Source of the DNA: Candidatus Sulfopaludibacter sp. SbA3
Lineage (GTDB): Bacteria; Acidobacteriota; Terriglobia; Bryobacterales; Bryobacteraceae
Assembly (NCBI GenBank): GCA_945890485.1
Contig: CAMDCN010000001.1
Coordinates: 248,001-312,000 of the forward strand
Length of the DNA stretch: 64,000 nt
Direction of reading: 5' to 3'
Made by a program: the position numbers and the translations under genes. Below, piece by piece: positions 1-64,000 of this stretch; the first letter of the stretch is position 1; each line of letters begins with the position of its first letter. Below the pieces are notes generated by a model. It was not told the origin of the DNA. It saw nothing but the letters and a program-made list of their open reading frames with translations, and ran no database searches.

Positions 1-82
1 GCGCGACGGCCAAGGCTGCTGCGCCGGCAAGAGCCATGCCTGCGATGTCCCTTCGGCTCGGATCGTGTTTCTGATCGCTCAT
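1..82 (-). CDS. Tat-exported protein, N-terminal fragment
   Basis: Only the first 27 codons lie in the window; the gene runs off the left edge. The translation has a twin-arginine signal: S-R-R-D-I-A-G-M followed by a hydrophobic Ala/Leu stretch, so the protein is probably exported folded by the Tat system. A GGAG lies about 7 bases upstream of the ATG (bases 89-92 on the plus strand read as its complement). The mature function cannot be seen. Many Tat-exported enzymes in acidobacteria (Gfo/Idh/MocA, DUF1501) start this way, but nothing here decides between them. Confidence 0.6.
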   Translation of the reverse strand, partial: MSDQKHDPSRRDIAGMALAGAAALAVA

Positions 83-107
83 AGAAAACTCCGTTTACTT
101 AGAAGAA

Positions 108-604
108 TTAGACCCGGAGGCCGAGTTGGATGTTGCGAGGAGCGCCGCCGGTCAGCACCTGGCCGAACTGTGGTGCACCGATGGTAACACTGGAGCCGGT
201 TCCGTGGTTGAGAGCCGGAGTGTTGAAGATATTGGTGATGCCGGCGCGTAGCTGCACGAGGAAAAGTTCACCGAGGGTTGGTTGCGAATGAAGCCCATGT
301 CCCAGTTGCGGCGGCCATGGTTGCGAAGCTGGGGCTGGGTGAGAGAGTCGGCCGGGATGGTGTAGGCGGGCGACTGGGTGAAGGCGGAGGTGTTGAAGTA
401 GCGGTTGGTGGTGCGTTCGTCGGAAGGCAGGAAGGGGTTGGCGAAACGATTGCCGCGACCACCGGAGAGAGCGAAGTCATAGAGGAAGGTATTATCAGCG
501 CGGGCGATGCGGATGGGCGTGCCGGACTGGAATGCGGTGATGCCGGAGACCTGCCAGTTGCCGCTGATGGAGGCGAGGACACCTTCAGTGACGAACTGAT
601 TTCG
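108..604 (-). pseudogene. TonB-dependent receptor remnant (Oar-like C-terminus)
   Basis: Reading the minus strand gives two frames that join into the end of an Oar-like TonB-dependent receptor. One frame (604 down to about 275) reads ...GNWQVSGITAFQSGTPIRIA..., then a FNTSAF and a RRNWDMGFIRNQ segment, which are typical late-barrel sequences. The second frame (about 275 to 108) continues with LRAGITNIFNTPALN and ends in the usual IQLGLRV. The switch falls near a GGG run at 275-277, so one indel is likely. The upstream part is missing: a stop at 605-607 and IS-like sequence from 614 replace it. It is a dead 3' fragment of about 165 codons. It is absent from simple ORF calls because of the frameshift. 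Confidence 0.75.
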
Positions 605-613
605 CTACTCTAA

Positions 614-768
614 TGTGGCTCATTTCGATGGCCTGATTTGGCCCACCTATGACGCCCTGAACCGGCTCGATCTGAAAGGCTGGCAGGACGCAAAGGAGAG
701 CCAAGATGGATATGTTTGAGAAGATTCGGCGGGAGTATAGAGCCGGGGAGACAATCAGCGCGTTAGCC
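614..768 (+). mobile_element. IS21-family element remnant (left end)
   Basis: Sequence beginning TGTGGCTCATTTCGATGG has the 5'-TG terminus and repeated short subsequences (GGCTCATTTCGATGGC / GGCCTGATTTGGCCCA) seen at IS21-family ends. About 90 bases further in is an ATG with GGAGAG upstream that starts an IstA-like reading frame. Similarity stops after about 20 codons, so the element has been deleted internally. It abuts the truncated receptor fragment on its left and an intact L,D-transpeptidase gene on its right. The family call is from recall of IstA N-termini; no right end was found. Confidence 0.55.
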
Positions 769-834
769 TGCGGGGCGTTTCACGATGTCGCCCCGCTCGC
801 ATCTGGACCCACAATTGCAAGCATAGTTCCATGA
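706..834 (+). pseudogene. istA: IstA transposase N-terminal fragment
   Basis: The frame starts MDMFEKIRREYRAGETISAL, which matches the first residues of IS21-family IstA transposases (MFEKIRREY..G.TI..LAR, preceding the HTH). After the 21st codon the protein no longer resembles IstA, and the frame ends at 834, four bases into the next gene. The HTH, DDE catalytic domain and IstB are all absent, so this is a non-functional remnant. The open frame past about 768 is probably chance. Confidence 0.6.
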
Positions 835-1847
835 GTCACACTCGCGCCCCGCAAGCTGTATGCGGGATTCTCCTTCTCTTTGCGCAACTTGCCAGTAGCG
901 CCGACGCGAAAGCCCGGCCAAAACAGCGCCCTCGCAAAGTGGACCCCAGCATTGCATTGGAAAAGGTAAACGACGCGACCGACACAAGTTCGCTCGGGGC
1001 TGGATCCTCTGGCGTCCGGGTGATCCGCGCGCAGATTCTCCTTGACCGGGCCCGTTTTTCTCCGGGGGAGATCGACGGCAGTTTCGGCCCCGATTTGGAA
1101 ATCGCAATCAAGGGCTATCAAGAACGGCACAACCTAAAAGCAACCGGAACCATCGACAAGGAACTGTGGGACTTGCTCAACGAGGAAACGGAAGACTTGC
1201 TTGCCTTCTACACGGTCACGCCACAAGATTTGCGCGAGTCCCTGGTCACCATCCCGAAAGACACACCGGAACAGGCAAAGCTTAAACGCATGGGCTACGA
1301 AACGGCGGACGAACGGATGGCGGAAAAGTTCCATCTCTCGCCGGCGCTCCTGCGGGAGCTCAATCCGAAGAAGACGTTCAATACCCCCGGAGAAGAACTG
1401 CTCGTGCCCCGCTTGCGTCCCTATGGGGCGTCGCGCGCCGCCAAAGTGGTCGTATCCAAGTCCAAACGGACGGTGACCGCGATATCGTCCGCCGGTATCG
1501 TCCTCGGTCAATACCCGGCGACGATCGGCGGTCCCCACGATCCTCTGCCGATCGGACCCTGGAAGATCACTGTCGTGCAGCCTTACCCGGTTTTTTACTA
1601 CAGCCCGGAGAGATTCTGGAATGCCAAGCAAGATGCACCCAAGGCGCAACTGCCTCCGGGACCGAACAATCCTGCCGGCACCGTCTGGATCGGGCTCTCG
1701 AAGCCACACTATGGCATCCACGGAGGGCCCGAACCCGGTACCGTCCGCCGCTCAGAATCGTACGGCTGCATCCGCCTGACCAATTGGGATGCCTCCAGCC
1801 TGGCAAAAATGGTTCGCCAGGGGACTCCCGCAATTCTCGAGGAATGA
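831..1847 (+). CDS. L,D-transpeptidase with peptidoglycan-binding domain
   Basis: Predicted periplasmic enzyme of 338 residues that cross-links or modifies peptidoglycan. A signal peptide covers residues 1-26. A PG_binding_1 domain lies at about 60-110 (GEIDGSFGPDLEIAIKGYQ). A LysM-like segment follows at about 150-185 (MAEKFHLSPALLRELNP). The YkuD catalytic domain occupies about 190-337, with His297 in YGIHGG and the nucleophile Cys313 in SYGCIRLTN, both family-diagnostic. The stop overlaps the next ATG (ATGA), so it is coupled to an M23 peptidase, making a small cell-wall pair. Its codon use is less G-rich than genes further right. Confidence in family is high; the exact substrate (3-3 cross-link or lipoprotein attachment) is unknown. 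Confidence 0.9.
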   Translation: MSHTRAPQAVCGILLLFAQLASSADAKARPKQRPRKVDPSIALEKVNDATDTSSLGAGSSGVRVIRAQILLDRARFSPGEIDGSFGPDLEIAIKGYQERHNLKATGTIDKELWDLLNEETEDLLAFYTVTPQDLRESLVTIPKDTPEQAKLKRMGYETADERMAEKFHLSPALLRELNPKKTFNTPGEELLVPRLRPYGASRAAKVVVSKSKRTVTAISSAGIVLGQYPATIGGPHDPLPIGPWKITVVQPYPVFYYSPERFWNAKQDAPKAQLPPGPNNPAGTVWIGLSKPHYGIHGGPEPGTVRRSESYGCIRLTNWDASSLAKMVRQGTPAILEE

Positions 1848-2353
1848 TGCGCCGCCGTAGCTTTCTCCAAGTCCCATTCCTAGCTCCGCTGGTGGCGTCG
1901 GTACAGGCTCAGGAATTAAGCGGCCCGCCAATCGCCGGACTCACCCCCAAGGATCTCCGTGATACGTTCTATGAGCGTCGAGGCAGCGGCAGACACGAGG
2001 CGATGGATCTTATTGCACCGCGCGGCACGCCGGTATTTGCTGTCGTATCGGGAGCGATCCGCAAACTCTTTCACAGCAAGCCCGGCGGTCTGACGATCTA
2101 TCTCTTCGACGAGCAGGAACGCTTCTGCTACTACTACGCCCACCTCGACGGCTACCGGGCAGATTTGCGCGAGGGTGCACGGGTCAAAACGGGTGAACTG
2201 ATTGCGTACGTCGGTTCAACCGGCAACGCGGACCCACTTGCACCCCACCTGCACCTGGCGATATTTGAACTAGGACCCGAGAAGCAATGGTGGAAGGGCA
2301 CACCCCTGAATCCCTTTCGTCCGGTGCTCAGAGCCGTCAACCGCCAATTTTGA
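1844..2353 (+). CDS. M23-family (LytM) metallopeptidase, exported
   Basis: A 169-residue exported zinc endopeptidase of the LytM/M23 fold, likely acting on peptidoglycan cross-bridges. It begins MMRRRSF with an RR and a hydrophobic stretch ending near AQ. The zinc ligands are visible: H and D in RHEAMDL and the HLHLA motif near residue 140, with YAHLDGY in between. The start at 1844 was chosen because it forms a 4-base ATGA overlap with the preceding L,D-transpeptidase; an upstream start at 1784 would lie inside that gene. The pair probably forms one transcription unit for wall remodelling. It is short for the family and carries no extra binding domain. Confidence 0.88.
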   Translation: MMRRRSFLQVPFLAPLVASVQAQELSGPPIAGLTPKDLRDTFYERRGSGRHEAMDLIAPRGTPVFAVVSGAIRKLFHSKPGGLTIYLFDEQERFCYYYAHLDGYRADLREGARVKTGELIAYVGSTGNADPLAPHLHLAIFELGPEKQWWKGTPLNPFRPVLRAVNRQF

Positions 2354-2682
2354 TGAGGCGAGCGAGGAGGGTGACGAGGAGGCCATGGTGGTGAAGGCGG
2401 CGCCAATTGAAGATGTCGTAGAGGAGTTTGTGAAGAAGACACTCTATCGCCGACAGGGGAACCGTTCACGAACTTTCAGCGGACCTTGCCGACACTGCAT
2501 TCCGATATTGCTCACCAGGTCCTGAAGGTCCCCTGCCACTCCGATTCCCTCACGCTTTCGGATGAAGAAGTGCCTGGGTCGCTGATGCAGTTGTTGGGCA
2601 GGGACGAAGCCCGCGCCGCGCTGATTTAGTGACAGCTTCCTTCAGATCCGGTAATGTGGAGAAAGCAGCAACCGGAACGACC
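2354..2682. other. intergenic, possible decayed ORFs
   Basis: No convincing gene. On the plus strand one frame from about 2400 to the TAG at 2626-2628 is open and reads protein-like (ending SLMQLLGRDEARAALI) but has no start with a ribosome-binding site and no recognised family. On the minus strand 2350-2440 also reads as a short protein-like segment. Both may be remnants of displaced genes near the IS scar. Confidence 0.3.
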
Positions 2683-2943
2683 ATGCAACTGAGTTTAGAG
2701 ATTCCCGACGATATTGCCAGCACCCTAAACGCAGCAGGGGGAGATCTTTCGCGCCGTGCGCTTGAAGGTTTTGCTCTTGAGGAACTGCGTGCAGGACGGA
2801 TCACGGAACCGCAGTTGCGCAAGATGCTCGGGCTGGCTCGAATTGAGCTGGACGGTTTTCTGAAGTCCCACGGTATCTATCAGAACTACACCCTCGAAGA
2901 CTTTGAGCAGGAGAGAAAAGCTCTCAAAGATCTCGGATTCTAG
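2683..2943 (+). CDS. UPF0175-family antitoxin
   Basis: An 86-residue protein resembling UPF0175, small proteins usually found before DUF3368 PIN-domain toxins. It opens MQLSLEIPDDIAS, continues with a DLSRRALEGFALEELRAGRI helix block, and ends with the characteristic LDGFLKSHGIYQNYTLEDFE. The start at ATG 2683 is preferred over the in-frame GTG at 2629 because family members begin at the MQLSLEIP strand. It sits three bases before the DUF3368 gene, so they form one operon. The role as antitoxin and autoregulator is inferred from family pairing. Confidence 0.82.
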   Translation: MQLSLEIPDDIASTLNAAGGDLSRRALEGFALEELRAGRITEPQLRKMLGLARIELDGFLKSHGIYQNYTLEDFEQERKALKDLGF

Positions 2944-2946
2944 CCT

Positions 2947-3426
2947 GTGCAGTTGGTGATAGCCGATACCAGCCCGATCAATTATCTGATCCTGATCAAC
3001 CAGATCGAGCTGCTTCCTCTCCTGTTTCAAAGGGTTGCACTTCCCAGCACTGTTCAAAGCGAGTTGTCCAACGTCCGGGCACCGCTGCCGGTACGACAGT
3101 GGATTGCCCATCCACCAAGCTGGATGGAGATTCACGCAACGCCGGACGTTTCCCATGTGGCAATAGAAGGACTTGATGAAGGAGAAACAGCCGCAATCGC
3201 GTTGGCTGAATCCCTTCACGCGGATTTGCTGCTTATCGACGAACGCGAGGGCTTTCGGGTCGCGATGCGACGGGGCCTTCGGGTAACCGGCACGCTTGGA
3301 ATCCTCGACTTGGCCGCCGAGCGCGGAGTGGTCGATTTTGCCGCCGCGATCATTGCGCTGGAGCGAACGAGCTGTCGGCTTCCAACTACTCTGCTACAGA
3401 CCCTACTTGCAAAGCATCAAGGCTAA
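2947..3426 (+). CDS. DUF3368 PIN-like toxin
   Basis: A 159-residue PIN-fold protein of the DUF3368 type, probably an RNase toxin. It shows VIADTSPINYLI at the N-terminus (acidic residue in the ADTSP motif), DEGETAAIALA in the middle and DLLLIDEREG near residue 97, giving the acidic triad of the PIN fold. The start is GTG at 2947. It follows the UPF0175 antitoxin by three bases. The family's target is not known from the sequence. Its moderate GC and proximity to the IS scar suggest an acquired module. Confidence 0.82.
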   Translation: MQLVIADTSPINYLILINQIELLPLLFQRVALPSTVQSELSNVRAPLPVRQWIAHPPSWMEIHATPDVSHVAIEGLDEGETAAIALAESLHADLLLIDEREGFRVAMRRGLRVTGTLGILDLAAERGVVDFAAAIIALERTSCRLPTTLLQTLLAKHQG

Positions 3427-4158
3427 GAATTCAGCAAACCGGCATTCCAGCACCCTTTCCGTACCAACATCGCTGAGACATTATCGGTCCCACGAATTAG
3501 AGAGCGGGGCGGAGCGGACAACCGCGATGAACAAGCAGTACAGGAATGGTCAAGCATCGGGCGTCTACAAGCAGCCGGATCACGATAGAAAGTTGCACTT
3601 GCTCCAATGAACCTCGCCGAGGTCCCATATCTCGGCGAGAGGAACCGGCTTCCGGCTGGCGGTGGAAGGGGTTCCCATCGCGCCGGTGCGGAAGGGAGAG
3701 AAATGCGGTTGGGCGGGTACGGATTTCGTTGGCGGTGTTTTCAAGGCATCCGGAAGGAGTGTTGGCACCTTGGCTGCCGACGATGCCGTCGTGAGTGAGG
3801 TGGCGAAGTGGAAAGCGAAGGATCGCGGCATTTGATTCTGACCGGGTTCCATAGTCCCGGTGCGCAGCCCGACTATACACGGGTGTTGGGGACGCGAATC
3901 TGATCGCTGGACTTGTTATATAGGCGATGGTGGGAATCAGGGTTGGACGGGAATGCCACCGGCGGGTGGCACAGCCTGTGCGTTGGAGCGGGTCCAGCGG
4001 ATCAGCCGGCGTTGGCGTTGGGTCGACTTTTGCGGCCGTTCCAAGGACGTTGTTGACGGCGTGCGCAGAAGGCGCGTGGTTCTTGGGGCAAGGCAGCTTG
4101 CTGGTCGATTCCTCGGCGCTTGGCGGGTGGGTGGGGAGTTGGCAGGAATGGCGGTAGG
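3427..4158. other. 732-base stretch without a supported gene
   Basis: Several frames are open, but none combines a plausible start, ribosome-binding site and protein-like composition; those found are Pro/Ser/Arg-rich shadows. The only structure noted is a perfect 9-bp inverted repeat at 3613-3639. The promoter for the DedA-rhodanese gene is expected near the right end. Confidence 0.5.
3613..3639. repeat. inverted repeat (hairpin)
   Basis: CTCGCCGAG at 3613-3621 is matched by its exact reverse complement CTCGGCGAG at 3631-3639, with a 9-base spacer. There is no T-run after it on either strand, so it is not a canonical terminator. It could be a protein-binding site or a structured RNA element in an otherwise empty region. 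Confidence 0.45.
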
Positions 4159-5100
4159 ATGAAAGATGTGGGAGCTTGGACCGATCAATTAGCGGCGCAT
4201 GGATATTGGGTGTTGGTCGGCGCCGTGTTTGCCGAGCAGGTGGGGGTTCCGATGCCCGCCACGCCGATTTTATTGGGCATGGGCGCATTGGCGGCGGTGG
4301 GCAAGCTTTCGTTTTTCTGGTGCGTCGTGATCGCCATTGTGGCGTGCCTATCGGCCGATTCGGTTTGGTACTGGCTGGGGCGGCGGAAGGGGCAGACGGT
4401 GTTGCGCAAGATCTGCCGGATCTCCCTGGAGCCCGAGGCGCTTATGGATTCGGCCACGGTGTGGTTCCGGCGGCTGGGTGACCCAACGGTGGTGGTGGCG
4501 AAGTTCGTGCCGGCGCTGAGTCCGGTGGCGGCGGCGATGGCGGGGACGCAGGGCATGCGAGCGCGACGGTTTCTGTGGTTGGACCTAGTGGGGGCGACGG
4601 CGTGGACGGGAGGCTTTCTGAGCCTAGGATTTGTGTTCCATGACCAAGTGGAGATGGTGGTGGAACGGGTGGAGCGGTTCGGTTCGTGGAGTTTGGTGGT
4701 GGGCGGGGTGCTGTTGGTTGGATTTGGGGGGATGAAGTGGTGGCAGCGGCGACAGGTGCTGCGGCGGTGGCAGGCGGCGCGGATCAGCCCGGAGACGTTG
4801 TTGGCGCGGCTGGACGCGGGGCGGCCGGTGACGGTGCTGGATCTACGGAATGCGGAGGAGTTGGCGGCGGGGCGGGCTAAGATTCCGGGGGCGTGGCACT
4901 TTCCGGTGGGGGAGTGGGAGGGACGGCATCATACGGTGCCGCGGGACGGGGAGATTGTGCTGTATTGTTCGGGCCCGAGGGAGAAGACAAGTGTGGCGGC
5001 GGCGTTGGCGCTGGAGCGGCGGGGGGTGCGAGGGATTCAGTTGCTGGCCGGGGGGTACGACGGGTGGCGGGCGCGGGGGTTTGGGGTGGAGGCGGTTTGA
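4159..5100 (+). CDS. DedA-family membrane protein fused to rhodanese
   Basis: A 313-residue fusion. The first ~200 residues are a DedA/SNARE-associated (VTT) membrane domain: FAEQVGVPMPATPIL near residue 25, then DSVWYWLGRRKG and KFVPALSPVAAAMAGT, followed by several hydrophobic helices. DedA proteins are linked to undecaprenyl-phosphate or phospholipid flipping. The last ~100 residues are a rhodanese domain (VLDLRNAEELAAGRIPGA-type sequence) with the catalytic Cys in IVLYCSGPRE, so sulfurtransfer activity is possible on the cytoplasmic side. The ATG at 4159 has GGTAGG just before it; an earlier ATG at 4120 has no site. DedA-rhodanese fusions occur in several phyla; the function of the fusion is unclear. 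Confidence 0.87.
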   Translation: MKDVGAWTDQLAAHGYWVLVGAVFAEQVGVPMPATPILLGMGALAAVGKLSFFWCVVIAIVACLSADSVWYWLGRRKGQTVLRKICRISLEPEALMDSATVWFRRLGDPTVVVAKFVPALSPVAAAMAGTQGMRARRFLWLDLVGATAWTGGFLSLGFVFHDQVEMVVERVERFGSWSLVVGGVLLVGFGGMKWWQRRQVLRRWQAARISPETLLARLDAGRPVTVLDLRNAEELAAGRAKIPGAWHFPVGEWEGRHHTVPRDGEIVLYCSGPREKTSVAAALALERRGVRGIQLLAGGYDGWRARGFGVEAV

Positions 5101-5163
5101 GTCTTGTTTGCTGGACGGCGTAGTTGGACGGCGTACCTCGGCGACCCGTAACATTGAGGGGAA

Positions 5164-5658
5164 ATGATTCCTACGTCCGTTCGCTTTCGCCCGGTCCGTA
5201 AGAGTTGGCAGATTGGCGCTTTGGTATGCGCGATGATTTTGACGGTTGCCTATGCGACTGCCCAACCTTCTGAATCCTGGCCGCTGGAGTTGGATGCCGT
5301 ACGGGCGGCGCCGGATAGCCATAAGGTGCTTTTTGAGAACTCGTTTGTACGGGTTCTGGAAGTGAGTATCGCGCCGGGCACGAAAGAGCCGATGCATCAT
5401 CATCGCTGGCCCAGTTTGTTTCTGAGCCTGGAGGCAGGTGGCGTTTCTGAGGGGTGGCGCTACTTTGACAAGAACGGCAAGGTGACGCAGGAGCAGCCGC
5501 GCTCGGTTACTCCGGTCCGCACGACTCCAACTTGGAGCGTTTCCTGGATGGAGCCGGAGGGGCTGCACGCTCTGGAAAACCTGGAAACGCCGGCACAGGC
5601 CCGCCAGCGGGTGCCACAGCCTGGGATGATCCGCGTCGAAATTAAGACCCGGCCCTAG
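5164..5658 (+). CDS. exported cupin-like protein
   Basis: A 164-residue protein with a hydrophobic export signal (residues about 15-34, ending AYATAQ). The rest resembles a single-domain cupin: FENSFVRVLEVSIAPGT, then the MHHHRWPSLFL metal-site-like motif, and a closing MEPEGLHALENLE strand. The histidine cluster at about residues 78-81 suggests metal binding. Such proteins sit in the periplasm; the substrate is unknown. It follows the DedA-rhodanese gene by 63 bases on the same strand, with GAGGGGAA just before the ATG. Confidence 0.65.
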   Translation: MIPTSVRFRPVRKSWQIGALVCAMILTVAYATAQPSESWPLELDAVRAAPDSHKVLFENSFVRVLEVSIAPGTKEPMHHHRWPSLFLSLEAGGVSEGWRYFDKNGKVTQEQPRSVTPVRTTPTWSVSWMEPEGLHALENLETPAQARQRVPQPGMIRVEIKTRP

Positions 5659-5872
5659 ATTGGCCCTGCCAGCGGGTATTCCGCCAGCGGCCGATCCCAG
5701 CGGTTTGGGTATGGCTGTGTGGATGCCGTGGCGGCAGTGGAGAAGCTGATTGCCGTCAGTTCGTCACGGTATTCTGGCAGGCCCGCCGCCAAGAAAGCGG
5801 CGCAGATGGGCCGTGCCGTTTCTTCGCTTGGGTGTTTCCTGCTGAAGGAGTATTCATGGGAGACTCCAAGAG

Positions 5873-6427
5873 ATGGTCCAGCAAAGAATCAGGGTGCGGC
5901 TGTACCTCGTTATCGGTCTTTTCGCAGCGCTGTGCCAGTGCGGCGCCCGCGCCGGGGAAGAGGTTCGGTACCAATCGTCCTCCGCCAAGACCGGCTACGC
6001 GGCGGTCATAACCGTTTCCGGCGATGGGCGGGATGCGATCGCCAGCGGGAGCAAAACAGGAGCGTCGATCTTGGTATCGCCGTGGTTGTTTAGGGACCGG
6101 GGGACGATTGGCAAGGTATGGCTATCGTGGGAGGCCGAGGGCTCCCGGCTTTCGATCCTCGTCTGTCAATCGGAGGGAGGACCCGCCGTCGAGACGGTAG
6201 ACTTTGGGAATATCTGGGGAGACAGCCGCTTAGTGCGGCCGTATCTCACGCCGGGGCCTCCGGCCGTGTTGTCCTCGTTGCGGGCTAACTTTTCGGGGCA
6301 CTCGTCCTTGAAAGGCGGAGAGAATGATGACGATGACGTTGCCCATTGGTTCTGCTCGAACCAGTCGGACGGCGAGTTCCAACGATTTACGAAAGATGGC
6401 GGCAAGACCTATTCGGTTCCCGAATAG
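5873..6427 (+). CDS. exported hypothetical protein
   Basis: A 184-residue protein with a signal sequence (YLVIGLFAALCQCGARA), perhaps lipidated or cleaved near residues 24-27. No family recognised. The mature part is beta-rich with an Asp stretch (ENDDDD) near residue 152. Start choice is uncertain: a perfect AAGGAG lies before a different-frame ATG at 5856 that encodes only about 51 residues to a stop near 6011; the ATG at 5873 has a GGGAG ten bases upstream. It converges on the VapC-like gene. Confidence 0.5.
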   Translation: MVQQRIRVRLYLVIGLFAALCQCGARAGEEVRYQSSSAKTGYAAVITVSGDGRDAIASGSKTGASILVSPWLFRDRGTIGKVWLSWEAEGSRLSILVCQSEGGPAVETVDFGNIWGDSRLVRPYLTPGPPAVLSSLRANFSGHSSLKGGENDDDDVAHWFCSNQSDGEFQRFTKDGGKTYSVPE

Positions 6428-6453
6428 GCCGGGTCACCTGCTGCGGCCTAGTC

Positions 6454-6882
6454 CTAGATCAAGGGATTTACCCAGCGCAATCCTTCGAATCGTGCAAAAT
6501 CGCCGTCGGTGGAGCAGACGGTCAAACCGTGCTCGATGGCGAGGGCGGCCAGATGAGCATCGGGAATCAATTTCGCGCCGCCGCCCAAACGGGGCAATAG
6601 TCGTCCCAAGATTTCCTGGTGGCGAGTTCCGGGAGTTGGAATCCAGACGTTGGAAGCGGTTAGCCAGTGCTCCACTTGTCCCCAAGCCTGGCCCACTGGC
6701 GCCGGTTTTTCAAAAATCCGGGGATTGGTGACTACCCGCAGGAATCCCAATAGGCACTCCCAGGGCATGCCGACTCGAGCCGATTCGCTTAGTTTTTGGT
6801 CCAACCAAGCGACGGCGGGGCGGTGCATGGGCGCACGGCTATCCCACGCGTAGACCAGCAGGTTGACATCGACCAGGATCAT
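6454..6882 (-). CDS. vapC: VapC-like PIN-domain ribonuclease toxin
   Basis: A 142-residue PIN-domain protein. The acidic active-site residues are visible: D in MILVDVNLLVYAWD, E in the WECLLGFLRVVTNPR segment, D in IPDAHLAALAIEHG and D in CSTDGDFARF. This matches the TA-system VapC class annotated in genomes as cleaving tRNA or rRNA. It overlaps the upstream antitoxin gene by four bases (ATGA), so translation is coupled. The neighbouring antitoxin supports the TA call. Confidence 0.87.
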   Translation of the reverse strand: MILVDVNLLVYAWDSRAPMHRPAVAWLDQKLSESARVGMPWECLLGFLRVVTNPRIFEKPAPVGQAWGQVEHWLTASNVWIPTPGTRHQEILGRLLPRLGGGAKLIPDAHLAALAIEHGLTVCSTDGDFARFEGLRWVNPLI

Positions 6883-7130
6883 CGTCCAGACAAACCCAGT
6901 TCGACGTCGTCCAAGACATCCCAGACGTTGTCAAGATTGGGATACAGGCAGTTGCCGAGATCCACCGGGTGGGTCTGGAACGGCGGCATCGACGGGGTGG
7001 GGGAGGCCAGACGAGCGAGGCCTTCCCGGAGGGCGTCGTTGACAACCTGCTTGAACGTCATCTCTTTCGTCTTCCGAACTTGCTCTAGGAGCGCGGAGAC
7101 ATCATCGTCGAGGCTCAATGTGGTCCGCAT
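6879..7130 (-). CDS. vapB: VapB-like ribbon-helix-helix antitoxin
   Basis: An 83-residue antitoxin. The N-terminus MRTTLSLDDDVSALLEQVRK is a ribbon-helix-helix DNA-binding fold, followed by a TFKQVVNDALREGLARL helix. The C-terminal half (NLDNVWDVLDDVELGL) is acidic and probably wraps the toxin. It is the first gene of the pair and overlaps vapC by four bases. By family, the complex represses its own promoter, which would lie in 7131-7171. It belongs to the type annotated as DUF2191 or VapB. Confidence 0.82.
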   Translation of the reverse strand: MRTTLSLDDDVSALLEQVRKTKEMTFKQVVNDALREGLARLASPTPSMPPFQTHPVDLGNCLYPNLDNVWDVLDDVELGLSGR

Positions 7131-7171
7131 ACATCAAAGCATACCAGCAGTGATGCTCTGATGCGTGGGGT

Positions 7172-8797
7172 TCATTCCACCGGTCCGAGTTCCAAGTTGA
7201 GATCGGCTCCCGGTTCGGCGTTGACTTCGCGACCCTTCAGACCGGCGAATTGCTGGACTTGCGGGGGAGAGAGGGGCTGCATGAGTGGTTCGTTGTGGAC
7301 GACGAGGCGATACCTGCCAGGGGCTATGGCGCTGGGGGCGGTATAGTTGCCGTCGCCGTCGGTCAGGCCGAGGAGGAGGACGGTGCCGAGCTCTGCTTCC
7401 GAAAGATAGCCGGCCGGGATGAGGATGACTGATGCATTCGAGACCGGTTGTTTTTCGCGGGTGACGACGCGGACTTTGAGGAGTGCGCCGTCGTGGCCGA
7501 GGGTGATGCGGATGGGGGTGGCGGTGGAGGCTGGGCGGAGGGCGGTATGCGTGATGGTGTCGTTTCCGTAAACGACCTCTTTGACGTAGACGCGGCCGGA
7601 GAAGCCGAAGAGGCTATGGTGATACTCGTCGCCGAGGAAGCCATCGATCATTCCGGTAGTGGCTCCGGCGACGGGGAGATCGATTCGTTCCGTGTTGTAA
7701 AACGCGGCAAAGGAGCGGGTGAGCGACCTGAGGCCGAGGCGGACTTTCTGGGCGATGGGCTCTTTGGGCGGGAGGCCGGAGGCCCAGGAGATTTCGACAG
7801 GGATGCTGAACCGCGGTGCAGGATGCAGGAGCACATCGAGGGCATCGCGATCGCGGACTGAGAACGTGTGGATGGCGACGGCCGTGGGCTTGTTGGGATC
7901 GCCCTGTACCGCACGGAGGTGGTATTCGCCGGGATGGAGGTCGCAGAAGCGGAAGCCACCGCCGGGAGCTATTTTGCCTTGGCGAGGCAGGCTGGTGGAA
8001 CCGAGGTGAATCGATATGCCGAAGTTTATGTGAGACTCGTACACTTCCACGATGGAGTTTGCCGAGGCGGCGGGCGGAACCTGGCCTTCGACACAGTATG
8101 AGGGGGCGCGGCGGACGCGGAGATTGACGCCATCGCGGTGTTCGCCGCTATGGAGGGTGATGAGTTCGGCTCCGGCGGGGTCCGTGGCTCCAGGGTAGTA
8201 GGTGGGAACGGGGGCTGGGCGACGGAGCCGGGGGTCCGTGGGGGCATCGGAGAGGGCAATGGATAGCCGGGCATATTCGTGGGGCAGGACAAGAAGTTGG
8301 TAGGGAAGATCCGGACTGACGCCGTCGAACCGATAGTTGCCTTCGTCATCGGTTCGCGCGCCATAGCGGCGGAAGGTTCGTAGGGCACCCGACGCGTATT
8401 CGGAGAGGTAGAGACCAAGGTCGAGATGCGGGGCTGGTTCGTCGTACTCGTCGACGACGCGGCCGGAGAGGGTCGCGCTGGCGGCGAGCGAGAACCGGAC
8501 CTTCGTGACCTGTCCAGGCAGAATGGTGACGGCGCGCTGGCAAAAGGCAACGCCGCTGGAAGGGCGAAATCCGATGGAGAGCTCGTTTGGTCCGGGAGCG
8601 AGATTGGGCAGGGTGAACTCGCCGGCGGGGCCAGTGGTGGCTTCGGCGTTTCCACGGGTAAGACGGACGTCGACGCCGGCGCGGGGTTTGCCTTGGGGGT
8701 CGAGGATGACGCCTTCGAGGGAGCCGGTGGGGTTCTTGGATTGCGGCAGGGCGCAAGGGGCCAAGAGGAGGCAGGTAAGGAGGAGGCGGCCGGTCAT
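7172..8797 (-). CDS. exported carboxypeptidase-regulatory-like protein
   Basis: A 541-residue secreted protein with several Ig-like CarboxypepD_reg/CnaB-type domains. The signal peptide ends near PCALPQ. Domain starts are seen at about 26 (LEGVILDPQGKPRAGVDVRL), 110 (LSGRVVDEYDEPAPHLDLGL), and late (LLKVRVVTREKQPVSNASV, followed by GDGNYTAPSAIAPGRYRL). No catalytic residues were recognised, so the role is probably structural or binding at the cell surface. The start at 8797 gives a 4-base overlap with the upstream gene; the longer frame to 9271 is a shadow of that gene. The two are tandem relatives. Confidence 0.75.
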   Translation of the reverse strand: MTGRLLLTCLLLAPCALPQSKNPTGSLEGVILDPQGKPRAGVDVRLTRGNAEATTGPAGEFTLPNLAPGPNELSIGFRPSSGVAFCQRAVTILPGQVTKVRFSLAASATLSGRVVDEYDEPAPHLDLGLYLSEYASGALRTFRRYGARTDDEGNYRFDGVSPDLPYQLLVLPHEYARLSIALSDAPTDPRLRRPAPVPTYYPGATDPAGAELITLHSGEHRDGVNLRVRRAPSYCVEGQVPPAASANSIVEVYESHINFGISIHLGSTSLPRQGKIAPGGGFRFCDLHPGEYHLRAVQGDPNKPTAVAIHTFSVRDRDALDVLLHPAPRFSIPVEISWASGLPPKEPIAQKVRLGLRSLTRSFAAFYNTERIDLPVAGATTGMIDGFLGDEYHHSLFGFSGRVYVKEVVYGNDTITHTALRPASTATPIRITLGHDGALLKVRVVTREKQPVSNASVILIPAGYLSEAELGTVLLLGLTDGDGNYTAPSAIAPGRYRLVVHNEPLMQPLSPPQVQQFAGLKGREVNAEPGADLNLELGPVE

Positions 8798-10257
8798 TTT
8801 TGGGGGGCTTCCTTTTCGAGTTTGACGGTGAGGGAGGAGTCCGAGCGGACCGTGACTTCCTGGGGCGCGGCGCCGGCGGCGGCGAGGCGGTAGCGGCCGG
8901 GGCGGAGGGCGGGGAAGCGGAACTGCCCTTGCTCGACGGGGGCAAAGCGGGTGGGGCTGGCGGGATCGTCGAGATCGTGGAGTTGGACGAGGGCGGCGGA
9001 GAGCCTGGGATCGAGTCTGCCTTCGATGTTCCCGCCGGGGTGGATGGAGATCTTCAGCGGGCCGGACTGGCCGGGATGGACGATGAGATTGGCGGGCGCG
9101 AAACAGGGGCCGAGGGGGGCGGTGATGGTGAGGCGGTAGGGGTGGGGGGCGAGATCGGAGAGGACGGTTTCGGAAGTGGTGGAGAGAGTGGGGGGAGTGA
9201 CTTGGAGGACGCCCCAGTTTTCGAGCGGCGAAAGGTTCGCGGTTACGGAAGGGGGAGCGGCGGCGCGGCAAGCGGGCGTCGTGAAATCGAAGCTGAGGGT
9301 GGCGAAGCGCGCCGGGGAGAGGAAAAGCTCTGCGTTGTCGACGCTTTGACCATTCAAGGCGATGGGAAGTTGGCCGAACTGGGGGGAAGTATCGAGTGAG
9401 ACGCCGTTGCCGCCGTAGCCGCGGACCCGGGAGACGGCGCGGAGTTCGTAGGCGCCGGCGGGGACGCTCTCGAAACGGAATGTCCCGTCGGGGTTAGCCC
9501 GGGTGAGGGCGACGGCGAGGGCTGGGTGGTCGGGGCGGATGAGGGCGACGGTAGAGCGGTCTCCGGCTTGGAGGCCGGTGATTTTGCCGGCGAGGTGGAA
9601 GAGCGGTTGGTCCGGGATGACGAAGTCGATGCCGGAGTAGGTGGAGCCCGAGACGATGGGGAAGGTGCGCGGGGCGCCGGTGAGGGGGAAGAAGTTGGCG
9701 CCGGCGCCGGGGGAAGCGGGGCCATAGAAGCTGGCCCAAGTGACGGCGATGACGTAGCGGCCGGGCGGAAGATTGAAGAGGCGATAGTTCCCGAAGATAT
9801 TGGTCTGCGCGCCGAGGCCGTTGCGGGCGGGGAGGTAACGGAGGGAGTCGCCTTCGCCAGTTACTTCAAACGGGACGATGAGGGCTCCGGGGAGGGGGCG
9901 GTTCTGATGGTCGAGGACGCGGCCGGAGAGGGCGCCGAGGCGGACGAGTTCAATGGATAGTGGTTGGGGCAGGGGGAGGCGGACGGTAAGATGAGCGGCG
10001 GTGTGATTGGGTTTTGAAACTTCGAGTTGATAGTCTCCTGGGGGCAAGGGAGCGGCGGCTTGGAACTGGCCGGTGGAGCCGGTTTCGAGGTCGGCGGAGA
10101 GACGGGCGGCTCCGGGGATCCTTACCTTGATGCGGGCTCCGCGGAGGGGGGCGGGGGAGTGGGATTCCGTGACGGCGCCGGAGAAGGGCGGAACCGTCTG
10201 ACTTAGCGCGGCAAGGGTTGTAACTAAGGTAACAGACAGGATCTTAGTCCGCAGCAT
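8794..10257 (-). CDS. exported carboxypeptidase-regulatory-like protein
   Basis: A 487-residue exported protein of repeated beta-sandwich domains. It starts MLRTKILSVTLVTTLAAL and shows three or four CarboxypepD_reg-like units: FSGAVTESHSPAPLRGARIKV near residue 25, LSGRVLDHQNRPLPGALIV near 112, LAGKITGLQAGDRSTVAL near 222 and IEGRLDPRLSAALVQLHD near 405, each closing with a G-x-Y-x-L/V turn. It is coupled by overlap to a relative downstream. It reads away from the AraC-type regulator at 10342, with an 84-base shared promoter region, so that regulator may control it. Confidence 0.75.
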   Translation of the reverse strand: MLRTKILSVTLVTTLAALSQTVPPFSGAVTESHSPAPLRGARIKVRIPGAARLSADLETGSTGQFQAAAPLPPGDYQLEVSKPNHTAAHLTVRLPLPQPLSIELVRLGALSGRVLDHQNRPLPGALIVPFEVTGEGDSLRYLPARNGLGAQTNIFGNYRLFNLPPGRYVIAVTWASFYGPASPGAGANFFPLTGAPRTFPIVSGSTYSGIDFVIPDQPLFHLAGKITGLQAGDRSTVALIRPDHPALAVALTRANPDGTFRFESVPAGAYELRAVSRVRGYGGNGVSLDTSPQFGQLPIALNGQSVDNAELFLSPARFATLSFDFTTPACRAAAPPSVTANLSPLENWGVLQVTPPTLSTTSETVLSDLAPHPYRLTITAPLGPCFAPANLIVHPGQSGPLKISIHPGGNIEGRLDPRLSAALVQLHDLDDPASPTRFAPVEQGQFRFPALRPGRYRLAAAGAAPQEVTVRSDSSLTVKLEKEAPQK

Positions 10258-10341
10258 GATTGGCTAGGAGGAGTTTATTATGCCTTGGCGAGAAAGGCAA
10301 TTGCTTTGTATGGTCAGATAGAAGAGAGGAAGGAAGAGCGG

Positions 10342-11148
10342 ATGGGATTTATCGCGCGGCAGTTGGTGGGGCCGATGGCGGAGTTTGTGGAGTCTGTTTG
10401 GGTTTGTTCGAATGCGCCGGGGCCTTGGCGATTGGAGCGGGTACTGCCATCGGGGCGGGCGCAGATGGTGGTGAATCTGAAGGAAGACGAGACGCGGAGT
10501 TACTTGGGCGAGCGGGTGGAGCGGCTGCCGGGGACGGTGGTTTCGGGGATTGGGACGCGGTTCGAAGTGATCGATTCGGCGGAGCAGGAAGAGGTGGCCG
10601 GGGTGGTGTTCCGGCCGGGCGGGACGTTGGGTTTCTTTGGGGTGCCGGCTCCGCTACTGGGGGATGTGAGTGTGCCGGTGGAGGCGCTTTGGGGGGTGCG
10701 GGCGGTGGATCGACTGCGGGACAGGCTGTTGGCGGCGGAGGGCGGGGCGGCGCGGTTGACGGTGCTGGAGGAGGAGTTGCGGGGCGTCTGGGCGGGGCGG
10801 GCGCTGCATCCGGCGGTGGGGTTTGCGCTGCGGGAGTTTGGGGCGGATCCGGGGATGGCGCGGATTGGCGAAGTGGCGGAGGCTGCGGGGCTGAGCCAGC
10901 GGCGGTTCGGGGAGCGGTTTCGGGATGAGGTGGGCGTTTCTCCGAAGCGGTACTGCCGGTTGCTGCGGTTTCAGCAGGCGGTGGCGCAGGCGCACGGGGC
11001 GGCGCGGCCGGATTGGAGCCAGGTGGCGCTGGAGTGCGGGTACTTTGACCAAGCGCACTTTATTCATGACTTTCAGGCGTTTTCGGGGATAACCCCGGGC
11101 GCGTATAAAGAGCGGCGGACGGCGTTTGCGAATCATGTGGGGACGTAA
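10342..11148 (+). CDS. AraC-family transcriptional regulator
   Basis: A 268-residue regulator. The N-terminal ~150 residues form a DUF6597-type sensor (LERVLPSGRAQMVVNL, then VVFRPGGTLGFFGVPA). The C-terminal double HTH is typical of AraC: IGEVAEAAGLSQRRFGERFR, ending with ECGYFDQAHFIHDF and the FSGITPGAYK signature. The ATG at 10342 follows AGGAAGAG; an earlier in-frame TTG at 10285 lacks one. It is divergent from the tandem carboxypeptidase-regulatory genes and lies 53 bases before a VOC-family gene. AraC members of this DUF subgroup often control stress or transport genes. The ligand is unknown. Confidence 0.88.
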   Translation: MGFIARQLVGPMAEFVESVWVCSNAPGPWRLERVLPSGRAQMVVNLKEDETRSYLGERVERLPGTVVSGIGTRFEVIDSAEQEEVAGVVFRPGGTLGFFGVPAPLLGDVSVPVEALWGVRAVDRLRDRLLAAEGGAARLTVLEEELRGVWAGRALHPAVGFALREFGADPGMARIGEVAEAAGLSQRRFGERFRDEVGVSPKRYCRLLRFQQAVAQAHGAARPDWSQVALECGYFDQAHFIHDFQAFSGITPGAYKERRTAFANHVGT

Positions 11149-11201
11149 GAGCGTCCGTTTTTTACAATCCTGGGCGGGGGCGGGTGGCGTAGGATTTCGT
11201 C

Positions 11202-11582
11202 ATGGCTGAACAATTAGATAGTTACCGGACGTTGACCCCGTATCTGGTGGTGCCGGATGCGGACGGGGCGGTGAAGTTTTTGCAGGCGGCGTTTGGCGCC
11301 GTGGAGGTGTCTTGTGACCGGAACGGAGAGGGGGCGATGGTACACGGGGAGTACCGGGTGGGGGATTCGTTGGTGATGCTGGGGCAGGCGGGTCCGGGAT
11401 GCCCGGCGCTGACGGCGGCGCTGTATGTGTGGGTGCAGGATGTGGATGCGGTTTATGCGAAGGCATTGGCGGCGGGAGCGACATCGACTTATGCGCCGGA
11501 GGATAAGCCGTATGGGCATCGGAACGCGGGGGTGGTGGATGGGAACGGATTGACGTGGTGGATTGGGTCGCCTTGCGGGTGA
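11202..11582 (+). CDS. VOC-family (PhnB-like glyoxalase) protein
   Basis: A 126-residue vicinal oxygen chelate protein. It shows LTPYLVVPDADGAVKFLQAAFGAVEV at the start, MVHGEYRVGDSLVMLG in the middle and a GHRNAGVVDGNGLTWWIGS end with paired beta-alpha modules. PhnB-like members lack a confirmed activity; glyoxalase, bleomycin-binding and dioxygenase activities are all found in the fold. Metal-site residues of the family (H at HGEY, E/H near the end) are partly visible. It follows the AraC regulator in the same direction by 53 bases and precedes the first Gfo/Idh/MocA gene. Confidence 0.78.
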   Translation: MAEQLDSYRTLTPYLVVPDADGAVKFLQAAFGAVEVSCDRNGEGAMVHGEYRVGDSLVMLGQAGPGCPALTAALYVWVQDVDAVYAKALAAGATSTYAPEDKPYGHRNAGVVDGNGLTWWIGSPCG

Positions 11583-11600
11583 GGGGAGGGTGCGGGCGCG

Positions 11601-11606
11601 TATAAT
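11601..11606 (+). promoter_or_regulatory. candidate -10 box upstream of 11633
   Basis: A perfect TATAAT lies 26 bases before the ATG at 11633, with an AAGGAG ribosome-binding site at 11621-11626 in between. No good -35 was found at the usual spacing. Confidence 0.4.
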
Positions 11607-11632
11607 GACTAGCGGTATCTAAGGAGATCCAC

Positions 11633-13177
11633 ATGTCATTCAATCGGCGTCACTTCTTTTATGGCAGTCTGCTGGCGGGCGCGGTCCCGACGGGCGGTTT
11701 CGGTAGCACCACGTCGCTCAAATCATTGGGATACAAGTCTCCCAATGAAAAGCTGAACTTTGCCGCGATCGGTTCGGGCGGGCAGGGCGCGAGCAATATC
11801 CGGGCGGCGTCTCCGACGGAGAATATTGTCGCGTTGTGCGATGTGGATGACCGGCGGGCGGCGCCGACGTTTGAGGCATTTCCGAAGGCGCCCCGCTATC
11901 GGGACTTCCGCGTGATGCTGGATAAGGAAGCCAAGAACATTGACGCGGTGATTGTGGCGACGCCGGACCATATGCATGGCATGGCGGCGATGTGGTGCAT
12001 GGAGCGGAATAAGCACGTGTATGTGCAGAAGCCGCTGGTGCGGACCATTTGGGAGGCGCGGCAGGTGCGCGCGGCGGCGGCGAAGTATGGCGTGGCTACG
12101 CAGATGGGGAACCAGGGTTATTCGAACGAAGGCACGCGGCAGTGCGCGGAGATCGTTTGGAACGGGGACATCGGGAATGTGACGGAGGTGCATGCGTGGT
12201 CAGATCGGCCGCTGTGGCCGCAGGGGATTACACAGGTTCCGGCGGAGGAGCCGGTGCCGGCAGGATTGGATTGGGATTTGTGGTTGGGCGTGGCGGAGAA
12301 GCGGCCGTATACGGCGGGTGGGCTGAAGAAGGCGGACCGTTGGGGCGGGTACTTTTATGAGTCGTTCAACTGGCGCGGATTTTATGATTTCGGGGCGGGG
12401 GCGTTGGGGGACATGGCGTGCCATATCCTCGGCGCTCCGAACATGGCGCTGCATTTATCGCGGCGGCAGGTGATTGGCGTCGAGTGCATTCGGAAGGAGG
12501 GGGTGAGCCCGTTCCAGTTCCCGAAGGCCGCTGTGCTGCGGTTTGACTTTGCCGCCTACGGGGATATGCCTCCGCTGAAGGTGTTTTGGTATGACGGGAT
12601 GAAGGGGAGCCCGAAGATTGAAGGGGTGCCGGAGAAGGAGTGGTTGGGCGATCCGCCGAGTGTCCGGCAGGCGGGAGGTCCGGGGCGGCGGCCGATGGGC
12701 GGGGGACAGCCGGGGGTGGCGGAGTTCCGATCGCCGGGACGGGTTTACTCGAAGAGCATGTTTGAGGCGTTGCAGGCTCCGGGGGTGGAACTGGCGTTCC
12801 CGACTCCGAATGGGAGCGTGTTTAAGGGCGATAAGGGGATGCTGACGACGGGCACGTATGGGGAAGTGACGCGGTTGTTACCGGTGGAGAAGATGCGGGA
12901 TTACACGATGCCGGCTCCGCTGTTGACCCGGTCGCCGGGGCATATGCGGGACTTTATCCGGGCATGCAAGGGTGGGGATGCGGCGTGTTCGAACTTTGAT
13001 GTGGCGGCTCCGTTTGTGGAGTGGATGTTACTGGGCGTGATTGCGCTGCGGCATGATGGTAAGTTGGAGTACGACCCGGAGAAGATGCGGATTACTAATA
13101 ATGCGGAAGCGAATAAGATGCTGCGTCCTACGTTGCGGAAGGGTTGGGACTTCCATGCGGTGAAGATCAACACCTGA
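11633..13177 (+). CDS. Gfo/Idh/MocA-family oxidoreductase, Tat-exported
   Basis: A 514-residue NAD(P)-dependent oxidoreductase. The N-terminus (FNRRHFFYGSLLAGAV) is a Tat signal. The Rossmann motif IGSGGQGASNIRAA follows near residue 48. The usual EKP motif is QKP here (YVQKPLVRTIWEA), keeping the catalytic Lys but changing the Glu. The C-terminal half is a family-typical alpha/beta domain (GDMACHILGAPNMALH). In acidobacteria and planctomycetes such exported members probably act on sugars or inositols in the periplasm. AAGGAG precedes the start by six bases. The nearby 16041 gene is a distant relative. Confidence 0.87.
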   Translation: MSFNRRHFFYGSLLAGAVPTGGFGSTTSLKSLGYKSPNEKLNFAAIGSGGQGASNIRAASPTENIVALCDVDDRRAAPTFEAFPKAPRYRDFRVMLDKEAKNIDAVIVATPDHMHGMAAMWCMERNKHVYVQKPLVRTIWEARQVRAAAAKYGVATQMGNQGYSNEGTRQCAEIVWNGDIGNVTEVHAWSDRPLWPQGITQVPAEEPVPAGLDWDLWLGVAEKRPYTAGGLKKADRWGGYFYESFNWRGFYDFGAGALGDMACHILGAPNMALHLSRRQVIGVECIRKEGVSPFQFPKAAVLRFDFAAYGDMPPLKVFWYDGMKGSPKIEGVPEKEWLGDPPSVRQAGGPGRRPMGGGQPGVAEFRSPGRVYSKSMFEALQAPGVELAFPTPNGSVFKGDKGMLTTGTYGEVTRLLPVEKMRDYTMPAPLLTRSPGHMRDFIRACKGGDAACSNFDVAAPFVEWMLLGVIALRHDGKLEYDPEKMRITNNAEANKMLRPTLRKGWDFHAVKINT

Positions 13178-13193
13178 TTCCGGGAGCGGAGAG

Positions 13194-13228
13194 GGGCGCG
13201 GCGGCCGGCGGCCGTGCCCTTCTTGTTT
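13194..13228 (+). terminator. candidate Rho-independent terminator
   Basis: A 9-bp stem (GGGCGCGGC 13194-13202 with GCCGTGCCC 13211-13219, one G-U pair) with an 8-base loop is followed by a T-rich run (TTCTTGTTT). It lies 16 bases after the oxidoreductase stop. Confidence 0.55.
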
Positions 13229-13256
13229 GGGCCGTGGCGTGCAGGAGAGAAGCGGT

Positions 13257-13679
13257 ATGACGAACAAACTGATTCTCCTGGTAGCGATGACGGGCGTGCT
13301 GTTGAGCTGCCAATCGGAAAAGAAGACGACGGCGGAGACGCGAACGGAGGCTGTGGAAGAAGCGGCTGACAAGGCGGCTCGCGAGATGAAAGAAGAGGCC
13401 GCGGAGGCGAAGGCGGCTTTGGCGAAGCGGTTGGATCAACTGGATGCTGAGATCGACAGCCTGGAGGCACGGGCGAGCAAGGCGACGGCGAAGAGCAAGG
13501 CGAAGTTGAATGCCGAGGCGAAGGAGTTGCGGGCGGAAGCGGTGCGGCTGCGGGGGCGGATTTCGAATTGGGATGATAAGATGGCGTCGGGCTGGCGGAC
13601 TGCGAAGGGCGAAGTGGAAGAAGGCCTGGACAAGACTGAGGCGGCGATCAAGAAGTTAGTTGCGGACATCAAAGACTGA
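13257..13679 (+). CDS. coiled-coil lipoprotein
   Basis: A 140-residue lipoprotein. The lipobox is LLSC with the Cys at about residue 18. The rest is nearly all charged coiled coil (Ala/Glu/Lys heptads) up to IKKLVADIKD, so it probably spans the periplasm or shields a membrane complex. GAGAAGCGG sits before the ATG at 13257; an earlier in-frame start at 13227 has none. Repeat architecture is like some outer-membrane lipoproteins but no family is assigned. It is followed by dodecin 35 bases on. Confidence 0.7.
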   Translation: MTNKLILLVAMTGVLLSCQSEKKTTAETRTEAVEEAADKAAREMKEEAAEAKAALAKRLDQLDAEIDSLEARASKATAKSKAKLNAEAKELRAEAVRLRGRISNWDDKMASGWRTAKGEVEEGLDKTEAAIKKLVADIKD

Positions 13680-13714
13680 CCGCGGGCGGTCACTTGACGG
13701 AGAAAAGGATAAGT

Positions 13715-13921
13715 ATGCCGGGAATTTACAAGATTATTGAAGTGGTTGGGACGTCGCCGGTGAGCTTTGCCGAAGCGGTGAAGTCGGCGGTGGCGGAGGC
13801 GTCGGATACGGTCCGCCATATGGAATGGTTTGAGGTGGTGAATGAGCGGGGGCGGATTGTGGACGGCCGGGTGGAGGAGTTTCAGGTGACGGTGAAGATC
13901 GGGTTCAAGATCGAGCGGTAG
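13715..13921 (+). CDS. dodecin
   Basis: A 68-residue dodecin, a small flavin- or CoA-binding storage protein that assembles as a hollow 12-mer. The signature sequence is complete: MPGIYKIIEVVGTSPVSFAEAVKSAV, then HMEWFEVVNERGRI and a final FQVTVKIGFKIE strand. Trp in HMEWFEV is the conserved flavin-stacking residue. The ATG at 13715 is preceded by AAAGGA; the longer TTG start at 13694 would add seven residues not seen in the family. It is likely transcribed with the upstream lipoprotein. Confidence 0.9.
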   Translation: MPGIYKIIEVVGTSPVSFAEAVKSAVAEASDTVRHMEWFEVVNERGRIVDGRVEEFQVTVKIGFKIER

Positions 13922-13964
13922 TATTTCCGAACCGTCAGCCTGACCCGCGGGTTCAGTCAGGAGA

Positions 13965-14270
13965 CTAGAGGGCGTACAGGATCATAACGATGGCCTTGGC
14001 TACCGCTTCGCGGCTTTCGTAGATTTGGTACGCCGCCAGGAAAACCATGATGGCGGCGAGGACAGTGGCCCACGCCATCACACCTGGTGGGCAAAATACG
14101 CCAAGTACGATGATCGACGTCAGGTTGGTGGTTAAGACAGCCAAGCCGATTTGTGCCATGAGTTTCGGCCACACAGGCAGGCTCGGCATCTTTGCAATCA
14201 GTTTCTGGACCGTCAAAGCGGTGCGCTTGGTGGGGGGCACCAACAGGTGTTTAATCTGATTGTAGGTCAT
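13965..14270 (-). CDS. hypothetical membrane protein
   Basis: A 101-residue protein with a cationic N-terminus (MTYNQIKHLLVPPTKRT) and two or three hydrophobic stretches (IGLAVLTTNLTSIIVLGVF; MAWATVLAAIMVFLAAYQIY). No family recognised. The ATG at 14270 has GGAAACC upstream; the longer frame to 14351 has no site. It converges with dodecin and lies just after the YVTN-propeller gene on the same strand. The topology suggests an inner-membrane protein. Confidence 0.5.
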   Translation of the reverse strand: MTYNQIKHLLVPPTKRTALTVQKLIAKMPSLPVWPKLMAQIGLAVLTTNLTSIIVLGVFCPPGVMAWATVLAAIMVFLAAYQIYESREAVAKAIVMILYAL

Positions 14271-14363
14271 GGTTTCCAGGGGCTCCTTCGATTCGGAACC
14301 GTCAGGGCCCGATCTAACCGTACCGCGGAAAGCCAAGACCAAAGGGACCACCGTAGGGTGCCC

Positions 14364-15329
14364 TTAGTTGAGCGGCAGGGCCGGGTCGGGGCCGGCGTCC
14401 TTTGGTGTGGTGATCGTGCGGATGATCTTGCGCTGGGCTACGTCAATGACCTGGATCTTGCCTTGGCTTTGGATTCCAGAGAAGGCGTACTTGCCGTCCT
14501 TCGTCAGCGTTAGGGAGAGGGGTTGGCCCCCTAACGGGATGGTCGACGTCTCCTTGCGCGTGGCGACGTCGGCAAAGCCCACGGCGGAGCCTTCGTTGCC
14601 CAGGGAATAGACCAGAGTTTTGCCGTCAGGGGTGAGGGCGACCCGGTTGGGGTAAGTGGACGTCGCGATTTCGCCCGTTACTCTGTCGGTGGCCGTGTCG
14701 ATGAGGACAATCTTGTTGCTTTCGGCGTTGGTGAGGTAGATGGTCTTGCCGTCGTGGGAGAGGACCCCTCCCTGCGGGTACTTGCCGGTGGGGATGAGTC
14801 TGGTTTCGCCGGTAGCGATGTCGATCGAGGCGAGGGTGCCGCTGTTCGTATTGGACACGTAGGCTCGCTGGCCGCCGGGGCCGTAGAGAACCATATGGGG
14901 GGATTTGCCCTGCACGTCGAACTTGCGGAGGACCTTGCGTTGAACGGGATCGACGAGGAGGAGACCGTCGGGGTTCTCGATCGTCACGACGAGGTGGCCA
15001 GTTTGGGGGTGCACGGCCATTCCATGGGGGCGGCGGTATTCGCCGAGGTCGATGACCCCGGTTTTTTGGCGGGTGGTGGCGTCAAGGATGGAAATGGTGT
15101 TGCCGCCTTTGCCGGCGTACTGCATCCACAGAATGCCGTTGTCGGTGACGTAGAGGGACTTGCCATCGAGGGAGCGGACGATTTCGTGGGGGTAGACGCC
15201 GACTTTGACTTCGCTAGTGCGTTCGCCAGTGGACTTGTAGAAACCAACTTTGCCGGACACCTTCTCCACTACGGCGAGATCGGGTTGGGCATGGAGGGTG
15301 GCGGCGAGGAGAAAAAGAGAGAGACGCAT
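14364..15329 (-). CDS. exported YVTN-type beta-propeller protein
   Basis: A 321-residue exported beta-propeller. It starts MRLSLFLLAATLHAQ with a signal peptide. Seven-blade-like repeats follow, with YVTN-type strands such as GKSLYVTDNGI, GKTIYLTNAESNKIVLID and GKTLVYSLGNEGSAV, and the IDTATGET-like linker. The role is probably binding or sensing outside the cytoplasm; no active site is visible. The start was taken at 15329 to match the signal; the in-frame ATG at 15350 adds seven residues. It is divergent from the DUF1080 gene. Confidence 0.75.
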   Translation of the reverse strand: MRLSLFLLAATLHAQPDLAVVEKVSGKVGFYKSTGERTSEVKVGVYPHEIVRSLDGKSLYVTDNGILWMQYAGKGGNTISILDATTRQKTGVIDLGEYRRPHGMAVHPQTGHLVVTIENPDGLLLVDPVQRKVLRKFDVQGKSPHMVLYGPGGQRAYVSNTNSGTLASIDIATGETRLIPTGKYPQGGVLSHDGKTIYLTNAESNKIVLIDTATDRVTGEIATSTYPNRVALTPDGKTLVYSLGNEGSAVGFADVATRKETSTIPLGGQPLSLTLTKDGKYAFSGIQSQGKIQVIDVAQRKIIRTITTPKDAGPDPALPLN

Positions 15330-15374
15330 GGCGAGGGCATGATATCGCATGGGGCGGACGCGGATAATGGAGAA

Positions 15375-15980
15375 ATGACTCGCCGTGAATTGGTCTGTTC
15401 GCTAGCGCCGGCCTTGGCTTGGGCGGAGGAGTGGACCTCGCTCTTTGATGGCGCCTCGCTGGCCGGTTGGAAGCCGGCGCCGTTTCCGGGGCAGGGGAAG
15501 GTTGCGGTGCGAGAGGGCATGATTGTTCTCGAGCGGGGCGACCGGATGACGGGGATCGTTTTGACGCGGCCGTTTCCGAAGGTGAACTACGAGTTGCGGT
15601 TTGAGGCGGCGCGCCTCGAAGGGAATGACTTCTTTGCGGGGTTGGTGTTTCCGGTCAGGGATGCGTTCTGTTCGTGGATCTGCGGTGGGTGGGATGGTTC
15701 GACGGTGGGGCTTTCAAATGTGGACGGGTATGACGCATCGGAGAACGAGACGTCGATCAATCGGGATTTCCGGCAGGGGCGGTGGTACGGGTTCCGGCTG
15801 GCGGTGACGGCCGAGCGGCTGCAGGCTTGGATTGACGATTCGGCGGTAATTGATTTGGATGTGACGCGTCACCAGTTGGCGCTGCGGTTTGATGATACGG
15901 ATCTGGCGAAGCCGTTAGGGTTTGCCTCCTACGGGACGGTGGGGGGCATTCGGAAGATTGAGTGGCGGCGGATTGGCTAG
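15375..15980 (+). CDS. DUF1080-like exported protein
   Basis: A 201-residue exported LamG-like protein of the DUF1080 (3-keto-disaccharide hydrolase-like) type. It begins MTRRELVCSLAPALAWA, a short export signal, then EEWTSLFDGASLAGWKP, the DUF1080 signature. The end GFASYGTVGGIRKIEWRRI is also characteristic. GGAG precedes the ATG by three bases. The family binds or cleaves carbohydrates. It lies on the same strand as the Gfo/Idh/MocA gene 60 bases downstream, so a sugar-related unit is plausible. Confidence 0.8.
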   Translation: MTRRELVCSLAPALAWAEEWTSLFDGASLAGWKPAPFPGQGKVAVREGMIVLERGDRMTGIVLTRPFPKVNYELRFEAARLEGNDFFAGLVFPVRDAFCSWICGGWDGSTVGLSNVDGYDASENETSINRDFRQGRWYGFRLAVTAERLQAWIDDSAVIDLDVTRHQLALRFDDTDLAKPLGFASYGTVGGIRKIEWRRIG

Positions 15981-16040
15981 CGTAAGCTGTATACTCTTGT
16001 CGAGTCGCCCCATTTTCAGAGGGAGTGAGGAAGCAAAGCT

Positions 16041-17342
16041 ATGAATCGTCGATTTTTTGTGATGAGTTCGGTGGCGGGATTGTCAGCCGCCCAGACTACG
16101 CGGACCAACGCCAGCCCAAACGACACGGTGCGCGTCGCGGTGGTGGGTTGCGGAGGACGCGGCGCCAGCCATATGGGGGCGTGGACGACGCTGCCGAATG
16201 TGCAACTGGCGGCGCTCGTGGACGTGGACGATAGCCACTCCGAGCGCTACATCGGCCAGTTACAACGGCGGAACCTGAATCCGGTGCCCACGTTCCGGGA
16301 TATCCGGAAGATTTTGGAAGACAAGAACATTGACGCCGTCTCGATTGCGACGCCGAACCATTGGCATACGCTGCAGACGATTTGGGCTTGCCAGGCGGGC
16401 AAGGACGTCTATGTGGAGAAGCCGTGTTCGCATAACGTGTTCGAGAGCCGGCAGATTGTAGCCGCGGCGCGGAAGTATGGGCGGCGGGTGCAGCAGGGGA
16501 GCCAGAGCCGTTCTTCGCCAGCGTTGCAGGAAGCTGTGCAGAAGATGCGTGCGGGCGAACTGGGCGATGTCTATATGGCCCGGGGCTTGTGCTTTAAGTC
16601 GCGGAACACGATTGGAAAGACGCCGGTGGAAGCGGTGCCGCCTGGTGTGGATTACGATATGTGGACGGGGCCGGCGCCGCTGCGTCCGTTTACCAAGAAC
16701 CGGTTCCACTATAACTGGCATTGGATGTGGGACACCGGCAACGGCGACCTGGGCAACCAGGGCATTCACGAAGTGGACATCGCGCGCTGGGGCCTGGGCG
16801 TGACGCATCCGACGAAGGTAAGTTCGATGGGCGGCAAGTTCATGTTCGACGACGACCAGGAGACGCCGAACACGCAGATGTGTAACTTCGAGTTCGACGT
16901 GGCCGGCAAGAAGAAATTTATGAGCTTCGAGGTACGGCACTGGTTGAGCAACCACGAGGCCGGCATTGGCGGCGAAAAGCCGGGCAACACCATTGGCAAT
17001 ACTTTCTATGGTTCGGAAGGCTATCTGGTGATTGACGGCTACAACAAGTACTACACGTTCATGGGCAAGGAAGGGAAGCCGGGGCCGTCGCGGACGGAGC
17101 GGGACACCCACTTTGAAAACTTCATCAAGGGCGTGCGGAGCGGCCAATCTGGCGACCTGACTGCGGAGATTGAAGAGGGCGCGTTGTCGTGCGTGCTGGT
17201 TCATCTGGCGAACATTTCCTACCGGTTGGGCCGGACGCTGCACTGGGATGAGAAGACCTGGACGGTGAAGGGCGATGCGGAAGCGAACAAGATGCTGACG
17301 CGGGAGTACCGGAAGCCTTACGTGGTACCGGAAAAGGTCTAA
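16041..17342 (+). CDS. Gfo/Idh/MocA-family oxidoreductase, Tat-exported
   Basis: A 433-residue NAD(P)-dependent oxidoreductase. The export signal is MNRRFFVMSSVAGLSAAQ (RR-F-F). The Rossmann motif VAVVGCGGRGASHMGAW is at about residue 33. The canonical EKP motif is intact (YVEKPCSHNVFE), unlike its 11633 relative. A C-terminal oligomerisation domain follows (GDLGNQGIHEVDIARWGLG). AGGAAGC sits ahead of the ATG. It ends in a strong terminator at 17361. The upstream DUF1080 gene suggests sugar metabolism in the periplasm. Confidence 0.88.
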   Translation: MNRRFFVMSSVAGLSAAQTTRTNASPNDTVRVAVVGCGGRGASHMGAWTTLPNVQLAALVDVDDSHSERYIGQLQRRNLNPVPTFRDIRKILEDKNIDAVSIATPNHWHTLQTIWACQAGKDVYVEKPCSHNVFESRQIVAAARKYGRRVQQGSQSRSSPALQEAVQKMRAGELGDVYMARGLCFKSRNTIGKTPVEAVPPGVDYDMWTGPAPLRPFTKNRFHYNWHWMWDTGNGDLGNQGIHEVDIARWGLGVTHPTKVSSMGGKFMFDDDQETPNTQMCNFEFDVAGKKKFMSFEVRHWLSNHEAGIGGEKPGNTIGNTFYGSEGYLVIDGYNKYYTFMGKEGKPGPSRTERDTHFENFIKGVRSGQSGDLTAEIEEGALSCVLVHLANISYRLGRTLHWDEKTWTVKGDAEANKMLTREYRKPYVVPEKV

Positions 17343-17360
17343 GCACGTTGGTCTGAGAGT

Positions 17361-17395
17361 GCGCCGCTCCCCACGTTGGGGGCGGCGCATTTTTA
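17361..17395 (+). terminator. Rho-independent terminator
   Basis: GCGCCGCTCCC (17361-17371) pairs with GGGGGCGGCGC (17378-17388) as an 11-bp stem with one G-U pair, followed by ATTTTTATT. It lies 19 bases after the Gfo/Idh/MocA stop and just before the next gene's GGAGGGG. Confidence 0.85.
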
Positions 17396-17407
17396 TTGGA
17401 GGGGACG

Positions 17408-18130
17408 GTGGATCTGGATTTGAACGCGAGCTACGATGACGGGCATTTTGATAAGGATGAGCAGGGGTGGTGTGCGCGGCGGAAAGAGATTCGACACTCC
17501 GGCGACCAGGTGTGGATCCGGTCGTGGGGCGATGATAATGGGGCGCGACCGTACGACGACACGGCGACGCTGCGGGTGGGTACGTATCTGCCGGAACTGG
17601 GCTTGGTACGACTGCTCAACGAGCAGAGTGGAACCGTGGGCTACTTTGATTTGGACCGGCGACGCTTTCGACCGGTAGTGGAGCAGGCGGTCGATTGGTT
17701 TTCGGCACCGGCGGGGTACCGATCGCGGGTGGCGCGGGAGGCATTGGGAGCGGCCTTGGCGCCGGTAGCGAGAGCGCTGGGGATAGCGGTGAACGAGGTC
17801 CCGTCGATGCCGTTAGGGGCGCTGACCCCGAGCGCGACGGCACAGGGCACTTTAGAGGCACACGGGGCGGCGAAGACGGAAGCCGTAGCGTGGCGTTGGA
17901 TGCGCCGGTTCTATCCAGATGGAGGGTTTGCGCGGGTGGGGCCGCATCAGATGTCGGTGGAGATTGAAGGGGAGGGGCCGTTGCGGGCGAGCGTGAGCGT
18001 CTTTGTGCAGGCTCCAGAATACGCGAACTTCGTGATGCACGGTTCGATTGAGGTGATGCCGCGCGCGCTCCAGTGGCGCGCGCAGGCGATTGCGGAGTGG
18101 ACGGCTATGGCGTTTCCGGAGAGCGACTAA
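17408..18130 (+). CDS. hypothetical cytosolic protein
   Basis: A 240-residue soluble protein with no signal peptide and no recognised family. The GTG at 17408 is chosen because GGAGGGG lies at 17398-17404; the TTG at 17396 overlaps that site. The sequence has an aromatic-rich N-terminal part (GWCARRKEIRH, WIRSWGDDN) and a charged middle section. The protein opens right after a terminator, so it either has its own promoter inside that stem region or is read by leak-through. Confidence 0.5.
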   Translation: MDLDLNASYDDGHFDKDEQGWCARRKEIRHSGDQVWIRSWGDDNGARPYDDTATLRVGTYLPELGLVRLLNEQSGTVGYFDLDRRRFRPVVEQAVDWFSAPAGYRSRVAREALGAALAPVARALGIAVNEVPSMPLGALTPSATAQGTLEAHGAAKTEAVAWRWMRRFYPDGGFARVGPHQMSVEIEGEGPLRASVSVFVQAPEYANFVMHGSIEVMPRALQWRAQAIAEWTAMAFPESD

Positions 18131-18141
18131 GTGGAGCCCGG

Positions 18142-18216
18142 TTATGCGAGTCCGAAAAATCTCACGACAAATACAACTACTACGATGACTCCGATGATGT
18201 AGAAAATGTTATGCAT
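18142..18216 (-). CDS. 24-residue hydrophobic peptide
   Basis: A tiny frame missed by ORF length cutoffs. It starts ATG at 18216 with GGAGG seven bases ahead, and reads MHNIFYIIGVIVVVVFVVRF then FGLA. It is one transmembrane helix, like small membrane peptides (DUF5670/lmo0937-like) found in many bacteria. Its strong ribosome-binding site and spacing between two genes support it being real, but it is short, so chance cannot be excluded. Confidence 0.7.
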   Translation of the reverse strand: MHNIFYIIGVIVVVVFVVRFFGLA

Positions 18217-18242
18217 GTTTTGCCTCCTTTGACGCGTTTGAG

Positions 18243-18638
18243 TTAGTCGATCTGGATGGTTTCCAGATTCAGGGTGTTGCTGGTGACCGAGCCAGTAACC
18301 TTGGCTTGGATGGGTTTCGCGGTTTTACCGGACTGCCAGTAGGCGAAAACCTGTTTGCCGGCATTCCGGCTTTTCTTGAGGGCGGTGGTGGCTTTCGCGT
18401 TGCCGCCTTCGTCGAACTGGTAGAGCTTTCCGTCGGGCAGGCGGATACCGAACGAGAGAGTGGCCATGCTGACCGGACAGGTACCGGCGGGCGAGGCTCC
18501 CTGGGTTTCGGTGCTACAGGTGGTCTTGAGCGTGTCGAAGAGAACTCCGGTCCAGGTTTGCGAGCCGGAACGGGGAGGGGCCTGCGCGGCGCACAGGGCA
18601 ACTGAGAACAACGCGAAAACGATACTGTAACGGCTCAT
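18243..18638 (-). CDS. exported hypothetical protein
   Basis: A 131-residue protein with a signal peptide (MSRYSIVFALFSVALCAAQ) and two Cys in the mature part (TTCSTETQ; GTCPVS) that could form a disulfide. No family recognised. GAGG sits before the ATG at 18638. It may be periplasmic. It precedes the 24-residue peptide on the same strand and lies after the PQQ dehydrogenase. Confidence 0.5.
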   Translation of the reverse strand: MSRYSIVFALFSVALCAAQAPPRSGSQTWTGVLFDTLKTTCSTETQGASPAGTCPVSMATLSFGIRLPDGKLYQFDEGGNAKATTALKKSRNAGKQVFAYWQSGKTAKPIQAKVTGSVTSNTLNLETIQID

Positions 18639-18688
18639 CAGCAACACCTCATAGGAGAGGAGGCGATTCGCCGGCTAAGCGTTACCCC

Positions 18689-20986
18689 TTATTCTTGCGG
18701 GAGGGCGAAGGTCATGACGTTGGAGCCCACGGCGAGGGTGACGAATTGGCGGCCGTTGACGGAGTACGTCATGGGTGAAGTCTTGATGGTGGCGTGCAGG
18801 GGAACGCGCCAAAGGGTTTTGCCGTTGCGTTCGTCGGCGGCGACGAAGTAGCCGCTGGGGTCGCCGTAGAACAGAAGGCCACCGGCGGTGCCGAGGAGGC
18901 CGGCGACGCGCTTGCCGTCAACCGGACCGGTGAGGGGGACTTCCCAGGCGATGGCGCCGGTCTCGATGTTCAGGGCGCGAAGATATTTGACGCCCGGGTC
19001 CTCGGGGGGGCGGGCAGTTTTCCAACTGCCGGGGAGTAGGTTCACCGTACACTTCTCGATGGCGATGATGGTGTAGAGCTTGGTGGCGGGGCTCCAGGTG
19101 GTGCCGTTCCAGTTGGTGGCGTGATCCGGGCAGCCGAGTTCGCTGGGGGGAAGCTTTTGTGGCCGGCCATCGGGGCCGATACCGCTGGCCCAGGTCATGC
19201 GATGGAGGAAGGACTTGCCGAGGAGGAGCTTGCCGTCGGTGCGGTCGAAGACGTAGAAAAAGCCATTGCGATCGGCGTGAAGGAGGAGTTTGCGGGGTTG
19301 GCCCTTGTAGGTGGTGTCGACGAGGACGTTGGGTTCGGTGGCGTCCCAGTCGTGGGTGTCGTGGGGGGTGAATTGGTAATACCACTTGAGCTTGCCGTCG
19401 GCGGGGTTGAGGGCGAGGACGGAGTCGGTGTAGAGGTTGTCACCGCCGCGATTGCGGTCGTCGGAGTTAGGCCAGGGGTTGCCGGTGGCCCAGTAGAGGG
19501 TGTCAGTGCCGGGGTCGTAGGAGCCGGTGAGCCAGGTGGAGCCGCCGCCGAGTTTGTGGCCACCGCCTTTCCAGGTTTCGATGCCGGGTTCGCCGTCGGC
19601 GGGGACGGTCCAATGGCGCCAGACGCGTTCGCCGGTGGAGGCTTTGTAGGCGGAGATGAAACCGCGGATGCCCCAGTCGCCGCCAGCGACTCCGGCGATG
19701 ACCATATCCTTGACGATGAGGGGCGCGATGGTGCCGCCGTACTTCTGGGGTTCGTCCCAGAGAATGGTCTCCCAAACGAGGCGGCCGGAGATGCGATTGA
19801 GGGCGAGAAGGTGGGCGTTGTCGGTGACGAAGAAGACGTTGTCGCCCAGGATGGCTACGCCGCGGTTGGTACCGAGGGAGGGATCGGAGACGAGGCCGGG
19901 GGTGCGGGGCCGGGCGTACTGCCAGATGGGTTGGCCGGTGGCGGCGGAGACGGCGTGGACCTGGTTGGGGCCGGTGAGATACATGATGCCGTCGGCGACG
20001 AGGGGAACGGTTTCGAGGCCGAAATAGCGCATGTTCTCGTGGAAGTAGGGGGTGTCGGGAAGGAACTGGGTCCAGAGGGGGATGGAGAAGGACCATTGGA
20101 GGGTGAGCTTGTTGACGTTGGTGGCGTTGATCTGGGTGAGGGGGCTATAGCGGTTGCCGCTGAGGTTGCCGTTGTAGGTGAGCCAGTCGCTGGGTTGGGG
20201 GTTTTGGATCCGGGCGAAGGAGATGGCGCCGGGGGCTTGGGCAGGGGAGGACTGGGCGAGCGCGCCGGGTTTGATGCCGGAGAGGGAGCTGAGATAGGCG
20301 AGGAGGTTTTGGAGTTCGGCGGGGGAGGCCTTGGCGGGGGGCATGGCCGAGGTTTTGTCTTCGGTGACGCGGGTCGCCGCCGAGAGGGGAAGGGTGTGGA
20401 GTCCGCCTTTCAGGTCCTGAATAGCGATTTCGTAGGCGGTTCGATTGCGGGCGAAACCGCGGAGGGCGGGGCCGGCGGGGCGGGTGAAGTTGACGAGTTG
20501 GTAGCCGGGGGCGAGGCGGGCGGAGGGGTTGAGGAGGGCGTCGCGGAGTTGGTCGACGGTGAGGTCGCGGGCGATGGAGGAGAGATCGGGGCCGATGGGG
20601 GCGCCACGGCCGGAAACCATGTGGCAGGAGGCGCACTGGCCCTGGCCGAAGAAGTAGGCGCTGCCGGCGGCGGGGTCGCCCGGGACTTTGGAGTCGGCAG
20701 CGGAAGCGTTGAGCGAGACGACGAGGGCGACGAGGCCTTCGAGGGTGGCGTCGGGAAGGGCAAAGCCGGGCATGCCGGCGGCGGGGATGCCGCGGGTGAT
20801 GATGTTGCGGAGGCTTTGGGTGTTGCGGCGGCGGAGGCGGAGGTTGCCGGAGAGGCCGGGGCCCTGTTGGGAGCCGCGGGCGTCGGCGCCGTGGCAGCCG
20901 GCGCAGAGTTGGGCGTAGGTTTGGGGGATGTCGGTTTGGGCAAGGAGGGGGAGAGATAGGAGGAGGAGAAGGAGGACGGCCGGCAT
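18689..20986 (-). CDS. PQQ-dependent dehydrogenase with two N-terminal cytochrome c domains
   Basis: A 765-residue exported quinohaemoprotein. Signal peptide 1-16. Two haem-binding motifs stand at the N-terminus: CAGCH at 28-32 and CASCH at 118-122. An eight-blade quinoprotein propeller covers about 265-762, with QFTPHDTHDWDATEP (catalytic Asp region), YDPGTDTLYWATGNPWPN and GLLFYGDPSGYFVAADE. It probably oxidises alcohols or sugars and passes electrons to the haems. In common ADH forms the haem is C-terminal, so this N-terminal double-haem order is less usual. On the minus strand it lies after the NTR-like protein gene (12 bases). Confidence 0.9.
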   Translation of the reverse strand: MPAVLLLLLLSLPLLAQTDIPQTYAQLCAGCHGADARGSQQGPGLSGNLRLRRRNTQSLRNIITRGIPAAGMPGFALPDATLEGLVALVVSLNASAADSKVPGDPAAGSAYFFGQGQCASCHMVSGRGAPIGPDLSSIARDLTVDQLRDALLNPSARLAPGYQLVNFTRPAGPALRGFARNRTAYEIAIQDLKGGLHTLPLSAATRVTEDKTSAMPPAKASPAELQNLLAYLSSLSGIKPGALAQSSPAQAPGAISFARIQNPQPSDWLTYNGNLSGNRYSPLTQINATNVNKLTLQWSFSIPLWTQFLPDTPYFHENMRYFGLETVPLVADGIMYLTGPNQVHAVSAATGQPIWQYARPRTPGLVSDPSLGTNRGVAILGDNVFFVTDNAHLLALNRISGRLVWETILWDEPQKYGGTIAPLIVKDMVIAGVAGGDWGIRGFISAYKASTGERVWRHWTVPADGEPGIETWKGGGHKLGGGSTWLTGSYDPGTDTLYWATGNPWPNSDDRNRGGDNLYTDSVLALNPADGKLKWYYQFTPHDTHDWDATEPNVLVDTTYKGQPRKLLLHADRNGFFYVFDRTDGKLLLGKSFLHRMTWASGIGPDGRPQKLPPSELGCPDHATNWNGTTWSPATKLYTIIAIEKCTVNLLPGSWKTARPPEDPGVKYLRALNIETGAIAWEVPLTGPVDGKRVAGLLGTAGGLLFYGDPSGYFVAADERNGKTLWRVPLHATIKTSPMTYSVNGRQFVTLAVGSNVMTFALPQE

Positions 20987-20998
20987 CTTGCGATTAGA

Positions 20999-22360
20999 TC
21001 ATAGGGGCGGGGGGACGCTGGGCGGACCGAGGATCAGATGGACCGTTATGGGTGCGGTGCCGGGTTCGACGGTGACGGTGTTCGATTGTGAGAGGCGGCG
21101 GCCGGCGGCGGGTTCGGGGTTGCTTAAGTCATCGAACCAGTAGCGGGCGTTGATCTTGTAGGAGCGATTCGCGAAGCCGCGAGCGATGTAGACAATGGCA
21201 TTGCCGGGGCCATTGTGGATGGTGCCGTCACTCGCAGAGACTTGCAGGAGATGAGGACCTGGGGGCGTGCCGTCGGGCCACGAGATGCGGACTGTGATTG
21301 GACGGGGTTGGTCCGGGTCTGGGAGTGTTAGCAGCAGCCCATCCAGCTTCTGTTCCGGAAGGATTTGGATAGGTTGGGCGGCGGCGCGGGCGGAGACACC
21401 GGGGAAGTAGACTCTGGACCGGGGTGAGTAGTAGCTGGGCCTGTCGTGGCGGATGGAATGACCGAGCAGGTACTGCGTCGCGGGGACCTGCTCAAACTTG
21501 AAGTAACCCTCAGTATTGGACCGTGTAAAAAAGGAATTGCTGTCCATCCATGCTCCATCGGAATTTCTGGGGACCAATTCGACTTCTACCCCTGGGACCG
21601 GAGCACCCCGGCGGTCTACGACTCTGCCTGAAACCCGGGTGCTGGACCGCATTTCCAGCCATCGTTCGGCACATCCGCCCGCGACGATAGCCAGTTTTCG
21701 GCGCTGAGGGGCAAGGTGGAATCCGGGCAACTGAACAGATACTTGGTACTCGCCGGTCGGCACATCGTCAAAGGAGTAGTCGCCGGATGGCGTGGTTATT
21801 CGTTGCCAAGCCACATCACCTTGGCGCAGCGTGACGGCAGCACCGGCGGCGGGAATCAATTCGTCCGGTTCCATCCGGCCAACGAAAGCTGACATGAATT
21901 GGACAGCCTTCCCGAAGATCCGGGTTTGCGTCTCGCCCTTCCGATAGGATTCGAGATATGCGATGTCGGCGGCGGCGTTTTCGGCAGGGCGGGATCCGGA
22001 GCAGATTGACGAGATTAGAAGCGGTTTGCCTTGAGTATCGGACATGCTTCTGGCGAACATGAGATATTCGCGGCCAATGCTGTAGTTCGCACGGCAGGTG
22101 GTCCAACTATCGCCGTTAATAAGGATTTCCGTGGTTTTCGGGTCCAGGCCTTGGTAGGCGCGATCAACTCGAAACCGGTGGAAGCGAATGGCGTAGGTGG
22201 CGGGGGGCGTCCGAACGTCCTCGATGCCAATGACCTGGCCGCGGAAAATCACGTCGGAGTGGCCGAGCAATTCGCAGGCGGGGGCGCTCGAAAGCGGACC
22301 GCAACTGCAGGCATTGAGAATCGCAGGGAACGATGCGAACAGGAGAAGTAAGAGCCGCAC
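20999..22360 (-). CDS. exported protein with NTR/TIMP-like and CarboxypepD_reg-like domains
   Basis: A 453-residue exported protein. After the signal (VRLLLLLFASFPAILNA) the mature N-terminus begins with CSCGP, followed by CELLGHSDVIFRGQVIG and more Cys (TTCRANYSIG), as in netrin/TIMP-like (NTR) domains. The second half has CarboxypepD_reg-like units (ITTPSGDYSFDDVPTGEYQV; VSGRVVDRRGAPVPGVEVEL). No catalytic site seen. The GTG start at 22360 is chosen for the signal peptide; upstream in-frame ATGs up to 22486 lack a site. It is divergent from the TonB receptor, sharing a 164-base region. Confidence 0.7.
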   Translation of the reverse strand: MRLLLLLFASFPAILNACSCGPLSSAPACELLGHSDVIFRGQVIGIEDVRTPPATYAIRFHRFRVDRAYQGLDPKTTEILINGDSWTTCRANYSIGREYLMFARSMSDTQGKPLLISSICSGSRPAENAAADIAYLESYRKGETQTRIFGKAVQFMSAFVGRMEPDELIPAAGAAVTLRQGDVAWQRITTPSGDYSFDDVPTGEYQVSVQLPGFHLAPQRRKLAIVAGGCAERWLEMRSSTRVSGRVVDRRGAPVPGVEVELVPRNSDGAWMDSNSFFTRSNTEGYFKFEQVPATQYLLGHSIRHDRPSYYSPRSRVYFPGVSARAAAQPIQILPEQKLDGLLLTLPDPDQPRPITVRISWPDGTPPGPHLLQVSASDGTIHNGPGNAIVYIARGFANRSYKINARYWFDDLSNPEPAAGRRLSQSNTVTVEPGTAPITVHLILGPPSVPPPL

Positions 22361-22524
22361 GAAGACGTTAGATGCCGGCGTCGCCAGGCGGGTTCCCGGC
22401 TTGTCGCAATGGCCGTTTGCGTTCAGGAAAAGCCGGTGATAATATGCGCGGCGACTTATCGTCATCGGAGACCGGCCGATGGCCAAGCTGTACTGTGCAG
22501 GAATTGATCACGAGGAGCGTTCCT

Positions 22525-25500
22525 ATGTCATTCAAGCAATGTTGGCTTCAGGGGATGGTTGCATTGGGCTTTTGCCTCTCCCTCACCGCGCAAGAGTATC
22601 GCGGCCGTGTACAGGGTTCCGTGACGGATTCGTCACAGGCCGCTGTGGCGGGCGCTTCCGTCGTCCTAACGGACGTGAACACCGGGGTCTCCAGTACCCG
22701 GCAGACCAATGAGCAGGGCCGCTATCTGTTTGATTTAGTGTTGCCTGGAAAGTACCGTGTTTCGGTGCAGATGCAGGGATTCAATCGGTTCGTGCAAGAG
22801 AACGTCGTCTTGCAATCGCGTTCCGATATGACGGTGGATGCAACGCTACGGCCCGGCGATGTCCGGGAGACGGTAACCGTGGAGGCGCAGGCCAGCACGG
22901 TACAGTTCAACACAAGCAAATTGGAGACGACTGTCGACAGTGCCTTGGTGGCGAACCTCCCGCAGATGTCCCGGAATCCGCTGCTTTTGGCGCGGTTGGA
23001 CCCCGCGGTGGTCCAGAGCGATACGGCGCGGGAAGTGGAGCCGTACTTCACGTGGTCGGGGAACCGGCAGGAAGTGGGCGGTGGCCGGAATTACTCCAAC
23101 GACCTGCAGATTGACGGCAGCCCGATCGGGATCGGCTATAAGACAAGCTACATGCCGTCACCGGATGCGGTGCAAGAGGTAGCTGTGCAACAGAATGCCG
23201 TGGATGCGGAATACGGGCATTCGTCGGGATCCGCGATTACGCTGACGATGAAATCCGGTTCGAACGCCTGGCACGGGAACGCGTTCTACCAGGGCCAATA
23301 TCCATGGGCGAATGCGCTCGAAAACCGGGTGTTCCGCACAATCAACATGGGACGCACACACATGTGGGGCGGGACTCTGGGCAATCCCATAAAGAAAAAC
23401 AAGCTATTCAACTTCTTTTCCTACGAACAATGGCGGAAGACGGATCCAAACGATCTGATTCAGACTTTGCCGACGGATCTGGAGCGGGCGGGGAATTTCT
23501 CGCAGTCGCTGAACGCACTCGGCGGACTGCGAGCAATCTATGATCCCTTCACGACGCAGACCTCGGCAGACGGCCGGACCGTGACGAGGATGCCGTTGCC
23601 GGGCAACATCATTCCACCCTCGATGCAGGATCCGGTAGCGCGGATGTTCATGGACCAGTTATGGAAGCCAAACCGGGCAGGTCAAGGGCCGTATAACGTA
23701 AACAACTATTACGTTCCGCTCCCAATCCGGTATGACTATCACAACTTGTCGAACCGGACGGACTATGTGATGAATGACAAGTTGCGGTTCTACGGGAGGT
23801 ACAGCAAGCTGTGGACTCCTGTGACAACTTCGAACCCGACCGGTTCGGACTATTATGTGAATGACCGGGGCAGCCAGCGCGATGCGTTGTCGATATCTGG
23901 CGATGCGGTGTACATGGCGAGTCCGACCACCGTGGTGAACATCAACGCGACCTATCACAGCTTTGTGGATGCGTCTCGTTTTGCGTCGACGAACGAGGGC
24001 GGCTGGGCCAAGGTGTGGCCGAATTCGAACTTTCACCAGACGGTTTTTGGCAATAAAGCCGTACCGGAGCTGATTCCCCGCATGTCGATTATGGGTACCG
24101 GAACCGGCGAATACTGGACGGCGCTGGGGCCCAGGGGTGGCGTATGGGATCAGAGACCGACGGCAGATAGCGTGAGCCTAAAGGTTGCCCGCCAGCAAGG
24201 AAAACACTATCTGAAGATGGGGGCCGACACACGAGGGACGCGGACGACGAGCTTGATTGTCAGCAATACACCGGGTTTCGGTTTTCAGGCGGACGGGAGC
24301 GCGGCCACGTTCGTGAATCCAGACCTTCGGACCTCAGGCGATGGCTTTGCGACCTTCCTGCTGGGGGCGGTGCAGCCGGCTGGTGGTGGCGCCGATAGCT
24401 GGGATAGCGGAGCGACATCGATGACGGCAACGATTCTGCCCCAAGGACAGAACCGATTCTACGGGATGTTCATTAATGACGATTGGAAGGTCAGCCGAAA
24501 CCTCACCATCAATCTGGGACTACGGTATGAGTATGAGACGGCATATACGGATCCCGAAAACCGCCTTACGCGGCCATTGGATCTGTCGTCGCCGATACCG
24601 GAAATGCAAGGTGCTGGCGCACCGGTAATGCCGCCGCAACTGGGGCAATTCTATAAAGGCCCAACGACCCTGAACGGAGCATTTCAGTTTGCGGATGAAA
24701 ACAACCGTGGACAGTGGAACCCGGGCCGGGGCGGACTCTCTCCCCGCATCGGCATGGCATACCGGATCAACGACAAAACGTCATTCCGGGTGGGCTACGG
24801 CCGCTACCTGACGCCTTGGACGGGAGGCACGTTCAATATTTTCGATACCTACTATGTCGGATTTAAGAATGTGACTGGGGCCTATCCGGCGGTGCAGGGT
24901 GTTCCGCAAGCGCGGCTGCGGGATCCCTTTCCGGCCTCGACGCCAGTGGTGCCGGCCTACGAAAAGCGGTTGGGACGCTATACGGCGCTCGGGGACTCTT
25001 TCAATTTCGTGAACCAAAACCGTCCCCGGAGCTACAGCGACCGGCTGAACGTCTCGTTCCAGCGCCAGTTGATGCAGGACATGGTCTTGGACGTGACTTA
25101 CTATTTGAACCTGTCGAACCAGAATGTTGGCATTTTCAACATTAACCAGGTTGATCCGCGGGTAGCGTACGAGTTCAAGGACGCCACGAACATCGCCGTA
25201 CCGAATCCTTTCTACCAATTCTCCAGTCTCGATAAGTTTCCGGGAGCATTGCGTTTTCAACGGAACGTAGCGCTGACGACTCTGGCGCGCCAATATCCGC
25301 AGTACGGGAACCTGAACGTGGTGGACGGAATTCGGGGCGGCGATTCGCGATACCAATCCTTCCAACTGCGCTTGAACCGGAGGTTCGCCAGTGGGTATAG
25401 CGTATTGTTGGGCTATAACTACAGCCGGCAGCAGGACGAGGTTTTCTTCAACGATATTTCGAGCTACCTGCAGGACTTCACATGGCAGGAGAGCGATCGG

Positions 25501-26010
25501 CCAAGAAACCGAATTTCGCTGGCGGGCACCTGGGAGGTTCCACTGGGCCGGGGGCGGCAGTTCCTGGGCTCGATGCCCAAGGCGTTGGATCTCGCTTTCG
25601 GCGGCTGGGATGTCACGGGTCTCATGACTTGGCGGTCCGGATTCTATGTCCGGTTCGGTGGCATGTTGGCAAATGGTGATCCGCGGGTGGACAACCCGAC
25701 GCCGGACAAGTGGTTCAACACGGCTGCCTTCGCGCGGCTGCCTAACTTTACGCCACGGACTAACCCTTGGCAGTACGACGGTGTCACCAACCCCGGGCTG
25801 TTTAATCTCGACGCCTCGATTGTGAAGCGGATGCCGATTACCGAACGGCTCCGCGGGGAACTGCGGATGGACGTTTTCAACGCGGCGAACAACATGACGT
25901 GGGCCAATCCGAATACGAACGTGCAAAGCGCTCTGTTCGGAGTTACGAACAATCAGTTGTCCGGTACCTTTGGACGGCGCGCGCAGCTTGGTTTGCGCGT
26001 GGAGTTTTAG
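22525..26010 (+). CDS. TonB-dependent receptor, Oar-like
   Basis: A 1,161-residue outer-membrane transporter. A signal peptide ends around LSLTAQ. A CarboxypepD_reg domain is at about 25-105 (RVQGSVTDSSQAAVAGASVVL), then a plug (LVANLPQMSRNPLL; MTKSG-type GSAITLTMKSGSN near 250), then a long beta barrel ending LGLRVEF with a terminal Phe. TonB-box residues are not obvious. GAGGAG precedes the ATG at 22525 (an earlier start at 22372 is unsupported). It is followed at 12 and -4 bases by a TPR protein and a CRTAC1-like protein, a likely glycan or peptide uptake unit. Confidence 0.9.
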   Translation: MSFKQCWLQGMVALGFCLSLTAQEYRGRVQGSVTDSSQAAVAGASVVLTDVNTGVSSTRQTNEQGRYLFDLVLPGKYRVSVQMQGFNRFVQENVVLQSRSDMTVDATLRPGDVRETVTVEAQASTVQFNTSKLETTVDSALVANLPQMSRNPLLLARLDPAVVQSDTAREVEPYFTWSGNRQEVGGGRNYSNDLQIDGSPIGIGYKTSYMPSPDAVQEVAVQQNAVDAEYGHSSGSAITLTMKSGSNAWHGNAFYQGQYPWANALENRVFRTINMGRTHMWGGTLGNPIKKNKLFNFFSYEQWRKTDPNDLIQTLPTDLERAGNFSQSLNALGGLRAIYDPFTTQTSADGRTVTRMPLPGNIIPPSMQDPVARMFMDQLWKPNRAGQGPYNVNNYYVPLPIRYDYHNLSNRTDYVMNDKLRFYGRYSKLWTPVTTSNPTGSDYYVNDRGSQRDALSISGDAVYMASPTTVVNINATYHSFVDASRFASTNEGGWAKVWPNSNFHQTVFGNKAVPELIPRMSIMGTGTGEYWTALGPRGGVWDQRPTADSVSLKVARQQGKHYLKMGADTRGTRTTSLIVSNTPGFGFQADGSAATFVNPDLRTSGDGFATFLLGAVQPAGGGADSWDSGATSMTATILPQGQNRFYGMFINDDWKVSRNLTINLGLRYEYETAYTDPENRLTRPLDLSSPIPEMQGAGAPVMPPQLGQFYKGPTTLNGAFQFADENNRGQWNPGRGGLSPRIGMAYRINDKTSFRVGYGRYLTPWTGGTFNIFDTYYVGFKNVTGAYPAVQGVPQARLRDPFPASTPVVPAYEKRLGRYTALGDSFNFVNQNRPRSYSDRLNVSFQRQLMQDMVLDVTYYLNLSNQNVGIFNINQVDPRVAYEFKDATNIAVPNPFYQFSSLDKFPGALRFQRNVALTTLARQYPQYGNLNVVDGIRGGDSRYQSFQLRLNRRFASGYSVLLGYNYSRQQDEVFFNDISSYLQDFTWQESDRPRNRISLAGTWEVPLGRGRQFLGSMPKALDLAFGGWDVTGLMTWRSGFYVRFGGMLANGDPRVDNPTPDKWFNTAAFARLPNFTPRTNPWQYDGVTNPGLFNLDASIVKRMPITERLRGELRMDVFNAANNMTWANPNTNVQSALFGVTNNQLSGTFGRRAQLGLRVEF

Positions 26011-26022
26011 GGAAGCGGCTGG

Positions 26023-27672
26023 ATGAATAGGCGGGTGGTTCTCCTGTTGGTTACGGCGGCCTGGGCTCTTTGGGCTCAGGCTCCGCCGGACCTGCGGGAG
26101 GCGGCCCGCTTGGACCAGGAAGGGAGGTGCCGAGAGGCGGCGGTGATCTACGGGCGCGCGCTGTCGGCGGGAGCGCCTTCGCCGGCTTTGCTGAACAACG
26201 CCGGCAATCACTACCTGACCTGTGGCGATATCCCGAAGGCGAGAGAACAATATGAGACGCTGCGGCGGCTGGCGCCGGGGCACGTGAATGCAAACCTGCA
26301 GTTGGCGAAGTTGGCCGTTGCAGGCAAGCAATTTGGAGAGGGGGAGCGCTATCTGTTGGCGTTGGCGACCAACGACCAGCCGGAGGTAATGGCCGAGGCA
26401 GGAACGCTCTACGCGCGGATGGGGGATTTCCGGCGGGCGCAGGAACGGTTTCAACGGGTGGCGGCGCTGCGGCCGGGCGATTTCGGGGCGCTCTGGAATT
26501 GGGGACGCGCGGCGGCACGGGCGGGGGATTTGGTTGCGGCGCGAAAGGCGCTGGAGGCGGCCTTAGCCGCACGGCCGGAAGATGGCGGCGTGCTGTATGA
26601 ACTGGGCCTGACGCACGCCGCGTCGGGGGAGTTTCCGCGTGCCGTGTACCTGTTGGCTCAGGCGCACAAGGCGGCGCCATCCGATGCGGGGGTAGCTCTC
26701 GCGCTGGCGCGGGCGGCGGAGGGAGCGGGTTACTTCGGGGACGCGGTGCTGGCGTATGAGCGGTATCTGACATTGCGGCCAACCGATGACACGGCCCGCC
26801 GGGACCGGGCGCGGGCGCTGGCAAATACGGAGGGGCGCCGGGAGGAGGGGGTCCAGGAATTGGAAGCTTATGTGAGGCGGCGGCCGAGCGACCCAACCGG
26901 GCATTTCGAGCTGGCCCAGTTGTGCTGGAAGGCGGAGCCGGAACGGTCGCTGGCCCTGCTGGCGGAAGCGGTGCGGCTGGATCCAAAGCTGGCGGCGGCG
27001 CAGACAGCGCGGGGTTGGTTGCTGCACCGGTTGGGTCGGGACGAGGAAGCGTTGCCGCACCTGGAAGCAGCTCGACGGATGACGCCGGAGGCGGTGCGGG
27101 TTTGGGATCAATACGGGCTGGTGCTGCAGGCGCTGGATCGGAGCCAGGAGGCGGAGACGGCGTTTCGCAAGGCGGTGGCGCTGGGACCGGCGGATTGGGA
27201 AGCGCGGCTGCATCTTGGACGAGTGTTGATGGAACAAGGGCGGGAAACGGAGGCGCGGGAATGGCTGGAGGCTTATGAGAAGCTGCGTCCAGCGCGGCAA
27301 CGGAACGCGCGGAGCGAGCCGGGGATGATCGAGTTGGCGACTCTGCCAGCGGCGGAGGCGCGACTGCGGGAGTTGGCCCGGTTGACGGCGCTGGTGAAGG
27401 CGCGGCCGGACGATGCGGTGTTGCGACAGCATCTGGAGCGGTTGTTGTTAGCCGATGGACGGATCGAAGCGATAGTGAAGTTGGCGCTGAGCGGAGGTTT
27501 GGCAGAGGCGGAGCGGGAGTTGACAGCCATGATGCGAGAGAGGCCGGAGTGGAGCCTTCCGCGGCGGTTGCATGCGCTGGTCGTGGCGCGGCGAAACGGG
27601 GAGATGGGGGCGGGGAGGTGCGGGCGGTTGGAGGACTGGCTACAGCCGGCCTGTGCGGAGGGCAGGCAATGA
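26023..27672 (+). CDS. exported TPR-repeat protein
   Basis: A 549-residue protein with a signal peptide (MNRRVVLLLVTAAWALWAQ) and about a dozen TPR units (e.g. ALLNNAGNHYLTCGDIPKAREQYE; AARALAPGHVNANLQLAKLA-like segments). It is likely periplasmic and serves as a scaffold. It starts 12 bases after the TonB receptor and its stop overlaps the next ATG (ATGA), so it is the middle of a three-gene operon. Similar receptor-TPR-CRTAC1 triplets are found in Solibacter-type genomes. No enzymatic site is visible. Confidence 0.85.
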   Translation: MNRRVVLLLVTAAWALWAQAPPDLREAARLDQEGRCREAAVIYGRALSAGAPSPALLNNAGNHYLTCGDIPKAREQYETLRRLAPGHVNANLQLAKLAVAGKQFGEGERYLLALATNDQPEVMAEAGTLYARMGDFRRAQERFQRVAALRPGDFGALWNWGRAAARAGDLVAARKALEAALAARPEDGGVLYELGLTHAASGEFPRAVYLLAQAHKAAPSDAGVALALARAAEGAGYFGDAVLAYERYLTLRPTDDTARRDRARALANTEGRREEGVQELEAYVRRRPSDPTGHFELAQLCWKAEPERSLALLAEAVRLDPKLAAAQTARGWLLHRLGRDEEALPHLEAARRMTPEAVRVWDQYGLVLQALDRSQEAETAFRKAVALGPADWEARLHLGRVLMEQGRETEAREWLEAYEKLRPARQRNARSEPGMIELATLPAAEARLRELARLTALVKARPDDAVLRQHLERLLLADGRIEAIVKLALSGGLAEAERELTAMMRERPEWSLPRRLHALVVARRNGEMGAGRCGRLEDWLQPACAEGRQ

Positions 27673-29285
27673 AGGGTGCATTCGCATGGTTGCTGTTGTT
27701 TGCTCCCGCCGCGCCCCTGTTCACGGATATCACCTCGCGGAGTAACTTCTCCTATGTGACGAACAACGGCTTTGCGGCGGGGCGAAAATACTTTCCACAG
27801 CCGCTGTGCGGCGGGGTGGCGGTGCTGGATTTCGACAACGATGGGCAGATGGACCTCTTCTTTACGAATGGAGCGCAGTTTCCGGAGATGAAGAAGAGCG
27901 GGCCGGAGTTTCACAACGCCCTGCTGCGAAACAAGGGCGGCGGGGTGTTTGAAGACGTTACAACACAGGCCGGTTTGACAGGTGAAGGATATAGCTTGGG
28001 TGCGGCGGTGGGAGACTTCGACAACGATGGATTCGCCGATCTGTTCGTGGCGAACGCGGGTGCGAATACGTTGTACCGAAACGGAGGGGACGGGACTTTT
28101 CAGAATGTGACGGCGAAGTCAGGCCTTGGCACGAAGCCGCCGGGGACGCTGAGCGTGCAGGGCGCGTGGGTTGACTACAATCATGACGGGCATCTGGATA
28201 TGGTGCTTTCGAACTACACAGTGTGGACACCGGAGACGGATCAGCGTTGTGTGCGAGCGGATGGGGTGGACTACTACTGCCACCCAAAGACGTATCCGAG
28301 TGTGCCGCATCGTTTGTACCGGAACCGGGGCAATGGCACATTCGAGGATGTGACGGATGCGTCCGGCTTCGGGGCACCGCGGGGGAAAGGGATGGGCATC
28401 GGCATCACCGATGTGAATGGCGATGGCTGGGAGGACATCTTCATCGCCAACGACACGGAACCGAACTTCCTGTTCGTGAACCAAAAGAATGGCAAGTTTG
28501 CGGAGCAGGGCCTGGCACTGGGCGTAGCGTACAACGACGATGCCACTACGGTATCGGCGATGGGCGCGGACCTGCGGGACTTTGACAACGATGGGTGGCC
28601 GGATGTTTTCTATAACGACCTGACTGAACAGGTTTGGGGATTGTTCCGGAACTTGCGGGGCAAGTCATTCCGGTATGTGTCGGCGGCGACAGGACTGGGG
28701 CCGTTGAGCATGCCCTTTTCCGGATGGGGAGCGGGGTTTATCGATTTCGACAACGATGGCTGGAGGGACTTGTACTCGGCGAATGGGGATGTGGATTCGT
28801 TGCGGGTTGGCGCGGCGCAGCACGATACTCTCTTTCAGAACGTGGGGGGCAAGCGTTTCGTGGATGTGTCAGCAGGGGCGGGGGCCTACTTTGGGCGGAA
28901 GGGATATCAACGCGGGGCGGCTTTCGCGGATCTGAACAACGACGGGTTTATGGATGTGGTGGTGACGGCGTTGGGCCGAAAGCCTGCGATTCTGCTGAAC
29001 GCAGGGACGGGCGGCGGGCATTGGCTGAAATTGCGATTGGTGGGCCGGAAGGCAAACCGGGATTCGATTGGGGCACGGATTTCGGTAACCACGCCGACAG
29101 GACGGACGTTGCATGACTGGTTGAGCCCGAGTGTGGGGTTTCTTTCGTCGAGCGATCCGCGAGTGCATTTTGGGTTGGGCGCCGAGTCCAAGGCAACCTC
29201 CGTCGAGATCCGATGGCCGGGAGGTGGGGTGTTGACATTGCGGGATGTGGCGGCGGATCGGATCCTGACGGTAGAAGAACCGTAG
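27669..29285 (+). CDS. exported CRTAC1-like (FG-GAP/ASPIC-UnbV) protein
   Basis: A 538-residue exported protein with a signal (MKGAFAWLLLFAPAA) and multiple FG-GAP/VCBS beta-propeller units marked by calcium-binding-like DFDNDG (e.g. VLDFDNDGQMDLFF, GDFDNDGFADLFVA, DFDNDGWPDVFY), then an ASPIC/UnbV domain (HWLKLRLVGRKANRDSIGA). Such proteins probably bind extracellular glycans. The ATG at 27669 overlaps the TPR stop; the longer frame to 27549 lies within the TPR gene. It is the last gene of the TonB operon. Confidence 0.88.
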   Translation: MKGAFAWLLLFAPAAPLFTDITSRSNFSYVTNNGFAAGRKYFPQPLCGGVAVLDFDNDGQMDLFFTNGAQFPEMKKSGPEFHNALLRNKGGGVFEDVTTQAGLTGEGYSLGAAVGDFDNDGFADLFVANAGANTLYRNGGDGTFQNVTAKSGLGTKPPGTLSVQGAWVDYNHDGHLDMVLSNYTVWTPETDQRCVRADGVDYYCHPKTYPSVPHRLYRNRGNGTFEDVTDASGFGAPRGKGMGIGITDVNGDGWEDIFIANDTEPNFLFVNQKNGKFAEQGLALGVAYNDDATTVSAMGADLRDFDNDGWPDVFYNDLTEQVWGLFRNLRGKSFRYVSAATGLGPLSMPFSGWGAGFIDFDNDGWRDLYSANGDVDSLRVGAAQHDTLFQNVGGKRFVDVSAGAGAYFGRKGYQRGAAFADLNNDGFMDVVVTALGRKPAILLNAGTGGGHWLKLRLVGRKANRDSIGARISVTTPTGRTLHDWLSPSVGFLSSSDPRVHFGLGAESKATSVEIRWPGGGVLTLRDVAADRILTVEEP

Positions 29286-29305
29286 CCGGAATCTTGACCG
29301 CTGTG

Positions 29306-29311
29306 TATAAT
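29306..29311 (+). promoter_or_regulatory. candidate -10 box upstream of 29373
   Basis: A perfect TATAAT lies 61 bases before the ATG at 29373 in the gap after the CRTAC1-like gene. No matching -35 at normal spacing. It may drive 29373 and following genes. Confidence 0.35.
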
Positions 29312-29372
29312 TCTGGACGCCAGGCGACCTAGCGATGCAACGTCCACCGCCTCTCATTTGGCAAGGATTTCC

Positions 29373-29687
29373 ATGAAGCGTTTTTTGGCGGCCCTTCCTC
29401 TTGTGTTCGGCTTGACGACCTTCGGGTTCGGGCTCGGCGGCGGCTTGAGCGCGGAGTTGCTGCTTGCCCCAGGGCGTCAGGGACTCGACGCAGCCGTGAC
29501 AGTGGCGATCTGGGCGATTGCGGCAGCGTTGACAGGCTTGGCGGTGGCTCTGTTCCTGGCGTTCCGGATGTCGCAGCCTCGGTTGTTGCGGTTGGGGGTA
29601 ATGATGCTGTTGATGGGTGCTTCGACTGTTGGATTCTTTGTCTGGCGGGGCACACAGAGGCCGGCCCAAAGCCGGACAGCAGAATGA
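29373..29687 (+). CDS. hypothetical membrane protein
   Basis: A 104-residue protein with about three hydrophobic segments (LAALPLVFGLTTFGFGLGGG, TVAIWAIAAALTGLAVALFLA, LLRLGVMMLLMGASTVGFFVW). No family. AAGGA precedes the ATG at 29373. It ends eight bases before the M28 peptidase gene on the same strand, so it may be co-transcribed. Confidence 0.5.
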   Translation: MKRFLAALPLVFGLTTFGFGLGGGLSAELLLAPGRQGLDAAVTVAIWAIAAALTGLAVALFLAFRMSQPRLLRLGVMMLLMGASTVGFFVWRGTQRPAQSRTAE

Positions 29688-29695
29688 AGTAGCCT

Positions 29696-31291
29696 GTGGG
29701 AGTGCGATTTCTACTTCTGCTGTGGGCTGGTTGCGCGCTAGCGCAGGATCATGAGAAGGCGTTCGCGGAGTTGAACGAACGACGATTGCGGGCAGATTTG
29801 ACGTTTCTCACTTCGGAGCCTTTGAAGGGGCGGCTCTCGCTCGAACGGGGCTCGGAGGTGGCATTGCACTGGATCGTCTCCGAGTTCACCAAAGCCGGTT
29901 TGCAGCCGCCCGCGAATGGATCTTTCCTGCAGCCGGTACCGCTGATTGAGTTCCGGAGCGACCGGGAAAAGTCGGGCGTGACCATTACGCGCAACGGTGG
30001 GAAGAAAACCTACCGAGGGACGGATGCTTCGGCTTCGTTTCCCAAGAACGCCAGGATTCAAGGCGGGGTCGTATTCGCGGGGTTTGGGATCACGGCTCCC
30101 GAGTTGCGGTACGACGACTACGCGGGGCTGGATGTGAAGGGCAAGGTGGTGCTGATTTTTGACCATGAGCCGCAGGAGGACAATACGGCTTCCATCTTCA
30201 GCGGGAAGGGCAATACGCGTTACGCCGGGACCTACGTGAAACTGAAGAACGCGCAGCAGCACGGGGCAACCGCGGTGATGCTGATGCCGGAGCCAAACCG
30301 GAAGCACCCTTCGAATGAAGAGCGGCGGGCGCGCATTCCTGGTTCCGCCGTGCGAAACTCGCGACTGCCGCAGCAGACGCTGGCCGAGAGCGAGATTCAA
30401 ATTCCGCTCGTCGGCTTGAGTGAGGCGTTGGGCAAGGAGTTGGTGGCAGCGACGGGGCGGAGTGCTGGCGAGATCCATGCCGACATTGACCGGGATTTGA
30501 AACCTCGTTCGAAGGCTCTGCCGGATGTGACGGTGGATATCGAAATCGTAAACGCAGAGATGAAGCGGGCGGAAAGCTACAACGTGGTGGGGCTACTGGA
30601 GGGCACCGACCTGAAACAGGAGACGATCCTATTGACGGGCCACTTTGACCACGACGGCCCTGCCTTTAATTTAGGGGCGCTGTTTCCGGGCGCCGATGAC
30701 AATGGTTCGGGGACGGTAGGGGTGGTGGCGCTGGCGCATGCCTTTATGAAGGCGGGGGTGAAGCCGCGGCGGTCGATCCTGTTTGCCGTGTTCGCGGCAG
30801 AGGAGCGGGGACTGCTGGGAAGCTACCACTATGCAAACCAGCCGCTGCGGCCTATCAAAGGAACGCGGGCCGTGATCAACTTCGACATGATCGGGCGGAA
30901 CGAGACGGCGAGCACGCAAACGGACGGGCTGATTGAGATCGCCGCGGACACTTCGAACGAGATGAACCTCGTGGGTGCCTACTATAGTCCGGATTACGCG
31001 CAGGCGGTGGAACGGGCGAACGAACGAGTGGGGCTGCGGATCAGTAAGAAGTGGGACATGGAACCGGCGCTCAATGTGTTCTTCCGGAGTGACCAGTATC
31101 CGTTTGTGCTGAAGGACATTCCGGCGATGTGGTGGTTCACGGGGTTTCATCCGGAGTATCACCAGGTGACGGATACGGTAGACCGGATTAACTTTCCGAA
31201 GATGGTGAAGATATTGAAGCTGGCGTACTGGAGCAGCCTTGATTTCGCGAATACGGCGAAGCCGCCGCGCTTTGTGGCGGTGACGAAATGA
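29696..31291 (+). CDS. M28-family metallopeptidase, exported
   Basis: A 531-residue exported aminopeptidase-like enzyme. The signal peptide ends near GCALAQ. A PA (protease-associated) domain is inserted at about 105-250 (LIFDHEPQEDNTASIFSG). M28 metal ligands are visible: HFDHDG, GADDNGSG with the bridging Asp, EE in FAAEERGLLGS, D in INFDMIGR and H in GFHPEYHQVTDT. The start is GTG at 29696, with another GTG two codons on. It overlaps the next gene by ATGA. Peptides imported by the nearby TonB unit might be substrates, which is only inference. Confidence 0.88.
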   Translation: MGVRFLLLLWAGCALAQDHEKAFAELNERRLRADLTFLTSEPLKGRLSLERGSEVALHWIVSEFTKAGLQPPANGSFLQPVPLIEFRSDREKSGVTITRNGGKKTYRGTDASASFPKNARIQGGVVFAGFGITAPELRYDDYAGLDVKGKVVLIFDHEPQEDNTASIFSGKGNTRYAGTYVKLKNAQQHGATAVMLMPEPNRKHPSNEERRARIPGSAVRNSRLPQQTLAESEIQIPLVGLSEALGKELVAATGRSAGEIHADIDRDLKPRSKALPDVTVDIEIVNAEMKRAESYNVVGLLEGTDLKQETILLTGHFDHDGPAFNLGALFPGADDNGSGTVGVVALAHAFMKAGVKPRRSILFAVFAAEERGLLGSYHYANQPLRPIKGTRAVINFDMIGRNETASTQTDGLIEIAADTSNEMNLVGAYYSPDYAQAVERANERVGLRISKKWDMEPALNVFFRSDQYPFVLKDIPAMWWFTGFHPEYHQVTDTVDRINFPKMVKILKLAYWSSLDFANTAKPPRFVAVTK

Positions 31292-32157
31292 ACCGGTGGG
31301 TGTTCCTGCCGATCTTCTGTTCGCTGCTGTGTGGGGCGGACTTGAAAGTGGCCACGGTGCAGATGCGGTCTTCGTTTGTGGTGGCCGAGAACAAGGCGAA
31401 GATCATCCGGAGCTTGGAGCAGTTGGCCGGCCAAGGCGTGCAGGTGGCTGTGTTTCCGGAGTGCGCGTTGACGGGCTACTCGACGGACAAGGGTTTTCGA
31501 GTGTCCGCAGAGGCGGTGGGTGAGGCCGAGCGGGAGATTGCGGCGGTGTGCGCGCGGCGGCGGATCGCGGCGATCGTGGGGACGGTGTACGAGGCTGGCG
31601 GCAAGGTATTCAACGCCGCGCTGGTCGTGAATTCAAAGGGCGAGACCGTGGAACGCTATGGGAAGCTGCAACTGGCGGGCGAGCCGTGGGCGACGTCGGG
31701 CAACCACGTCGCTCTGTTTGAGCTCGAAGGGGTGCTATCGACGGTGATCATTTGCCACGATGAGCGGTATCCGGAGTTTGTGCGGTTGCCAGCGATGGCG
31801 GGAGCGCGGGTGGTTTACTACATCAGCCACGAGTCCGGAATGCGGCAGGAACAGAAGCTGCCGGGATACCGGGCGCAGATGATGGCGCGGGCGGTGGAGA
31901 ACCAGATCCATGCGGTGGCGGTGAATGCGCCTGGAAACGTGGAAGACAACTCGGGTTCGCACGGCCAGAGCCGAATTATTAATCGGGAAGGAAACATTTT
32001 GCGGGAGGCATCCATCTACGGAGAGGACGTGCTGGTAGAGACGTTGACGGTACAGCCGGGGAAGTTGTCGCGACCACTCGAAGGGGTGATGGGACCGTGG
32101 TGGAAACAGGGTTTGGAGCAGTTGCTGCGGGAGCGGGGGCGCAAGCTCGGCGAGTAG
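31288..32157 (+). CDS. carbon-nitrogen hydrolase (nitrilase family), exported
   Basis: A 289-residue nitrilase-fold enzyme. The catalytic triad is seen: Glu in VFPECALTGY, Lys in ERYGKLQLAG, and Cys in VIICHDERYPE. An N-terminal signal (NRWVFLPIFCSLLCGA) suggests export, unusual for this family. It overlaps the M28 peptidase by four bases, so the two may act in sequence on small amides or peptides. Specificity cannot be told; nearest family groups are amidases. Confidence 0.85.
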   Translation: MNRWVFLPIFCSLLCGADLKVATVQMRSSFVVAENKAKIIRSLEQLAGQGVQVAVFPECALTGYSTDKGFRVSAEAVGEAEREIAAVCARRRIAAIVGTVYEAGGKVFNAALVVNSKGETVERYGKLQLAGEPWATSGNHVALFELEGVLSTVIICHDERYPEFVRLPAMAGARVVYYISHESGMRQEQKLPGYRAQMMARAVENQIHAVAVNAPGNVEDNSGSHGQSRIINREGNILREASIYGEDVLVETLTVQPGKLSRPLEGVMGPWWKQGLEQLLRERGRKLGE

Positions 32158-32195
32158 GTTCAGTTTATTCGGTCGTATAAGGAGCCGGTTCAAAG

Positions 32196-33299
32196 ATGTC
32201 GAAGCGCGGCTCGTTAATCTTTCTCGGGGTTTTGCTGACGCTGTTGCTGCCGCCCCTGTTTCAGATCGCTTGGCCATTTCTGATGGCGTTTCTGCTGGCG
32301 TCGATTCTGGCGATTGTGCTGCATCCATGGAATCGACGGCTGGTGAAGCGAATGGAGCGGCCGGGATTGGCGACCTTGGTGACGACGTTAACGGCCGTCG
32401 TGGCGCTGGGGCTGATGATTGGCTTTGTCGGCTTGGCACTTACGCAGGAGTTGGCGACGACGTACGAGGCGTTGAGCCAGCGCTCACTGGCCGAAGGGGG
32501 CTGGCCCGCGCTGGCCACCCATTCGGCGGACCGGGTGGTGGACGCCGTGGCGCGCTATGTGCCACTCGACAAGGCGGCGATCCGGGATCATCTGCTCGAT
32601 GGGCTCAGCCAGATGACCGTCTTTCTGCGGGACAACGTCGGCAGCGCGGTGGGCGGCTTCACCTCGGTGCTCGTCACCGGCCTTTTGACGACGATCTTTC
32701 TCTATTTTTTGCTGTTACGAGGAGAGGTCTGGCTCCGTTGGCTTTCGATGTGGACTCCGCTTGACCAGGACGTGACGGAGAGCTTAATCCTGACCGTGAA
32801 GAACTCTGTGATCGCCAATGTGAACGGTGTTTTTGCGGTGGTTTTGGCGCAGGGGGTGTGCTTAACTTTTGGCTTCTGGTTTGTGGGGCTCGATTCGCCT
32901 GTGTTGTGGGGGGCGGTGGGCGGTCTTGCCTCGATTGTTCCATTCATTGGGAGCCCGATGATCTGGCTGCCGATTGTCGCGGCGTTTCTATTTCAGGGCA
33001 ATTATTGGATGGCGCTGGCGCTGGGGCTGTGGGGTGCCTTTGTGGTGGGCTCCGTGGACGATGTCTTGCGGCCTTTCGTAGTGGGGGCACGCGAAAAACA
33101 GCATCCCGTACTGATAGCCTTGGCGGCGGTGGGCGGGACGTATGCGTTTGGCGCCTTGGGATTTCTCCTGGGGCCACTCGTGCTTTCGCTGGTAGCGGCC
33201 CTGCTCAAGGAGATTCAGACGTTGGTGGCGGCGGAACGGCGGAGCCAGGAAGGCGAGCTGATCGTGGCCTTAGGGAGTACCGATGCGGAACAGCGGTGA
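32196..33299 (+). CDS. AI-2E-family transporter
   Basis: A 367-residue inner-membrane permease of the AI-2E (PerM/YdiK) family. About eight hydrophobic helices and the family block (IVPFIGSPMIWLPIVAAFLFQ; LRPFVVGAREKQHPVLIALAAVGG) are visible. Family members export autoinducer-2, ions or act as antiporters; the substrate here is unknown. GGAG is seen 15 bases upstream of the ATG. Its 3' end overlaps the convergent giant gene by 30 bases. Confidence 0.88.
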   Translation: MSKRGSLIFLGVLLTLLLPPLFQIAWPFLMAFLLASILAIVLHPWNRRLVKRMERPGLATLVTTLTAVVALGLMIGFVGLALTQELATTYEALSQRSLAEGGWPALATHSADRVVDAVARYVPLDKAAIRDHLLDGLSQMTVFLRDNVGSAVGGFTSVLVTGLLTTIFLYFLLLRGEVWLRWLSMWTPLDQDVTESLILTVKNSVIANVNGVFAVVLAQGVCLTFGFWFVGLDSPVLWGAVGGLASIVPFIGSPMIWLPIVAAFLFQGNYWMALALGLWGAFVVGSVDDVLRPFVVGAREKQHPVLIALAAVGGTYAFGALGFLLGPLVLSLVAALLKEIQTLVAAERRSQEGELIVALGSTDAEQR

Positions 33300-36272
33300 A
33301 TTGCTTTGGACGCCATCGATGGTGACGGTAAGCGGGTAGTCGCCGGCGGCGAGTTCAGGCACCTGGAAGTTGATCTGCGCCAAGCCGACAAAGCCAGGGG
33401 TTAGACCGGTGAAGAGGACATTGGCTTCCGCTTCGCCGACCTGCAGCGTGGCACCGTTGACCGCATAGGCGAGCGGGTCGACCGGCGATGGCGCTCCTGG
33501 GGCGACGGCGACCGTGGTGGCGCCGATGCCCGTCAGGTAGAGCACGGCGTAGCGGCCCGGAAGCTCGGGGCTATCGGGACCGTTGATGCCGCCGTCCTGA
33601 TTCTGGACGACCGCGCGGTTGTCGCCGTAGACGAAAATTCCGGGACTGGCCGCGGAGATGGTCACGGTAATTTCGGCGCTCACGTTGCCATCGACACGGG
33701 CCTGAAGCCGGGCGGGGCCAGTGGGCGTTTGCGGGGGAATCTGGGCGTTGACCTGATTCGGGCTCGCGAAGGAGATGGGGATGGGCTGGCCGTTGAGCAG
33801 AATCTCGGCGCCGGCGAGGACCGTGGGCAGAGGAGTGGAGGAAGCGGCCTGGGTGTCGAAGGCGAGATGGGAACCGTAGAGCGAGAACAGGCTGCCCGGG
33901 CTGATCTGGGCCGTAAAACTGCCGGCGTTGACGGCGGCGCCAGACTGGATGGCGGGGGACTCCACCGATTGGCGAGTGAACCGGAAAGCGCCATTCGAAT
34001 CAAGAACGACGAACTCGTTGGAGGGCGCGGAGAGAATGGCCTGCACGGTGGAGAAGCGGGTGTCGCGGACGGAACCGGAGTTAGCGGACAACGAGGAGGA
34101 GGTGAAGGAAGCAGTGGAGAGGGTGAAGATGCGGCCATCAGGGCGGATGGCACGAAAGACGGAGTTGCCGCTGTCGTGGAAAAGGACGTTACCTTCGCCA
34201 TCCGTGGCGAGGGCGCCGGGGCGGTTGAGATTGGCGGCGGTAGCCAGATCCCCATCTCCGGAGAGGCCGGAAGTACCCGTGCCGGCGATGACCGTGAGCC
34301 GGCCGCTCGCGAGGCGATAGATGCGATGGTTCGAACTGGAAGAGAACAGGAACGAGTTGTTGCTTTCGGCGAAGACGTCGAAGAGGCTGGGGTTGCCGAC
34401 CTGAGCGGTGAAATTCCGAAGGACGAAGGCGACCTCGGGCCGCTGGAGGCCGTTCAGACGGATGAGGGCGACGCCATCGTTTGCGAAAACGGTTCCCTGC
34501 GGCGAGGTGGTGATGCTGCGCCCGCCGAGGAGACGCGTCGGGAAGGTCCCGGGAACGGTAATAAATGTTTCGTCGGCAACCACACGGACAACTCCGCCCG
34601 AAATGGCGTAGATCCGGGCGGGAGAAGAGTCGAGAACGTAAATGATGCCGTCTCCTCCGACGGCGATGCCGTTGACGAAGTTGAACCGGGCTTGGGCGAC
34701 GGGGGTGTTGTCGGGCGTGGTGCCTTGCTGGCCATTGCCGGCGATCGTTTGGATGACGCCATTGGGATTGATGCGGCGGAGGCGCCGATTGGTCATGACG
34801 TAGAGATTGCCCTGCGCGTCGCGGGCGGCGCCCGTGATGCTATTGAGCGGTTGCGTCAGGGCGGAAGCGCCTTCGACGATCGGCGCGCTCAGATTGGCGG
34901 AGCCTCCGGCGATGCGCTGAAAGTTATAGCGCAGGGACGAGAGGGCTTGGGGGGTAACGGTGATAACGATAGGAATCGTCGTGGACGAGTTGACGGTGAC
35001 AGTGGACTCCAGTCGAATGGAGGCCCGGTAGGTGCCAGGAGAGAGATTGGCAGCCGAGACACGAACACTCAGCGCACGATTGAAATCACCGGTGGGGGAA
35101 TTGAGCGTCAGCCAGGGTTCCCCAGAGGTAGTGGCCTGATACGGGATGGAGTAGGAGCCCTCAGCGAGCCCGAGTGTAATGGACAGTGCGATGGATTCCC
35201 CTTCGGCGACGGTGCCAGCGGTCTCCGGAAAGGTGCGGAGCGTGGGCCGGAAAGAGGCGGAGAAGGGCTGCCAGGTGGTGAGGCCGTCGCGGCTGACCAG
35301 GGTGAGGGAATCCCGATAGAGATCGCCGTTCCGGGGATCCATTCCGATGAGGTAAGGGGCGTTGGATTGCACCGGTTCGTCAGCACACACGAACGTAGCG
35401 CCACGGTCGATGCTGTGGCAATACGGTTGGCCAAAAAACCCGGGACGGATGTAGACGTTGGGCCGGTTGGGGTCAATGAACGTGACGGGGGAGACGTTGC
35501 AGACGCCGGATTCGTAGACGTTGACAAAGGTACGGCCAGTATCGCCGGACCGCCAGAGTCCGCCGCCGGGAGCGTCACAGCGGTTGTTGCCGTCGGTTTC
35601 GGCTTCGGCCCGGACGAAGACCAGTCCTTCGGTTTTCGGATCGAAGAGGATTTGGCGGCCGAATTTGCGCGGATCCTGCATGATGCGGGAGCGGAGTTCC
35701 CAGGACTGCCCGGCGTTCGTGGAGAAGTAGAAGGTGCCACTGCGGGCGAGCACGGCAGCACGTTGGGGATTGGCGAGATCGAAGGCAAGGACGGTGGTGT
35801 TGGATGGAAGGTCGGAGAGTTTCGTCCAGGAGGTCGACGTGGGATCCAGGCCGTAGAGGGTATCGGCGATGCGGAGGCGGGCCGATTCGCCTGCGCCGCG
35901 CAGAATGATGGGGTCCGCAATCTCACCGCTGGCGGGGAGCCCGGTGGTGAAAGGGGCCCACGTGAGGCCACCGTCCTGACTGCGGAAGAGTCCGCCCCGC
36001 TCGCGAGTGAGGCGGGCATAGACGATGAGGGGACGGTCGGGATGGACGACGAGGCGGTTCACGTTCTGGGTGGCGCCCTGGGGGGCGACATAGAGGGACG
36101 TCCAGGTAACGCCGCGGTCGTCGCTACGAACCGGAGAGGTGCTGTTGAGGAGCCCGTAGACGACCGGGCTGTCGATCATTGGGAACTCGAGCGGGAAAAC
36201 GTTGGGCCGAGGGAGGGTTTGGGCTGAGGCGGTAAGCACCGCGAAGAGGGCCGGGAAGAGACGCAGTTTCAA
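33270..36272 (-). CDS. giant exported NHL/BNR-type protein with Solibacter C-terminal domain
   Basis: A roughly 1,000-residue exported protein. The N-terminal third has BNR/VPS10-like propeller strands (DDRGVTWTSLYV, SQDGGLTWAPFT, STNAGQSWELRS). A BACON-like Ig region follows (about 360-460), then NHL-type blades (ITGAARDAQGNLYVMTN, GIAVGGDGIIYVLDSS, ALATDGEGNVLFHDSG) with a TIGR03437-like Solibacter end (NAGSFTAQISPGSLFSLYG ... SFASPNQVNAQIP). TTG at 36272 is preferred: it has GGAG seven bases upstream and starts the signal (LKLRLFPALFAVLTASAQ). ATG at 36323 is the alternative. Likely surface-exposed. Confidence 0.83.
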   Translation of the reverse strand: MKLRLFPALFAVLTASAQTLPRPNVFPLEFPMIDSPVVYGLLNSTSPVRSDDRGVTWTSLYVAPQGATQNVNRLVVHPDRPLIVYARLTRERGGLFRSQDGGLTWAPFTTGLPASGEIADPIILRGAGESARLRIADTLYGLDPTSTSWTKLSDLPSNTTVLAFDLANPQRAAVLARSGTFYFSTNAGQSWELRSRIMQDPRKFGRQILFDPKTEGLVFVRAEAETDGNNRCDAPGGGLWRSGDTGRTFVNVYESGVCNVSPVTFIDPNRPNVYIRPGFFGQPYCHSIDRGATFVCADEPVQSNAPYLIGMDPRNGDLYRDSLTLVSRDGLTTWQPFSASFRPTLRTFPETAGTVAEGESIALSITLGLAEGSYSIPYQATTSGEPWLTLNSPTGDFNRALSVRVSAANLSPGTYRASIRLESTVTVNSSTTIPIVITVTPQALSSLRYNFQRIAGGSANLSAPIVEGASALTQPLNSITGAARDAQGNLYVMTNRRLRRINPNGVIQTIAGNGQQGTTPDNTPVAQARFNFVNGIAVGGDGIIYVLDSSPARIYAISGGVVRVVADETFITVPGTFPTRLLGGRSITTSPQGTVFANDGVALIRLNGLQRPEVAFVLRNFTAQVGNPSLFDVFAESNNSFLFSSSSNHRIYRLASGRLTVIAGTGTSGLSGDGDLATAANLNRPGALATDGEGNVLFHDSGNSVFRAIRPDGRIFTLSTASFTSSSLSANSGSVRDTRFSTVQAILSAPSNEFVVLDSNGAFRFTRQSVESPAIQSGAAVNAGSFTAQISPGSLFSLYGSHLAFDTQAASSTPLPTVLAGAEILLNGQPIPISFASPNQVNAQIPPQTPTGPARLQARVDGNVSAEITVTISAASPGIFVYGDNRAVVQNQDGGINGPDSPELPGRYAVLYLTGIGATTVAVAPGAPSPVDPLAYAVNGATLQVGEAEANVLFTGLTPGFVGLAQINFQVPELAAGDYPLTVTIDGVQSNSPLFRIGTP

Positions 36273-36431
36273 GACAGACTCCGGAAGAAGGGGATTAATA
36301 TAGCTTAACCGCACGGAGCGCACACGTATGCGCTCTGTGGCGGGCGAGGTCCTCCCTGTTGTCGGCGATGACGGGGGAACGTTGCTACGACTGGCCAGAT
36401 ATTGCAGATAATGACCGCATTTGGTCGAAGG

Positions 36432-36878
36432 TCAGGAGCCGCGGAGCGCATCGCGAAGGCGTTTGATCTTGTCGTGCGCCTGACGGATGTGGGCGGCCTG
36501 TTCTTCGACGATGGGCCCGGCAATTTCGAGCAAACCGCCTTCCTGTGCCCGTCGATAAGCGGCAAGCGCAAGGTCTTCAGCGGCCTCGCACTCCTCTAGG
36601 ATCGCCAGATCGGCGCGTTTCGCCACCGCCGCTTTTAAGTTGATCCAGCCCCGATGAATCGCCCCCCCGAAGGTGCCGGTGTACTCCGCCTTTTCGCCGG
36701 ACTCCTCGACGATCAGTTGCAGCGCTTCGGCGAAGTCGGCCCGTTGCCTGGCGAATTCCATCAGCGTGTCTTTTAACAGCGGGTTGACGACAGCATCGGC
36801 GGCGGCGGCGAAGCCGGATTCGCCGTCCTTCAAGTGCTCGATCAGGTGGTTCAACTTCTCTCGTTCTTCGTAGTGCAT
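36432..36878 (-). CDS. DUF2383/PA2169-family four-helix-bundle protein
   Basis: A 148-residue protein predicted as a four-helix bundle related to ferritin-like proteins. It begins MHYEEREKLNHLIEHLKDGE, as in PA2169-type DUF2383 proteins, and has a GGAIHRGWINLKAAVA helix and a terminal EEQAAHIRQAHDKIKRLRD helix. The role is often linked to stress. It is divergent from the catalase gene with 63 bases between, so a shared stress promoter is plausible. A much longer minus frame (to 38144) is a shadow of the catalase. Confidence 0.8.
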   Translation of the reverse strand: MHYEEREKLNHLIEHLKDGESGFAAAADAVVNPLLKDTLMEFARQRADFAEALQLIVEESGEKAEYTGTFGGAIHRGWINLKAAVAKRADLAILEECEAAEDLALAAYRRAQEGGLLEIAGPIVEEQAAHIRQAHDKIKRLRDALRGS

Positions 36879-36941
36879 GGCGAAGTTGTGTGCATGCGGG
36901 GGACCATTCGGGAATGGGCATCCGGATGCAAGGGTGGTGGC

Positions 36942-38996
36942 ATGAAATCGAAACGATCCGCTCATCACCACGGCCCGTCTACTCAGGCCTCCACCGGACA
37001 AGGAGGCGAAACGCACCAGACCGGAGGTGAGGTTCCACTGACCAGCAATCACGGAACTCCGGTGTCGGACAATCAAAACTCGTTGCGGGCGGGAACGCGT
37101 GGCCCAACGCTGCTCGAAGACTTTCTGCTCATGGAGAAGATTACCCATTTTGACCATGAGCGGATTCCGGAACGGATCGTGCACGCGCGCGGGTCGGCGG
37201 CCCATGGTTACTTCCAGGCCTACGAATCGCTGACGGGCGTGACACGGGCGGCGTTTCTGGCGGATCCAAAGCTGAAGACCCCGGTATTCGCCCGATTCTC
37301 CACGGTGGCGGGGGGAAGCGGGTCTGTGGACCTGCCCAGAGATGTGCGCGGATTCGCGGTGAAGTTTTACACGACCGAAGGCAACTTTGACCTGGTAGGG
37401 AACAATATTCCGGTGTTCTTTATCCAGGACGCAATCAAGTTTCCAGATCTGATTCATGCGGTAAAAATGGAGCCGGACCGGGGATATCCGCAGGCGGCTT
37501 CGGCGCACGACACGTTCTGGGATTTCATCTCGCTGATGCCGGAGGCGCTGCATACAGTGATGTGGGCAATGTCGGACCGGGCCATTCCGCGGAGCTTGCG
37601 GATGATGGAAGGCTTTGGGGTCCACACGTTCCGGCTGGTGAACGCGGCGGGGGAGAGCACTTTCGTAAAGTTCCACTGGCGGCCGGTGATCGGCACGAGC
37701 GCCGTGCTGTGGGACGAGGCGGTGAAGATATGCGGAGCGGACCAGGACTATCACCGCCGGGATCTGTACGAGGCAATCGCGAAGGGGCACTTTCCCGAGT
37801 TTGAGTTGGGGCTCCAGATATTTGACCAAGCGACGGCCGACGGTTTGGAGTTCGATGCGTTGGACCCCACCAAGCTGGTGCCCGAAGAGGTGGTGCCTTT
37901 GCAGATGGTGGGCAAGATGACGCTCGATCGAAACCCGGATAACTTCTTTGCGGAGACCGAGCAGGTGGCATTCTGTCCGAGCCATGTGGTTCCGGGAATT
38001 GATTTTAGCGATGACCCGCTGCTGCAGGGGCGGCTGCATTCGTATCTCGACACACAGTTGAGCCGGCTGGGCGGGCCGAACTTTCATCAGATTCCGATCA
38101 ACCAACCGAAGTGTCCCTTCGCAAATAACCAGCGGGACGGGCACATGCAGATGGCCGTGCCCAAGGGACGGGTGAACTATGAGCCCAATTCATTGGACCC
38201 GGCGGCGCCGCGGGAGAGCCCGGAGCGGGGGTTCCAGACGTTTGCAGCGCCGGTGACCGGCGCGAAGGCGCGCGTGCGTTCGGAGAGTTTTGCGGACCAC
38301 TATTCGCAGCCGCGCATGTTCTACCGGAGTGTGACGCCGCAGGAGCGGAAGCACATGGCGCAGGCGTTGACGTTCGAATTGGGCAAGGTGGAGACGTTGG
38401 CCATACGGCAGCGGGTGCTGGGTCATCTGGACATGATCGCGCCGGAGCTAGGGGCGGCCGTGGCGAAAGCGCTAGGGATGCCGGGCGAGGCGCAAGTGAT
38501 TCACCCAGCGATGGCGCCGCGGGATGTCGCGTTGAGCCCAGCGGTGCGGCTCTATGGGAAATATGCGCCAACGCTGCAAGGACGGCGCGTCGGTCTGTTA
38601 CTTGGTCCCGGGTTCGATGGAACCAAAGCGAAGGAGTTGGAGGCGGAGCTAAAGGAGGCCGGGGCGATGGTTACCCGGATTGGACTGCAGGCTGGAGGCG
38701 CGGGGGATTCCGATGGGAAGCGGTGGCCGGTGGATGGGGCTTTGGCGGGGACGCCGTCGGTTCTGTTTGAAGCCGTGGCGATTCTGGCCGGCGCGACCGG
38801 GGATGCGATGTTGGCGGCGGATCCGGACGCGGTCGGATTCGCGATGGACGCCAAGCGGCACTTAAAGGTAATTGCGCTGGATGGCGTGGATAGCCTTGCG
38901 GATCGGGCCGACCTCGGCGGAGTGGTCGGCGTGGTAGAAGTGGGAGAGTTCGTGGCCTTGGCAAAGCACGGCAAGGTATGGAAGCGAGAGAAATGA
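36942..38996 (+). CDS. katE: large-subunit catalase (HPII/KatE type)
   Basis: A 684-residue haem catalase of the large (KatE) type. Active-site His and the surrounding motif are in RIVHARGSAAHGYFQ; the Asn is in GNFDLVGNNIPVFF; the proximal haem Tyr is in RMFYRSVTPQERKHM. A C-terminal flavodoxin/GATase-like domain begins near residue 550 (GRRVGLLLGPGFDGT). AAGGGTGGTGG leads the ATG at 36942. It is coupled (ATGA) to a catalase-fold partner at 38993. It removes hydrogen peroxide in the cytoplasm. Confidence 0.93.
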   Translation: MKSKRSAHHHGPSTQASTGQGGETHQTGGEVPLTSNHGTPVSDNQNSLRAGTRGPTLLEDFLLMEKITHFDHERIPERIVHARGSAAHGYFQAYESLTGVTRAAFLADPKLKTPVFARFSTVAGGSGSVDLPRDVRGFAVKFYTTEGNFDLVGNNIPVFFIQDAIKFPDLIHAVKMEPDRGYPQAASAHDTFWDFISLMPEALHTVMWAMSDRAIPRSLRMMEGFGVHTFRLVNAAGESTFVKFHWRPVIGTSAVLWDEAVKICGADQDYHRRDLYEAIAKGHFPEFELGLQIFDQATADGLEFDALDPTKLVPEEVVPLQMVGKMTLDRNPDNFFAETEQVAFCPSHVVPGIDFSDDPLLQGRLHSYLDTQLSRLGGPNFHQIPINQPKCPFANNQRDGHMQMAVPKGRVNYEPNSLDPAAPRESPERGFQTFAAPVTGAKARVRSESFADHYSQPRMFYRSVTPQERKHMAQALTFELGKVETLAIRQRVLGHLDMIAPELGAAVAKALGMPGEAQVIHPAMAPRDVALSPAVRLYGKYAPTLQGRRVGLLLGPGFDGTKAKELEAELKEAGAMVTRIGLQAGGAGDSDGKRWPVDGALAGTPSVLFEAVAILAGATGDAMLAADPDAVGFAMDAKRHLKVIALDGVDSLADRADLGGVVGVVEVGEFVALAKHGKVWKREK

Positions 38997-40060
38997 AACG
39001 GCCTTGGGTGATGTACGCGGATGGGGTGGAGCAGGAGCAACCCAACGAGAAGGCGCAGATTGCCGCGATCGTGGCCTCCATGGGGCGCGTGAACGAGGCG
39101 GTGTTTGACAAGCATCGCCATGCGTTGCGGGATGCGCATGCCAAGAGCCACGGCATTCTGAAGGGTGTCCTGACGGTACGTGCCGACCTGCCGGACGAGC
39201 TGGCGCAGGGGATCTTCGCCGCGGGCCGCGTCTACGAGGTGGTGGCGCGGCTTTCGAGCGCGCCGGGGGATATTCACCCGGATAGAGTGCGGAGTCTGAA
39301 AGGCATGGCGCTGAAGGTAATGGGCGTCGACGGGGCCGGGACGCAGGATTTTCTAATGGTGAATCTGCCGGTATTGCCGTTCGGGGATGTGGCGGCATAC
39401 CTGGCGTTCCAGGAAGGAGTGGAGGAGCGGGCGGTGCGGAAAGAGACGCCGGCAGTGCTGGTGCCGGAACTGGCGAGCGCCGCGTCGGTCGTGCTGGAGG
39501 CGGTGGGGCATCCCAATCGCCTGCTGGAGGCGCTGGGCGCAACGGCGCATCACATTCTGGGCGAGACCTTCCACACGATGGCCGCGCTGCGGTACGGGCG
39601 TTACGTGGCGAAGTTAAGCTTGGCGCCGGCGTCGGAGAACGTGAAGGAGTTGGTGGGGCAGCCGGTGGAGGACGGGGGGAACGATTCGGTGTACCGGGAT
39701 CTGGTGGTGGAGTTCTTTCGGCGGGAGGCGGCGGAATATGAGCTCCGGGTGCAGCTTTGCGTCGACCTGGAGACCATGCCGGTGGAGGATGCCTCAGTGG
39801 AGTGGTCCGTGGAGGCTTCACCGTTTGTGACCTTGGGAACGGTGCGATTTCCGGTGCAGGAGGCGTATAGTCCGGCGCGGCGAGTGTACGGCGATGAGGT
39901 GTTGTCGTTCAATCCGTGGCAGTGCGTCGAGGAGCACCGGCCGCTGGGTTCGATCATGCGATCGCGGCGCGCGGCGTACGAGGCGTCGTCGCGGTTCCGG
40001 CATGAGCGCAACGTCCGGCCCCGAGTGGAGCCGCGTGAGGCGGCGCAGATTCCGGACTAA
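38993..40060 (+). CDS. catalase-family protein (y4iL-like)
   Basis: A 355-residue protein of the catalase fold, smaller than true catalases. It shows AKSHGILKGVL with the candidate distal His and a C-terminal SFNPWQCVEEHRPLGS motif followed by RRAAYEASSRFRHER, typical of y4iL-like members. Haem binding is expected but catalase activity has not been established for this subgroup. The ATG at 38993 overlaps the catalase stop by four bases, so it is co-translated and may support or extend peroxide defence. Confidence 0.75.
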   Translation: MKRPWVMYADGVEQEQPNEKAQIAAIVASMGRVNEAVFDKHRHALRDAHAKSHGILKGVLTVRADLPDELAQGIFAAGRVYEVVARLSSAPGDIHPDRVRSLKGMALKVMGVDGAGTQDFLMVNLPVLPFGDVAAYLAFQEGVEERAVRKETPAVLVPELASAASVVLEAVGHPNRLLEALGATAHHILGETFHTMAALRYGRYVAKLSLAPASENVKELVGQPVEDGGNDSVYRDLVVEFFRREAAEYELRVQLCVDLETMPVEDASVEWSVEASPFVTLGTVRFPVQEAYSPARRVYGDEVLSFNPWQCVEEHRPLGSIMRSRRAAYEASSRFRHERNVRPRVEPREAAQIPD

Positions 40061-40070
40061 ACTGTTGGGC

Positions 40071-41135
40071 ATGAAGAAAGGCTTCCTTTGCTTGTTCGCG
40101 GCGCTGCCACTGGTAGCGCTGGAGCGGCCCGGCGTAGAGTTTCGGGTGTTTCAGTTTCCGGCGGACCAGATCCCGCGGATCGACGGCAAGGTGGGCGACT
40201 GGGCCATGGTGCCGCCGAGCTATTCGATTGGCATTGACCAATTGAAGGACACGGTGAACAACACGCCGATGGACAAAAAGGACCTGAACGTGAGCGTGAA
40301 GGTGGGATGGGTGAAGGGGCTGAACCGGCTCTATTTCCTGTACGAGGCCTCCGACAACTACTGGGACTTCCGGCACCGGGATCTGCACAATGACATCTTC
40401 GAAGTGGTGGTGGACGGCGACCGGTCGGGTGGGCCGTTCATCAAGCAGATGCACCCGGAAAAGAGCTACGACCCGAAGGACGCGCACTTCACCTTTCATG
40501 GCGTGCACGCGCAGAACTACCATATCTTCACGCCGGCGCTGGGAAAGGATTGGGCGATGGTGTGGGGCTGCCAGCCGTGGATCAAGAGTCTGCCGTATGC
40601 CAACGCAGCGTACGACTACAAGTTCAAGCCGGGCGAGAGCGGCAAGCTGGTGCTGGAGTTCTACATCACGCCGTTCGACTACGCGGCGTATGAGGGGCCA
40701 GCGCGGAGCGTGGAAAGCCAGTTGACGGAGAATAAGGTAATTGGGTTGTCGTGGTCGGTGCTGGATTACGACGATGAGAAGGGGACGAAGTACCGGGGCT
40801 TCTGGAATCTCTCGGATAAGACGTCGATGTACGGAAACGCTTCGGATTTGGTGGCGTTCCGGCTGATGCCAGTGGAGGCCGGCCTGCGGCGGCCGGTGGA
40901 GGCAGATTGGACGTTTCAGGTGCTCGACATGGACCGGCGTCTGGTGGCCTTTCAAGACGCAACGCAGGGCGCAGTGACGGCGTGGCGATGGGATTTTGGA
41001 GACGGCACGAAGTCGGCGGAACGGCATCCGCAACACCGGTATGAGAAGCCGGGTGAGTATGTGGTGACCTTGGAGGTATCTGGGCCGCAAGGGAAGGATA
41101 GCCGAACGAAGGTTTGGGACGTGGTGTTGCGGTAG
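40071..41135 (+). CDS. exported CBM9-like/PKD-domain protein
   Basis: A 354-residue exported protein. The signal (MKKGFLCLFAALPLVA) leads to a DOMON/CBM9-like beta domain (PRIDGKVGDWAMVPPSY; LYFLYEASDNYWDF). The C-terminal 80 residues are a PKD domain (AWRWDFGDGTKSAERHPQHRY, YVVTLEVSGPQGK). This suggests surface carbohydrate binding. The start at 40071 is just 10 bases after the catalase-like gene. No catalytic residues found. Confidence 0.7.
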   Translation: MKKGFLCLFAALPLVALERPGVEFRVFQFPADQIPRIDGKVGDWAMVPPSYSIGIDQLKDTVNNTPMDKKDLNVSVKVGWVKGLNRLYFLYEASDNYWDFRHRDLHNDIFEVVVDGDRSGGPFIKQMHPEKSYDPKDAHFTFHGVHAQNYHIFTPALGKDWAMVWGCQPWIKSLPYANAAYDYKFKPGESGKLVLEFYITPFDYAAYEGPARSVESQLTENKVIGLSWSVLDYDDEKGTKYRGFWNLSDKTSMYGNASDLVAFRLMPVEAGLRRPVEADWTFQVLDMDRRLVAFQDATQGAVTAWRWDFGDGTKSAERHPQHRYEKPGEYVVTLEVSGPQGKDSRTKVWDVVLR

Positions 41136-41159
41136 CAGTCCAGGCAACAGAGCGTGGAA

Positions 41160-41300
41160 CCCACCGCTGCTACGGATGGTGACCCAGCGGTGGGGAAATT
41201 GGCGCAGCCGCGAGCACACGGGCGAAGGGGACTCGCCAAGTAACAGCAATCGTTGCGGGCCTGGCAATGGAATTGCAGCCTCCGGAAGCAAAGGAGGCCC
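41160..41300 (+). promoter_or_regulatory. structured hsp20 leader, candidate RNA thermometer
   Basis: The leader contains several small hairpins. A 10-bp stem pairs CCCACCGCTG (41160-41169) with CAGCGGTGGG (41185-41194). GGCGA/TCGCC pair at 41221-41237, GCAA/TTGC at 41246-41256 and GCAAT/ATTGC at 41264-41276. The last pairs GCCTCC (41278-41283) with GGAGGC (41293-41298), covering the Shine-Dalgarno AAGGAGG at 41291-41297. GGGCCT (41257-41262) can also pair AGGCCC (41295-41300), an alternative that hides the same site. Small-heat-shock genes often use such thermometers (ROSE, fourU); this one does not match the ROSE consensus and is an inference. Confidence 0.5.
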
Positions 41301-41306
41301 ATCCGA

Positions 41307-41840
41307 ATGGCCAAAGTAGAAGTGACAAAGACACCCGGGGCGAACGTCGACAATGCCCCAATCCCTTGGTTTCGCCCTTTCCCCGCACTGGGGAGCTTCA
41401 TGGGAGCGAACCCATTCGACATGATGCGCGAAATGACGAAGGCGTTTGATCGTCCTTTGTGGCCGGGAGAGGCGAAGGAGAGCATGTGGGCGCCGGCCAT
41501 TGAGTGCAAGCGCGTCAATGGCGAGTTACTCGTTACGGCAGAACTCCCCGGACTGAAGAAAGAAGACGTCACGGTGCGAATTACTGACGAAAGTCTGATC
41601 GTCGAGGGCGAGCGTAAGCTGGAGTCAAAAGAGGAAAAGGAAGGCTATTTCCGCTCCGAACGGAGCTATGGGAAGTTCTGGCGCCAGATTCCTCTGCCGG
41701 AAGGAGCTAATCCGGAGCTGATCAAAGCTTCGATGACCGACGGCTTGCTGGAGGTGAAAATTCCCGTTCAGGAAACGAAACCGATCGCCCGGCAAATCCC
41801 AATTGAGCAGCATGCCGCGCCACCGGCGGGGCCCAAGTAG
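41307..41840 (+). CDS. small heat-shock protein (Hsp20/alpha-crystallin)
   Basis: A 177-residue chaperone that holds unfolding proteins. The alpha-crystallin domain spans about 55-160: WAPAIECKRVNGELLVTAELPG, EDVTVRITDESLIVEGER, RSYGKFWRQIPLPEG and the final MTDGLLEVKIPV. An IPI-type C-terminal motif is seen (QIPIEQ). The ATG at 41307 has AAGGAGG nine bases upstream, embedded in a hairpin (see 41160). It lies 61 bases before the primase-like gene. Confidence 0.9.
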   Translation: MAKVEVTKTPGANVDNAPIPWFRPFPALGSFMGANPFDMMREMTKAFDRPLWPGEAKESMWAPAIECKRVNGELLVTAELPGLKKEDVTVRITDESLIVEGERKLESKEEKEGYFRSERSYGKFWRQIPLPEGANPELIKASMTDGLLEVKIPVQETKPIARQIPIEQHAAPPAGPK

Positions 41841-41901
41841 CGTCGCGGGAGGGGGCAGGGCATCACAGCTCTGCTCATCCTCTGGCGATGGGGCGAATGC
41901 A

Positions 41902-43332
41902 ATGGAGCGCACAACCGCTCGAATGATCCGCGAAGCCGGGGAACGAGGTATTTCGGGGGGGTACTACCAGCTGGAAACGGTGAGGGAGCGAATGTTGGAG
42001 TTCCTGGGCAAATCGCCTACCCGGCGAGCCACCGCTGTGTACCTGGTGGGCGCCGACGGGCGTAGCGGATTTACGGAGCCAACGCCAATCGACTCGCTGC
42101 CCCGCCTCCTGGACAGCGGGCTTGATGTCGAGAGGTCACTGTGGGACCGGGAGTTGTTGCTATTCGATATCGATATTGAGTATCAGAACTTTGACCGGCC
42201 GACGCTCGCCTGGAAAGACCCTGGCCGAGTGTTCCGCTTGCAGGAACCGATCCTGACGGCGGCGTTGGACTTCTTACGCGATCGCCTGATTGATCCGCTG
42301 GTCTTGGTCAGCGGCCGCGGATACCATCTGGTGTGGGCCATTTCCCGAGGTTCGCGGGCGTTTCGTCGTTTGGCGAAGCTCGGCTATGTACCGCCAACCT
42401 TGGCTACTCGTTATGCCGCGGTCCGCTCCCCGAGAGGAGAACGCGTGGACCTGGAATTGGGACGAGCCTTCGCCGGGCAAGGTCAGGTCGCCGAGTATCT
42501 CGGGCATCGGATCCGCGGCGCAGCGATGGAGCGTAGTGTGTTGCCAATCCAACTAACCGCCCTCGAGGTAGGGACGGGAGCGGCCGGCCGTGAAATTGTG
42601 TCGTTGGACCTGTCGGAATACGGCGACCCGATCCACACCCGGCACATCCGGCTTCCATTCAGCCTCTATCTGAAGCCCCGAGAGCCACGGTGGCAGCTCG
42701 AAGAATCGGAGCTACAACGTCTGCTGCCGATTGTGGAGATTCCGGTGGGAACGTTAACTGGTTCGGAGGCTAGCGCACTGGCGCGATGCCCGGCGCGGGT
42801 GGCCGCCCTGGCCGCGAGCGCCACCGTGAAAATCCCAGTTTTCTCCCGGCAGATGGACCGGGTGATCACCGAGTACGAGGATTCGCGTTTGGGACAGTGG
42901 CATCGCAACTCTTCTTGCCGGATTGCCGATGCGCCCGCGGGGACTTCCCGCGACGGTGGGACGCAGCGTGCTCCGCCGTGCCTGGATTGGCTCTTCGCAC
43001 GCGCCAACGACTGGCTCTTGAAGCCTGCCGCTCTGCAGCATGCCGTGCGGATTCTGACCTCCCTCAATTGGCCCCCGTCCGCCATTGCGCGGCGCATCTA
43101 CGAAAGCTACCGCAGCGATTGCAGTTGGGGCCGTACCTGGATCTCGATGGACCCAGCCTATCGGGCGGAGTTCTACACGCGGCTTTTCGCCGGAATGATC
43201 CATACAGGGGCGGACTCGTTGATTGACTTGAACTGCGTTTCGCATCAGGAGAAGGGCTACTGCCACGTTCCGGCCTGCCGGTCGAACCTGGTGGACTTCC
43301 GCGACCTCCTCCAACGAAGGAGAACAGCATGA
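41902..43332 (+). CDS. archaeo-eukaryotic-primase-like protein (PrimPol/PriS-like)
   Basis: A 476-residue protein that looks like the AEP primase superfamily. Motif I is LLLFDIDIE with D89 and D91; motif II is VLVSGRGYHLVW with H142; a motif III-like segment is near 234-258 (SLDLSEYGDPIHTRHIRLPF), whose tail resembles the PriS 'RLPGSLH.K' block. The C-terminal part holds C360, C445, C454 and C459 around KGYCHVPAC, recalling PriL Fe-S Cys, which is an inference. The start at 41902 has weak GGGG upstream; 41923 is an alternative. It overlaps the next gene by ATGA. It may prime or fill gaps in DNA repair. Confidence 0.65.
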   Translation: MERTTARMIREAGERGISGGYYQLETVRERMLEFLGKSPTRRATAVYLVGADGRSGFTEPTPIDSLPRLLDSGLDVERSLWDRELLLFDIDIEYQNFDRPTLAWKDPGRVFRLQEPILTAALDFLRDRLIDPLVLVSGRGYHLVWAISRGSRAFRRLAKLGYVPPTLATRYAAVRSPRGERVDLELGRAFAGQGQVAEYLGHRIRGAAMERSVLPIQLTALEVGTGAAGREIVSLDLSEYGDPIHTRHIRLPFSLYLKPREPRWQLEESELQRLLPIVEIPVGTLTGSEASALARCPARVAALAASATVKIPVFSRQMDRVITEYEDSRLGQWHRNSSCRIADAPAGTSRDGGTQRAPPCLDWLFARANDWLLKPAALQHAVRILTSLNWPPSAIARRIYESYRSDCSWGRTWISMDPAYRAEFYTRLFAGMIHTGADSLIDLNCVSHQEKGYCHVPACRSNLVDFRDLLQRRRTA

Positions 43333-44168
43333 GCGATTGGGCCATTGGACTATCCACCGGTTGTTTTTGGCAGACGAGCATCTTCGAGTGCCTCGAGCCG
43401 ATTCGCAATTCCGGATTCGATCGGCTGGAGATCTGCTCCTATCCGGCGCATCTGAACTATCACGACAAGCACTCCGTCGGTAGGGCCGCCGAAAAGATTC
43501 ACGCGCTCGGGCTGGAAGCCTATTCCTTCCATGCTCCATTCTCAGAGGGAATCGATATCACTTCGCCAGATCAATCGACCCGCGATTTCGCCATGGCGGA
43601 GTTGATCGGTGCGGCGGAGGCGGCGGCGTTACTGCAGGTGCGCTACTTCGTGCTGCACCCTGGGCCGGAGAAGGCCATTTTGCCGGAGAGTGAACGGTTC
43701 TTCCGCCTGCAGAACGCTGTGGATGTCCTGAACCGCTTCTATCATCACTGCCGGCGACTGGGCATCGGCTTGGTACTCGAAAACATGCTGCCGCACTTGT
43801 TTGCCGGCCGGACCCGGGACCTGATGTGGATACTGGGGGCGTTGGATGTTGACGATGTGGGGGTGTGCCTGGATACAGGGCACGCCTATCTGGCGGAGGA
43901 CCTGCTTCTGGTGGTCCACAAGCTGTCCGGGCATTTGTGGATGGTGCATGCAAGCGACAACCATCGGCAACGGGACGACCATTTGCCGCCGGGGACCGGC
44001 GCGATCGATTGGACCGCGCTCATGGCACATCTGACCAAGCTTCATTTCAATGGCACGATGATTCTGGAGATCGCGGGTGACGCGGACCAGACAATCACGT
44101 TGGAACGGGCCCGGGGCGGGCGCCAGCACCTCCGCGACCTGGCCCACCGTTTTCGCACAGATCGCTAA
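43329..44168 (+). CDS. TIM-barrel protein, endonuclease-IV/sugar-isomerase superfamily
   Basis: A 279-residue TIM barrel. The order of metal ligands follows endonuclease IV: H68 (FHAPF), H110 (VLHPG), E151 (VLENM), D182 and H185 (CLDTGHA), H207 (VHASD), D217 and H218 (DDHLPPGTG), E247 (LEIAG). The same pattern is partly kept in sugar-phosphate isomerase/epimerases (IolE-like), so the activity is unsettled. It overlaps the AEP-like gene by four bases, favouring a DNA-repair role. No export signal. It ends 61 bases before the lipoprotein gene. Confidence 0.75.
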   Translation: MSDWAIGLSTGCFWQTSIFECLEPIRNSGFDRLEICSYPAHLNYHDKHSVGRAAEKIHALGLEAYSFHAPFSEGIDITSPDQSTRDFAMAELIGAAEAAALLQVRYFVLHPGPEKAILPESERFFRLQNAVDVLNRFYHHCRRLGIGLVLENMLPHLFAGRTRDLMWILGALDVDDVGVCLDTGHAYLAEDLLLVVHKLSGHLWMVHASDNHRQRDDHLPPGTGAIDWTALMAHLTKLHFNGTMILEIAGDADQTITLERARGGRQHLRDLAHRFRTDR

Positions 44169-44229
44169 GTAGCGATGATCGGTTTGCGGTTGCCAGTGCG
44201 CCCTGCTCTATTAGGAGAAGAGCGACACA

Positions 44230-45036
44230 ATGCCGGAGACAAGGTTGGTTTCATGGGGGTTGGCCGTGCTGACGGCTCTGGGCACGAGTAGCTGTTCGCT
44301 GCTGGTACCGGAAGGCAGCGGCGCTCCGATTGGCGCCTCACGGCGGGCGGGGAACTCGATTGCCACCCTACTACAGACGCTTGAATCGCGGGTGCCGGAG
44401 CTGCATCGGCGGCCGGAGAATGACCGGTACCGCTTAAGTCTGGTGCTGCATCCGCTCGACGGCGGAGCACCGAAGGTGGTGGTGATCGCTCGGGGACTGC
44501 GATCGTCGGACTATATTCATGCGGCGCGGCTGATCGCGGACGATGGCCGGCTGCTGTGGTTCCATGCCCATGAGAATGCCGCCTATGACTACCGGGCCGG
44601 ACGGTTGCTCCTTGGTGACGAAGTGCCACCCGGCGGCCCATTGGGGCCGATGTCGATGAGCCGGATCGTGCCGCCGAAAGAGTGGCAGGAGCCGACTGAC
44701 CGGTTCGGAACGCAATACAAGCGTCCCGCCTTGATCCGGGAGTCGCCGGGAGGCAAGCCGTTGCGGCTACAGGGACCGGAGAGCGTGCTGTTGACCTACC
44801 GTTCGACGCGAGGGCTGTACGGAACGATGGTGCTGGCAAGGGTCGCCGAGGACGGCCGCATCTTGTGGACGATGGATACCGATCTGCAGGATGTGGAGCA
44901 GATCCTTCCAGGAACGGAGACGATGGCGGTGATTGGAAAGAAGCTGCCGAAGGTACCCGACGAAGTGCGGGGGCCGGCGCTGGTAATCGTCAATCTCGAA
45001 ACCGGCGCGGCGCACCCGCATTCGTTGTGGATGTAA
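44230..45036 (+). CDS. lipoprotein, PA2928-like
   Basis: A 268-residue predicted lipoprotein. The lipobox TSSC gives Cys at about residue 22. The mature part has two beta-rich halves (RLSLVLHPLDGGAPKVVVIA; ILWTMDTDLQDVEQILPGTE) with a terminal LVIVNLETGAAHPHSLWM that resembles PA2928-family proteins. Function unknown. GGAGAAGAG lies before the ATG. It converges with the gene at 45043. Confidence 0.6.
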   Translation: MPETRLVSWGLAVLTALGTSSCSLLVPEGSGAPIGASRRAGNSIATLLQTLESRVPELHRRPENDRYRLSLVLHPLDGGAPKVVVIARGLRSSDYIHAARLIADDGRLLWFHAHENAAYDYRAGRLLLGDEVPPGGPLGPMSMSRIVPPKEWQEPTDRFGTQYKRPALIRESPGGKPLRLQGPESVLLTYRSTRGLYGTMVLARVAEDGRILWTMDTDLQDVEQILPGTETMAVIGKKLPKVPDEVRGPALVIVNLETGAAHPHSLWM

Positions 45037-45042
45037 GGCGAA

Positions 45043-46962
45043 CTACTTCGCCGGGTACCAGGCGCGATCCCAGGGGAAGGCGAAGGTGGGTTTGTTGGTG
45101 TAGCGGGTCATCTGGAATTGCAGTTTCGTACCCGAACCCGGAGCGAGACGGACAGTAAGGATCGGTCCCTTGATGGGGGTCGTTTGACCGTTGATGGTGA
45201 CCGACTCGAAGTTATGTTCCCCGTAGCCGCCGGCTTGGACGACGACCTCGCGGGCTTCGAGTTGATTGGTGTTGACGAGGGTCATGGTGGCGCTGTTGGC
45301 TTCCAGCTTTTCCACGAGCGAGGCCACGCCTTCCGGTAGTCCGGCCCGGCGCTTGACGGGGTCAAAGTGGCGGAAGCGGCTGTGGAGTACCCAGACGCGG
45401 CCGTTGGCGAAGTAGCCCCCGACGGTGAGGTTGAGCAGCGCGGCGGTGGCGGCGGGGTTGTAGTCGAGCAGATAGTCGGCGAGCCGGGAGTCGGCCGTGG
45501 TCTGGTCTTCGGTGAAGTCGGCGACCTTTTGGCGAACATGGTTCAGATCCTGCCGGAGGGCCTTCTCCGGGTAGTCCGGCAGCTTGCCTTCGAGGAAGCC
45601 GAGCCAGTACGTGGTGCGGTCGGGGTCGCCATAGCCGCGGCTGCGGCGGGATTCGGGCATTGCGGTAGCGACCGGAATCCGTTCCAGATCTTTGCGGTCC
45701 ATGGAGCGGAGGTAGATCTCCATCAGGCGGTCGTGGTGCAGATTGGGCCCGAACTGGTACCAGCTCGGGGGCCCGTCGTGCTTGTAGCCGCGAGGATCGC
45801 CGTACATTTGGGGCAGTAGCGTGCGGCCGTTCTCGACTTTCTTCTGGGCGTACAGGTTGTCGAGTTGCTTGCGGAGGACCTGGGTATAGGACTGGTCGCC
45901 GCTGAGGAGCAGGGCGTTGCCGAAGCCGGGCCAAGTGCCGGCGGTGAAGTAGTTGCGATGGGCGATCTGGCCGAGTTCGCCATCGAAGATGGTGAAGTTC
46001 CAACCGTAGGTACCTTTCCACCACTGGCCCTTGTATTCGCCGCCGAGCTTTCCATCGAGGCCGATGTTGCTGGGGATATTGCCACCGGCTTCGATGGAGC
46101 GCTGCTTCCAGGCGTCGGCGTAGCCGAGGGCCCATTGGCGGTGCTTTTCTTCTCCGGTGAGCATGTACGCGTTCAGTCCGAGAATGGTAGCGGCCAGGTT
46201 GAGCGAGTTGTCGCCCACGCTGTCGAGATACTCGTCACAGTGGGCCAGCATTTTCTTGTAATTGGCTTGGAGATCGAGCATCTTGCCGCGAGAGGCGGGG
46301 TTGTGCAGGAGATGGAAGGTGCCGGGGACGGGGTCGCCGACCCAATCGTAGGTCGTCGCCTTGCGAAGCATGGGGCCGAGGCTGCCGGTCCAGATGCTTT
46401 TGATGATCTTCTTGGCGGGATCGTAGTTGGGGGTGTCGGGATCTTCGCCGTTGTACATGTTGGCGAAGCGGACCATGCGCTGCCGGTAGGTGGCATCGTT
46501 GGGGTTCGAGAGCCCTTCGAGAAGGAAAGCGCGGAGACCTTCGGCTGTATGAAACCAGTCGGATTGGGTGATGAACTCCTGCTTGTACGCGCCATTGGCC
46601 GCCAGGGAGGTGAGCTTGGTGCGGATTTCGCCGTACTGCTTCCAGTGGCCTTCCTGAGCCAGCTTATAGTGTTGCAGGACGGAGTCGGAGCCGCCGAGGG
46701 CGTGGAGGAGAGTCCAGTTCCAAGTGGTCTCGACAGCGTCATCGGGACCATCGAGTGTGCCCCAGCGCGGGGTGTGGGCGAGGTAGCCGCGATTGTCGTA
46801 GTATTTGGCGGCGAAGCGGTCGACGGCCTCGGAGTTGTACTTCAGCAGTTCGCGCTCGAGCAGGGCCCAAGCGGGGGGCGGCATAGGCGTCTTGACGTGC
46901 AAGGCGGGCGATTGCGCGAAGAGGCCGGGCGCGAGGAGGAGGAGGGGAAGGAGGCGATGCAT
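45043..46962 (-). CDS. large exported protein of unknown function
   Basis: A 639-residue exported protein (signal MHRLLPLLLLAPGLFAQ). The middle has helix-rich Trp/Tyr repeats (ETTWNWTLLHALGG; KGTYGWNFTIFDGELGQIAHRN; TTYWLGFLEGKLPDYP) as in alpha/alpha-toroid polysaccharide lyases and glycosidases. A beta-rich end (TMTLVNTNQLEAREVVVQAGG) follows. No catalytic residues identified. It is divergent from the caspase-like gene with 43 bases between. Family not recognised with confidence. Confidence 0.55.
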   Translation of the reverse strand: MHRLLPLLLLAPGLFAQSPALHVKTPMPPPAWALLERELLKYNSEAVDRFAAKYYDNRGYLAHTPRWGTLDGPDDAVETTWNWTLLHALGGSDSVLQHYKLAQEGHWKQYGEIRTKLTSLAANGAYKQEFITQSDWFHTAEGLRAFLLEGLSNPNDATYRQRMVRFANMYNGEDPDTPNYDPAKKIIKSIWTGSLGPMLRKATTYDWVGDPVPGTFHLLHNPASRGKMLDLQANYKKMLAHCDEYLDSVGDNSLNLAATILGLNAYMLTGEEKHRQWALGYADAWKQRSIEAGGNIPSNIGLDGKLGGEYKGQWWKGTYGWNFTIFDGELGQIAHRNYFTAGTWPGFGNALLLSGDQSYTQVLRKQLDNLYAQKKVENGRTLLPQMYGDPRGYKHDGPPSWYQFGPNLHHDRLMEIYLRSMDRKDLERIPVATAMPESRRSRGYGDPDRTTYWLGFLEGKLPDYPEKALRQDLNHVRQKVADFTEDQTTADSRLADYLLDYNPAATAALLNLTVGGYFANGRVWVLHSRFRHFDPVKRRAGLPEGVASLVEKLEANSATMTLVNTNQLEAREVVVQAGGYGEHNFESVTINGQTTPIKGPILTVRLAPGSGTKLQFQMTRYTNKPTFAFPWDRAWYPAK

Positions 46963-47005
46963 CGGCGTGATTCTATCTGATTTCGAGGGTTGCTATGATG
47001 CCGGG

Positions 47006-48826
47006 ATGCGTTGGATTTGGTTAGTGGCCGGGATACTTTGCGCGCAGCAGGCGAGGGACCTGGCTTGGGAGGCCGGTCCGCCAGCCAACGTTTTGCGCGA
47101 TGCGGGAACGCGTTGGGCGTTGGTGGTGGGGGTATCGCAGCATGAGAACCTACCGGCGGCGGCGCAACTTCGGTATGCGCATCGGGACGCGGAGGAGTTC
47201 GCAGGCTTCTTACTAACGGCGGGGGGAGGCGCGCTGCCGCCAGACCATGTGAAGGTGCTTACAGATGAGCGGGCGACGCTCGGGGAGATTCGCGCGGCGT
47301 TGCATAGTTGGCTGCCGGGGGTGGCGAAGCCGGAGGACGTTGTCTATGTGTTCTTCGCCGGGCATGGGGTGGTGGCCGAACGGGAAGAGGGCTACTTTGT
47401 CGCCCATGACTCGGACCCGCAGAATCTGCATTCGACGGGCTTGTCGTTCGCGGAAGTGGAGGAGACCTTGACGAGGCGGATGCGGGCGAAGTTAGTCGTG
47501 ATGATGGCGGATGCGTGCCATGCGGGGCAGTTAGGTTGGAGCAGTTACTCGGGGGCCGGGGCAGGAAAGGCGATGGGACAGTTGGAGAAGCTAGGCGACC
47601 GGAACTTTCTAAAGATACTTTCGGCACGGCCGAGCGAGCAATCGTTTGAGGATGCGCGTTGGAATGGAGGGGTGTTTACCTATGCGCTGCTAGCGGGCTT
47701 GCGCGGTGGCGCGGACCGGGACGGCGACAAGGTTGTCCGAGCGTCGGAGGTGATCGATTTTCTGTCGGAACGGGTGCCGGCGGAGACGGGAGCGCGGCAG
47801 AATCCACGGGTGGCGGGTACGTTTGATGCGCGGCTCGCCTTGGCAACGGTGCCGGGGGCGCCCGTTGCCGGCGCGCTGGCGTTGGAGGTCGACGGGCCGG
47901 ACGGGGTGGGAGTGTATGTAGACCATGTGTTTCGTGGGAGCCTGCGAACGGGCCGGCGTTTGCGCGTGGACGGGTTGGCGGAAGGGGTGCATCGCGTGGG
48001 GGCGGACACGGGGTTTGAGGGGCTTGTGAAATTGAATGCTCCGGTCTCCTTGATGCGCTTGCCGCTGGCCAAAGCGGAGCGGCGGGTGGCGGAGTTGGAG
48101 ACGGCAGGGCAAGCGTGCGTATCGGACTATGTGGCTTCGACGACCGCGGGCCCGAAGCGGATTCTGTTGGAGAAGGCGGTGGCGAGTTTGGAGGAGTTGG
48201 GGCGGTTGCGGCCGCAGGATGGATCGATCGAGACCCGGCGGCTGTTTTGCCTAGGGCGGCTGCAGATTGCGACGAACCGATTTAACGAGGCGGAAGGAAG
48301 CTTGCGGGCGGCATTGCAGCGCGATCCGCAGTTTGCGTGCGCGCGGAATGCGTTGGGGGTGGCGTTGGGACGGTTGGGGAGGGGAACGGAGGCGCGGGCG
48401 GAGTTCGACAAGGCGGCGGAATTGACGCCGGAGTGGGCGCTGCCGCTGGTGCAGGTGGGGAATCAGTTATTGGCGGGGGGGAAGGTGAAGGACGCGTTGG
48501 GGTATTTCGAGAAGGCGGTGAAGATGCAGCCGGCTTCGCGGGCGAACCGGGCAGCGCTGGTACGGGGGTACCGGGCGGCAGGGAAGACGGGGGAGGCGCG
48601 GCGGGGGGCGGAGGAGTTGATTCAGATGGATCCGGGGTATGCGCCGGGGCACTTGGAGTTGGCCAGGACGCTGGAGGCGCAGGGGGATGCGTTGGGGGCA
48701 GCGGGGGCTTATGAGGCGTACTTATTGCTGGCGCCAAACTATGGGGATAGCGAGGAGATTCGGGCGCGGACCGGGCGGCTCAAGACGACAGGGAGCGGGG
48801 CGGCGCCGACGTTGAAGCGGAAGTAG
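47006..48826 (+). CDS. exported caspase-like (metacaspase/C14) protein with TPR repeats
   Basis: A 606-residue protein. The caspase-like domain is about 35-270, with the catalytic dyad His120 in VYVFFAGHGVV and Cys171 in MMADACHAGQLG, the classic C14 pair. A short export signal (RWIWLVAGILCAQQ) precedes it. A PEGA-like strand region lies at about 290-360 and five or six TPR units are in the last 220 residues (ALGVALGRLGRGTEARAEFD). The ATG at 47006 was chosen for the signal; longer frames overlap the divergent gene. The target is unknown; roles in cell death or signalling are speculative. Confidence 0.83.
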   Translation: MRWIWLVAGILCAQQARDLAWEAGPPANVLRDAGTRWALVVGVSQHENLPAAAQLRYAHRDAEEFAGFLLTAGGGALPPDHVKVLTDERATLGEIRAALHSWLPGVAKPEDVVYVFFAGHGVVAEREEGYFVAHDSDPQNLHSTGLSFAEVEETLTRRMRAKLVVMMADACHAGQLGWSSYSGAGAGKAMGQLEKLGDRNFLKILSARPSEQSFEDARWNGGVFTYALLAGLRGGADRDGDKVVRASEVIDFLSERVPAETGARQNPRVAGTFDARLALATVPGAPVAGALALEVDGPDGVGVYVDHVFRGSLRTGRRLRVDGLAEGVHRVGADTGFEGLVKLNAPVSLMRLPLAKAERRVAELETAGQACVSDYVASTTAGPKRILLEKAVASLEELGRLRPQDGSIETRRLFCLGRLQIATNRFNEAEGSLRAALQRDPQFACARNALGVALGRLGRGTEARAEFDKAAELTPEWALPLVQVGNQLLAGGKVKDALGYFEKAVKMQPASRANRAALVRGYRAAGKTGEARRGAEELIQMDPGYAPGHLELARTLEAQGDALGAAGAYEAYLLLAPNYGDSEEIRARTGRLKTTGSGAAPTLKRK

Positions 48827-48838
48827 CGCCGTGAAGCG

Positions 48839-51388
48839 CTACAAACGTGGGTCGATGGGTTCGCTTTCGAGGGCCAGAACGCCGAAGACGCACTCGTGTA
48901 CTCGGCGCAGGGGCGCCCGGGAAACGAATCGTTCGAGGGCCTCGACGCCAAGGGCGAACTCGCGGGCTGCCAAGGATCGCTTTCCGGCCACGGAGCGCTG
49001 ACGCAGGCGCGGCAGTTGGTCATCGGCGGTATATTCGGGACCGTAGATGATCCGCAGGTATTCGCGGCCGCGACATTTCAGCGCAGGTTGGACGAGCCCT
49101 TTGGGACCCTTCTCAATGAAGGCCAAGGGCTTCACCACCATTCCTTCTCCGCCTTGCCCGGTGAGGGTTTCCCACCACTCCGTGGCGGCCTGGACCTGTT
49201 CCATATCTTGCACGGCAACCTCACGATAGGGGGTGGCCACGAAGAGTCCCGGGTCGGCAGCGGCGAGGCGTTGCAGGGTGTCCATGTGCCAGCGGTGGGA
49301 CCGGTCCGTGTGGACCGCACCCTCTGAAGCGAGCAGGTGGAAAGGCGCCAACTTGTAGTCGGAAAGCGAGGTGACGGGCCAGCAGTAGCGGCGATAGGCT
49401 TCGCGGTAGGCGCGCACACGCGACAGTCGCCGTTCGAAGGCTGGGACCAAGTGAGCGGCCACCGGGCTGAGTTGGAGAGTGTGAACCGCGGCCTCCAGCG
49501 AAGCGATACCTGACGCGCCCACCGGGGCATACTGCCGCTGCAGCAGTTCGCGGGCCTTCGCCGACCAGGGCATCAGCTCGCAATCGAGACAGAGCCAAGT
49601 GGTTTCGAGTTCATCCCAAAAGCCGGCGAGCGTTACGGCTTCCGATACCCGGGCAATGAAGGCAGACTCCTCGGCCGGATTCGGAAAGAACGGCCGTCCG
49701 GATCGGGTGTAGCAAATTCCCGAGCGACCGTCCTTGACCCCGAATCGTTCCTGCGCGGCATCCGCGTCACGGCACACGATGACCACTGCCCGGGAGCCCA
49801 TGTGCTTCTCCTGGCAGACCACGCGTTCCACTCCGTTCTTCCGAAAGTAGTTGAAGGTCTCGGTGGGATATTCGAGGTAAGTCTCCCGGGCCGACGTTTC
49901 ACTGGGAGACATGGTGGGCGGCAGATAGATGAGCCAGTGGGGATCGACCGCGTAGCGGCTCATGACTTCGAGGGCGGCGATCGAGTTTTCGGCTTGAATG
50001 GTGACGGTGCGGTGAAGACGGGTTTCGATGATCCGCTCGCCGGTGACGTCCTCAAGATCGAGCACGTCATCATTCACCTGTTGCGAAGTGCGCGCGTCGG
50101 CAACCGGGGCGATCGGCCGGATGGGTTCGGCGTATTGCCTTGCTGCCGGGATGGCGAGGAACTCTCGCTCGGGGTAGCGGAGCGCCGTGAGGCTGCCGCC
50201 GAAGACGGCGCCCGTGTCGATATTGACGGTGCTGTTCAGCCACTCCGGCGCAGGGACGGGCGTGTGGCCGTAGACTACTGTGGCGCGGCCACGATACTCC
50301 GCAGCCCAATTGTGGCGGATGGGTAAGCCGAACTCATCGGTTTCGCCGGTGGTTTCGCCATAGAGGCAGAACTCGCGGACGGCGCCCGAACTGCGGCCGT
50401 GCATCGCTTCTTTCAGACCCGCATGGGCGACGACCAACCGGCCGTCGTCGAAGACGTAGTGGCTGATCAGGCTGTCCAGGAACGAGGCGAGGTGGTTACG
50501 TTCGGCGGGTGGCAGGGGCTCGATTTCGGCGATGGACTGCTCCAGGCCGTGTTTGATTTGCACCTTCTTGCCGCGCAGCCAACGCATCAACTTCACGTCG
50601 TGGTTACCGGCGACACAGAAGGCATAGCCCGCCGTGATCATGTTGCGAACGATACGCAGGCAGTCCAGGACATGAGGTCCGCGATCGACGAGGTCACCAA
50701 CGAAGATCGCTCGGCGGCCTTCGGGATGCCGCCAGCATTCCGCGCCCCAGGGTTGCTCGGGCTCCGCGAGATCGTATCGCTGCCATCCGAGTTGTTCCAG
50801 CAGCAGACGAAGCTCCGCAGCACACCCGTGCAGGTCGCCGATGATGTCGAAGGGTCCTGTTTGGTCTTTCTTGTTGGTCCAAAGGGGGATCCGCTCAACC
50901 TGCAGATCGCTCGTATCGCTGAGAACGTGCACATAGCGGAAGCCTTCGCGTTCCAATCCGCGAAGGCCTTTCTTGAGATCGGCGGATTGACGCCGGACAA
51001 CGTGCGCACCAAAGTTCCGGTCACTCCGCTGTTGGTTCCTTTCCTGACAGAGGCGTTCCGGCGTGTTGATCACAATCGCCACGGCAAGGCAATGGTGTTT
51101 GCGGGCGACCTCCACAATCCGCTTGCGATCTTCGGGACGGACGTTGGTTGCGTCAACGACGGTGAGCCTGCCGCGGGTAAGACGCTTCTCGAGTAAGTAG
51201 TACAGGGCGTCGAAGGCATCCGGCGTGGCGGATTGATCATTCTCGTCATCGCTGACCAAGCCGCGAAAGAAATCCGAAGAGAGGATCTCCGAAGGAAGGA
51301 AGTGTTGCCGGGCGAAGGTCGACTTGCCGGAACCGGACACGCCAATCAGGGCGACCACGGCGAGTTCAGGGACTTCGAGGCGCTTCAT
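48839..51388 (-). CDS. pnkp: polynucleotide kinase-phosphatase-ligase (bacterial Pnkp)
   Basis: An 849-residue three-domain RNA-repair enzyme. The kinase has the P-loop GVSGSGKST at 16-24 and heals 5'-OH ends. The metallophosphoesterase has GDLHG (184-188), GDLVDRGP (231-238), GNHD (261-264) and AHAG near 321, and removes 2',3'-cyclic phosphate. The ligase/adenylyltransferase has the nucleotidyl Lys at 528 in CQEKHMGSRAV, LDCELMPW, EGMVVKPL and YLRIIYG. Length and order match Clostridium thermocellum Pnkp. The start at 51388 overlaps the hen1 stop by ATGA. Pnkp alone does not seal; Hen1 is its partner. Confidence 0.95.
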   Translation of the reverse strand: MKRLEVPELAVVALIGVSGSGKSTFARQHFLPSEILSSDFFRGLVSDDENDQSATPDAFDALYYLLEKRLTRGRLTVVDATNVRPEDRKRIVEVARKHHCLAVAIVINTPERLCQERNQQRSDRNFGAHVVRRQSADLKKGLRGLEREGFRYVHVLSDTSDLQVERIPLWTNKKDQTGPFDIIGDLHGCAAELRLLLEQLGWQRYDLAEPEQPWGAECWRHPEGRRAIFVGDLVDRGPHVLDCLRIVRNMITAGYAFCVAGNHDVKLMRWLRGKKVQIKHGLEQSIAEIEPLPPAERNHLASFLDSLISHYVFDDGRLVVAHAGLKEAMHGRSSGAVREFCLYGETTGETDEFGLPIRHNWAAEYRGRATVVYGHTPVPAPEWLNSTVNIDTGAVFGGSLTALRYPEREFLAIPAARQYAEPIRPIAPVADARTSQQVNDDVLDLEDVTGERIIETRLHRTVTIQAENSIAALEVMSRYAVDPHWLIYLPPTMSPSETSARETYLEYPTETFNYFRKNGVERVVCQEKHMGSRAVVIVCRDADAAQERFGVKDGRSGICYTRSGRPFFPNPAEESAFIARVSEAVTLAGFWDELETTWLCLDCELMPWSAKARELLQRQYAPVGASGIASLEAAVHTLQLSPVAAHLVPAFERRLSRVRAYREAYRRYCWPVTSLSDYKLAPFHLLASEGAVHTDRSHRWHMDTLQRLAAADPGLFVATPYREVAVQDMEQVQAATEWWETLTGQGGEGMVVKPLAFIEKGPKGLVQPALKCRGREYLRIIYGPEYTADDQLPRLRQRSVAGKRSLAAREFALGVEALERFVSRAPLRRVHECVFGVLALESEPIDPRL

Positions 51389-52812
51389 TTTGCAACTCCC
51401 TGGGTGAAGACGGCCAACTGGGACGGCGCCCCGTGCTGGGGATCCTCTGGGCCAACAGGCTCGAAACGAACGGAGTAGCCAAAGCGATTGGCCATCCGGG
51501 TGGCCCAGTCTTGGAACTCGGCGCGTGTCCACTCAAACCGATGGTCGGTGTGGCGAAACTTGCCTTCGGGTAGGGTGGGGAACAGGACGTTGTACTCCCG
51601 ATTTGGGGTGGTGATGAGGATGTAGCGGGGACGGGCGAATTCAAAGAGCACCCGCTCCAGTGCGATCAGACGGGCAGGATCGAGATGCTCAATCACTTCG
51701 ACCAACGCAGCGGCGTCGAAGCCTTCGAGGCGCTTGTCCCGATAGAGCAGCGAGCCTTGGATGAGTTCGATCCGTTCGCGTTGGCGCGGCGCAAGCGTTT
51801 CCAGATGGAGGCGCTGGGCGGCAATTTCCAGCGACCGGTGGCTGACGTCCATTCCCTGTACTTTTTCGAAACGCCGATCGGCGAGAAGGCGGCGGATTAG
51901 TTTGCCTTCGCCACAGCCGAGATCGAGCACACTTTTGGCTTGCAGGGTGGTGAGGAGCGCGGCGACTTGATTCAGGCGGTGGGTGTGCAACGTCATCGGC
52001 CGTTCCAGATCCTGTTCGGCCAAAGCGGCCACTTCCGGGGCGGTGGCGTCGCCGCCTGGCTCGGCGGACTCGTCGAGCAAACGAGCCTCTTCAACGAGGC
52101 GGGCGACGGCCTGATCCATCAGCGAGTGGCGTCGCTTCAGGTAGCGGCTGATGATTAACTGCTGTTCGGGATGCCGGCCGAGCCAGCCCTCGCCATGACG
52201 CAACAGCTTATCCACTTCGGCTTCGCCAACGAAGTAGTGCTTGGATTCGTCGAGAACCGGCAACAGGACATACAGGTGGGTGAGCAGGTCATGCACCGTG
52301 CCGGTACACGAGAGGCAGAGGCGGAAGTACGGGCTTTCGCCCCATTCGGGGAACCGGTCATCAAGAGCAAGTCGCGTCGCTTCCACCTGATAACCGAGGG
52401 GTTCGAAGAGTTTCGTCAGCACTTCGGCTCCGCCGCGTGCCCGGACGACTTCGACAATCGCGGTGAGATTCAACTTCGCATGGACCAACTCCGGCCGCTT
52501 CTTGCATTTGCCGGCTAAGGCCGTCCCGAAGATGCGTCCCAGTGCGACGGTGAGATAGGAGGAGGCTACATAGGGCCGATCGTTGACGTACTGTTCCAAT
52601 TGCTGCGCGCCACGAACCAGTTCAACCGGGTTGATCTCCAGTAACAGGTGCGCCGAGCAACGCTCCTCGGACGCCTCCGAATAGAACACGTTCGCTACCC
52701 CGAATGGTAAGTCTACCGTGTTCAGGTTTGCCGGGTTCTTATGTAGCAGATATCCGAGATCGAGTGCGTTCTCGCTGTCGTTTGTTTGAGTTTGCGAAAT
52801 GGTAAGCAGCAT
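51385..52812 (-). CDS. hen1: Hen1 3'-terminal RNA ribose 2'-O-methyltransferase
   Basis: A 475-residue protein that methylates the 3'-terminal ribose during RNA repair. The N-terminal ~240 residues form the Hen1 N-domain that activates Pnkp ligation (LDLGYLLHKNPANLN; SYLTVALGRIFGTAL). The methyltransferase half has VLDLGCGEGKL near 295-305, the metal-binding E372-x-x-E375-H376 (EVIEH) and H421/H424 in FRHTDHRFEW. It is the upstream partner of pnkp, overlapping by four bases. By family, it marks repaired ends against repeat cutting. Confidence 0.94.
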   Translation of the reverse strand: MLLTISQTQTNDSENALDLGYLLHKNPANLNTVDLPFGVANVFYSEASEERCSAHLLLEINPVELVRGAQQLEQYVNDRPYVASSYLTVALGRIFGTALAGKCKKRPELVHAKLNLTAIVEVVRARGGAEVLTKLFEPLGYQVEATRLALDDRFPEWGESPYFRLCLSCTGTVHDLLTHLYVLLPVLDESKHYFVGEAEVDKLLRHGEGWLGRHPEQQLIISRYLKRRHSLMDQAVARLVEEARLLDESAEPGGDATAPEVAALAEQDLERPMTLHTHRLNQVAALLTTLQAKSVLDLGCGEGKLIRRLLADRRFEKVQGMDVSHRSLEIAAQRLHLETLAPRQRERIELIQGSLLYRDKRLEGFDAAALVEVIEHLDPARLIALERVLFEFARPRYILITTPNREYNVLFPTLPEGKFRHTDHRFEWTRAEFQDWATRMANRFGYSVRFEPVGPEDPQHGAPSQLAVFTQGVAK

Positions 52813-52845
52813 CCGGCAAACTTCAGCGTCGCACGGATGAGTTCG

Positions 52846-54222
52846 TCAGGCCAACAGGAACTTCGTGAACTCCCGCTCGCCATGGACATCCGTCAGCCGC
52901 ATGTCGCGGCTTTGATAGAAGTAAGTCAACTTGGTGTGGTCCATACCCATCAGCCGCAAAATCGTCGCGTTGACGTCGTGGCTGTCCACCGGGTTCTCCA
53001 CCGGGCGCAAACCAAACTCATCCGTCGCGCCATACACCTTGCCACCCTTGATCCCCGCTCCCGCCATCCACATCGAGAATGCGTACGGATGATGGTCGCG
53101 GCCGTTGGCGCCTTCCGCCAGCGGCGTCCGTCCAAACTCAGTGCCCCAAATCACCAGCGTCTGATCCAGCAGACCACGGGCCTTTAGGTCGGTCAGCAGA
53201 CCAGCGATCGGCAAGTCGCTCTTCGCCGCCATTTTGTTGTGACCGCCCGTCAGGTCGCTGTGTGCGTCCCAGTCGTCCCCCTGATGCGTGCCGGAGTAAA
53301 GCTGGATAAACCGCACCCCGCGCTCGGCCAACCTGCGAGCCAGGAGGCACTTGCGGCCAAAATCGTCAGTCTTCGGTTCGCCGATGCCGTAAATCTTCTT
53401 CGTCGCTTCGCTCTCGCTCGAAATATCCACCGCATCGGGCGCCGCGGACTGCATCCGATACGCCAGTTCGTAGGAGGCCAGCCGCGCCTCCAGATCCGAA
53501 TCGCCGGGCCGCTTTGCCAAGTGCTGCTGATTCAACTGATTCAGAAAGTCGAGCGTCGTCCGCTGCGTCTTCTCCGCAATGCCGTCTGGCGTGGCAAGGT
53601 CGAGAATGGGATACTTGCCGCCACGGAAAACGGTGCCCTGATAAATCGCCGGCAGGAAACCCGCGCCGTAGCCCTGCGGACCGCACTTCATCGCGCCGTC
53701 CGACATGACGACGAACCCCGGCAAGTTTTCGTTCTCCGATCCAAGCCCGTAAATCGACCACGAGCCGAGGCTGGGCCGCCCCGGGAACTGCGAGCCGGTG
53801 CTGCGAAGGTACATCGCGGGCGCATGGTCAAACGCGTCACCATAGCAGGAGCGGACCAGGGCCAAGGAATCGGCGTGCTTAGCGATATTGGGAAATAGAT
53901 CGGAGATCTCGAGGCCGGACTGACCATAGCGCCGAAACTGCCACGGCGAACCGCGCATGATGGCTTTCGTAAAGTCGATCCGGCTGGTCTTCAGGCCCTT
54001 CACGAAGGAAGCCGGAATCGTTTGACCGGAACGCTTGGTAAGTTCTGGCTTCGGGTCCCACGTGTCGATATGGCTCACGCCGCCATGCATGAAGAGATAG
54101 ATGACGGTCTTTACTTTGGTCGGGAAATGCGATGGCTTCGTGCCGGCTTCAAGCAGGCTCGCAGCGGCCAACGCGCCGAAGCCGGCGCCGGTCGTGGAAA
54201 GAAAGTTGCGGCGAGTGAGCAT
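52846..54222 (-). CDS. DUF1501 Tat-exported protein
   Basis: A 458-residue DUF1501 protein of the sulfatase/alkaline phosphatase-like fold. The Tat signal is MLTRRNFLSTTGAGFGALAA. Family motifs are visible: MHGGVSHIDTWDPKPEL, AMYLRSTGSQFPGRPSLGSW, and WGTEFGRTPLAEGANGRDHH near the end. The metal-ligand pattern (His/Asp) suggests a phosphoesterase-like site. It starts six bases after the DUF1549/DUF1553 gene stop; the pair is typical of acidobacteria and planctomycetes. A longer start to 54387 overlaps that gene. Confidence 0.9.
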   Translation of the reverse strand: MLTRRNFLSTTGAGFGALAAASLLEAGTKPSHFPTKVKTVIYLFMHGGVSHIDTWDPKPELTKRSGQTIPASFVKGLKTSRIDFTKAIMRGSPWQFRRYGQSGLEISDLFPNIAKHADSLALVRSCYGDAFDHAPAMYLRSTGSQFPGRPSLGSWSIYGLGSENENLPGFVVMSDGAMKCGPQGYGAGFLPAIYQGTVFRGGKYPILDLATPDGIAEKTQRTTLDFLNQLNQQHLAKRPGDSDLEARLASYELAYRMQSAAPDAVDISSESEATKKIYGIGEPKTDDFGRKCLLARRLAERGVRFIQLYSGTHQGDDWDAHSDLTGGHNKMAAKSDLPIAGLLTDLKARGLLDQTLVIWGTEFGRTPLAEGANGRDHHPYAFSMWMAGAGIKGGKVYGATDEFGLRPVENPVDSHDVNATILRLMGMDHTKLTYFYQSRDMRLTDVHGEREFTKFLLA

Positions 54223-54227
54223 GTTAG

Positions 54228-56501
54228 CTAGTCCACGTAAAGAAATTCGTTGAGATTGAATAGGCCGCGAACCAGCTCCGTTAGGGCCGCTTCGCGGGTG
54301 CCGGCGTTCTGCTGTTGAGTCGCCAGAAAGGCAAGGGCAGACTGGCGTTCGACGTCCGTGGGTGGACGGACGAGAATGCGCTGCCATGCGGTCTGCACGG
54401 GGTCTGCTGCGGCGGCAAGTTCGACGGCCATTGCACGTGCCTGGCGGAGCAGGAAGTCGCCGTTAAAGAGGCTTAGCGACTGCGGGGCCGAGGTGGAGGA
54501 CTCCCTTCGGGCGCACGTCATCATACTCTCCGGCGCATCAAAGACTTCGAGCATGGGCAAACGAAAAGTCCGCTTCTGGAACATGTAAACGGCACGGCGG
54601 GTATACTCGGACTGGTCGTAGGAGAGCACCCAAGTCTCTTCCGGGCGGCCGATGAGGTTAAACAGCTCTTCCTTGCTCAGTGGCGGCACGACGGGCTTCC
54701 CGTGCATTTTCAGGTTCAGCGAACCGGCTGATTGCAGCACTGCGTCGTGGATCTCTTCGGCGGCCAGGCGGCGGCGCTTGAAGCCGGCGAGGTAGATGTT
54801 TTCAGGGTCGGCGGGGTTGGGCGCGACGGCTTGGCGATAGGTGGCGCTCGTCAGAATTAGCCGGTGCAGACGCTTGAACGAACCGCCGTTGGTGGTGAAC
54901 TCACTGGCGAGCCAATCCAGGAGCTCAGGGTGGGAGGGCGCGGCGCCACGGGTGCCGAAGTCGTTGGGTGTGGCGACGATGCCCCGGCCGAAGTGTTGCT
55001 GCCAGATGCGGTTGACGATGATGCGGTTCGTGAGCGGGTGGTCGGCTTTGGTCAGCCAAGCGGCCAGGGCGGCACGGCGACCGGTGGTGGGTTGATAGGG
55101 AATCGGGCCGGTGGCGACGGGCAACTCCGGAGCGTCGAGCGAAACGTCGCCACCTCCCAAGGCCGTGAAAAAGCCGGGGAATATCTCCTGTTTGCCTTTG
55201 CCGGGGATGAACGTTTTCGGTGAGACGTCACTGATATCGGTGATGCCGCAGGCGAATGGTTTCGCTTTGTAGTTGGCGAACATCTTCACCAGGCGCTGCT
55301 GGACTTGCAGTAGCTTGGTGGCATCGGCGGGATCGGCGCAATTGGCAAGATCCTTACAAGTCGCGCGGATCGCTCGGATCTGTTCCCCAATTTCGCGGAG
55401 TTGGATTTCGCGCTTGTTCTCGCCGGTATCGAAACCCAGCGATTCAAGGCGGCTGAGGGGGACGCGCGTTTTCACGAAAGGCGCGAAGATGGCTTGCATG
55501 CGGAAGTAGTCCCGCTGCGGAATGGGATCGAACTTATGATCGTGGCAGCGGGCGCAGCCGGCCGATAGTCCCAGGACGACCGACGAGGTGGTGTCGACAA
55601 AGTCGGTAAGGGTTTCGACGCGGTTGATGTCGGCTTGGTCGGGGAAGTAGTCGCGATTGGGACCGACGCAATAATAGCCCGTGCCGGTAATGGCGACGGG
55701 ATCATCGCGGAAGAGTTCGTCACCGGCGATCTGTTCGCGAAGAAAGAGGGGATAGGGCTTGTCGTTGTTGAAGGAGTCGATGACGTAGTCGCGGTAGCGC
55801 CAGGCGTCGGGGATATGGGTATCGAGTTCAAAGCCAGCGGTGTCGGAGTAGCGAACGAGATCGAGCCAGTAGCGGCCCCACTTTTCGCCGTAGCGCGGGG
55901 AGGCCAGGAGCTGGTCGACGAGTTGTTCGTAGGGCGGGGCGGCGGCGAGTTGGGCGGCTGTAGGGGGAAGGCCGGTGACGTCGAGGTAGAGCCGGCGGAC
56001 GAGGGTGGCGCGGTCAGCCTCCGGGGCTGGAGTCAGCTTCTTTTCCGCGTGCTTGGCGGCGATGAACTGGTCGATGGGAGTTTTGGCCCAGGTGCCAGGA
56101 ACAGTAGGAACGGAGGGCCGGCGAACGGGTTGGAAGGACCACCAGTTCGGGATGGGTGCGGAGGGCGCGCTGAGCCAAGGTGCGCCCGCCTCGATCCACT
56201 CCTTGAGAATGGCGACTTCGGCGGCGGGGAGCGGCTTGGCGGCGGGCATGGCGGGAACGCCGGTGAGGCGGGCGACGGCTTTATAGAGCCGGCTGGCGGT
56301 CGCATCACCGGGGACTAGGGCGGGTCCGGCATGGCCGCCCTTGAGAGCCGCCTCGCGAGTGGAAAGATCGAGGCCGGAGAGTTTGGCCGTGCTGCTATGG
56401 CAGCCAAGGCAGTTCTTGGCGAGAACGCCGTGGGCGCGTTCGGCGATGTCCTGCGCGGAAAGCGAATAAGCGATTAGCGCGGTGAGGACTAGTGCTCGCA
56501 T
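54228..56501 (-). CDS. PSCyt1/DUF1549/DUF1553 exported protein
   Basis: A roughly 757-residue exported protein. A signal (MRALVLTALIAYSLSA) is followed by a planctomycete-type cytochrome c motif CLGCH at 31-35. DUF1549 begins near residue 130 (TPIDQFIAAKHAEKKLTPAPE) with DVTGLPPTAAQL and GCARCHDHKFDPI (second C-x-x-CH). DUF1553 fills the C-terminal third (LTNRIIVNRIWQQHFGRGIV; LFNLNEFLYVD end). The ATG at 56501 fits the signal; ATG 56516 adds five residues. It is divergent from the ROK kinase and pairs with DUF1501. Confidence 0.9.
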   Translation of the reverse strand: MRALVLTALIAYSLSAQDIAERAHGVLAKNCLGCHSSTAKLSGLDLSTREAALKGGHAGPALVPGDATASRLYKAVARLTGVPAMPAAKPLPAAEVAILKEWIEAGAPWLSAPSAPIPNWWSFQPVRRPSVPTVPGTWAKTPIDQFIAAKHAEKKLTPAPEADRATLVRRLYLDVTGLPPTAAQLAAAPPYEQLVDQLLASPRYGEKWGRYWLDLVRYSDTAGFELDTHIPDAWRYRDYVIDSFNNDKPYPLFLREQIAGDELFRDDPVAITGTGYYCVGPNRDYFPDQADINRVETLTDFVDTTSSVVLGLSAGCARCHDHKFDPIPQRDYFRMQAIFAPFVKTRVPLSRLESLGFDTGENKREIQLREIGEQIRAIRATCKDLANCADPADATKLLQVQQRLVKMFANYKAKPFACGITDISDVSPKTFIPGKGKQEIFPGFFTALGGGDVSLDAPELPVATGPIPYQPTTGRRAALAAWLTKADHPLTNRIIVNRIWQQHFGRGIVATPNDFGTRGAAPSHPELLDWLASEFTTNGGSFKRLHRLILTSATYRQAVAPNPADPENIYLAGFKRRRLAAEEIHDAVLQSAGSLNLKMHGKPVVPPLSKEELFNLIGRPEETWVLSYDQSEYTRRAVYMFQKRTFRLPMLEVFDAPESMMTCARRESSTSAPQSLSLFNGDFLLRQARAMAVELAAAADPVQTAWQRILVRPPTDVERQSALAFLATQQQNAGTREAALTELVRGLFNLNEFLYVD

Positions 56502-56527
56502 AACTGCATACAACATACAATAAGGAG

Positions 56528-57316
56528 ATGTTCGGAGCAATCGAAGCGGGTGGCACAAAGTTCGTGTGCGCAGTGGGGACGGGACCGGGAGATGTGGTGC
56601 TTTCCGCCGAAATCCCCACGACAACGCCGGAGGAGACGATGGCCGGCGTGGCGGCTTTCTTCGCCGGGAAGAAACTGAAACGAGTGGGCATCGCCTGCTT
56701 TGGGCCGGTCGATTTGGCTGGGGGTCGCATTGCGAAGACGACGCCGAAGGTCGCGTGGCGAGGCTACGGAATTCAAGCGGCGGTGGAGCGAGTGCTGAAG
56801 GCAAAGACCGTGCTCGATACGGACGTGAACGGTGCCGCACTGGGCGAACACTTGTGGGGCGCGGGGCAGGGCGTGGATCCACTGTTATACGTGACGGTCG
56901 GGACCGGGATCGGCGGCGGCGGCGTGGTCGGCGGCAAACTGTTGCATGGACTGCTGCATCCGGAGATGGGCCACGTCCGGGTGCCGAGGGTGGACGCAGA
57001 GCCGGGTGTTTGTTTCGCTCATGGGGATTGCCTCGAAGGTCTCGCTTCGGGTCCAGCGATTGCGACGCGCGGCTACGATTACGACTTGGCGGCGGAGTAC
57101 CTGGGAATGGCGATGCAAATCTATTCGTGCGTTTTGTCACCACGAATGGTGCTACTCGGGGGCGGGGTGATGAAGCACCCGGGCATGCTAGGCAAGGTGC
57201 GTGCGGCGGCGAAGCGGTATATGGCCGGCTACGCGCCGATGCCGGTGATCCGCGCGCCCAAGTTTGGGCAGCGGGCGGGCACAATGGGAGCGCTGGCGTT
57301 GGCGGTGCGCGGTTGA
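56528..57316 (+). CDS. ROK-family sugar kinase
   Basis: A 262-residue ATP-dependent sugar kinase, fructokinase-like. It shows GAIEAGGTKFVCAVG (phosphate-binding loop), GIACFGPVDL, catalytic Asp99 in LDTDVNGAALGE, and the ROK zinc motif with C162, H165 and C168 in CFAHGDCLEGLASGPAI. It is about 25-40 residues shorter than usual because the segment after GPAI is reduced. AAGGAG sits seven bases before the ATG. Its stop overlaps a TTG start of the acyltransferase gene. Confidence 0.87.
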   Translation: MFGAIEAGGTKFVCAVGTGPGDVVLSAEIPTTTPEETMAGVAAFFAGKKLKRVGIACFGPVDLAGGRIAKTTPKVAWRGYGIQAAVERVLKAKTVLDTDVNGAALGEHLWGAGQGVDPLLYVTVGTGIGGGGVVGGKLLHGLLHPEMGHVRVPRVDAEPGVCFAHGDCLEGLASGPAIATRGYDYDLAAEYLGMAMQIYSCVLSPRMVLLGGGVMKHPGMLGKVRAAAKRYMAGYAPMPVIRAPKFGQRAGTMGALALAVRG

Positions 57317-58413
57317 TTCTTTTTTCGGAAGCGTTGCGCCTGTTCATGCATGGCGTTCTGAAGGTTTTGCTGCGCGTGAAGCGCCGCGGGGAGAAGCTGC
57401 CTGCGGCTGGCCCGGCGCTGGTGGCGGCGAATCACTATTCGTTTCTCGATGCTTTTCTAATGGGGAGCGGAACGCGGCGTTGGATCCGGTATCTGCTCTG
57501 GAAGCCTTACTACGAGAACAAGTACGCCCAGCCGTTTGCGAAGGCGCTGTTCTGTATTCCGATGGCGCAGGAAGGCATCCGGGAGATCGTAGCGAATCTG
57601 CGCGGGGCGCAAGCGGTGATCAAAGAAGGCCATATGGTGGGGATCTTTCCGGAAGGGGAGATCACCCGGACGGGAGCGATGGCTCCGTTTCGGCGGGGGT
57701 ATGAGAAGATCCTGCAGGGAACGTCGGCGCCGATTATCCCGATGCACATTAGCGGTTTGTGGAAGCATCCGTTGTCGCCAACGCCGGCGCCCTGGTTTCC
57801 GTGGCGGCGTTGGAACGTGACGATCTCGATCGGAAAGCCGCTACCGGCAGAGACGACGCCCGAGGAGTTGCAGAGGCAGGTGCTGCGATTGATTGGGGAG
57901 ACCTTGGCGGAACGGTTTCGCGATGTAGCCCTGCGCGAGCGGGAGACTCCGGCGGTGGGGTCGATGACGTTTGGCGAATGGTGGCGGGAGGCGAACCAGA
58001 GGAAGGGCGGCCGGATAGAAGACGTGACGGCAGCGGACGACCGGGAGTATGCCATCGGGGTGATGGCGGCGGTGATGGCGATGGGGGATCGGCCGATCGT
58101 TTTCGATGGGGTGCCGGTGCGGCAGCAGGATCTGCTGGCGACGATTGAAAGCGCAGCGATGTTTGGCACTCCGGCCGCTGGGCGACTGTACCAGTTACTG
58201 TTTGCGATGGCGATGGGATGGCCATTGAAAACGGGAGAAGGGAAGTGGCTCGTCTATTGGGAGATGGGTGGCCCGGTGGCATTTGAGGGTAAGCCGGTAC
58301 TGGGGATGACTCCGCGGGTGGATACGGAGGGGATGTTGCACTTGCTCGGGCCGGGCCGGGAGGAAGAGTGGGCGACGGGGCAGTTGGCGGCAGGGCTGGT
58401 AGCGGTGGAATAG
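57313..58413 (+). CDS. PlsC-like lysophospholipid acyltransferase with C-terminal extension
   Basis: A 366-residue protein. The first ~215 residues are a PlsC-type acyltransferase: NHYSFLDAF gives the HX4D motif and GIFPEGEITRTG gives the PEG motif. The last ~140 residues (MTFGEWWREANQRKGGRI ...) form an unassigned acidic/alpha-beta domain. The TTG at 57313 overlaps the ROK stop; ATG at 57346 is the alternative start. It may acylate glycerophospholipids at the inner membrane. The large upstream frame (to 56566) is a shadow of the ROK gene. Confidence 0.82.
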   Translation: MILFSEALRLFMHGVLKVLLRVKRRGEKLPAAGPALVAANHYSFLDAFLMGSGTRRWIRYLLWKPYYENKYAQPFAKALFCIPMAQEGIREIVANLRGAQAVIKEGHMVGIFPEGEITRTGAMAPFRRGYEKILQGTSAPIIPMHISGLWKHPLSPTPAPWFPWRRWNVTISIGKPLPAETTPEELQRQVLRLIGETLAERFRDVALRERETPAVGSMTFGEWWREANQRKGGRIEDVTAADDREYAIGVMAAVMAMGDRPIVFDGVPVRQQDLLATIESAAMFGTPAAGRLYQLLFAMAMGWPLKTGEGKWLVYWEMGGPVAFEGKPVLGMTPRVDTEGMLHLLGPGREEEWATGQLAAGLVAVE

Positions 58414-58416
58414 CGG

Positions 58417-58890
58417 ATGGGGCGAACAGAATGGGCTTTGGCTTCGCTCCTGCTTCTTCTTTTGCCGGGATGCGCGCGCGAAACCCATTTCACAACGGAA
58501 TGCTTTGAGCGTTTCGAGATCGGGGAGCCGCCGCCGTTTGGATGGGGTCCAGGGAGCTATTCGGAAGGCCACCTACAGGTGCTTGTCTGGCGCCTACCCG
58601 CTGGGCGATCACCGCAGTCGGACCCGTACCAAATCAGTTTCGACCCGCGGCTAAGCGCGATGCAGCAGCATCAGGTTGAGAACTTTGTCCGGGGAATATT
58701 GAAACGAAGCAAGGTGCGCGCAGCCTGCATCAGCGAGGGTCCTCTACGATTCGAACTCACGACGGTGCAGAGCGCCCAGCCGCCCGGGATCGAATCACTT
58801 TCCGTGAGCGGCAAAACCATTGAAATCCGAATGAGAGTATCTTCTCGTGATCCTGGGCCGGACCGCATGTTTTTGCCTAGTCGGCCATAA
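58417..58890 (+). CDS. hypothetical lipoprotein
   Basis: A 157-residue predicted lipoprotein with lipobox LPGC near residue 19 and a Cys-bearing beta-rich mature part (TTECFERFEIGEPPPFGW). No family recognised. It begins three bases after the acyltransferase stop, so likely co-transcribed. Its last 14 bases overlap the convergent DUF1697 gene. Confidence 0.5.
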   Translation: MGRTEWALASLLLLLLPGCARETHFTTECFERFEIGEPPPFGWGPGSYSEGHLQVLVWRLPAGRSPQSDPYQISFDPRLSAMQQHQVENFVRGILKRSKVRAACISEGPLRFELTTVQSAQPPGIESLSVSGKTIEIRMRVSSRDPGPDRMFLPSRP

Positions 58891-59344
58891 GTTCGTGCAG
58901 TTTGGTCACAGTCCGCCAGTTGCGCATCGTTCCTCCCTTGGGCGATGCGGCGGCCAGTTTGCTGCGGCCGACCCCATTGGGTAGATAGAGATAGACGTGA
59001 AGTCCGCTGAGGGTTAAGGCTTCCGGCGGGTGAGCAACCGGGAGCGGGGTTGAGGGCGGCTCGAACAGGAAAGCGACATGCGAATGTTCTGGCGGGTAGG
59101 GGTTACCGGCAACAACCGCGTCGAGCTCGGCGGCAGTGCGGATCAACGCAGGGAAGGGAAGGCGACTGGGCAGTGCGGCGGCGACGGCGGGTTCGGCGTT
59201 GAATAGGACATTACCGGATTGAATATAGGTTCGGACGTTGGTGCATCCTGCTGCTTCGCACAGCCGGACGAGTTCCGCCATGGGAAGGCTGGTGCGGCCG
59301 CCCACGTTGATTCCCCGCAGCAAGGCAAGGTAGGTTGAAGGCAT
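58877..59344 (-). CDS. DUF1697-family protein
   Basis: A 155-residue DUF1697 protein. The diagnostic opening STYLALLRGINVGGRTSLPM and the YIQSGNVLF motif are complete, so the ATG at 59344 is well supported. The end is GTMRNWRTVTKLHELM, also typical. Cytoplasmic; function unknown. Its start codon overlaps the divergent cupin's start by two bases (CATG at 59342-59345), so each gene's promoter must lie inside the other. Confidence 0.87.
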   Translation of the reverse strand: MPSTYLALLRGINVGGRTSLPMAELVRLCEAAGCTNVRTYIQSGNVLFNAEPAVAAALPSRLPFPALIRTAAELDAVVAGNPYPPEHSHVAFLFEPPSTPLPVAHPPEALTLSGLHVYLYLPNGVGRSKLAAASPKGGTMRNWRTVTKLHELMAD

Positions 59345-59702
59345 GAACAAGGTTAACTTGGCGGAGAAGCTGGCGCTGATCAGCGACCACTGGAATCCGC
59401 GCGTGGTGGGCGAATTGAACAGCCAACACGTCAAGCTCGTGAAGTTTGCCGGGGAGTTCGTTTGGCATGACCACGCAGGGGAGGACGAGATGTTTCTGGT
59501 GGTCAAAGGGCGGTTCCGGATGGAGTTCCGAGACCGGACCGTTGAGCTGGAAGCTGGAGAGTTCCTGATCGTACCCCGCGGCGTGGAGCACCGGCCGGTA
59601 GCAGCGGAAGAGGTGGAGGTCCTACTGTTTGAACCTGCCGAAATCCAGCACACGGGGACAGTCGAATCCCCGCTAACACGACACGATTGGGAACGGATAT
59701 GA
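59343..59702 (+). CDS. cupin-domain protein
   Basis: A 119-residue single cupin of the ectoine-synthase-like/mannose-isomerase-like type. It has the cupin motif 1 (EFVWHDHAGEDEMFLVVKGRF, with H, H, E) and a motif 2 (FLIVPRGVEHRPVA). Metal binding is expected; substrate unknown. The start at 59343 overlaps the divergent DUF1697 start and has GAAGG just upstream and AAGGTAGG ten bases upstream. It is followed by a nucleoside hydrolase. Confidence 0.85.
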   Translation: MNKVNLAEKLALISDHWNPRVVGELNSQHVKLVKFAGEFVWHDHAGEDEMFLVVKGRFRMEFRDRTVELEAGEFLIVPRGVEHRPVAAEEVEVLLFEPAEIQHTGTVESPLTRHDWERI

Positions 59703-59709
59703 TCGCGTG

Positions 59710-60660
59710 ATGTTCGCACGCTTCCTGGTCCTCGCTTTGTCCACGGCACTTCTCCTGACAGCGCAATCGCGCATACCGGTCGTCCTGTCGACTGACGTCG
59801 GCAACGAAATCGATGATCAATGGACCATCGTCTATCTGCTGCTCCGGGAGGATCTGGACGTCAAGGGAATCCTATCGGCGCATGCGCCGTCAATTCGTCC
59901 CCCAGCCGGTAAAGTTTCGCTGGACATTTTGCGCGACGTGGTGGAGCAGCGCATGGGTTTGGCCGTCCATCCGCCGCTTATTGAAGGCGCCAGCGTACCG
60001 TTGGCTTCGCGGGCGCAGGCGCAGTCCTCGCCGGCGGTTGATTTCCTAATTGCGGCCTCGCGGCCCTACTCGGAGGCCAACCGGCTGCAGGTGCTGAACA
60101 TCGGAGCCATCACCGATGTGGCCAGCGCCATCCTGAAGGACCCCTCGATCACGCGCCGCATCCGCGTGATCAATATGGGCTTTCACGATTCCGTCAAGGG
60201 CGGTAACGAGTTCAATATTGCCAACGATCCCTTAGCGATGCAAGTGGTGCTCGACTCGGATGTCCCGCTGGTTACCGGCCCCGGTGACGTTTGCCGGCGC
60301 GACCTGGCGCTTTCACTCGACCAGGCGCGGCAGATGGTATCCACTCGGGGACCGATCGGCGCGTGGCTCTGGACGGAGTTTCAAGCGTGGTACTACCGGC
60401 ACGTGAAACCGCTTCGCAAGGACGACTTCTCGAAGCCCTGGATGATCTGGGACAACATCACGCTGGCCTACCTGCTGGGGCTGGCCGAGTCGCAGGAGGC
60501 GCCGCGTCCTCGGCTGACGGAGGCGATGCAGTTCGAACCCAGGACCACCGGGAACGCCGCTAAAATGACGTGGATCACTCGCGTGAATAGCCAAGCAATG
60601 TGGGCCGATTTCCTGGAGCGCCTGGATCGCTTCCAGGCGACCCATGCGGTACCGCGCTAA
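59710..60660 (+). CDS. nucleoside hydrolase-like (DUF1593-like) exported protein
   Basis: A 316-residue exported protein. The signal ends near LLLTAQ. The calcium site is VVLSTDVGNEIDDQW near residue 25-40, a variant of the nucleoside-hydrolase DTDxGxDD motif. A second region is FNIANDPLAMQVVL, and DNITLAYLLGL near the end supplies the last Asp. It probably cleaves N-glycosidic bonds in the periplasm. ATG 59710 (the GTG at 59707 precedes). Its stop overlaps zapA tail-to-tail by four bases. Confidence 0.82.
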   Translation: MFARFLVLALSTALLLTAQSRIPVVLSTDVGNEIDDQWTIVYLLLREDLDVKGILSAHAPSIRPPAGKVSLDILRDVVEQRMGLAVHPPLIEGASVPLASRAQAQSSPAVDFLIAASRPYSEANRLQVLNIGAITDVASAILKDPSITRRIRVINMGFHDSVKGGNEFNIANDPLAMQVVLDSDVPLVTGPGDVCRRDLALSLDQARQMVSTRGPIGAWLWTEFQAWYYRHVKPLRKDDFSKPWMIWDNITLAYLLGLAESQEAPRPRLTEAMQFEPRTTGNAAKMTWITRVNSQAMWADFLERLDRFQATHAVPR

Positions 60661-60938
60661 TCCCCTTCGATAGCCTCATCCAGACGGCGCAACGCAGTCT
60701 GCAGCCGAGCGCTGGACTGCTCGGCCAGCCGCAATTGATCCGCAAGGTGCATCGCGGCAAGAACGGCGATGCGCCCAGCGTCCAGATTTCCACCCCGTGC
60801 GATGGACGACATTAACTCATCAACCCGACGCGCAGATTCTTCCAGCTCAGACGGGTCACCCGTCGTCGAGAGGTTATACACCTGATTGAATACGGTGACG
60901 CGTACTTTTACTGGATCCGAGGGGGCAGTCGCATCCAT
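60657..60938 (-). CDS. zapA: cell-division protein ZapA
   Basis: A 93-residue ZapA-like protein that helps bundle FtsZ at the divisome. It starts MDATAPSDPVKVRVTVFNQV and has the YNLSTTGDPSELEESARRVD helix and a long coiled-coil end (LADQLRLAEQSSARLQTALR). It is ten bases after a coiled-coil gene and near rplT, a context seen in many genomes (rplT-pheST-zapA), but pheST are absent here. Confidence 0.85.
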   Translation of the reverse strand: MDATAPSDPVKVRVTVFNQVYNLSTTGDPSELEESARRVDELMSSIARGGNLDAGRIAVLAAMHLADQLRLAEQSSARLQTALRRLDEAIEGD

Positions 60939-60948
60939 AACGGGAGCC

Positions 60949-61233
60949 TTACGATTCCGCTAAGCGGTCCATCTGTCCGAGTAACTTCTCAATCCGGTTC
61001 TTCACCTGCTTCCGCTCAGCGCGAAGCAGCTCCAGTTCTTTCTCTGATGAGGAAGACGTCGATTGAAAACTTTCGAGGTCAGCCTTCGCCTTGTGGGCTT
61101 CGGCTTCAGACTCCTTCAACTGCTCACGGAGAGACTTGTTCTCCTCCTTGAGCTGGCTGATGAGTTCGACGGCCTTGAGGATACGTTCCTCAAGGCCGTC
61201 CAGGCTGTCGGTATCTTCGAACAGCTGTGCCAT
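60949..61233 (-). CDS. coiled-coil protein, ZapB-like
   Basis: A 94-residue nearly all-coiled-coil protein with heptad Leu/Glu/Lys repeats (LEERILKAVELISQLKEENKSL; KELELLRAERKQVKNRIEKL). This shape and the position before zapA suggest a ZapB-like divisome partner. No sequence signature proves it. It is five bases after rplT, so the ribosomal operon leads into division genes. Confidence 0.6.
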   Translation of the reverse strand: MAQLFEDTDSLDGLEERILKAVELISQLKEENKSLREQLKESEAEAHKAKADLESFQSTSSSSEKELELLRAERKQVKNRIEKLLGQMDRLAES

Positions 61234-61238
61234 GATGT

Positions 61239-61595
61239 TTACGCGATGGCCGCTTTGGCTTTCTCGACCAAGGCCGCGAAAGCAGGTGCATCAGTGGCAG
61301 CGATGTCCGCCAACATTTTCCGATTGAGCTCGATGCCGGCCTTCTTGATGCCAGCCATGAACTTGCTGTAGGAAATGCCGCCGAGGTGGCAAGCCGCATT
61401 GATACGCACGATCCACAAGGACCGGAAGTTGCGCTTCTTCTGACGGCGGCCGACGAAGGCATACTTCAGGGCCTTCTCAACAGCTTCCTGCGCCGAGCGA
61501 TTCAGCTTCGACTTGGTGAGGAAGTAACCTTTCGCTCTGGCGAGGGTTTTCTTCCGATAATTTGTACGTTTTGTTGAACGTTTTACTCTGGGCAC
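61239..61595 (-). CDS. rplT: 50S ribosomal protein L20
   Basis: A 118-residue L20 protein. It is full length with the conserved [25 protein letters not shown] start, [27 protein letters not shown] and [25 protein letters not shown]20 binds 23S rRNA and, in many bacteria, represses its own operon. It follows rpmI by 83 bases. Confidence 0.97.
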
Positions 61596-61678
61596 GTTTG
61601 TCTCCTTATGAGTGAATTAGTCTTTCCGGCGGAACGGGCACGTGCGAGGAGCCACGGCCGCTCGGATGGCGGACTGCC

Positions 61679-61873
61679 CTAGTAGGGCAGCATCCGCAGC
61701 ATTTCGGGGCTGTTGGTCGGGTCCATGACCACGTCACCTTTCAGCTTGCGCTTGCGTGCGCGGCTTTTGCCGGACAGCAGGTGGCGTGCATTCGCGTGAT
61801 GCCGCATCACCTTACCAGAGCCGGTCTTTTTGAAGCGCTTTTTCGCGCCCTTGTGAGTTTTCAACTTCGGCAT
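61679..61873 (-). CDS. rpmI: 50S ribosomal protein L35
   Basis: A 64-residue L35 protein. PKLKTHKGAKKRFKKTGSGK and the KRKLKGDVVMDPTNSPEMLRM end are family-diagnostic. The ATG at 61873 has AGGAAG upstream; the longer frame to 61939 is not in the family. infC, the usual upstream neighbour, is not here: a GNAT gene is 75 bases upstream instead. Confidence 0.96.
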   Translation of the reverse strand: MPKLKTHKGAKKRFKKTGSGKVMRHHANARHLLSGKSRARKRKLKGDVVMDPTNSPEMLRMLPY

Positions 61874-61948
61874 GGGACTTCCTTGGGGGAATAATAACGT
61901 AGGGCGACAACGCACAAGAATGGCGTTGGCGCTCCCCACGCACTTCTG

Positions 61949-62479
61949 TCAGGATACCACGACTTGATGCTTCTCGTAGTATCCCCAAACGAAGGGAGGG
62001 TCGGAGAGCTCACGAACCAGCGAGAATCCGTTTCGGCCAGTAAAGAAACCGAGGGAACGGGCGTTGCGCACCGGACCGTGCATAATGACCGCTCCAAGCC
62101 GCTGAGCGCGACTTCGGGCGACAACGGCATCGAGCATCGCCTGCGCCAACCCTTTTCCTTTGTAGTCGGGCCGCAATCCGATCTGATCCACCAGAACATA
62201 GCCTTCGAGCGGAAGATGCGACGCCAATTCGGCAGATTCGGGCGTGAATTCCCCCTCCTCACCACCGACCGCGCGAAGGAAACCGACCACTACGCCGTCC
62301 TCGACCGCAACGACCGAATATGCCGACGACGCGAACCGCCGGCTGTACTCCTCAGCCGTGGCAATGTACACCAGATAGCCGTCGGCCGATCGAGCAGACT
62401 CCGGCTGAAACCGAACCGCTTCGGCGACCGCGGCGGCGCCGGGGCCATGCAAGGCAGTGGCGGGAAGGATGGTGAGCAT
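61949..62479 (-). CDS. GNAT-family N-acetyltransferase
   Basis: A 176-residue acetyltransferase. The acetyl-CoA loop is near DQIGLRPDYKGKGLAQAMLDA (Q/RxxGxG/A) at about 108-125; GFFTGRNGFSLV and FVWGYYEKH close the fold. The substrate is unknown. It starts two bases from a small exported protein gene and lies upstream of rpmI on the same strand. Confidence 0.83.
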   Translation of the reverse strand: MLTILPATALHGPGAAAVAEAVRFQPESARSADGYLVYIATAEEYSRRFASSAYSVVAVEDGVVVGFLRAVGGEEGEFTPESAELASHLPLEGYVLVDQIGLRPDYKGKGLAQAMLDAVVARSRAQRLGAVIMHGPVRNARSLGFFTGRNGFSLVRELSDPPFVWGYYEKHQVVVS

Positions 62480-62481
62480 GA

Positions 62482-62847
62482 TTACGGAAGCCGGGCGGCG
62501 TTCACTTTCAGGGAACGATTGGTTCCCGTGTTGTCTAGATAACGAATGATCAATGCCATCGTCAGGATATCCCGCCGATCATCAAATCGCCCACGCAGTA
62601 TCGAGATCACCTTCTTGCCCTGAGTGGAGGCATCGCCCGCCAAGTATCCATTCGTCAGGGTGTAGCTAAGGGACACCTTGGTGCCATCAGACAAAATCAC
62701 GTTGGCCGACTTCTCGCCAAACACCACCGTGCCCAATCGCTGCCCCTTGTTCTCTTCCTCCAGTGACAATAGTTCCCACTTGCCTTCCACCGAAGCGGAA
62801 AGAAGGGAAACCGCGCAAAGAAGCCAACAGAACAGCAGACGGGGCAT
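62482..62847 (-). CDS. exported hypothetical protein
   Basis: A 121-residue protein with a signal (PRLLFCWLLCAVSLLSAS) and a beta-rich mature part (GKWELLSLEEENKGQRLGTVV; SDGTKVSLSYTLTNGYLAG) resembling a lipocalin-like or DUF4488-like barrel, which is uncertain. It lies between iscX (15 bases) and the GNAT gene (2 bases) in a dense operon. Confidence 0.5.
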   Translation of the reverse strand: MPRLLFCWLLCAVSLLSASVEGKWELLSLEEENKGQRLGTVVFGEKSANVILSDGTKVSLSYTLTNGYLAGDASTQGKKVISILRGRFDDRRDILTMALIIRYLDNTGTNRSLKVNAARLP

Positions 62848-62862
62848 TTCTATTTAGAATAC

Positions 62863-63078
62863 TTAATTCTGAATATCTTTCCATTCCTCGAACCACGCCA
62901 TTTGAATCGCTTCCAGTTTCCCTTCGTTCGATTTCATCGGGTCGTCTTCAAAGTCCGGTAAGGCCAACACCCATTCCCGCAGGTCGGTGAAGCGGACCTG
63001 CAGCGGATCCACGTCGGGATGGGCCTCGAGCAAGGAGAGACCGATGTCTTCAAAATCCTGCCAGGAGAGTTTTTTCAT
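62863..63078 (-). CDS. iscX: IscX, iron-sulfur assembly protein
   Basis: A 71-residue IscX (YfhJ) protein. It shows LSWQDFEDIGLSLLEAHPDVDP, VRFTDLREWVLALPDFEDDP and SNEGKLEAIQMAWFEEW, which is the full family pattern. IscX modulates IscS in cluster assembly. It overlaps hscA by four bases. Confidence 0.9.
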   Translation of the reverse strand: MKKLSWQDFEDIGLSLLEAHPDVDPLQVRFTDLREWVLALPDFEDDPMKSNEGKLEAIQMAWFEEWKDIQN

Positions 63079-64000
63079 TCGATTTTGGTCCCTTTGAGGG
63101 CGCCGCGAACGGCGCTATTCATCATCGTTTCGGCCAAACCGCGCGAGGCGTGATCGAGTGCTTCCATCTTACGCTGAATCAGCACGTAGTCGTCGCCGTG
63201 GTAGCTGAGCAGCAGTTCGTTGATGGCGAGGTCGACGGCAGCCTGCTCTTCAGCCGGCAGTTCGAACCACGCGTCGTTCTGCTTGGCCTTATCAACCGCC
63301 GCCAGGATCCGATCGGCTTCCACCCGTGCCTCCCGCACCTGCCGTTCTTTGAAATCCTCCTCGGCTTTGTCGAAGCTTTCGAGGATCATCGCCTCCACCT
63401 GCTCATCGGTCAGGCCGTAGCTCGGTTTAATCTCGACAGACTGCTCTCTGCCCGTTCGCAGATCCTTGGCCGACACGTTCAGAATTCCGTTGGCGTCGAT
63501 CAGAAAGCGGACTTCGATCCGAGCCATTCCGGCCATCACGGGGTCAATATCCTTCAGGTCGAAACGCGCCAGCGAACGGCAGTCCTTCGCCAGTTCCCGC
63601 TCTCCCTGCAGCACATGGATCAGCACGTTCCGCTGGCCGTCCACGGCAGTGGTGAACTGTTCGGTGGCCGAAGCCGGAATGGTCGAATTGCGGAGGATCA
63701 ACTTGCTGACGACCCCGCCCATGGTTTCAATACCCAGCGAAAGCGGCGTGACATCGAGGAGCAGTTGGTCCTCCACTTCACCGGACAGAATGCCCGCCTG
63801 GACCGCTGCGCCAAGCGCCACCACTTCGTCCGGGTTCAATTCGGTATGCGGTTCGGCCTTAAAAAGCGCCCGGACGGCCTGTCGAACCAGGGGGATCCGC
63901 GTCGATCCACCCACCAGCACAACCTCGTCGATCTGCTCCGGTGTCAAGCCGGCATCAGCCAGGCAGGAACGGCAAGGGGCGAGCGTCCGGTCGATGATCG
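63075..64000 (-). CDS. hscA: HscA-type Hsp70 chaperone, C-terminal part
   Basis: The visible 308 codons are the C-terminal part of an Hsp70 chaperone; the gene runs off the right edge. It shows the end of the nucleotide-binding domain (VVLVGGSTRIPLVRQAV, ALGAAVQAGILSG), then the substrate domain (LLLDVTPLSLGIETMGGVV; NVLIHVLQGERELAKDCRSL). The residues around GGVVSKLI and the KIDVRF-like strand fit HscA rather than DnaK. It is coupled to iscX (4-base overlap), supporting an isc operon role in iron-sulfur transfer. HscB, IscU and others would be outside the window. Confidence 0.92.
   Translation of the reverse strand, partial: IIDRTLAPCRSCLADAGLTPEQIDEVVLVGGSTRIPLVRQAVRALFKAEPHTELNPDEVVALGAAVQAGILSGEVEDQLLLDVTPLSLGIETMGGVVSKLILRNSTIPASATEQFTTAVDGQRNVLIHVLQGERELAKDCRSLARFDLKDIDPVMAGMARIEVRFLIDANGILNVSAKDLRTGREQSVEIKPSYGLTDEQVEAMILESFDKAEEDFKERQVREARVEADRILAAVDKAKQNDAWFELPAEEQAAVDLAINELLLSYHGDDYVLIQRKMEALDHASRGLAETMMNSAVRGALKGTKIE

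What the first reader, a model, noticed from the sequence alone, without database searches (positions are those of the whole stretch)
41902..44168. AEP primase-like gene coupled to an endonuclease-IV-like gene
The 476-residue protein has AEP motif I (DID at 89-91), a GRGYH motif II and a PriS-like motif III segment (LDLSEYGDPIHTRHIRLP), plus four C-terminal Cys (360, 445, 454, 459) that recall the PriL Fe-S domain. The next gene overlaps by ATGA and carries the full endonuclease-IV ligand set (H68, H110, E151, D182, H185, H207, D217, H218, E247). A coupled AEP and AP-endonuclease-like pair would make a plausible base-excision or gap-filling module. I know of no described system with this pair, though I cannot search.
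Basis: partly seen in the sequence, partly recalled or inferred. Interest (0 to 1): 0.85.

Follow-up and report, generated by a model that had tools for sequence, protein, structure and literature searches.

The report
New primase-polymerase paired with endonuclease-IV-like enzyme
Scattered members of the Acidobacteria carry an unannotated gene pair, a DNA-repair-type primase-polymerase followed directly by an endonuclease-IV-like enzyme and often found beside stress genes, which looks like a small repair kit for damaged DNA but has not been tested in the laboratory.

Summary
The pair is real: 24 of 25 testable AEP copies, in 10 families and 4 classes of the phylum, have this barrel directly downstream, mostly overlapping by four bases. 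In a 396-genome phylum sample the six full partner genes lie in the six AEP genomes. The one unpaired AEP copy has lost the acid at 93. Many loci, not all, carry oxidative-stress or dormancy genes (OsmC, USP, Hsp20, CBS).
Best reading: a stress-linked gap-repair module of the Prim-PolC kind. No activity is shown.

The parts
41902..43332 (+). AEP-fold protein, 476 aa (Prim-PolC/LigD-Pol-like fold; no sequence family)
42172..42180 (+). AEP motif I, D91-I-E93 (hDhE)
   Evidence: position 91 acidic in 21 of 21 rows, position 93 acidic in 20 of 21; D89 in 10 of 21
42310..42327 (+). AEP motif II, SGRGYH (residues 137-142)
   Evidence: H142 in 21 of 22 rows (Q in L039)
42604..42609 (+). AEP motif III, L235-D236, followed by GDPxxxRxxRxPFSxYxK
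   Evidence: D236 in 22 of 22 rows that truly cover it; row L070, which begins downstream in non-homologous frame, was set aside
42979..43278 (+). C-terminal four-Cys region (C360, C445, C454, C459)
   Evidence: C360 22/22, C445 21/22, C454 22/22, C459 21/22 rows; no convincing sequence match to a PDB chain
43317..43332 (+). AAGGAG plus ATGA stop/start overlap (likely translational coupling)
   Evidence: Sequence; 4-base overlap in 12 of 17 measured pairs
43329..44168 (+). AP_endonuc_2 TIM-barrel protein, 279 aa, with the nine endonuclease-IV-type ligands H68 H110 E151 D182 H185 H207 D216 H218 E247
   Evidence: PF01261 E 5e-33; eight ligands invariant in 14 of 14 members of A4, H68 in 13 of 14 (Q in L038)
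41253..41840 (+). Hsp20 gene immediately upstream, same strand (context)
   Evidence: PF00011 E 4.4e-24
36834..40060 (+). Catalase and catalase-like genes upstream (oxidative-stress context)
   Evidence: PF00199 E 8.1e-177 and 5.8e-08

Best explanation
The pair is a stress-linked DNA gap-repair module. The TIM-barrel partner is a metal-dependent phosphodiesterase of the endonuclease-IV type that incises or cleans a damaged strand (an abasic site or a blocked 3' end). The AEP then fills the resulting short gap, probably preferring ribonucleotides as Prim-PolC does, and a ligase encoded elsewhere seals it. The genes overlap, are co-inherited, and in many loci follow oxidative-stress or dormancy genes, so the module would act in oxidatively damaged or non-growing cells. 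Shown here: the ORFs, the predicted fold of the AEP, conservation of its three motifs and of the partner's nine ligands, gene overlap, co-occurrence, context. Inferred: both catalytic activities, the substrate (DNA rather than RNA or a small molecule), rNTP preference, cooperation of the two proteins, the ligase, timing of expression.
Against: Partner is far below the Nfo cut-off (30.5 vs 129.65 bits) and aligns without the loop insertions of the genome's canonical Nfo (that one of them is DNA-binding loop 1 is recalled). Six TIM barrels in genomes without the AEP (L089, L091-L095, 29-31% identical) keep the same nine ligands, so the ligand set alone does not prove DNA cleavage. The host already has a canonical Nfo. 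hhalign finds no similarity between the AEP family and three LigD polymerase domains (probability 0.1), and Foldseek TM-scores to LigD/Prim-PolC are low (0.29-0.36 by query, 0.41-0.50 by target). Some paired members depart from the motifs (E for D91 in L040, Q for H142 in L039; L037 lacks two Cys). Eight of 29 AEP stretches showed none of the stress genes probed. Ligases were not searched for near the pair.
Confidence: 0.5

Rival explanations
1. The AEP repairs nucleic acid, but the TIM barrel is not a DNA endonuclease: it is a different three-metal phosphodiesterase or a sugar-phosphate enzyme (MJ1311-like, CbiR-like) that makes, removes or recycles a nucleotide used by or produced with the AEP.
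For: Best solved-structure sequence match is the uncharacterised MJ1311 (3wqo, 125.1 bits, E 3.1e-35), well above the best Nfo (5zhz, 51.5 bits). Best NCBIfam match is CbiR (48.9 bits, cut-off 105), a cobamide-cleaving enzyme of the same superfamily (passages of PMC7733943). Nfo loop insertions absent.
Against: Nine Nfo-type ligands conserved; in the two tagatose 3-epimerase alignments printed, the equivalents of H68, H110 and D216/H218 are missing. A non-nucleic-acid role would leave the tight pairing with an AEP unexplained.
Confidence: 0.27
2. The pair handles RNA rather than DNA: the AEP makes short RNA and the partner trims or repairs RNA in resting cells.
For: The nearest AEP, Prim-PolC, prefers rNTPs. 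RtcB and archease lie next to the pair in L014, a Pnkp/Hen1 RNA-repair pair lies 4.7 kb downstream in the window, and a hibernation-factor gene is in L014 and L042.
Against: In the neighbour clustering RtcB appears only in L014 and L041, two genomes of one genus, while OsmC, USP and Hsp20 recur in several families; RNA-repair genes were not searched for separately. Nearest solved folds are DNA-repair polymerases.
Confidence: 0.1
3. An anti-phage or other conflict system, since the pair is patchy and the AEP evolves faster than its partner.
For: AEP found in 13 of 237 genomes of the family, 6 of 396 of the phylum sample, 9 of 193, 1 of 38 and 5 of 148 in three other class searches; decayed or fragmentary copies in G198, G199, G214; within the genus the AEP is 65-69% but the partner 85-90% identical to the window's.
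Against: No PADLOC match of the AEP, only a 15-bit hit of the partner; no phage or plasmid match at E up to 1; the neighbours identified are mostly stress genes, though defence genes were not searched for in the flanks.
Confidence: 0.06
4. A replication primase left by a mobile element, or a chance neighbourhood.
For: Many bacterial AEPs belong to mobile elements (PMC5862659, passages seen). The genome has 42 PF01261-type matches.
Against: No phage or plasmid relative; pairing kept in 10 families in different neighbourhoods. Integrases and helicases in the flanks were not searched for.
Confidence: 0.04

Closest known systems
Mycobacterial Prim-PolC with LigC (base excision repair)
   Different: No sequence match to any PDB chain or to LigD domains; a C-terminal four-Cys region of unknown fold; the gene partner is an endonuclease-IV-like TIM barrel; a ligase neighbour was not searched for
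LigD polymerase domain (PF21686)
   Different: PF21686 does not match this genome nor any of 24 AEP rows at E up to 1; hhalign probability 0.1
Endonuclease IV / Nfo (TIGR00587)
   Same: AP_endonuc_2 barrel, nine metal ligands at equivalent positions
   Different: 30.5 against a cut-off of 129.65 bits; lacks loop insertions; genome has a separate Nfo at 234.6 bits
MJ1311 (3wqo) and CbiR
   Same: Best solved-structure sequence match and best NCBIfam match of the partner
   Different: MJ1311 is listed as uncharacterised; CbiR acts on cobamides and its cut-off is not met (48.9 vs 105)
Archaeal PriS (PF01896) and CRISPR-associated Prim-Pol (CAPP)
   Different: PF01896 does not match this genome; CRISPR genes near the pair were not searched for

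Membership tests
Archaeo-eukaryotic primase superfamily | AEP catalytic fold | tested here: met
Archaeo-eukaryotic primase superfamily | Motifs hhhDhD/E, sxH, hD/E | tested here: met
   D91/E93, H142, D236 conserved as counted; motif definition from PMC4538821. Superposition of these side chains on Prim-PolC was not examined
Archaeo-eukaryotic primase superfamily | Primase or polymerase activity | not testable with these tools
   Needs purified protein
LigD / Prim-PolC polymerase group | Sequence match to the LigD_Prim-Pol model or to LigD domains | tested here: not met
   PF21686 gives no match in this genome and none among 24 AEP rows; hhalign of A5 with three LigD domains probability 0.1
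LigD / Prim-PolC polymerase group | Operon link with Ku or an ATP-dependent DNA ligase | not tested
   Neighbours were sampled by Pfam, not searched for Ku or LigC
Endonuclease IV (Nfo) | Nine ligands of the three-metal site | tested here: met
   Eight invariant in 14 of 14 members, H68 in 13 of 14; same columns as canonical Nfo
Endonuclease IV (Nfo) | Score above the curated family cut-off | tested here: not met
   30.5 vs 129.65 bits; 29.5
Endonuclease IV (Nfo) | Loop insertions that bind DNA | tested here: not met
   Gaps opposite these segments of the genome's own Nfo in A7; their DNA-binding role is recalled and no model of the partner was made
Endonuclease IV (Nfo) | AP endonuclease activity | not testable with these tools
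   Needs assay
Sugar isomerases/epimerases of AP_endonuc_2 | Score above curated cut-offs (IolE, IolO, psicose epimerase, hydroxypyruvate isomerase) | tested here: not met
   37.1/290, 35.8/300, 30.5/300, 24.7/353.45 bits
CbiR | Score above the curated cut-off | tested here: not met
   48.9 vs 105 bits
PriL-type Fe-S domain | Four-Cys cluster domain related to PriL C-terminus | tested here: inconclusive
   Cys conserved, but no sequence match, and this region was barely covered in the fold comparison

The most novel reading that the evidence does not exclude
A previously undescribed excision-repair pathway of resting bacteria. A new AEP family and a new class of three-metal phosphodiesterase form a dedicated two-enzyme unit that cuts oxidised DNA ends and patches the gap with ribonucleotides, under control of dormancy signals. 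In one genome the AEP is in one frame behind CBS-pair (possibly nucleotide-sensing) domains, and in one class the unit is encoded directly after an osmC-like peroxide-defence gene in seven genomes.
Probability: 0.3. Interest if true: 0.88.

Novelty: new variant of a known kind. Interest (0 to 1): 0.74.

Why it matters
It adds an AEP family invisible to the sequence libraries searched here and ties it genetically to an endonuclease-IV-like enzyme and, in many loci, to oxidative-stress genes. That is an independent, operon-level case for AEPs as excision-repair polymerases outside mycobacteria, in a phylum often described as slow-growing (recalled). Two small proteins make the hypothesis directly testable in vitro.

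Tried and rejected
A first AlphaFold2 run with six close relatives gave a poor model (pLDDT 48.1) and was not used; the second, with 24 rows, was good. Sequence routes to a family for the AEP failed: Pfam, NCBIfam, PHROGs, PADLOC, PDB by phmmer and by profile, hhalign to three LigD domains, PF01896 and PF21686 in the own genome. The viral structure library gave no hit under 1e-3 (best 1.3e-3). Phage and plasmid tblastn at E up to 1: none. The four-Cys region alone gave no convincing PDB sequence match (best E 0.56), and VIA-align rows barely covered it, so its fold is untested. G394 holds a partner fragment (193 bits, one TGA) with no AEP signal within 1.5 kb; it is in the same genus as paired G411, so I read it as decay, but it could be an unpaired member. 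Rows set aside: L070 was dropped from the D236 count because its contig starts inside the gene. In one search five relatives (L088, L090, L092, L093, L095) were read on the wrong strand; L092, L093 and L095 were read correctly, L088 and L090 were not used. The 29 AEP stretches are not independent (the window plus four genomes of one genus; three genomes split over two contigs), differ in length, and the probes came from AEP loci, which favours them. The control was 20 windows of 14 kb at round positions chosen by me in ten of the same genomes. Outside the phylum I searched only genome contigs with one close-relative query (three loci, all titled Acidobacteria or a family of it), phages and plasmids, so presence in other phyla is open. 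Literature: the listings (2 papers; 1; 20 of 9,937; 15 of 44; none; 10) showed no title or abstract start describing this pair; only passages of five papers were seen. The 2005 AEP survey (10.1093/nar/gki702) is not held and was not read.

Full report
What is there. The window lies in a genome of 7.13 Mb in 35 contigs; the three named relatives found are titled Acidobacteria, Acidobacteriaceae and Bryobacteraceae bacteria. ORF 41902-43332 encodes 476 aa and ORF 43329-44168 encodes 279 aa; they share ATGA, and an AAGGAG stands just before the second start. An Hsp20 gene ends 61 bases upstream of the first start, and catalase and catalase-like genes lie further upstream.

C-terminal region. Four Cys are nearly invariant (22, 21, 22 and 21 of 22 rows; L037 lacks two). 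A profile of this region alone finds no convincing PDB chain. A PriL-type Fe-S domain is possible but untested.

Second protein. It is an AP_endonuc_2 barrel (E 5e-33). All nine ligands that hold the three metals in endonuclease IV (roles recalled) are at the same columns as in the genome's own Nfo on contig C8, which scores 234.6 bits against a cut-off of 129.65. The partner scores about 30. Among 14 members eight ligands are invariant and H68 is kept in 13. In the five alignments printed, two tagatose epimerases lack several of these ligands, while MJ1311 and a probable endonuclease IV (5zhz) keep them by my reading. Against an Nfo identity: loop insertions of Nfo are missing, MJ1311 is the best solved-structure sequence match, CbiR is the best NCBIfam match, and six related barrels in genomes without the AEP also carry the nine ligands. 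So a three-metal hydrolase is likely, an AP endonuclease is plausible, and the substrate is open.

The pair is a unit. AEP relatives were found in 13 of 237 genomes of the family, 6 of 396 of a phylum sample including this genome, and in 9 of 193, 1 of 38 and 5 of 148 genomes of three other classes; these samples overlap. Together this is 28 genomes with 29 copies, three of them decayed or fragmentary (G198, G199, G214). Of the 26 remaining copies one (G897) ends at its contig edge. Of the 25 testable copies, 24 have the TIM barrel directly downstream on the same strand (6, 9, 6, 3), in 10 families as numbered by the tool; in G164 the partner runs off the contig, and in G162, G625 and G729 the AEP is split over two contigs. 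The exception is the second copy in G658 (L069), whose downstream neighbour is a multihaem-cytochrome-like ORF and which alone has lost the acidic residue at 93. A partner profile over the 396-genome sample finds six full members (372-493 bits) in the six AEP genomes; they are rows of the profile, so their scores are high by construction, but the next are a 193-bit fragment and other barrels at 168 bits or less. In 17 measured pairs 12 overlap by four bases, one by one and one by 59 (G501), and three are separated by 1-12 bases; pairwise distances of the two proteins correlate (Pearson 0.92, Spearman 0.70). That correlation partly reflects shared ancestry and is not independent proof.

Context. 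Directly upstream, on the same strand, the neighbour changes with the clade: OsmC in seven loci of one class (L039, L040, L049, L064-L067; Pfam over cut-off in five of the six tested, L064 below at 23.9 vs 27.5; L066 by phmmer only), a phosphoribosyltransferase in four of the five AEP-bearing genomes of the window's genus but not in the window, a CBS gene in L078 and L079, and in L080 a CBS pair in frame with the AEP. Among 29 AEP-bearing stretches (367 kb) and 20 control windows (280 kb) of the same genomes: USP 12 vs 3, Hsp20 8 vs 1, phosphoribosyltransferase 6 vs 0, OsmC 7 vs 0, CBS 4 vs 1, hibernation factor 2 vs 0, catalase 2 vs 0, NtrC-type regulator 4 vs 3. The stretches are partly redundant and the probes came from AEP loci, so the contrast is indicative. 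Eight stretches (L037, L038, L041, L043, L044, L050, L068, L077) show none of these genes in the flank held.

How it most likely works. Oxidative or dormancy stress leaves abasic sites and blocked 3' ends. The partner would incise or clean, the AEP would fill the short gap, and a ligase would seal. Mycobacteria provide the precedent: Prim-PolC fills 1-3 nt gaps with rNTPs, and endonuclease IV as bait co-purified LigC (passages of PMC5663958 and PMC7442782). The present system differs in sequence family, in its four-Cys region and in carrying its own endonuclease-IV-like gene. All catalytic steps are inferred.

Verdict. The finding is confirmed and strengthened. An unannotated AEP family is stably coupled to a specific endonuclease-IV-like subfamily in Acidobacteriota. 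I file the first protein as an AEP by fold and motifs, and I do not file the second as Nfo. The paper listings that I saw (only 20 of 9,937) did not show a description of the pair.

Noticed in passing
window 48842-52812 (-): Bacterial Pnkp/Hen1 RNA-repair pair: kinase-phosphatase-ligase Pnkp (897-aa ORF) and Hen1 (475-aa ORF), 4.7 kb downstream of the AEP pair.
   Followed up: partly
window 46805-48823 (+): Caspase-like/CHAT peptidase domain with TPR repeats, with relatives in L010, L011 and L013.
   Followed up: no
L080:5579-7444 (+): AEP in one continuous frame behind two CBS domains, suggesting a nucleotide-sensing fusion; the contig ends just after it, so the partner cannot be checked.
   Followed up: partly
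L069:6452-7822 (-): Second AEP copy in genome G658: no TIM-barrel partner and acidic position 93 lost, next to a universal stress protein gene.
   Followed up: yes
L014:11729-13593 (-): RtcB RNA ligase and archease divergent from the AEP pair in another genus, with a USP and a hibernation factor (S30AE plus cold-shock domain) on the other side.
   Followed up: partly
L089, L091-L095 (relatives of window 43329-44168): A wider set of AP_endonuc_2 barrels in genomes without the AEP also keeps all nine endonuclease-IV-type ligands; function not known to me.
   Followed up: partly
L046, L047, L048: Decayed or fragmentary AEP copies in three other genomes of the family, with no partner found in the stretch held.
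   Followed up: partly
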